Positions 1-20,120 of a stretch of DNA of 20,120 bases are shown piece by piece (the first letter of the stretch is position 1; the number at the start of each line of letters is the position of its first letter). The notes beneath the pieces are model-generated. The model was not told where the DNA came from. It did no database searches and worked only from the letters and a program-made list of their open reading frames with translations. Source of the DNA: a virus; the IMG/VR virus record IMGVR_UViG_3300044634_002273, positions 1-20,120 of that record; one strand, written 5' to 3'. Both the position numbers and the translations under genes were made by a program.

Positions 1-177
1 TTTATAGTCCAACCAGAATCCTATTGCGACTATTATGTTCATGCCGACGGACATAATTATCTCATGTATGTCCCTATATACATTCAAGCTCAAATGGACG
101 TGCCCAACCACCCAAAAAGGAATGGCCAAATTTTGGCTGATCCAGATGATTGTGAACTTTATAAATCCTCTAACCAT
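1..177 (-). CDS. Partial small membrane protein (C-terminus beyond window)
   Basis: An open frame of 59 codons starts at ATG 177-175 and runs off the left edge without a stop. It begins MVRGFIKFTIIW. Two hydrophobic stretches are visible, about residues 6-30 and 42-56, so it is probably a small integral membrane protein. The start lies inside the last codons of the preceding gene (stop at 159-161), the same tight packing seen along this arm. I do not recognise the family. The hydrophobic pattern and the coupling to its neighbour are what support it. Confidence 0.6.
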   Translation of the reverse strand, partial: MVRGFIKFTIIWISQNLAIPFWVVGHVHLSLNVYRDIHEIIMSVGMNIIVAIGFWLDYK

Positions 178-425
178 TGTCTAAAGTAGTTACCCATGTT
201 GACAAGCTCATAGTAAAATTCATGCACATCTTTCTCCTGCTCATGATCCATTTTCTTGTACAGATGGTTGATTGATTTTTCAACAGCCTCAATAAAATCA
301 TTGCCCGACTTCTTTATTCTCTTGTCATATACATGTGGATATTCATCCCTAATGTCCTCCATAAAGTCCATCATTACTGGAAGGATGCCAATGACAGCAG
401 CTAATTTCTTTTCATTCGATATCAT
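159..425 (-). CDS. Hypothetical alpha-helical phage protein
   Basis: The 88-residue product starts MISNEKKLAAV. An in-frame ATG four codons upstream (437) is possible, but the 425 start gives the shorter overlap with the nuclease gene, which stops at 412. The sequence is rich in charged residues with heptad-like hydrophobics (IGILPVMMDFMEDI, then SINHLYKKM and FYYELVNMGNYF), so it should be mostly helical and soluble. No catalytic motif is visible and I do not recognise the family. It sits directly after the VRR-NUC gene and before a membrane protein, within the leftward replication transcript. Confidence 0.65.
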   Translation of the reverse strand: MISNEKKLAAVIGILPVMMDFMEDIRDEYPHVYDKRIKKSGNDFIEAVEKSINHLYKKMDHEQEKDVHEFYYELVNMGNYFRQWLEDL

Positions 426-669
426 AATACTCACCATTATACCAGGTTGCCGATACTCCGTGGTTCTGTAGCTCCTTAATTCTATAAACCTGCAGAGGTC
501 TCGGCTTGTGTCCTGGACGTTTTACTTCTATAAATTTAACATCTGAGTTCTTTGGTATAGCTATCAAGTCAGGGATCCCTGGCTTGTTAGTAACCGATAG
601 CTTGAGCACATAATAGCCCTCACTCTCCAACTTTTTGATCAGTTTCGACTGTATTTGCTGCTCGGTCAC
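412..669 (-). CDS. VRR-NUC domain nuclease (PD-(D/E)XK fold)
   Basis: This 85-residue protein is essentially one VRR-NUC domain. The catalytic signature is clear: GIPDL (Asp34), FIEVKRPG (Glu48, Lys50), and a following Gln60 in KPRPLQ, which is the D...ExK...Q pattern of the family. An N-terminal helix (residues 2-17) carries the usual Q-S-KLIKKLE pattern. Stand-alone VRR-NUC proteins of about 80-100 residues are common in phages and are thought to act as structure-specific endonucleases, for example Holliday-junction resolvases. Its position after the primase, helicase and DnaA-like genes fits processing of replication or recombination intermediates. It overlaps the upstream DnaA-like gene by 50 nt. 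The nuclease family is confident; the exact substrate is inferred. Confidence 0.9.
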   Translation of the reverse strand: MTEQQIQSKLIKKLESEGYYVLKLSVTNKPGIPDLIAIPKNSDVKFIEVKRPGHKPRPLQVYRIKELQNHGVSATWYNGEYYDIE

Positions 670-1084
670 CTACAAATGTAGAGTTTTTTTCGTAAAAACC
701 CATCTTTACGCGCCTTTGAATTCTTTTAAATGTGCTATAATTTTTAGCTTCTAATAAATCTTCCTTTAAGTCGTAGTATCGATCACGTTTAAATGGAGCA
801 CTAATCCATGCAAACTCAAGCCCCTCTAACTCAGATTGAATAACAGCCGTTTCTGATACATAGTCTGCATCACGATAGCTCAGCATGTCTTTATGAACTC
901 TAAGTCCATTAAGAACTGTTGCATGATTTTTTCCAAATATTTCACCTATCATAGAAAGGCTTAGACCATATATTCTTAGCTCATTATAAACAAAGTACCT
1001 CTTGAAAAGAACATCTCTCTTTCTCGTGTTATTTTTTAGCCCATACTTCTCTATCAATTCATTTATCTTCTCTAGTCTGTTCAT
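620..1084 (-). CDS. DnaA domain-IV-like helix-turn-helix protein (first of two)
   Basis: This 154-residue protein carries a DnaA domain-IV-like helix-turn-helix at about residues 28-66. The hallmarks are RYFVYNELR, then LSLSMIGEIFGKNHATVLNG, which matches the DnaA box-binding signature (IGxxFGxxxHxTV). There is no AAA+ ATPase domain, so it cannot be a full DnaA; it is a stand-alone DNA-binding module. The C-terminal half (about 95-154) is basic and of unknown function. The start at 1084 overlaps the previous gene's stop (ATGA), which supports it. A second protein of the same type is encoded at 5115-5537, on the other side of the helicase and primase genes. A role in origin recognition is an inference. 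Confidence 0.85.
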   Translation of the reverse strand: MNRLEKINELIEKYGLKNNTRKRDVLFKRYFVYNELRIYGLSLSMIGEIFGKNHATVLNGLRVHKDMLSYRDADYVSETAVIQSELEGLEFAWISAPFKRDRYYDLKEDLLEAKNYSTFKRIQRRVKMGFYEKNSTFVGDRAANTVETDQKVGE

Positions 1085-1452
1085 ATCTTCTCAACTTTAT
1101 TTATATATTCCGGATCAATCCACTGATTGCGCTTGGTATAATACAGGCCGTCCATTCTGAACGCTCGGTTGCTTGCATCTTTTCTATTAAATGTTGTGTA
1201 CACCTTATACTGGTTGTTAGGATCAAACCTTGCGTGGAATACCTTAGTGTCCTCATGCTTCTCAAGACTTTCTTTGTAACGCTCATTCATATTCATCCAA
1301 TCAAACAACCGATCTCTTTCTCCTTCAGTCATCTGCTCCCAATACACGTCGGTAAGGTGATGCCAGAACATTGCCCTACCGATTGGCACCTGTGGTATGC
1401 ATGCTTCGGCTAGGAATGCCAGCTCGAAGAAGTCTATTTCAAATTTTGTCAT
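1081..1452 (-). CDS. Conserved-looking hypothetical phage protein
   Basis: A 123-residue protein beginning MTKFEIDFFELAFLAEA. It is acidic to neutral, with aromatic-rich segments (AMFWHHLTDVYWEQM, DGLYYTKRNQW) that suggest a compact fold. No catalytic or metal-binding motif stands out and I cannot assign a family. It overlaps the helicase gene upstream by 14 nt and shares an ATGA junction with the DnaA-like gene downstream, so the three are probably translated together. A role as helicase partner or in replication is suggested only by context. Confidence 0.75.
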   Translation of the reverse strand: MTKFEIDFFELAFLAEACIPQVPIGRAMFWHHLTDVYWEQMTEGERDRLFDWMNMNERYKESLEKHEDTKVFHARFDPNNQYKVYTTFNRKDASNRAFRMDGLYYTKRNQWIDPEYINKVEKI

Positions 1453-2671
1453 AATCCTTCTTAAAAATGTTTAACGTATAGCTTTTCTTACTCTTAACAG
1501 CCTTGTAGATCTTATCCTCAATGCCACCTGCGCTGAATATCCAGTAGACCTTATTGAACTTACGCTCCATGGTGGTCATTCGGTCGCGCGCTTGCCAGTA
1601 CGACGTGGCGCTGAAGTCAATATTATAGAAGACCACATAGTCAGCATTCTTTAGCGATATACCCTCGCGCCCTGATACAATCTGTAGTGCAATCACCTTG
1701 TAATGACCAGTATCAAAGTCTTCTAAACTCTCAGTTAAATCTTTACCGAAGACAAACTTAAGCGCGCTCAATTCTTCTTTAAACTTATAGAATACACCTA
1801 TTTTTTTGTCATGCCACCTGTTTTTAATGAACTCAGCCTTAGTAATATCAATCGTCATGCTGTTACCGCTTTCAAACTTCACAGTGCCACTCCACAACTG
1901 ATGGAGCTTCTGCATCAGCTTGACTGGCGTGTCGCCAAGTATCACCTCGTCCTTCCCCTCAACAACCAAGTCGCGCTCCAACTTCTTCACAATCATCTTT
2001 GTCTTCTCCGACATGTCGACATACAGAACTTCCTCCTCAATCGATGTCTCAAAGCCAGCCTGTGACTGCGTGAAGCTGATCATCAGATGAGCCACATTTG
2101 ACATTATCTTGAGCTCCATTCCGCTTGAGTAGTCAGTTACCTTAAATCCATTGATCACCCGGTCGAACTTATTGACGTAGTCATCGGCCCATCGGTAGAA
2201 GTTCTTGTACTCTCTAAATGGCGAATGGTCGCTCACCCAGAACTGATGGTACATCTGTGAGTATGACTCAGGGCATGGGGTGCCTGACAAGAAGATCATC
2301 GGCAAATGGCTGTACATCTTCTTGTACATCTTGGTGTACAACCCTGGCTTTGGAAAGGCACCAAATCTGTGGTGCTCATCGTGAATAATTAGATCAGGGT
2401 CAGTCATCTGTGCCTTATGCATGGACTCGTCGTTAATTATCTCAATGACAAAGTCATGACCAAACTCTACGTAGTCCATCATAATAGATCCAACGGCCTT
2501 CTTTTTTGTAAGGAATAATACCCTCTTAGCGCCAAACCTTTTAGCTATCTCTAAAGAGGTGGCCGTCTTACCGGTGCGCACCTCCATGGCGAGATAAAGC
2601 AGGTTGTTCTTCTTAAGTATATCTACACCCTTGGATGCGATATCACTTTGATAGCTTCTTAGCGTCTTCAT
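1439..2671 (-). CDS. SF2 DNA helicase/translocase, SNF2-like
   Basis: A 410-residue superfamily 2 ATPase with both RecA-like lobes. Visible motifs in order: an N-terminal Q-motif-like LRSYQSD (4-10), Walker A VRTGKT (31-36), Walker B DEHH (98-101), motif III SGTP (129-132), motif V SGREGISLKNAD (333-344), and motif VI YWQARDRMTT (358-367) with the arginine finger. The DEHH box and the SGREG/YWQARDR pair are typical of compact phage SNF2-like helicases. It should use ATP to translocate on or remodel DNA during replication or recombination. At 410 residues it is a minimal version without accessory domains. It overlaps the genes on both sides, consistent with one transcript with the primase. Confidence 0.92.
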   Translation of the reverse strand: MKTLRSYQSDIASKGVDILKKNNLLYLAMEVRTGKTATSLEIAKRFGAKRVLFLTKKKAVGSIMMDYVEFGHDFVIEIINDESMHKAQMTDPDLIIHDEHHRFGAFPKPGLYTKMYKKMYSHLPMIFLSGTPCPESYSQMYHQFWVSDHSPFREYKNFYRWADDYVNKFDRVINGFKVTDYSSGMELKIMSNVAHLMISFTQSQAGFETSIEEEVLYVDMSEKTKMIVKKLERDLVVEGKDEVILGDTPVKLMQKLHQLWSGTVKFESGNSMTIDITKAEFIKNRWHDKKIGVFYKFKEELSALKFVFGKDLTESLEDFDTGHYKVIALQIVSGREGISLKNADYVVFYNIDFSATSYWQARDRMTTMERKFNKVYWIFSAGGIEDKIYKAVKSKKSYTLNIFKKDYDKI

Positions 2672-2933
2672 CTTTCAATAATTTAATTGCATTATTTAAT
2701 TCTTCTGTAAGCTCTTTAGACTTACTCACCGATGACAACTCTCTTCTCAATGCCATGATGGCGTAGTAAGGGTCAGCATACCACTGCATATGAAACCCCC
2801 TAAGCAATCCTATAGCGTTCAAATATGAATTAAGCATATCATTAAGCTCCTTGCTTATCTTTTTACTTTTGTTCATATTCATCACCTCAATGGTGGCCTC
2901 CATGCGTTTCTGGAGTATGACTAGTGCTAACAT
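2643..2933 (-). CDS. Small helical protein between primase and helicase
   Basis: A 96-residue hypothetical protein. The start codon at 2933 overlaps the primase-helicase stop (2927-2929) by 7 nt, and its own end overlaps the helicase start by 29 nt. The sequence is helical, with a hydrophobic N-terminal turn (MLALVILQKRM) and a middle part LRGFHMQWYADPYYAIMALR. Internal methionines at residues 11 and 18 are possible alternative starts. I do not recognise the family. Placement between two replication enzymes suggests an accessory role, but this is inference. Confidence 0.65.
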   Translation of the reverse strand: MLALVILQKRMEATIEVMNMNKSKKISKELNDMLNSYLNAIGLLRGFHMQWYADPYYAIMALRRELSSVSKSKELTEELNNAIKLLKDEDAKKLSK

Positions 2934-5260
2934 AACTTTGTTTGTGTTGGTTGTTTAACAATAAAATGAATCTCCTTACCATTCATGCCCTTGTATGCCC
3001 TTGGTTTCTGACCGAACGCATACTCACCATACGCATCAAGCCAATGGTAGAACTTAGCGTTTGATAGCTTATACCTACCATATCGGTCATAGTCTGGGTA
3101 GTCAGCAACAAATCTGTTGAGCATGTCCTGGCCGACCGACTTAGCGTTTGGCTTGGTGTCCATGTTGTCTCTAGCTGTAGCCCACTCCCAAAACTCAGGT
3201 GATGTCTCAGCGATTAGCTTACGGACCTTAAGGTTCTTGAATTCAGTCTCAACCAATCCTTTCTTCAAATACAACTGAAGGTTCCGGATCATGTAGTTAT
3301 CGAACTTAATCCACTCACTCTCGTTCCATCCGCTATATAGCATGTGACCAAACTCATCCTCAGGCGTCTTCTCTTTGGTGTAATACTGTCTGAACTCAAG
3401 GTCCCACTTACGTCGCTCAAATGAGTTCCCTGCACCCTTGATGGCATAGTTTGTCGTGATGAATATCTTTGGCGATCGCTCAAAAGGAATGTGAATCTCG
3501 TCCTTGTTCTTCTTCTCCAAAGTAATACCTTCAGTGATCACTGAGAATAAGTTCTCAAAGGCAAACCCCTTAGACACGTCATCAAAGACCAACACCTGAG
3601 TGTCAACCTGCACGCGTTGGTATGGGAATGACTTCTGGAAGCTGAACCCCTTGCCGTCAATTTTCACCATCTTTTTCATGTGGTTGATCGAGTTGACAAA
3701 GATACCCTTACCAGTACCACCCTCAGGATTAGAACTAATGACCTCGTCGTTTAAAATGACAGCCGGGCAATAGCTAGCTGGTTTATGGCTGTGCATCATG
3801 TAACCCAAAGTTGATTCCATTGATTGCTTGCGTGATTTATCGTCTCCTGAAATGTTTTGAACAAATGTCTCGAACTCGCATTCTGCGACATCATCTCTGA
3901 ACACAAATTCTCTGTCAATGCGCTGCATCTCCCATACGTGACCACCTAAGTCCTTATAGTCAATTACATTCACACCATCCTTAGTGATCTGAACAGCGCA
4001 GTTCAAGTAGTACAGGTAAGCGCTGTTAATTGTATCTTCTTTAAACACAGCGTCAATCTTAGGTACAAAATTTAAGAAGGTCTCCTGAAAGAACTTGGTG
4101 TTCATGGCGAAGTAGTTGTAAACCATCATATCATCAATGTCCATCAGATAGTCCAACACAAAATCTTTAATCATATCGTCAGTCACATCGCTCATCAAGT
4201 TGTCAAGCACCCTAACAAACACAAACGTCCTTGATCCAGGTGGATAGTACTTGAAGAATCCGTTGTTATTTAGAAACAATCTAAATAAGTGCGGCACTAC
4301 CTCAACCTTGCCCTTGCTTGACTTGGTCCAGAACTCAGTGACTTCAGGCAGATCCTCGATCTGGTACTTCTCAGCGACCTTCTCTGCAGGAACACCTCTC
4401 TTCAGTTCGTTCTTTACGTTCTCAAACTCGTCGTAAAACTTAGTGCCAAACGTCGACATGTCCTTGTATGCGCTATTCACAATCGTCACTATCTCTGAAG
4501 CCATCTCACCGCCTTGGTCCTGATCGTTCATGATTGAATGGGCCATTGTCTTGTCAATGCCATACTCCTTTAGGGCTACACCTAACACATAGAGGTTATT
4601 GTTGCGCTGTCCTGGTACCATGCCATAGCTCTTGCCCCACCATGTCAAAAGACGTCTGGCTATCTCGTTGTAGTCGTTAAGTCGGATGGTTGTTGTTTGT
4701 GCAACACGTTGTTGTACAACCGTCGGCCTAACCATATCAGTAAACATCTCAGCCGCTGAGTTGTAATACAGCTCAGGGTCATACGACTCATAGCACACTC
4801 GGCTGAGGTTCTGACTAGTGGTGTCAAATTCCTTGCGGTTGTAGTACTTCTCTAGGCCTTTGAAGTATAGCTTATGGTTCTCAATGTCTTTTGGTATTCT
4901 TACCAATACCTTGAGCCCATCACCTGATGGGGATAAGAAAACAGACAAGGTAAACTTATCGAGCATCAAGTCAAACTTAAATTCCTCTAGCTCTTGGTCG
5001 CTGTCAAATCCATCAAAGTCTAAGCAGATGACTCCGCTGTGATCCATGCATGCAGTGTCGGCACGTTTCTCAAACTTACCGCTAAAGCAAATGGCTGGTA
5101 GTAACTTCTTCTTCTCATTGCGCGCATCCTTTTGAGTAAGGGCTCTCACCTGCTCCACTATCTGCTGCGATTTTCCCTCCCTGATCCTCTGTAGAGCTGT
5201 CTCTAAAGACACGTAGAACGGCTTGCTGGTGTTCGTTACTGTTTGAAAGTAGGTTATCAT
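2927..5260 (-). CDS. Primase-helicase: VirE_N/BT4734-like domain, PriCT-like region, SF3 helicase
   Basis: A 777-residue replicative protein. Residues about 1-175 resemble the BT4734-like/VirE N-terminal domain: KKLLPAICFSGKF (51-63), the acidic pair CLDFDGF (79-85), and SPSGDGLKVLVRI (110-122), a layout also reminiscent of archaeo-eukaryotic primases. A helical PriCT-like linker follows (about 200-265). The C-terminal half is a D5/SF3-type helicase with Walker A GGTGKG (514-519), Walker B VLVFDD (556-561), motif C KIFITTNY (598-605), and probable arginine finger Arg616/Arg617. This fusion is typical of Bacteroidota phages and mobile elements and is expected to prime and unwind at the origin. 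Whether the N-terminus has primase activity cannot be told from sequence. The first 146 nt overlap the end of the upstream DnaA-like gene. Confidence 0.93.
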   Translation of the reverse strand: MITYFQTVTNTSKPFYVSLETALQRIREGKSQQIVEQVRALTQKDARNEKKKLLPAICFSGKFEKRADTACMDHSGVICLDFDGFDSDQELEEFKFDLMLDKFTLSVFLSPSGDGLKVLVRIPKDIENHKLYFKGLEKYYNRKEFDTTSQNLSRVCYESYDPELYYNSAAEMFTDMVRPTVVQQRVAQTTTIRLNDYNEIARRLLTWWGKSYGMVPGQRNNNLYVLGVALKEYGIDKTMAHSIMNDQDQGGEMASEIVTIVNSAYKDMSTFGTKFYDEFENVKNELKRGVPAEKVAEKYQIEDLPEVTEFWTKSSKGKVEVVPHLFRLFLNNNGFFKYYPPGSRTFVFVRVLDNLMSDVTDDMIKDFVLDYLMDIDDMMVYNYFAMNTKFFQETFLNFVPKIDAVFKEDTINSAYLYYLNCAVQITKDGVNVIDYKDLGGHVWEMQRIDREFVFRDDVAECEFETFVQNISGDDKSRKQSMESTLGYMMHSHKPASYCPAVILNDEVISSNPEGGTGKGIFVNSINHMKKMVKIDGKGFSFQKSFPYQRVQVDTQVLVFDDVSKGFAFENLFSVITEGITLEKKNKDEIHIPFERSPKIFITTNYAIKGAGNSFERRKWDLEFRQYYTKEKTPEDEFGHMLYSGWNESEWIKFDNYMIRNLQLYLKKGLVETEFKNLKVRKLIAETSPEFWEWATARDNMDTKPNAKSVGQDMLNRFVADYPDYDRYGRYKLSNAKFYHWLDAYGEYAFGQKPRAYKGMNGKEIHFIVKQPTQTKLC

Positions 5261-5537
5261 ATTCTTTTTTATATTCGTTAATCACCGCCAAATAAGCAAG
5301 GTTTCCCTTGATCTCCATACCATTGTATTCATAAGTCTCAGACATCATCTTCTCATGCGTCTTGATACCATGAATGACCAATGAGTGTCTTCTATTGAAT
5401 AACCTACCGATCTCTTGAAGCGTCATGTTTTCTCGAAGTATACTGAACAAATAGTTTCGCTTGTATACCAAGTCAATTCGCTGACTGGGGCCATCTAGGC
5501 CGTCTCTTTTAATCCATTGTTTTATTTGATCTAGCAT
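5115..5537 (-). CDS. DnaA domain-IV-like helix-turn-helix protein (second of two)
   Basis: A 140-residue protein starting MLDQIKQWIKRDGL; an ATG four codons upstream (5549) is also possible. The DNA-binding part (about residues 20-66) includes YLFSILRENMTLQEIGRLF then NRRHSLVIHGIKTHEKM, aligning with the 620-1084 protein (EIFGKNHATVLNGLRVHKDM) and with the DnaA domain-IV signature. It has no ATPase domain. The last ~48 residues overlap the primase gene in another frame and read as low-quality sequence, so its tail is probably constrained by the primase N-terminus. A likely role is sequence-specific origin or promoter binding for the primase encoded immediately downstream. Confidence 0.82.
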   Translation of the reverse strand: MLDQIKQWIKRDGLDGPSQRIDLVYKRNYLFSILRENMTLQEIGRLFNRRHSLVIHGIKTHEKMMSETYEYNGMEIKGNLAYLAVINEYKKEYDNLLSNSNEHQQAVLRVFRDSSTEDQGGKIAADSGAGESPYSKGCAQ

Positions 5538-5712
5538 ACAAATTCTCATAATAAGTTAATTTACGTCCGGTCAATCCGTCAGTAATGTCACTGGTCTTTG
5601 GTACCTCAATGACATGGAATTCTTTCTCTGGCTTTCTGCGGCCAAGCAGATAACCTATCGCCATACCTATCATAAGTATGAAGATGATTATAATGATGTC
5701 TCTCTTTGTCAT
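5509..5712 (-). CDS. Single-pass membrane microprotein (67 aa)
   Basis: This 67-residue protein has one strong transmembrane helix at about residues 5-23 (IIIIIFILMIGMAIGYLLG), followed at once by a basic stop-transfer cluster (RRKPEKE). That predicts an N-out, C-in single-pass protein with a roughly 40-residue cytoplasmic tail. It is the third of three consecutive membrane microproteins joined by ATGA start/stop overlaps, so co-translation is likely. Family and function are unknown. Candidates are an envelope-directed protein such as a holin-like, superinfection-exclusion or spanin-like component, but no specific motif supports any of these. Confidence 0.7.
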   Translation of the reverse strand: MTKRDIIIIIFILMIGMAIGYLLGRRKPEKEFHVIEVPKTSDITDGLTGRKLTYYENLYARSNKTMD

Positions 5713-5780
5713 AATCCAAACATTAAATATCCAAGTGCTATGCCTGCCAATAAGTGCAGGACTCGTTCGTAGTTTTTCAT
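5709..5780 (-). CDS. Membrane microprotein (23 aa)
   Basis: A 23-codon frame, M-KNYERVLHLLAGIALGY-LMFGL, is almost entirely one hydrophobic helix after a short charged N-terminus. Its ATG overlaps the stop of the 35-residue protein (ATGA at 5777-5780) and its TGA overlaps the ATG of the 67-residue protein (5709-5712). The double coupling is the main reason to believe so short a frame. Function unknown. Confidence 0.5.
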   Translation of the reverse strand: MKNYERVLHLLAGIALGYLMFGL

Positions 5781-5884
5781 GTTGTAATGAAATGAATGAT
5801 TAGTAATATTGATACTACTCCTATTAGTATCATTGTTGTGTAAGCAGCTACCTCTTCACGTCTGTCGTTTTGGTTTAGCTTCAT
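5777..5884 (-). CDS. Membrane microprotein (35 aa)
   Basis: A 35-residue frame begins MKLNQNDRREEVAAYTTM and ends in a hydrophobic helix (about residues 16-33, ILIGVVSILLIIHF). The charged N-terminus followed by a C-terminal helix suggests a tail-anchored protein. It starts one base after the preceding gene's stop (5886) and is joined to the 23-residue frame by ATGA. First of three coupled membrane microproteins; function unknown. Confidence 0.55.
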   Translation of the reverse strand: MKLNQNDRREEVAAYTTMILIGVVSILLIIHFITT

Positions 5885-5885
5885 C

Positions 5886-6131
5886 TTATTCTGATTTAAA
5901 GGTTTGGTTGTAGTATTGTTCTGCATAAAAATTATGGGACATTACAATTTTATCTGCATCATATCTACCATTTAGGTAAGCATCTTTAATCTGCCTCTTC
6001 TCCATTTCTTTGGCTTGTTCTCTGATTTCTAAATTTCTTTTGAGATAGTCATTAAATGTACATTCTCCATTATTGAATTTTTCAAAAGAGTTAAAGAATT
6101 GTTCAAATTGCCATTCTACTGCTGTCTTCAT
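5886..6131 (-). CDS. Conserved small phage protein (MKTAVEW family)
   Basis: An 81-residue protein starting MKTAVEWQFEQF and containing EIREQAKEMEKRQIKDAY. Small proteins opening MKTAVEW with an AKEMEK-xQI-xAY segment recur in Bacteroidota phages; none has a known function to my knowledge. The sequence is helical and amphipathic with no catalytic motif. Just upstream lies a 30-residue frame with a related N-terminus (MKQTAVEFF), and the two starts share 14 identical bases, which points to a local duplication. A GGAGG occurs about 19 nt upstream of the ATG, too far for an ordinary ribosome-binding site. Confidence 0.75.
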   Translation of the reverse strand: MKTAVEWQFEQFFNSFEKFNNGECTFNDYLKRNLEIREQAKEMEKRQIKDAYLNGRYDADKIVMSHNFYAEQYYNQTFKSE

Positions 6132-6142
6132 TTCATTTTATT

Positions 6143-6235
6143 TTAAAGTCCTCCGTATTTTTTAAAGTCTTGATTGTAATCATCAAATCTTTTTAAAATC
6201 CAATTCAAAAAAAATTCTACTGCTGTCTGTTTCAT
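6143..6235 (-). CDS. 30-aa microprotein, partial paralogue of the MKTAVEW protein
   Basis: This 30-residue frame, MKQTAVEFFLNWILKRFDD and 11 more residues ending KYGGL, starts with an ATG that overlaps the TGA of the MazG-like gene (ATGA at 6232-6235). It resembles the first 20 residues of the next gene (MKTAVEWQFEQFFNSF). It may be a degraded copy or a short functional version. The coupling and shared N-terminus support it; length alone would not. Confidence 0.5.
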   Translation of the reverse strand: MKQTAVEFFLNWILKRFDDYNQDFKKYGGL

Positions 6236-6597
6236 TGTTCTTGTTGTTTAAAGGTTTCGTTTAATAAATCAGCAACTAATATGATTTTAGGGTTGCCATC
6301 TTTATCTGTTATTTCAAATTTACTTGAAGGAGTTATGTTTAATGCCCTCATGAAATTATGAACTGCGACTCTTTCAATTTGTTTATTCACAATCATCAAT
6401 CTCTCAATGTAGAGAGTTGCGTCTTGCAACTCTTCCTGCAAATGCTTCAACCAATCAAGTGTACTTAGGTCGTCGCGCGTTAGCATCGTACCATACTTCT
6501 TTATGCCAGCTTGAGACCTCTTATGATACTTATTGATTACCCTATCGACAATTGGGTCGGTCTGAAGATTGTCAGCCGTTGACGTTTTATACCACAT
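6232..6597 (-). CDS. Phage protein with MazG-like pattern
   Basis: A 121-residue protein. The central part carries RSQAGIKKYGTMLTRDDL (28-45), WLKHLQEELQDATLYIERL (49-67). The pattern G-xx-KYG followed by HLxEELxDAxxYIE resembles a well spread phage family and the EExxD helix of all-alpha MazG-like NTP pyrophosphohydrolases, which bind Mg2+ through such acidic residues. The C-terminal half (about 75-121) contains a beta-like stretch and is not part of that motif. If MazG-like, it would hydrolyse NTPs or dNTPs to monophosphates and so affect nucleotide or alarmone pools; this is an inference. It is the first gene after the terminator at 6610-6638. Confidence 0.75.
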   Translation of the reverse strand: MWYKTSTADNLQTDPIVDRVINKYHKRSQAGIKKYGTMLTRDDLSTLDWLKHLQEELQDATLYIERLMIVNKQIERVAVHNFMRALNITPSSKFEITDKDGNPKIILVADLLNETFKQQEQ

Positions 6598-6609
6598 ATT
6601 ACATTAGAT

Positions 6610-6638
6610 TAAAAATGGGTGCCCTAGTCAACACCCAT
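6610..6638 (-). terminator. Intrinsic terminator after the SSB-like gene
   Basis: Read on the minus strand: stem ATGGGTG (6638-6632), a 10-nt loop, CACCCAT (6621-6615), then TTTTT. A perfect 7-bp stem followed at once by a U tract is a standard rho-independent terminator. It would end the transcript of the recombination module and separate it from the downstream replication genes. Confidence 0.8.
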
Positions 6639-6678
6639 CAATCAAACCAATCCCCAGACTAGTGGGTCAAACAACTTC

Positions 6679-7008
6679 TTAAAATGGTAGGTCGTCAGTG
6701 TGACCTGATCCTGGAGCGCTAGGCGCTACAGTTGTACCAGTCACTGCAAATCCCTCAATTGTGTTGAAGTACTTGACATCACCCTGCGGACTGGTCCACT
6801 CACGGCCTTTCAAACTGAACGATACCTCTGTCTCCTGGCCCTCAGCTAGGTTGTCAAGAAGTGCACACTTGTCCTTCACAAATGTAAATGAAATGTACTG
6901 CGGATACTGCTCAGCAGCATCGGTTAACACTAGTTCGCGTTTGCTGAACTTTTCGGAGATGACCTCCAAGTTGCCTACCTTGTAGACAATCCCTTTGAAT
7001 TTAAACAT
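6679..7008 (-). CDS. DUF3127-type single-stranded-DNA-binding-like protein
   Basis: The 109-residue product is MFKFKGIVYKVGNL onwards; an upstream in-frame ATG (7050) would add 14 residues that overlap the previous gene and is unlikely. The body matches the DUF3127 family of Bacteroidota: SEKFSKRELVL (18-28), QYPQYISFTFVKDKC (34-48), LKGREWTSPQGDVKYFNTIE (66-85). The C-terminus is a Gly/Ser/Pro linker ending TDDLPF, the acidic tip that bacterial SSBs use to recruit partners. It is probably an OB-fold ssDNA-binding protein for replication and recombination. It is the last gene before a terminator, downstream of the exonuclease and its partner. Confidence 0.88.
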   Translation of the reverse strand: MFKFKGIVYKVGNLEVISEKFSKRELVLTDAAEQYPQYISFTFVKDKCALLDNLAEGQETEVSFSLKGREWTSPQGDVKYFNTIEGFAVTGTTVAPSAPGSGHTDDLPF

Positions 7009-7016
7009 ATAGATAA

Positions 7017-7283
7017 TTAAAAGATTACATAAATAGTTGCGGCTATGCATAGCATGGTCGCTATAATTATTGCGACAAGGTATTTAAAAGCAGCCTTGTC
7101 TTCTGCCACTTCTAAGAAGTAAATGTGGTCTTGAATTATCTCAACCTCATCAGAGTAGAAATACAACTCATCACTACCAACATTAACTAAGTAGCCATAG
7201 TTGTGACGCTTGGCCTCGTAGATCTTACCGACCTCATCATGACGTAAGCCATAGCCACCATCTGTCAACAACCGGACTCTCAT
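7017..7283 (-). CDS. SH3-like domain with a C-terminal membrane anchor
   Basis: An 88-residue protein. Residues 1-50 (RVRLLTDGGYGLRHDEVGKI, then YLVNVGSDELYFYSDEVEII) look like a small SH3-like beta barrel seen in many phage proteins of unknown role. Residues 67-88 (FKYLVAIIIATMLCIAATIY) form one transmembrane helix at the very C-terminus, so the protein should be tail-anchored with the beta domain in the cytoplasm. The start overlaps the exonuclease stop (ATGA, 7280-7283). Joining this domain to a membrane anchor is unusual in my experience. Function unknown. Confidence 0.75.
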   Translation of the reverse strand: MRVRLLTDGGYGLRHDEVGKIYEAKRHNYGYLVNVGSDELYFYSDEVEIIQDHIYFLEVAEDKAAFKYLVAIIIATMLCIAATIYVIF

Positions 7284-8065
7284 GAGTTCTTGGTTTTTAG
7301 TACAGCAATATACTTATCAGCATAATCATTAGCCACCTTAAGCCAATTCTCAATCGTTGTAATGTCATCGTCGGTCAGAGTGACTTTCACAATCGTCGCA
7401 CGCATATTGTCGTCAATGTCATCCATGTAGTGCAACGACGGCTCGTCCCATTCACCCAACAATTCCTCAGGCGTGTTGCATAACATGTATGCCACCTCAC
7501 CATCACGCCAATCAAGGCCAGTCATTTGACGTAGCATCCATAGGTATGCCTTCACCTGCCAGTCATACCCTGACTCCTTAACCTTCTTAGCGGCTTTCTC
7601 CTCAGTCTTTGGGAATGTCTTCTTGGTGTATGACGACTTGATGTCCAACACCTTGAGCCTCTCCTTGTCAACAACGTCAGGGTGACCATGCATAAGTGGT
7701 GTGTCGAGGTATGCGTACTTGTCATTGTCAGACAATTTATTGTATGACGTAAAGAAGATGCGGTTGTATAGCTCAATTGCCTCGTCCTCAACAGCAGTGC
7801 CCTTGTCAGTCTCCTTGCTCCAGAAGTGATCTTTGTACTGGTATACCTTCTCGTCAATGATTTCCTCGATCAACGTCTTGGCACCTTGACTTAGGTCAGG
7901 CTTAGCGTCACGCTTAGCAACCAACTCGTCGCGCTTCTTAGCCTGAGCAGCCGTCAACTCTATCTTACTGAGTAAGCCATCAAGCGTTGCAGCTTGTAAT
8001 GGCGTCAGTCCCGGTGAGCCGCTATTGAATAGCGGTGCACACTTACTTGCTCGTAACTTCAGCAT
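7280..8065 (-). CDS. PD-(D/E)XK exonuclease (YqaJ/RecB-like)
   Basis: A 261-residue nuclease. The family motifs are in order: KGTAVEDEAIELY (88-100, with Glu93), MHGHPDVV (125-132, Asp130), VLDIKSS (139-145, Asp141 and Lys143), then QVKAYLWML (170-178, Gln170). This is the arrangement of phage YqaJ/lambda-exonuclease-type recombination nucleases, which degrade one DNA strand from a double-strand end. An N-terminal coil (about 20-60) precedes the core. The gene directly follows the 159-aa conserved protein (23-nt overlap) and precedes the SSB-like gene, forming a recombination module. No annealase of the RecT type is recognisable; the 159-aa protein may serve as partner. Confidence 0.88.
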   Translation of the reverse strand: MLKLRASKCAPLFNSGSPGLTPLQAATLDGLLSKIELTAAQAKKRDELVAKRDAKPDLSQGAKTLIEEIIDEKVYQYKDHFWSKETDKGTAVEDEAIELYNRIFFTSYNKLSDNDKYAYLDTPLMHGHPDVVDKERLKVLDIKSSYTKKTFPKTEEKAAKKVKESGYDWQVKAYLWMLRQMTGLDWRDGEVAYMLCNTPEELLGEWDEPSLHYMDDIDDNMRATIVKVTLTDDDITTIENWLKVANDYADKYIAVLKTKNS

Positions 8066-8522
8066 GTTGCTCAGGTGTTAGATTGAAATCAGCGATTAAC
8101 TTCTCAGCTGTGGTCTTGCCATCAGCAATGGCCTGCAAGGCCTTGGAGAATCGCTCAGGTGTGATGGTTGGCTTCTCCTTCTTAGGTAACGGACGTGTGC
8201 TAAATCGCAATGCATCAACCACACCCTGTGGACTCTTAACCTTCTCAACACCAAGCACAATCTCTTTACCAATGTAGTCGTTGAAGTTGAATGACCCAAA
8301 GAATATCTCTAGTCTTTTAAAGTTCGTCCGGTTGGCTACCATGCTCTTCTGAAACTCTTTGAGCTTGATGAACACCTTGTCTTCCTTACCCATCTCACCG
8401 ACCATTACGTCCTGATAAATCTTCTCGATTGTTACTACTCTCGGCTCATACTTGCCGTCGACCTCTAAGTCCCAACTCCCTAGGTACTTATTGTCTTTCA
8501 TTAAATTTCTCCAGTGCGACAT
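8043..8522 (-). CDS. Conserved phage protein next to the exonuclease (possible ssDNA-binding or recombination partner)
   Basis: The 159-residue protein begins MSHWRNLMKDNKYLGSWDLE. Proteins opening MSHWRNLM-xx-KYLGxWDL with a later NRTNFKRL and a PQGVVDALRF segment are frequent in Bacteroidota phages, commonly beside a YqaJ-type nuclease. Residues about 10-112 look all-beta, possibly OB-like; residues 115-159 are helical (TPERFSKALQAIADGKTTAE). A role in recombination or ssDNA binding is suggested by position only. It overlaps the exonuclease gene by 23 nt and ends with an unrelated helical tail. Confidence 0.8.
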   Translation of the reverse strand: MSHWRNLMKDNKYLGSWDLEVDGKYEPRVVTIEKIYQDVMVGEMGKEDKVFIKLKEFQKSMVANRTNFKRLEIFFGSFNFNDYIGKEIVLGVEKVKSPQGVVDALRFSTRPLPKKEKPTITPERFSKALQAIADGKTTAEKLIADFNLTPEQHAEVTSK

Positions 8523-8530
8523 ATTGTTAA

Positions 8531-8860
8531 TTAAATTTGAACAAAATTAATATATTTCTTTTTGAATTGCAAATATTTTGCAATAATTTTCTTTCGTTTG
8601 TCTAAATTATATTTAGACCTCCTAACCTCATCAACAAGATGATCCATCATGACCCTATATGCGCCTGGCTTAAAGCCATGGCGATTGAATATATCGTATT
8701 GGTCTTGGCTCACTTCTACGAAGTTATTAGTGTTTACATTGTAGATACGAAAGGCTCCGCTGTGGAGCCTCTCTATCTTTACACCCATGTCAATGAAGTA
8801 CTCGCCATCTATTGTCTTCCATGGTGTGTGATGCTGAGTGATGTCATTCCAAGCCTTCAT
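8531..8860 (-). CDS. Hypothetical phage protein
   Basis: A 109-residue protein starting MKAWNDITQHHTPW. A longer reading from a TTG at 8887 exists but would overlap more of the upstream gene; the ATG at 8860 is preferred and overlaps it by 17 nt. The N-terminal half is beta-rich (GEYFIDMGVKIERLHSGAF, then RIYNVNTNNFVEVS); the C-terminal part is strongly basic (RRSKYNLDKRKKIIAKYLQF), which could contact nucleic acid. Family unknown. Confidence 0.7.
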   Translation of the reverse strand: MKAWNDITQHHTPWKTIDGEYFIDMGVKIERLHSGAFRIYNVNTNNFVEVSQDQYDIFNRHGFKPGAYRVMMDHLVDEVRRSKYNLDKRKKIIAKYLQFKKKYINFVQI

Positions 8861-9320
8861 ACTCAATGATTGTATATTCTTCCTCAAATTCTACCGGACC
8901 CTCAGGTAGATATCTAAACCAAATGACATAGCCCGTCTTTGTTCTTGCAACGTAGACCATGTAGAATCGGCCCTCTTCTTCTGAACGGTGGAAGTAATTA
9001 TACAATGGCGCGTCAACATCCTTGCGGTTGACATTCAGCGTATGCATCTTAGCTCCGTTGTACTCAAGGGTATTGAGTGCAATGGATAATGCTGTGTTCA
9101 TGTCGTGAGCAGTGGTGTAGAAGTTGCCGTCACTCAAGACCTCGTAGTCAGCCCGATCAGGCTTCCACTGCGCACTGATTGCTGATGCAAAGGTCATCAT
9201 GCCTAACATGAACATTGCGACGACCATTGGCAGCCCAATGGCAGCCCGTAGGATATCGTTCTTGATGCGTGCAACAAGGCCCATCCCGAGCATTGTTGCG
9301 ATAAAGAGTATTGCATACAT
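8844..9320 (-). CDS. Membrane protein with two N-terminal helices
   Basis: A 158-residue protein with two predicted transmembrane helices at about residues 1-17 (MYAILFIATMLGMGLVA) and 26-49 (AAIGLPMVVAMFMLGMMTFA), joined by a short basic loop (RIKNDILR). The remaining ~110 residues are soluble and beta-rich (VLSDGNFYTTAHDMNTALSI, TGYVIWFRYLPEGPVEFEEE). The basic loop between helices would be cytoplasmic by the positive-inside rule, placing the large domain outside. No family recognised. Confidence 0.75.
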   Translation of the reverse strand: MYAILFIATMLGMGLVARIKNDILRAAIGLPMVVAMFMLGMMTFASAISAQWKPDRADYEVLSDGNFYTTAHDMNTALSIALNTLEYNGAKMHTLNVNRKDVDAPLYNYFHRSEEEGRFYMVYVARTKTGYVIWFRYLPEGPVEFEEEYTIIEYEGLE

Positions 9321-9321
9321 A

Positions 9322-9510
9322 TTAGTTTGGATTTATTTTGTTAATACTCATTTGAACTACAGCCTGCTTCACGTCTGTGATGATATGATCACTGACAATA
9401 CTACCAAGAGTCATAGCTGTCATTGGATTAGTAGCGAATAGCTTTAGTGACTTGCCATTGTCATAGGTCACGATGTACCGCTTTAAGGTTGGCGACATAG
9501 ATGATTTCAT
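9322..9510 (-). CDS. Small hypothetical protein, related in pattern to the 53-aa neighbour
   Basis: A 62-residue frame from ATG 9510 (a TTG at 9534 or an ATG at 9498 are alternatives). The core LKRYIVTYDNGKSLKLFATN followed by PMTAMTLGSIVSDHIITDVK has the strand-strand-helix layout of small phage proteins that begin KKYIVTYD. The upstream 53-residue frame has a similar layout (KFHICYN, then VTIEADSVQEAIDKSKI), so the two may be distant paralogues. Function unknown. It ends two bases before the downstream gene starts. Confidence 0.6.
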   Translation of the reverse strand: MKSSMSPTLKRYIVTYDNGKSLKLFATNPMTAMTLGSIVSDHIITDVKQAVVQMSINKINPN

Positions 9511-9622
9511 GTTGCGGAATTTTTGATTTGTCAATTGCCTCTTGAACGCTGTCTGCCTCTATCGTTACACCTGAGCAGAGGATTGGACTCAGGTTGTAGC
9601 AGATGTGGAATTTATTTTTCAT
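9461..9622 (-). CDS. Small hypothetical protein (53 aa)
   Basis: A 53-residue frame, MKNKFHICYNLSPILCSGVT onwards, ending KAVHRDL. It overlaps the upstream gene's stop (9612) by 11 nt and the downstream gene by about 50 nt. The pattern of beta strands followed by SVQEAIDKSKI resembles the next gene. Without it, a stretch of roughly 90 bases in a fully packed region would be empty, and the reading frame has sensible composition; these are the reasons to call it. Confidence 0.5.
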   Translation of the reverse strand: MKNKFHICYNLSPILCSGVTIEADSVQEAIDKSKIPQHEIIYVANLKAVHRDL

Positions 9623-9932
9623 AAGTGATAAGCCCCCAAAATAATTTAATAACTGTCTTTTCTGGACGTGGTGTTGTCTTCTTTTTCTTTAACATCACCG
9701 TCATCAACTCGACCTTGATCCGGTTGAGATGTCGCTTGGTTGGGGATCCGCTATTCCAAGTGTATTGCCTCTTGCCATCAATCTTTTTAACATAGCCTAG
9801 TTTCTTTACCACTATTAAAAAGTATTGGCTGATTCGGTGCTTTTCTCTGATCTCAGCTAAGGTATAGCTGTCTCTTACATACATGTCCTCTAAGACCGTC
9901 ATGTACTTGGTCTGCATCCTTTTGTTCATCAT
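9612..9932 (-). CDS. Probable winged helix-turn-helix protein
   Basis: A basic 106-residue protein. Residues about 10-60 form a plausible HTH: TVLEDMYVRDSYTLAEIREK, then HRISQYFLIVVKKLGYVKKI followed by DGKRQYTWNSGSP, a beta-wing-like turn. The C-terminal part is rich in Lys/Arg (MLKKKKTTPRPEK). It probably binds DNA, perhaps as a regulator. The gene sits just after the attenuator-like element at 9957-10007, so its expression may be controlled there. No specific family is assigned. Confidence 0.7.
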   Translation of the reverse strand: MMNKRMQTKYMTVLEDMYVRDSYTLAEIREKHRISQYFLIVVKKLGYVKKIDGKRQYTWNSGSPTKRHLNRIKVELMTVMLKKKKTTPRPEKTVIKLFWGLITYEK

Positions 9933-9956
9933 AGCTTAATAGATATTCCGTGTAAT

Positions 9957-10007
9957 AAAAAATGGATGAGTATCTCCCTGTCATCCAAACTCAGGGATAC
10001 TGACAGG
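9957..10007 (-). promoter_or_regulatory. Attenuator-like element with mutually exclusive hairpins
   Basis: Read on the minus strand in transcription order: A = CCTGTCA (10007-10001), B = AGTATCCCTG (10001-9992), C = GGATGA (9986-9981), D = TGACAGG (9983-9977), E = CAGGGAGATACT (9980-9969), F = TCATCC (9969-9964), then A and six T (9962-9957). C pairs with F to give a stem followed by a U tract (terminator). A with D, or B with E (two-base bulge), would destroy that stem. No coding sequence lies here. Pairings are seen; regulation is inferred. Confidence 0.5.
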
Positions 10008-10026
10008 CCGATAGTCCTACCGGCCG
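10004..10026. repeat. GC-rich dyad, copy 1 of CAGGCCGAT-N7-CCGGCCG
   Basis: This 23-bp element has the inverted core GGCCG (10006-10010) and CGGCC (10021-10025). A second copy with identical flanks and the same 7-nt spacer length lies at 13869-13891. It is a plausible binding site for a shared DNA-binding protein. It overlaps the attenuator-like element by a few bases and lies upstream of the winged-helix gene. Confidence 0.5.
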
Positions 10027-10034
10027 GCCAACTT

Positions 10035-10238
10035 TCAGTGAAACGTATTGTCATAGCTTTCATAGTAATATGCCTCTGAGATGAAGTCCTCGAAGTCGCG
10101 TAATTGTTGGCGGCTTAGCCTTGACTTCATGTCGTTGGCGGTTGATAAATTGTTCTGCTCAATCTGTTGGCAGATGGCTTCGAAGTAGGCTTCCATGGTT
10201 TCATAACCATGGTAGTCAAGGTCGTGTTTAGTTATCAT
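10035..10238 (-). CDS. Small acidic helical protein
   Basis: A 67-residue protein, MITKHDLDYHGYETMEAYFE onwards, rich in Asp, Glu, Gln and Tyr and predicted to be helical (MKSRLSRQQLRDFEDFISEA). It starts inside the last codons of the zinc-ribbon gene (11-nt overlap), which supports the start. It is followed by the structured intergenic stretch at 9957-10030. Family and function unknown. Confidence 0.65.
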   Translation of the reverse strand: MITKHDLDYHGYETMEAYFEAICQQIEQNNLSTANDMKSRLSRQQLRDFEDFISEAYYYESYDNTFH

Positions 10239-10461
10239 GTGATTTTTTTATTATTAATTTATTTTCAATAAGTCCTGATACGTAGTGCATTGTTCTGCAG
10301 TGTTGGCATTCTAATTCATCATCAGCTGAAAAGTTGTCCTCATTAAAAGGAAATGACCTTTGACCGCGATCTATTATAGTCTGCTGAAAGCATTCTAAAC
10401 ATTCGAATGTAATGTACCCATGGTATTTGACTACGTTAATTAATATTCCGGGTGTATTCAT
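10228..10461 (-). CDS. Zinc-ribbon-like protein (two CxxC pairs)
   Basis: The real product is 77 residues from MNTPGILINVVKYHGY; the longer frame extending to 10755 is a shadow of the upstream gene. Two CxxC motifs, CLEC (21-24) and CQHC (52-55), are spaced as in a zinc ribbon, with beta-rich sequence around them (YITFECLEC, LECQHCRTMHYVSG). It is probably a Zn-binding protein that contacts nucleic acid or another protein. The start overlaps the upstream gene's end by 26 nt and its end overlaps the next start by 11 nt. Confidence 0.72.
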   Translation of the reverse strand: MNTPGILINVVKYHGYITFECLECFQQTIIDRGQRSFPFNEDNFSADDELECQHCRTMHYVSGLIENKLIIKKSHDN

Positions 10462-11008
10462 CGTAAAATTTTGGTGGTATAACAATAAAGTGGTTGACGC
10501 AAAAAACGTTTGACGTTTCAAGGGTAACGATCTTGTATGGTATTTTATTGCGTCGGAGCTCAGAAGTTTTAGCCTTGATGTTGCGCTCAGCATTCGGGTA
10601 TGGGCTGTCGTCCCATGCACCAGTGTCAGGCTCGCAGTGAACTGAATACTTTGGCTTGGCATAGCCTCTCCAACCATCCAAGCGGACGTACTCTTGACTC
10701 TCATCGAAGCACATGCCTGCATGCGGTGCATGCGGCTGAGGATTGTGATTAACACGCGTCATCTCGCCGTCCCATTGGTTGCCGTTTAGGTAGGGCTCTT
10801 TTCTTTTCATGTATACACTTACGTTCGGAAGTGTATTTAGCCACTTGTTGGTCGTGCGGGTCGGCCATCCGGCATTGGTGACATACAGGCCATCTTCGCG
10901 GTGCTCGGCAATCAAGTTTCCGAATAGAAATAATGAGCGGCCATCCGTTTGGCCGTTACCTTGTTTTTTCTTTTTGCCCTCTAAAAAGGCTGCGATTACA
11001 TTGTTCAT
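10436..11008 (-). CDS. Conserved-looking phage protein of unknown function
   Basis: A 190-residue protein. An N-terminal basic stretch (GKKKKQGNGQTDG) is followed by LFLFGNLIAEHREDGLYVTN, then AGWPTRTTNKWLNTLPNVSV and NGNQWDGEM. The combination nGLYxTNAGWxTxTTxxxLN is shared by a group of phage and plasmid proteins I have seen only as hypothetical. It is probably all-beta. The start codon lies at the edge of the iteron array at 11008-11319, so its promoter or leader may overlap the putative origin. No function is assigned. Confidence 0.72.
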   Translation of the reverse strand: MNNVIAAFLEGKKKKQGNGQTDGRSLFLFGNLIAEHREDGLYVTNAGWPTRTTNKWLNTLPNVSVYMKRKEPYLNGNQWDGEMTRVNHNPQPHAPHAGMCFDESQEYVRLDGWRGYAKPKYSVHCEPDTGAWDDSPYPNAERNIKAKTSELRRNKIPYKIVTLETSNVFCVNHFIVIPPKFYDEYTRNIN

Positions 11009-11319
11009 ATGACGAAATTAAGGGGTTTATGACGATTTATGACGGCAATATGACGAAATTATGTGGCTCAAACCCTTATAGAATCTAGGTTTATGACGAT
11101 ATGACGATTTTTTACCTATATTTTCAAAAAAAAAAATATATACTATATAGTATACTATATATATGTGTATTTATTTTCTCCCTATAGGGGTATTTTTTCG
11201 TCATTTCGTCATATTTCGGTGTAACACACTGAGAAACAGTGTGTTATATGAAAAAAAGTCGTCATAAAGTCGTCATGAGTCGTCATGAACCTAGTGTTTA
11301 TAAGGGCTGTAGCGTCATA
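11008..11319. repeat. Candidate replication origin: inverted iteron arrays around an AT-rich core
   Basis: Six copies of TATGACG(A/G) lie on the + strand, starting at 11008, 11028, 11038, 11049, 11092 and 11100. On the far side the reverse complement TCGTCAT occurs at 11198, 11206, 11259, 11270 and 11280, plus a degenerate copy at 11313. Between them is a long A tract and a TATA-rich stretch (11124-11173) and the palindrome CCCTATAGGG (11180-11189). Iterons facing an AT-rich unwinding region are the usual design of phage and plasmid origins. The same genome encodes two DnaA domain-IV-like proteins and a primase-helicase. Origin function is inferred. Confidence 0.65.
11222..11246. other. Perfect 9-bp hairpin inside the candidate origin
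   Basis: TAACACACT (11222-11230), a 7-nt loop, AGTGTGTTA (11238-11246). The stem is perfect and no T tract follows on either strand, so it is not an intrinsic terminator. It lies between iteron pairs and could be a cruciform, priming signal or protein-binding site. Confidence 0.6.
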
Positions 11320-11464
11320 CGCCGTATTCTCTGATAAAATACGCCACAAGTTGGCGTAAGGTGAGTCGGTTGGTGTATTGGCTGCATTGCGTGGCGTAGA
11401 AGCCATTGATGATTGTGACATTGCCATCGGCAATCCAATCTTTTAGTCTGCACAAAGTTCCCAT
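11315..11464 (-). CDS. Small hypothetical protein (49 aa)
   Basis: A 49-residue frame from ATG 11464: MGTLCRLKDWIADGNVTIIN then GFYATQCSQYTNRLTLRQLV and a short tail ending REYGV. It overlaps the upstream gene's end by 22 nt. Its composition (TIINGFYATQCSQY, then an amphipathic helix) looks like a real small protein, unlike the Ser/Thr/Met-rich alternative frame in the same place. Its last bases reach the outermost iteron-like repeat. Family unknown. Confidence 0.55.
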   Translation of the reverse strand: MGTLCRLKDWIADGNVTIINGFYATQCSQYTNRLTLRQLVAYFIREYGV

Positions 11465-11712
11465 GTCTGTAAGTTTTTAAAGTTGATCAAGTGTCTTTCC
11501 TTCAGCGTTGAAACGATGAAGCGAGCGAGCTTTCTGTTGGTCTTCTCGTTACTCAGGTCGTTGTCACCGATTGCTTCGACCACGTCGCGTGGTAGCATAT
11601 TGAGAACGCGATTGCAGAACTTTACGTCTTGGCCTAAGTGATAGCGTTTGTTGCGGTAGATTAATGTCCAGTAGTGGGCAAACCCGTAGTGTTGTGTGAT
11701 TACGATTTTCAT
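11443..11712 (-). CDS. Small basic hypothetical phage protein (89 aa)
   Basis: The start at 11712 is chosen because its ATG overlaps the previous TGA (ATGA at 11709-11712); an in-frame ATG at 11727 is less likely. The product begins MKIVITQHYGFAHYWTLIYR and continues NKRYHLGQDVKFCNRVLNML. The first 30 residues look beta-rich with aromatic residues; the remainder (RKLARFIVSTLKERHLINF) is helical and basic. The pattern seems conserved in Bacteroidota phages, but I know no function. Confidence 0.7.
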   Translation of the reverse strand: MKIVITQHYGFAHYWTLIYRNKRYHLGQDVKFCNRVLNMLPRDVVEAIGDNDLSNEKTNRKLARFIVSTLKERHLINFKNLQTWELCAD

Positions 11713-11855
11713 TTTATTATAAAGCATTGGCCCGTCTCAGGGCATTTAACAATAAGGTAGTCGGATATACCCAACTCACCAACTAATTCATATTCACCAT
11801 TCAGAGTGTACATAACACCCTTGATTGGTATAGTGTCTTTGTCTACTAGTTTCAT
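11709..11855 (-). CDS. Small hypothetical protein (48 aa)
   Basis: A 48-residue frame, MKLVDKDTIPIKGVMYTLNG then EYELVGELGISDYLIVKCPE and TGQCFIIK. Both ends are ATGA junctions: its ATG overlaps the TGA of the 73-residue gene (11852-11855) and its TGA overlaps the ATG of the 89-residue gene. The sequence reads as a compact beta domain (SH3-like is possible: GVMYTLNGEYELVGE). Good composition plus double coupling make it credible. Confidence 0.65.
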   Translation of the reverse strand: MKLVDKDTIPIKGVMYTLNGEYELVGELGISDYLIVKCPETGQCFIIK

Positions 11856-12073
11856 AGGTCAATTGTTTGGATGTATACTCTTTCTAAGCCGTCGTCTAAG
11901 TGCACGGAAAACTCATCAGTTGAGTCGGTGTAAGTTTCGACTATTGTTCTGTGCGTTTGGATGGCTTCTTTGATTTCAGTGAATAGGTCAAACGCTTCAC
12001 CGAATGACTGGAAATAAAAGTGTTCGTTGTAGTCTAAACAATCAAACACATGGTGGACTGCAAATAATTTCAT
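11852..12073 (-). CDS. Small hypothetical protein (73 aa)
   Basis: A 73-residue product from ATG 12073 (a GTG at 12094 would add seven residues). It starts MKLFAVHHVFDCLDYNEHFY and contains FGEAFDLFTEIKEAIQTHRT and a beta-rich acidic end (EFSVHLDDGLERVYIQTIDL). The alternation of strands and one helix suggests a small alpha/beta fold. It follows the 47-residue gene after an 11-nt gap and is coupled to the next gene by ATGA. Confidence 0.65.
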   Translation of the reverse strand: MKLFAVHHVFDCLDYNEHFYFQSFGEAFDLFTEIKEAIQTHRTIVETYTDSTDEFSVHLDDGLERVYIQTIDL

Positions 12074-12084
12074 AGCTTCTAAGT

Positions 12085-12228
12085 TTAATACCACACCTCG
12101 TCGAGTGAGTACCCGAACCGGCGTGTGGTGTAGTTGATAAAATTGTCTAGGTGTTTTTTGTCGCTGAACTCGCGCCTAATCACAACGACCTTGCCGGAGC
12201 GATTAAAGAATTGAAGTGTCGCATTCAT
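12085..12228 (-). CDS. Small hypothetical protein (47 aa)
   Basis: The start at 12228 is chosen because it forms a TAATG junction with the upstream membrane microprotein; the longer frame from 12312 is a shadow. The product begins MNATLQFFNRSGKVVVIRRE and ends YSLDEVWY. It is basic, with two strands then a helix (KKHLDNFINYTTRRF). It probably belongs to a small phage family, but no function is known. Confidence 0.6.
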   Translation of the reverse strand: MNATLQFFNRSGKVVVIRREFSDKKHLDNFINYTTRRFGYSLDEVWY

Positions 12229-12350
12229 TAGATTGTCATGCCGGTGGCTTGGTTTGTAACTACTTTGTACAAGGCAAATGCTACTGCAATGCCTACTGAA
12301 CTTGCCATGCATATTTGGATGGCCTTTGCTACGATGATAACTGCTTTCAT
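12228..12350 (-). CDS. Membrane microprotein (40 aa)
   Basis: A 40-residue frame from ATG 12350, MKAVIIVAKAIQICMASSVG then IAVAFALYKVVTNQATGMTI. The first 31 residues form a long hydrophobic segment, enough for one transmembrane helix. The stop and the next start overlap as TAATG. An A-rich leader (nine A, then CAAC) precedes the ATG, the usual form of Bacteroidota translation starts without Shine-Dalgarno. Confidence 0.6.
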   Translation of the reverse strand: MKAVIIVAKAIQICMASSVGIAVAFALYKVVTNQATGMTI

Positions 12351-12374
12351 GTTGTTTTTTTTTAATTGGTTAAG

Positions 12375-12404
12375 ACATGAGTGAGCTCGTGAACTCGCTC
12401 ATGT
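12375..12404. other. 11-bp hairpin between genes
   Basis: ACATGAGTGAG (12375-12385), an 8-nt loop, CTCGCTCATGT (12394-12404): one T-G or C-A mismatch in an 11-bp stem. It lies in the 74-base gap between the 67-residue gene and the membrane microprotein. No U tract follows on the minus strand, so it may be an RNA-processing or stability element rather than a terminator. Confidence 0.5.
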
Positions 12405-12424
12405 TTCGACTATTGAAGTGCTCA

Positions 12425-12628
12425 TCAGTTAACCTGCTGTGGGTGCAATCTCCAATAGTCATCGGCATGCAACGTTGTCTCCGGGAAAACAACCACCCAA
12501 CCATTGTTGGTGTACTCTGTGCGATGCAATTTGTAGCGGATGTCTTGACGTCCGTTGTTGCCTTTGATCTGGTCAACTACCACCAACGTCCCGTTGATGA
12601 TAGCTTTGAATGTTTGTAGTGTTGTCAT
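12425..12628 (-). CDS. Small hypothetical protein (67 aa)
   Basis: A 67-residue protein, MTTLQTFKAIINGTLVVVDQ onwards, with KGNNGRQDIRYKLHRTEYTN and NGWVVVFPETTLHADDYWRL. It is probably all-beta and basic to neutral. Its ATG overlaps the TGA of the 47-residue gene (ATGA at 12625-12628). Two other frames over the same bases are shadows with poor composition. Family unknown. Confidence 0.65.
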   Translation of the reverse strand: MTTLQTFKAIINGTLVVVDQIKGNNGRQDIRYKLHRTEYTNNGWVVVFPETTLHADDYWRLHPQQVN

Positions 12629-12768
12629 TGTTTTGGGTGTGTTAATTGGTTAGCAAATAAGCCGAAGTTGGCTAATGTTTGTTTTGAAATGTTGGTTCTA
12701 CCTTTCATAATTTCGTAAGCAACCATTGCATCTATTAATGATTGCTTCATATTGATTCTCTCATTCAT
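12625..12768 (-). CDS. Small hypothetical protein (47 aa)
   Basis: From ATG 12768 the product is MNERINMKQSLIDAMVAYEI, MKGRTNISKQTLANFGLFAN, QLTHPKQ. The start makes a TAATG junction with the upstream 36-residue frame; a second in-frame ATG at 12750 is the alternative. The end is an ATGA junction with the next gene. The sequence is helical, and SKQTLANFGLFANQL could be a short HTH-like helix pair. Function unknown. Confidence 0.55.
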   Translation of the reverse strand: MNERINMKQSLIDAMVAYEIMKGRTNISKQTLANFGLFANQLTHPKQ

Positions 12769-12878
12769 TATCTGTATCTAAAAGGGATTAATAATTTGCG
12801 TGTCTTGATTAGTACGCCTTCTTGGAAGAAACCGATGATTTCGTAACGGCCCTCGATTCTGATTACTCTAGTTTCCAT
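12768..12878 (-). CDS. Small hypothetical protein (36 aa)
   Basis: A 36-residue frame from ATG 12878: METRVIRIEGRYEIIGFFQE then GVLIKTRKLLIPFRYR. It overlaps the end of the 60-residue gene (stop at 12868) and is coupled downstream by TAATG. It reads as a small beta hairpin-rich, very basic peptide. The two couplings are the main evidence. Confidence 0.5.
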   Translation of the reverse strand: METRVIRIEGRYEIIGFFQEGVLIKTRKLLIPFRYR

Positions 12879-13050
12879 TGTTGATTAATTTAATGTTGTT
12901 TAAAAATGCAGTTCTACGTTCACCATTCATACGTTCATATACAAATGTGGGGCTTTGGACGTCGTCTTGTTCAATAGAAACAATAAGTACATTGTCCTCA
13001 ACTATTGGGCTTTGATTAACTCCAAATGTTACTCTTTTACCTATTTCCAT
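12868..13050 (-). CDS. Small hypothetical protein (60 aa), first gene of the leftward arm
   Basis: The product is MEIGKRVTFGVNQSPIVEDN onwards, with LIVSIEQDDVQSPTFVYERM and FLNNIKLI. A start at 13089 would add 13 residues; 13050 is preferred because its AACAACACAAC leader resembles those of other genes here and the extension looks unstructured. The pattern suggests a small SH3-like beta barrel. It is the first coding sequence downstream of the candidate structured RNA, so the RNA may be its long leader or a separately processed transcript. Confidence 0.6.
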   Translation of the reverse strand: MEIGKRVTFGVNQSPIVEDNVLIVSIEQDDVQSPTFVYERMNGERRTAFLNNIKLINNGN

Positions 13051-13092
13051 GTTGTGTTGTTTTAGTGGTGCAGTGAGTATCGCTCTCATTAA

Positions 13093-13627
13093 TTAGTCAT
13101 CCTAACTGCACCTAATGCTTTGCATGCCGCGTGAAACCGCATGCTCTCTTTTATTCCCTACAGCTTGCGCTGTGGTGTCGACATGCAGCCACCTGAGTAA
13201 TGTACTGCATGCCCTAGGTTCGTCCTAGATTTGTGCTATTGTGTTGGCCTCAGCACCGCTTATGGCCTCAAATAGTATCGTATGTCAATGAACTGAGCTT
13301 AGAGCTAGTGTAGCAGACCTACTTTGAACCGCAGCTGCCTCGGCTGTATCCTCGAAAGGAGCTTAGCAGTGCTTTATCTTTTGGGTCACCTTTAGCAACA
13401 TGGCTCGTCGCTTGTACGTCTAAAGGCTTGCATTTATTAATTTACTTGACTGATATGCTGAGTTTATAAGCTCGCTTCTCGCATTCATGTTCGTTCTCAG
13501 TAGGTTTCTCCTAAGCTCTTATTACTTTCATCTAGTCTCTGTCGCAGTGACTGCTAGAACTAAGAGTCGTAATTGAATCCCCCATGTGTGTCGCTTGTCA
13601 AGTGTTGTTGTTAGCTCGTTTGCTTGA
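13093..13627 (-). ncRNA. Candidate large structured RNA, about 535 nt
   Basis: No credible frame exists on either strand, yet perfect stems follow one another. On + coordinates: 13598-13602/13623-13627; 13516-13521/13561-13566 with 13531-13535/13554-13558; 13501-13504/13510-13513; 13458-13462/13496-13500; 13389-13395/13420-13426; 13310-13313/13319-13322; 13233-13237/13252-13256; 13214-13218/13224-13228; 13182-13188/13205-13211; 13160-13164/13169-13173; 13122-13127/13139-13144; 13093-13096/13102-13105. Stem 13160-13173 closes a GCAA (GNRA) tetraloop only when read on the minus strand. A minus-strand promoter lies just upstream (13630-13659). Size and phage setting recall the GOLLD and ROOL classes, but I cannot match their consensus. 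A very long 5' leader is the alternative. Confidence 0.6.
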
Positions 13628-13629
13628 TG

Positions 13630-13659
13630 TAAAACTACAATAACTATTTTGATTGTCAA
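13630..13659 (-). promoter_or_regulatory. Putative Bacteroidota-type promoter for the leftward arm
   Basis: On the minus strand, TTG (within TTGACAATC, 13659-13651) is followed after 19 nt by TAGTTTTA (13637-13630), one base from the TAnnTTTG -7 consensus. Predicted start is near 13622, at the 5' edge of the structured RNA. Spacing fits; the -7 box is imperfect. Confidence 0.45.
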
Positions 13660-13674
13660 CTATACTTTGACAAT
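13652..13674. promoter_or_regulatory. Symmetric operator between divergent promoters
   Basis: ATTGTCAA (13652-13659) and TTGACAAT (13667-13674) are perfect inverted repeats separated by 7 bp. Each arm also supplies a TTGACA-like -35 element on its strand, so a dimeric regulator bound here could switch both directions. The winged-helix proteins encoded at 9612-9932 and 17045-17530 are possible regulators; this is inference. Confidence 0.5.
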
Positions 13675-13769
13675 TATTTTCACATTTTATGCTAATTTAT
13701 ATTCATTCTAAATAAGGACAGGTTGTCTTTTGAATGTAAAAGGTTGATTTACAGGTAGTTACAAAATAT

Positions 13770-13811
13770 GCGTTTCCAGGAAGCGCGTGAAATGATTTGA
13801 TCATTTTTTTT
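13770..13811 (+). terminator. Terminator-like tandem hairpins (rightward)
   Basis: A 7-bp stem (GCGTTTC 13770-13776 with GAAGCGC 13780-13786, including one T-G pair) is followed by AAATGAT/ATCATTT (13790-13796/13800-13806) and a run of eight T (13804-13811). It could end a short rightward RNA starting near 13670-13700 or insulate the late arm. The A/T-rich second stem is weak. Confidence 0.4.
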
Positions 13812-13863
13812 GTAGGTAAGGGCAACCCCCACCTTCCACACCTGCAACCAACACGCACAACGC

Positions 13864-14028
13864 AACGGCAGGCCGATCGATTGACCGGCCGAACGGCAGG
13901 CGCGCCGCTTGCTTTTAAGTACATTCTATTTAACATAATGCAAATTATAAGACAAGCCTAGCGCGCGACATGACAAACGGCAGCGCGTCCTGTAGCCCGC
14001 CTGTATTGGTATTGACGACAAACGGCAG
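13864..14028. repeat. GC-rich repeat cluster (AACGGCAG and CGGCCGAA)
   Basis: In a GC-rich island within AT-rich flanks, AACGGCAG occurs at 13864, 13892, 13976 and 14021; three copies extend to AACGGCAGGC, and the last two share GACAAACGGCAG. CCGGCCGAA occurs at 13885 and 14052. The dyad CAGGCCGAT-N7-CCGGCCG (13869-13891) repeats the element at 10004-10026. No protein gene is credible here. Likely a binding-site array for a regulator or replication protein. Confidence 0.55.
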
Positions 14029-14074
14029 GCCTACTGGAAAAGCCAAAAAATCCGGCCGAAAAGTTCGGAAAGCA

Positions 14075-14088
14075 GACCCCCCGGGGTC
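14075..14088. other. GC-rich inverted repeat
   Basis: GACCCC (14075-14080) and GGGGTC (14083-14088) are perfect inverted repeats with a 2-bp spacer. No T tract follows. It is most likely a protein-binding dyad upstream of the late promoter. Confidence 0.4.
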
Positions 14089-14168
14089 AACTACAGATCG
14101 TTTTCCTTTCGCGCCGGCTCGCGTGCATTGGGGGTATTACCCAAACAATCCATATATCTGATAATCCT

Positions 14169-14176
14169 TATATTTG
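14169..14176 (+). promoter_or_regulatory. Putative -7 promoter box TATATTTG for the late arm
   Basis: A perfect match to the Bacteroidota TAnnTTTG element, placing the transcript start near 14183. No clear TTTG -33 box lies at the usual distance, so strength or dependence on an activator cannot be judged. The same box, TATATTTG, recurs at 17531-17538. Confidence 0.5.
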
Positions 14177-14204
14177 CAGTATGATAATTACACTCTATCC
14201 GACG

Positions 14205-14280
14205 TTCGGCCTATCAGTAGGTTTTGACTATTTGCCTTCAGAAGGGGAACTTAGGCCGGAGTTTCTTTTTCATTTTTTTA
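14205..14280 (+). promoter_or_regulatory. Structured leader, attenuator-like, upstream of the 301-aa gene
   Basis: TTCGGCCTA (14205-14213) can pair with TAGGCCGGA (14252-14260, one T-G pair), followed by a T-rich run, which resembles a terminator. The first arm can instead form the small hairpin CCTATCAGTAGG (14210-14221). A third hairpin, CCTTCAGAAGG (14235-14245), lies between. The two main pairings are mutually exclusive. Control of late transcription is inferred. Confidence 0.4.
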
Positions 14281-14299
14281 TTTTTAAATTATCTATAAC

Positions 14300-15205
14300 A
14301 TGGCAGTAAAGAAGACCAAGATAGTAGACCCAAAGACAGGAGCTCGCGTAGCTGACCCTAGTTTTGTAGGCGCTAGCTTATCAAGTGGAGGAACAGGAAC
14401 AAGCTGGCCTGAAGTAAGATCTCAATACCAAAAGGGTCAGAGATCAGCTGAGTTCAACCGAAAGGGTGTACCGGCAGAATTGAAGAGTTACTTAACCGGC
14501 AAGACCAATAAGTTAAGTGAAGACTTTGATGAGCCAGTTATCAGAAGTGGTGGTGATGTTTCATACACCAGAACGGCTAAATCTACAAAGATGGGTGAGT
14601 TCAAGGACACGCCAAAGAACGAGAAGATGACCAAGATGCCAACCAATAAGGCGACCATTCAGACACCAAAAGGTAAGCTCAAAGAAATGAAAATCCAAGA
14701 GTTTGGTGAGTTTAAGGGTCCGTCTTCTGTAACCACTAAAACCAAAACTAGTGCAGCTATGACTGGTGGTGGTAACAAGCTTGTTAGAGCTAAGAATCCA
14801 AGTGGAAGTTTAGGTGCTGCTCGCGTTACTACTGAGAAGACTAAGGCTGCTCCTGGATACAACCGTGAGAGAAAGCAGTTCGAGGCGTTTGCTAAGCCGT
14901 TACCAAGTGGTGGATCGTTAAACGTTAATGAAGACACAAGTCCTGTTATCAAGCGTGCTCAAGCTGAGGCTAGTCAACTTAAGAGTGCTTACCGCAAGGA
15001 GGGCAACCGTGAGGGTGTCAAGATGATGGGAGCTGAGGCTAAGCAGTTAGGCAGAGCGGCTAAGTTTGCTGACAAGATGTATGAGAAGGGTGGTGGTGAC
15101 TACTTTACTAGAGACATGGTGAAAGGATTTAGAGGATCTGACGCCAATCCAGCCAATCAGAACACTATTGAGAGGCAACAAAAGCTCATCAATAGCAGAA
15201 AATAA
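14300..15205 (+). CDS. Basic, disordered hypothetical protein (301 aa)
   Basis: A 301-residue Lys/Ser/Thr/Gly-rich protein starting MAVKKTKIVDPKTGARVADP. Most of it looks intrinsically disordered (KTKTSAAMTGGGNKLVRAKN, PLPSGGSLNVNEDTSP), with a helical segment at about 215-265 (KRAQAEASQLKSAYRKEGNR, EAKQLGRAAKFADKMYEK). No domain is recognised. High positive charge and position at the head of the rightward arm suggest a virion or DNA-associated protein, but this is context only. It has its own leader and ends at a strong terminator (15212-15234), so it is a monocistronic unit. Confidence 0.8.
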   Translation: MAVKKTKIVDPKTGARVADPSFVGASLSSGGTGTSWPEVRSQYQKGQRSAEFNRKGVPAELKSYLTGKTNKLSEDFDEPVIRSGGDVSYTRTAKSTKMGEFKDTPKNEKMTKMPTNKATIQTPKGKLKEMKIQEFGEFKGPSSVTTKTKTSAAMTGGGNKLVRAKNPSGSLGAARVTTEKTKAAPGYNRERKQFEAFAKPLPSGGSLNVNEDTSPVIKRAQAEASQLKSAYRKEGNREGVKMMGAEAKQLGRAAKFADKMYEKGGGDYFTRDMVKGFRGSDANPANQNTIERQQKLINSRK

Positions 15206-15211
15206 TAGATA

Positions 15212-15234
15212 AGCCCTCCAAGTGAGGGCTTTTT
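15212..15234 (+). terminator. Intrinsic terminator after the 301-aa gene
   Basis: AGCCCTC (15212-15218), loop CAAGT, GAGGGCT (15224-15230), then T tract to 15234. A perfect 7-bp GC-rich stem with an immediate U tract. It separates the first late gene from the chaperonin operon. Confidence 0.88.
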
Positions 15235-15247
15235 CATTAAAAATCAC

Positions 15248-15255
15248 TAGATTTG
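15248..15255 (+). promoter_or_regulatory. Putative -7 box TAGATTTG for groEL-groES
   Basis: A perfect TAnnTTTG match 18 bp upstream of the groEL ATG (15273), right after the terminator. It implies a very short leader. No good -33 box is visible. Confidence 0.5.
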
Positions 15256-15272
15256 TCAAAAAATCAAGTGAA

Positions 15273-16841
15273 ATGGTAGTAAAACATGTACATTTAGGCG
15301 ACGAAGGTCGTAAAAAGCTCATTAAAGGCATCAAAACGATCGCTGGAGCTGTAAAAAGCACATTAGGTGCGCGAGGCCGGACGGTCTTGATTGAATCAGA
15401 GCATCACGTTGGTGGTATTACAGTAACAAAGGACGGTGTGACGGTCGCTAAGTCGATCAATCTCTACGACCCGGTTGAGAATTTGGCTGTTATGATGATG
15501 CGACAGGCTGCTGAGAAGACAGCTACTGTTGCAGGTGATGGCACAACCACGTCAATCGTGATCGCTGAGGCCATTGTTGATGCGGCATCCGATGTAATTA
15601 CTTCAGATGACAACGTGACTGAGGTGATCCGTGAGATCAATGAGATCACAACTGACGTTGTGAAGCATTTGACCAAACGAGCCAAGAAGCTCTCAGGTAA
15701 GAAGCTTAAGGACGTTGCGTCTATCAGTGCAAACAATGACACGACAATTGGTGGTATGATCGCTGACGCGTTCAGTGAGGTTAAGATGGTATCTGTTGAG
15801 AACAGCAAGGACCACAACACGTATGTTGAGGTGATCAAGGGGATTAAGACTGACCGAGGTTGGACTAGTCGCCATTTCATCACTGACTACAAGCGCCAGG
15901 AGGCCATCCTAGAGAACCCATATGTCTTGATCACTGACCAAGAGATCAATAACCTGCTCAACATTGAGCGCGTTCTCCAACATGTTGTCGCACAGAACAA
16001 GTCACTACTCATCATCGGTGAGATGACACCTGCTGCACTTAATACCCTTAATATAAATGTCGCTCAGGGCAAGATCAAGGCATGCCACATTATGCCGCCG
16101 AACTTCGGGTACCGTCAGAAAGATTTGTTGGAAGACCTAGCGATCGCATTGGACGGCACATACTTCAGTGAGGACACTGGTGATGACTTGTCGTTGATTG
16201 ATGTGGCACACCTAGGTAGGTGCTCTAAGGTGATTGTTGGCAAGGACCATACGATCTTTATGCCTTATGCTAGCTCTCAAGATAGCATAGACGCGCGCAT
16301 TGCCGACATCAACGAGACTATCTTCGACGGCATCACTAAAGAAGAGATGGATAACCGCAAGGAGCGTGCAGCCAATCTATCAGGTGGTGTTGCTGTGATC
16401 TACGTAGGTGCTCTCAGTGACATTGAGCAGAAGGAGAAGCGCGATCGCATCGATGACGCTGTCTGCGCTGTTGAGGCGGCCTTAGAGGAGGGTATCCTTC
16501 CTGGAGGCGGTGTTGCTCTATTTGAGTATGCAATCACGCACTTACGCGGCAAGATGAGTGCTGCTGAGCGAATTATGTTCAGAGCTATAACAGCTCCAAT
16601 GTGGCAGATACTTGTGAACGCTGGCAAGGACGCTCAAGAAATCATGGACAGCATCATACCATTCCCTAACGAGGGCTATGACGTGAAGGGTGAGCAGTAT
16701 GGTGACATGATCAAGCTTGGTATTATTGACCCGGCTAAGGTTACAAAGAACGCCTTATTGAACGCTGTGTCTGTAGCGACTACAATCATGAGCACAAATG
16801 CAATAATCACAAATATCAGAGCAGATGAAGGTATTAAGTAA
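15273..16841 (+). CDS. groEL: Phage chaperonin GroEL (Hsp60)
   Basis: A 522-residue group I chaperonin. The upstream GTG-initiated extension (15222) runs through the terminator and is rejected; the ATG at 15273 gives a normal N-terminus. Diagnostic segments: STLGARGRTVLI (29-40, Ala where hosts have Pro), VTKDGVTVAKSI (51-62), the ATP-binding AGDGTTT (87-93, Asp89), SISANND (150-156), apical domain SLLIIGE (244-250) and RDRIDDAVCAVEAALEEG (390-407), where Asp395 aligns with catalytic Asp398 of E. coli, and PGGG (410-413). All key ATPase residues seem intact. The C-terminus ends RADEGIK, without the Gly/Met-rich tail. It likely forms a double-ring folding chamber, with the GroES partner encoded directly downstream. 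Confidence 0.96.
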   Translation: MVVKHVHLGDEGRKKLIKGIKTIAGAVKSTLGARGRTVLIESEHHVGGITVTKDGVTVAKSINLYDPVENLAVMMMRQAAEKTATVAGDGTTTSIVIAEAIVDAASDVITSDDNVTEVIREINEITTDVVKHLTKRAKKLSGKKLKDVASISANNDTTIGGMIADAFSEVKMVSVENSKDHNTYVEVIKGIKTDRGWTSRHFITDYKRQEAILENPYVLITDQEINNLLNIERVLQHVVAQNKSLLIIGEMTPAALNTLNINVAQGKIKACHIMPPNFGYRQKDLLEDLAIALDGTYFSEDTGDDLSLIDVAHLGRCSKVIVGKDHTIFMPYASSQDSIDARIADINETIFDGITKEEMDNRKERAANLSGGVAVIYVGALSDIEQKEKRDRIDDAVCAVEAALEEGILPGGGVALFEYAITHLRGKMSAAERIMFRAITAPMWQILVNAGKDAQEIMDSIIPFPNEGYDVKGEQYGDMIKLGIIDPAKVTKNALLNAVSVATTIMSTNAIITNIRADEGIK

Positions 16842-17085
16842 ATACTTGCTCGTTAAGCGAGTAAGTGAGCAAAAGCAGACCAAGAGTGGTTTGCTTCTGA
16901 CTGGCGAGGACGCCAATGAGATGCGTTACCATAAGGCTATTGTCTACAAAGTAGGCGATAACATCCTCGGCATAAATTCCGAGGATACTATCCTTTACGA
17001 CAAAGTGCAAAGCCACGAGATCATCCTTGATAATGAAAGGATGACTATAATTCAGGAGAAGGACGTTGTTTGCGTCTTCGATTAA
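16825..17085 (+). CDS. groES: Phage co-chaperonin GroES-like protein
   Basis: An 86-residue protein, ATG at 16825 overlapping the groEL end by 17 nt. It aligns with GroES: LLVKRVSE (8-15, compare VIVKRKE), a mobile loop KQTKSGLLLTGEDAN (17-31) with LLL in place of the GroEL-binding IVL tripeptide, then a beta-barrel core (HKAIVYKVGD, ILYDKVQSHEIILDNERM) and the end VVCVFD. It is somewhat shorter than bacterial GroES (about 95-97) and appears to lack the extended roof loop. It should cap the GroEL ring. Gene order groEL-groES is the reverse of the bacterial groES-groEL operon. Its end overlaps an antisense gene. Confidence 0.88.
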   Translation: MKVLSKYLLVKRVSEQKQTKSGLLLTGEDANEMRYHKAIVYKVGDNILGINSEDTILYDKVQSHEIILDNERMTIIQEKDVVCVFD

Positions 17086-17530
17086 AATCTGTGATTGCAA
17101 TAGCTAAGGTCTTCTGATTGAACGGTGCGTTTTTTCGGAAGGCCTTATTGCGTCTTACAGATGTTGGTATTGGTTCTTCACCGGTCAACTTCTTATAGAT
17201 CGACGTAATCATTTTCTTGGCCTTAAAAGACACCTCATACAGCTGGCCTTCGTTGTAATTTTTCTGTCGCCATTCTGTTATCCATCCCTCTTTCAACAAT
17301 CTGTTGAAGCGGTCTCTATCCCAGGTCATGAAGTTCTTGTATTCGTCAAAGTCTGACTTTCTGAACAGTCTGTTGCCATGTAAAAAGAACAGCATCTCAA
17401 GATCTGACAGTCTGATGCCATAGTTTACTTGGGCCCATCGTCTAACGATTGCCCACTCTGTAAGAAAGTCATACTTCAGCGGTTCGCGTTGTACTATCCT
17501 TTCGTAGATGATTGTTTTTCTAACTTTCAT
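17045..17530 (-). CDS. Winged-helix (MarR-like) DNA-binding protein, antisense to groES end
   Basis: A 161-residue protein and the only credible minus-strand gene in the late arm. Residues about 35-115 form a MarR-like winged helix: LSDLEMLFFLHGNRLFRKSD, then RDRFNRLLKEGWITEWRQ and QLYEVSFKAKKMITSIYKKL, with GEEPIP after the last helix. The C-terminus (RRNKAFRKNAPF to RRRKQRPSPEL) is very basic. It is probably a DNA-binding regulator. Its last 41 nt overlap the 3' end of groES tail-to-tail; its start lies next to the promoter of the 17555 gene (17531-17538), which it may regulate. Confidence 0.72.
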   Translation of the reverse strand: MKVRKTIIYERIVQREPLKYDFLTEWAIVRRWAQVNYGIRLSDLEMLFFLHGNRLFRKSDFDEYKNFMTWDRDRFNRLLKEGWITEWRQKNYNEGQLYEVSFKAKKMITSIYKKLTGEEPIPTSVRRNKAFRKNAPFNQKTLAIAITDFNRRRKQRPSPEL

Positions 17531-17538
17531 TATATTTG
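17531..17538 (+). promoter_or_regulatory. Putative -7 box TATATTTG for the small-protein run
   Basis: A perfect TAnnTTTG match 17 bp upstream of ATG 17555, identical to the box at 14169-14176. It overlaps the start of the antisense winged-helix gene, whose ATG ends at 17530, so the two face each other back to back. No clear -33 box. Confidence 0.5.
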
Positions 17539-17554
17539 TACAAATATATTGATA

Positions 17555-17725
17555 ATGGGACTATATAGCAACATTCACGCAAAAAGAGAACGAATTAAAG
17601 CTGGATCAGGTGAGACAATGCGCAAGCCTGGAGAGAAAGGAGCTCCAACAGCAAGTAACTTCAAAAAGGCCGCTAAAACAGCAAAGAAAGATGAAAGACC
17701 CAAGACTAGAAAGAGCGGGCGTTAG
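17555..17725 (+). CDS. Conserved small basic phage protein (GLYSNIHAKR family)
   Basis: The 56-residue product starts at ATG 17555 (the longer frame from 17429 is antisense to the winged-helix gene). It reads MGLYSNIHAKRERIKAGSGE then TMRKPGEKGAPTASNFKKAA and a Lys-rich end. Proteins with NIHAKRxRIxAGSGExMRKPGxKGAPT are widespread in aquatic and other tailed phages, often near virion genes. Function is unknown; the strong positive charge suggests a DNA- or virion-associated role. It overlaps the next gene by 35 nt. Confidence 0.85.
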   Translation: MGLYSNIHAKRERIKAGSGETMRKPGEKGAPTASNFKKAAKTAKKDERPKTRKSGR

Positions 17726-17990
17726 TGGCTACAATCAGCCCAAGCGCACTCCTAGTCACCCGACTAAGAGCCATGTAGTGGTCGCCAAAGAAGGCGATGA
17801 AGTAAAATTGATCAGGTTTGGGCAGCAGGGTGTTAAGACCAATCAGACTGCAGGTCAACGTGATGCTTTCAAAAGCCGTCACGCCAAGAATATATCAAAA
17901 GGTAAGATGAGTGCTGCGTTTTGGGCTGATAAAGTTAAATGGAGCCCAAGCAAGACCGCATCACCTAGTACTAAATGGAAGAAAGGATGA
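17691..17990 (+). CDS. Conserved basic phage protein (KDPRLERAG family)
   Basis: A 99-residue product from ATG 17691; the frame from 17610 is a shadow. It reads MKDPRLERAGVSGYNQPKRT, PSHPTKSHVVVAKEGDEVKL, IRFGQQGVKTNQTAGQRDAF, KSRHAKNISKGKMSAAFWAD and KVKW. This matches a strongly conserved phage family (RFGQQGV, FKSRHAKNI, KMSAAxWADKVKW) whose function I do not know. It is basic. Its TGA overlaps the next ATG (ATGA at 17987-17990). Confidence 0.88.
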   Translation: MKDPRLERAGVSGYNQPKRTPSHPTKSHVVVAKEGDEVKLIRFGQQGVKTNQTAGQRDAFKSRHAKNISKGKMSAAFWADKVKWSPSKTASPSTKWKKG

Positions 17991-18361
17991 ACAATATACC
18001 ATTCAAGAATAAGGACATTGAGTTTTTAGGAAAGAAGAAAAGGATCCGTGAGATGCGTGGCGAAGAGTATGTCAACATGCCAAACGGTGAGGTATCCTCA
18101 CACTTGATGTCTAGCCGTGGTAAGGAGGCATTTCCAACCGTTTTCCCAAACAAACCAGGGTCGCATGAGTACAAGGATTGGACTGACATGCCAAACACCT
18201 CAGAGGCCTACAATGAGGCCAAGAAGAGGGGTGAGGTCGTGAAGTTTGCCACAGCTAAGAGAGCTGAGAAGATGGCATTTGGCGCTTGGAAGAAAGGCGA
18301 CGCTAGAAAAGAAGCAATGCAGAACTATGCTAATTATAAGAAATCACAAAGGTCTAGGTGA
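17987..18361 (+). CDS. Conserved hypothetical phage protein
   Basis: A 124-residue protein starting MNNIPFKNKDIEFLGKKKRI at the ATGA junction with the previous gene; an ATG four codons earlier (17975) is less likely. It contains PTVFPNKPGSHEYKDW, then SEAYNEAKKRGEVVKFATAK and RAEKMAFGAWKKGDARKEAM. The segment AYxEAKKRGEVxKFxxxKRAEKMAxGxWKKG is characteristic of a phage family seen near structural genes. Function unknown; helical and basic in the C-terminal half. Confidence 0.82.
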   Translation: MNNIPFKNKDIEFLGKKKRIREMRGEEYVNMPNGEVSSHLMSSRGKEAFPTVFPNKPGSHEYKDWTDMPNTSEAYNEAKKRGEVVKFATAKRAEKMAFGAWKKGDARKEAMQNYANYKKSQRSR

Positions 18362-18539
18362 CACCATCGCAGCAGTCGCTTCTGCTATTGGCATTGAGAA
18401 GACTGAAAACTGTGGATGTCAAGAGAGGCAGGACTCTCTTAACAACCCAGATCTACTAATAAATAAACTGTTCTATGGGACAAAGCAAGACATCGAAGTA
18501 TTACGCGGCCAATCCGAAGGCAGCGGAGAAGAGGCGTGA
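18327..18539 (+). CDS. Small phage protein with CGC motif (70 aa)
   Basis: The product from ATG 18327 reads MLIIRNHKGLGDTIAAVASA then IGIEKTENCGCQERQDSLNN. The module GLGDTI-x(n)-TGI-x(n)-CGCxxRxxxLN is shared by small phage proteins known to me only as hypothetical. It overlaps the previous gene by 35 nt and the next by 65 nt. The start is uncertain because the conserved part begins only at residue 9. The frame upstream of 18327 is a shadow of the previous gene. Confidence 0.65.
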   Translation: MLIIRNHKGLGDTIAAVASAIGIEKTENCGCQERQDSLNNPDLLINKLFYGTKQDIEVLRGQSEGSGEEA

Positions 18540-18735
18540 ATATCAGCGTGAATTGAATTCTACTGAAGAGCGAAAGAAGTATCGGGCTGATCATACGAAA
18601 GCTCGTCGTGCCAATGGTATCGACGGGAAAGGAGGGCCTGATATGAGTTCCACAAAAAGTGGTAAATTTGTAAAAGAAAACCCAAGTAAAAACCGAGCTC
18701 GAAACGGTGCAAACGGCAAGAGCGTAAAAAAATAA
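18475..18735 (+). CDS. Conserved basic phage protein (MGQSKTSKYY family)
   Basis: An 86-residue protein, MGQSKTSKYYAANPKAAEKR then REYQRELNSTEERKKYRADH, TKARRANGIDGKGGPDMSST and KSGKFVKENPSKNRARNGAN. The layout SKYYxxNPEAxxKxxxY, GIDGKGxxxDMSxTKxG and PSKNRARNG is recurrent in phage genomes, again near virion genes, with no known role. It is strongly basic and likely disordered with helical parts. No clear promoter or terminator of its own; it follows the CGC protein with overlap. Confidence 0.85.
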   Translation: MGQSKTSKYYAANPKAAEKRREYQRELNSTEERKKYRADHTKARRANGIDGKGGPDMSSTKSGKFVKENPSKNRARNGANGKSVKK

Positions 18736-18738
18736 TAT

Positions 18739-19353
18739 ATGGCAACAATTCCATCGGGACAAAAGTTCCACACAGTACCGGCAGGTGTTCAAACAGTTGA
18801 GCGTGGATCAGCATTAGCTAATTCGCAGCGTGAGATATATACAATGCAAGATGTTATTGACACTGTGTCTCAGAATGTTTCAGCAAACCCATCTGTTATT
18901 GATTTAAAAGTAACAAACGGAACTGCTGTAACAGGTACGACAAACACTACAATCTCTCAAAATATTCTTATTCCTGCAAATACATTTACATCTGCAGGAG
19001 GAGCTCTTGAGTTTATGGCTAGGTATCAAAAAACAGGTACTGCTGCAAATTATTCTTCTACTGTTTATATTAATACATCTAATACATTAACAGGAGCAAA
19101 TGCTTTAGCATGGTTTAGTTCAAATCCAAATACTTTAATTCAGGGTATTAGAACTGCTAGAATAAGTGCAAATACACTAACTGTTTATCCTGCAAATACA
19201 ACTGCATTGTCTGATTATGCTGCAACAAGTACAGCACAAACATCGGTTGCATTTAACCCAACTGTTGACAATTATTTATTATTTGCTGTTCAATTAAACG
19301 ATGGGACTGATTCAGCGGTAGTTGAAATGGCTAGAGCGGTGAAATACGAATAA
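18739..19353 (+). CDS. Beta-rich virion/tail-associated protein (204 aa)
   Basis: A 204-residue protein beginning MATIPSGQKFHTVPAGVQTV then ERGSALANSQREIYTMQDVI. This kind of N-terminus occurs on structural or fibre-related proteins of Bacteroidota phages. After residue 50 the sequence is Thr/Asn/Ser/Ala-rich and beta (NGTAVTGTTNTTISQ, TAANYSSTVYINTSNT, TDSAVVEMARAVKY), fitting a jelly-roll or adhesion domain. Its codons after about 18,900 are more AT-rich (many AAT/ACA/TTT) than those of the neighbouring genes, which may reflect recent exchange. A terminator follows. Confidence 0.7.
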   Translation: MATIPSGQKFHTVPAGVQTVERGSALANSQREIYTMQDVIDTVSQNVSANPSVIDLKVTNGTAVTGTTNTTISQNILIPANTFTSAGGALEFMARYQKTGTAANYSSTVYINTSNTLTGANALAWFSSNPNTLIQGIRTARISANTLTVYPANTTALSDYAATSTAQTSVAFNPTVDNYLLFAVQLNDGTDSAVVEMARAVKYE

Positions 19354-19376
19354 AACTAAACTACTATAAAAAGTCG

Positions 19377-19400
19377 AGCCACCTTAACCGGTGGCTTTTT
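19377..19400 (+). terminator. Intrinsic terminator after the 204-aa gene
   Basis: AGCCACC (19377-19383), a 6-nt loop, GGTGGCT (19390-19396), then TTTTT to 19400. Perfect 7-bp stem plus U tract. Confidence 0.88.
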
Positions 19401-19417
19401 CGTTTTAAAATATTGCC

Positions 19418-19425
19418 TATCTTTG
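19418..19425 (+). promoter_or_regulatory. Putative -7 box TATCTTTG
   Basis: Perfect TAnnTTTG match 20 bp upstream of ATG 19445, directly after the terminator. It is the fourth such box on the + strand, each ahead of a gene with a short AT-rich leader. Confidence 0.55.
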
Positions 19426-19444
19426 TCTTATAAATTAAAAAGAG

Positions 19445-19711
19445 ATGGCATATCAAAAATTACAAGTACAGCGCGCAGCCGCTGTAACCCCAAGTGATAC
19501 AGTGAACATCCCATACGTAGGCGGTGACGGAACGACTCCAAGCTGGCCTTGTGTCCTTTATATTGGCACTGGTGGCAACCTTCGCGTTTTAACCGAGGGC
19601 GGCGATGATGTGGTATTCACAAACGTATTAGGCGGGACAACACTTCCTGTCAATGTTGTAAGAGTATTTGCTGCCAACACAACGGCTAGCAATATCGTAG
19701 CAATGTGGTAA
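19445..19711 (+). CDS. Small beta-rich virion protein (88 aa)
   Basis: An 88-residue protein, MAYQKLQVQRAAAVTPSDTV then NIPYVGGDGTTPSWPCVLYI, GTGGNLRVLTEGGDDVVFTN and VLGGTTLPVNVVRVFAANTT. The pattern LQVxRAxxVxPSDTxNIP followed by GxxLPVxVVRVxAxxTTAxxIxAxW is frequent in phage structural regions; I do not know its exact role (decoration or spike-like is possible). No cleavage or transmembrane signal. It ends with a TAA one base before the next ATG. Confidence 0.82.
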   Translation: MAYQKLQVQRAAAVTPSDTVNIPYVGGDGTTPSWPCVLYIGTGGNLRVLTEGGDDVVFTNVLGGTTLPVNVVRVFAANTTASNIVAMW

Positions 19712-19712
19712 T

Positions 19713-19868
19713 ATGTGGATCATTGGTGGCATATTAAATGCTGTTGGGGCAAACTATATTGGCGACCCTAACTATATAGCTGTATCGTTTCGCAACAGAG
19801 TGCAAGCTGATGGCGGTACATTTGAGGCACAAAACTGTTTAATATCATTTCTAAATAGCTTATCATGA
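19713..19868 (+). CDS. Small hypothetical virion-region protein (51 aa)
   Basis: A 51-residue frame from ATG 19713, MWIIGGILNAVGANYIGDPN then YIAVSFRNRVQADGGTFEAQ and NCLISFLNSLS. The core FRxRVxADGGTFEAxxCL is a recognisable phage module that also occurs inside longer tail proteins. It begins immediately after the previous stop and its TGA overlaps the ATG of the next gene (ATGA at 19865-19868). No function known. Confidence 0.72.
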   Translation: MWIIGGILNAVGANYIGDPNYIAVSFRNRVQADGGTFEAQNCLISFLNSLS

Positions 19869-20120
19869 GTCTATTATCACAGGCTAGTATTTGCATAACG
19901 CCAAACGGATATAAGGAGGGCAAATTATATTCCGTTATTCCCTCCGATGGTTCGGGCGATATGTCAGTCGTACGAGCGACCACAGCAACACGAGTTAACT
20001 CTGCGGGGTTGGTTGAGTTAGTGCCTTATAATTTGCTTCAGTATAGTGAGCAGTTTGATAACGCTGCGTGGACTCAAACTAATGGTAACGGTGGAAGCAC
20101 CCCAATTGTAACTGCAAACT
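19865..20120 (+). CDS. N-terminal part of a tail/fibre protein (runs off window)
   Basis: An open frame of 85 complete codons with no stop before the window edge. It reads MSLLSQASICITPNGYKEGK then LYSVIPSDGSGDMSVVRATT, ATRVNSAGLVELVPYNLLQY and SEQFDNAAWTQTNGNGGS. Phage tail-fibre-like proteins with TPNxYKEGKLYSVIPSDGxGDMxVxRATTATRVNSxG and NLLQYSExFDNAAWT commonly carry carbohydrate-binding beta-sandwich domains further on. It may therefore contribute to host binding. The C-terminus is outside this window. Confidence 0.82.
   Translation, partial: MSLLSQASICITPNGYKEGKLYSVIPSDGSGDMSVVRATTATRVNSAGLVELVPYNLLQYSEQFDNAAWTQTNGNGGSTPIVTAN

Follow-up and report, generated by a model that had tools for sequence, protein, structure and literature searches.

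A putative structured RNA lies between early and late genes

The window, a 20,120-nt virus fragment from IMG/VR, carries minus-strand genes to the left of 13.05 kb, including those for a primase/helicase-type protein (2927-5260), a helicase and an exonuclease, and plus-strand genes to the right of 14.3 kb, including those for GroEL and GroES. The chaperonin pair is phage-encoded (15222-17085), and its GroEL is at best 47% identical to that of any named phage. Between these early (minus) and late (plus) genes, in the divergent stretch, sits a region that a first-pass annotation had delimited as 13093-13627 and read as a candidate large structured phage RNA. We revised the limits of this RNA to about 13625 to 13067 on the minus strand (~560 nt), with its 3' element lying partly beyond the original range. 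The region and its flanks comprise the following features:

13630-13659, minus strand: Bacteroidota-type promoter, consisting of TTG (13657-13659), a 19-nt spacer and TAGTTTTA (13630-13637)
13614-13625, minus strand: conserved RNA start, AAGCAAACGAGC, located by a scan for promoter plus start
13434-13600, minus strand: optional 5' module, type 1, with CTCTTA/TAAGAG, TCTAG/CTAGA and the conserved TGAAAGTAA
13311-13433, minus strand: domain A, matched by covariance model R1 at 122.6 bits
13282-13293, minus strand: boxA motif GTTCATTGACAT (consensus GTTCTTTGACAT), a motif of the arrays and of host rRNA spacers
13180-13288, minus strand: core of domain B, from a match to covariance model R3 (E 3e-4) and covariation
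13113-13179, minus strand: rest of domain B, two more covarying hairpins, of the ACAGC/GCTGT and GCATGC..AGTTTCACG..GCATGC types
13067-13112, minus strand: tRNA-like three-way element, matched by covariance model R2 at 74.3 bits
12868-13050, minus strand: first ORF of the early operon (60 aa, MEIGKRV...), its start codon 16 nt after the 3' element

The annotation had rested on stems packed into a stretch without a credible frame. The stems it named are present (CCTTTAG/CTAAAGG at 13389-13395/13420-13426 and CATGCAG/CTGCATG at 13182-13188/13205-13211), and the longest ORF in the stretch is only 43 aa. The folding energy of the minus strand gave z = -1.42, with 6 of 100 shuffles equally stable, and that of the plus strand z = -0.17. 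Since this thermodynamic stability is unremarkable, the number of stems is not evidence by itself, and homologues were required.

Homologues occur in related phages and match no known family

Scanning viral contigs for GroEL yielded 44 loci, about 30 of which gave a low-stringency blastn match to the region, placed upstream of groEL and oriented opposite to it. Further arrays came from scans with domain motifs and the 3' element, for a total of ~46 distinct ones; the module table covers 42, while L081, L161, L163 and L165 came from other patterns. A pattern scan for the promoter together with the conserved start returned 51 contigs, most of which proved on inspection to be real arrays.

Outside this set, DNA similarity between named phages and three array types, and a search of 84,980 species genomes with the leader pattern, gave chance matches only, and the array is absent from MW202828 and Flavobacterium phage elemo, the named phages closest in GroEL. 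Covariance models R1 and R3 had no match in 395 Bacteroidota genomes, with the caveat that stricter search filters can miss weak ones; in three phage records of 63-65 kb, the same R1 search recovered a single copy apiece. Two further contigs, L160 (67.9 kb) and L166 (65.2 kb), carry boxA with domain B, and neither the window's GroEL nor its primase was detected there, a distribution that suggests exchange between phage lineages.

Comparison with Rfam, proposed in the first-pass annotation as one check, gave no meaningful match at gathering or permissive thresholds, in keeping with the idea of a possibly new class distinct from GOLLD and ROOL. The GOLLD and ROOL models themselves had no match at gathering thresholds in the window, at E<=10 in 13067-13625 with its flanks (12800-14350) or at E<=2 in 69 kb of sequence from seven relatives. 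ARAGORN and Rfam searches detected no tRNA or tmRNA gene, either in the window or in 32 loci from relatives. Our search of the literature found no paper describing this RNA. Thus, the RNA matches no known family among Rfam, tRNAs, the named phages and the Bacteroidota genomes tested.

The RNA is a chain of exchangeable modules

The arrays follow one order: promoter, conserved start, optional 5' module, domain A, boxA, domain B, optional T-arm hairpin, 3' element, ACTAACC and start codon. The 5' module is of two kinds or missing, depending on the phage: type 1 recurs in L003, L092 and L163, other relatives have the second type or nothing, and blastn comparison shows 13431-13600 of the window to be missing from relatives without type 1. 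Domain B likewise occurs in several forms, and the T-arm hairpin, GGTGG-TTCGATT-CCATC inside an AACTTG/CAAGTT stem, is found in some members. In all, the exchangeable domains amount to 300-850 nt. Even close relatives differ: L009, whose GroEL is 96% identical to the window's, nevertheless lacks the 5' module and has domain form B2 in place of B1, and L092 and L100 share the promoter type but are distinguished by the 5' module and the T-arm hairpin. As domains are swapped or lost between near relatives, and domain B is found in other contigs, the domains behave as units.

An insert after boxA (TAATTTCCCTCGCTGA..AGGTT) is common to the otherwise different arrays of L024/L049 and L097/L102 and may be another exchangeable module. 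In L033, L034 and L050, a second promoter-like sequence, TTG-N20-TACCTTTG, lies within the array, as if there were two transcription units.

Promoter and strand

The first-pass annotation had proposed a minus-strand promoter-like pair at the 5' edge; the pair is confirmed, but is of the Bacteroidota type and not sigma-70. Aligning the upstream sequences of 46 loci revealed that the second promoter box reads TAnnTTTG in most relatives. The resulting TTG-N19-TAnnTTTG, the Bacteroidota promoter form, is conserved in about 40 relatives, and nearly all arrays start 4-5 nt downstream of it. From these alignments alone, transcription is predicted to start at or just before AAGCAAACGAGC (13625 downward). 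Between the array promoter and the late genes, a GC-rich stretch (13864-14031) holds four copies of AACGGCAGGCC or close forms, which are possibly operators or an origin element.

We assigned the RNA to the minus strand because the promoter points that way, boxA is in sense orientation, the operon lies behind the array, and covariance-model scores favour this strand (76 bits on the RNA strand of L012 versus 33 on the opposite strand). Single-sided changes favoured G-U over A-C in three of four alignments; since domain A is the exception, these counts were not used as a basis for strand. Nor does the GCAA tetraloop, originally offered as a strand argument, serve this purpose: the hairpin at 13160-13173 does read ACAGC-GCAA-GCTGT on the minus strand and its stem covaries, but its loop varies among relatives.

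Covariation supports local structured domains

Compensatory changes were found in each alignable domain, far above both shuffled and slid controls, which bears out the proposal of a large structured phage RNA on the minus strand. Domain A has seven helices arranged around the conserved loops GAYGA, GAAACRATAAA and GGTTYAAAGTA, together with a UUCG-capped hairpin; 26 of its 32 pairs show compensatory change, and its covariation score is 0.505 as compared to 0.203 in shuffles. Hammerhead-like strings in this domain (GATGA..GAAAC) were rejected by inspection, as the helices do not fit that ribozyme.

The core of domain B begins within boxA (TTGACAT), and a TACATTACTCAGGTGG loop caps its CATGCAG/CTGCATG stem, which in L003 reads CATGCGA/TCGCATG, a double compensatory change. 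Compensatory change affects 14 of 28 pairs in form B1 (score 0.500, shuffled 0.218) and 11 of 23 in form B2 (0.429, shuffled 0.172); for both forms, further pair types are no more numerous than in shuffles. Model R3, which was built on B2, recognises the window's B1 (13180-13288), and B1 and B2 are therefore variants of one domain. The domain B core ends with ATGTC (13180-13184), to which GACAT, the 3' part of boxA (13282-13288), is complementary. Such pairing might hide boxA; three of its pairs are near invariant, and it is inferred from complementarity alone.

Sliding the partners by 1-3 columns collapsed the covariation signal in all alignments. Without prior structure, a search of 15 full-length arrays found 11 covarying helices, nearly all local, as compared to 0-5 after column shuffling. 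The shuffled controls ignore relatedness, and the argument accordingly rests on the numbers of compensatory changes and on the slid controls; in addition, the structures tested were partly drawn from the same sequences. Within these limits, and as far as comparative sequence analysis can establish it, the structure is proven by covariation and not by folding energy. What covariation supports is a modular chain of local domains, not one compact RNA.

A host-type boxA lies in the middle of the array

Among the 42 tabulated arrays, 34 fit G[TG][TA]C[TAC]TTGA[CT] at the boxA position and 4 more are variants. We checked boxA in host genomes by motif and the rRNA context of its occurrences by Rfam. 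The extended motif is commoner than its reversed control in 118 Bacteroidota genomes, and in all three occurrences examined (L152, L154, L155) GTTCTTTGACAT lies in the 16S-23S spacer, just upstream of the 23S rRNA. One rRNA-spacer occurrence has 19 nt, GTTCTTTGACATATTGGTA, in common with a phage array. Beyond boxA, we found no rRNA similarity or complementarity above chance that would indicate rRNA mimicry or an antisense role.

The rRNA antitermination complex of E. coli requires boxA for its assembly, and boxA alone suffices (PMC10250234). The phage site resembles that of an rRNA operon in that the motif, identical to the one in the Bacteroidota 16S-23S spacer, stands in sense orientation ahead of structured untranslated RNA; it differs in preceding domain B rather than 23S rRNA. 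We consider it likely that phages of this group use boxA for host antitermination, an inference made without NusB/S10 binding data. Since boxA sits mid-array, between domains A and B, it leaves domain A unprotected from termination.

The 3' end resembles part of a tRNA

The 3' element consists of a 7-bp acceptor-like stem, a 4-bp arm with a 5-nt loop, and a 4-bp arm with a 7-nt AGCGATA loop. In 17 distinct sequences, 99.6% of cells pair and 11 of 15 pairs show compensatory change, with a covariation score of 0.519 (shuffles: 0.121, sd 0.022). For the T-arm module of other members, the corresponding count is 5 of 11 pairs. An acceptor/T-arm minihelix calls for ~11-12 coaxial bp and a 7-nt loop, which the covarying, near-coaxial 7+4 bp with an AGCRAYA loop satisfy. 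The 3' RCCA of an RNase P substrate is missing, however: the tail is ACTAACC or a close variant, and CCA is not encoded. In L104 (785-823) and L043, acceptor/T-arm minihelices with a canonical TTCGATT loop replace the three-way element and resemble tRNAs lacking the D and anticodon arms; in L039 the position is taken by a plain hairpin.

At the 3' end of MALAT1, mascRNA is a tRNA-like 3' processing element, and by analogy only, the array also presents an acceptor/T-arm-like structure at the end of a long noncoding RNA. The L104 minihelix bears a weak, below-threshold resemblance to the mascRNA model (18.4 bits). Unlike mascRNA, the element belongs to a bacterial phage, is three-way in most members, does not encode CCA and has not been shown to be cleaved. 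Processing at this end is inferred from shape, and we put it forward tentatively.

Proposed mechanism and alternatives

The array occupies the untranslated first part of the early operon, so that the long 5' leader first offered as an alternative to a structured RNA is also correct as to position. We are confident, in the absence of transcript data, that the region is transcribed as the untranslated leader of the early (replication) operon. Transcription of the minus strand would probably begin from the promoter at the very start of infection; at boxA, RNA polymerase would gain NusB/S10-type antitermination from the host, enabling it to read on through the remainder of the untranslated part and the long operon behind, after which the domains would fold. 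Host RNase P and RNase Z would probably recognise the acceptor/T-arm end and separate the RNA from the mRNA. The released RNA, whole or as separate domains, would then work in trans early in infection. Nothing shows trans action, and we regard this inferred step as evenly balanced. Taken as a whole, a phage-specific modular structured RNA that leads the early operon, uses boxA antitermination, is probably processed at a tRNA-like end and acts in trans is the explanation we favour, with some reserve.

The main rival is a leader that works only in cis for the early operon, in the manner of HK022 put or lambda nut, where boxA and the domains modify RNA polymerase and free RNA is irrelevant. HK022 put itself acts in cis without boxA. 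The array directly follows its promoter, contains the host boxA motif and heads the operon regardless of the first gene. Like HK022 put, where nascent phage RNA alone suffices for early genes (PMC9378689), it is a structured RNA in a phage early-gene leader; put, however, is short, and this RNA is long and modular and belongs to phages of another host phylum. The extent of the exchangeable domains far exceeds known put and nut sites, and the mid-array boxA, the domain B copies in contigs without this lineage's GroEL or primase and the chains split by a second promoter-like sequence also count against a purely cis role, which we judge unlikely while keeping it in view.

A further possibility is one large, ornate RNA folding as a unit and possibly oligomeric, as the homo-oligomeric cages of GOLLD and ROOL are. 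It would account for the similar size, the phage origin and the lack of a known function, and for the pairing of a constant 3' part with a variable 5' part that has been described in GOLLD (PMC12286853). GOLLD and ROOL are the nearest in kind, being phage-borne, several hundred nt long, heavily covarying, of unknown function and associated with tRNA-like elements (PMC12286853), but membership fails: this RNA matches them in neither sequence nor structure, is built of local modular domains rather than one elaborate fold, carries boxA, leads a Bacteroidota phage early operon and has no tRNA genes nearby. With no Rfam match, almost only local helices among those found de novo, and whole domains gained and lost between close relatives, we hold a single ornate fold to be improbable.

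Regulation of the first early gene in cis, by a riboswitch, an attenuator or translation control, would fit the position of the array, which in 40 loci ends 16-25 nt upstream of the first start codon. The first gene comes from 18 unrelated groups, however, which excludes a dedicated switch for one gene and is compatible with an operon-wide cis role or a free RNA product; moreover, the ACTAACC-AATTAA leader also precedes other genes without the RNA. We therefore give such a regulator very little credence. At 12360-12660 and in relatives, TAACCAATTAA or a similar sequence stands shortly upstream of several early start codons and may be a translation signal of these phages. A DNA-level element (a replication origin or packaging site with inverted repeats acting as DNA) has the location in the divergent early/late region in its favour and is scarcely tenable given the conserved promoter at the start, the sense-oriented boxA, the far higher model scores on the RNA strand and, in all alignments but that of domain A, the predominance of G-U over A-C changes.

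Implications for Bacteroidota phages

Phages are known to carry only a few classes of large structured RNA, none of them with an established function. This RNA has over 40 homologues, well-defined domains, a promoter, a boxA of host type and an end like that of a tRNA, and its boundaries and partners accordingly give direct predictions. If the inferred use of boxA holds, the RNA connects early transcription in Bacteroidota phages with the antitermination of their hosts' rRNA operons. That close relatives have exchanged domains suggests selection by the host and an arms race with it. More speculatively than for any single step above, the arrays may form a cassette system of Bacteroidota phages, in which exchangeable RNA domains would be expressed first, carried through by host rRNA antitermination, freed by the host's tRNA-processing enzymes and traded as effectors or decoys against host functions.
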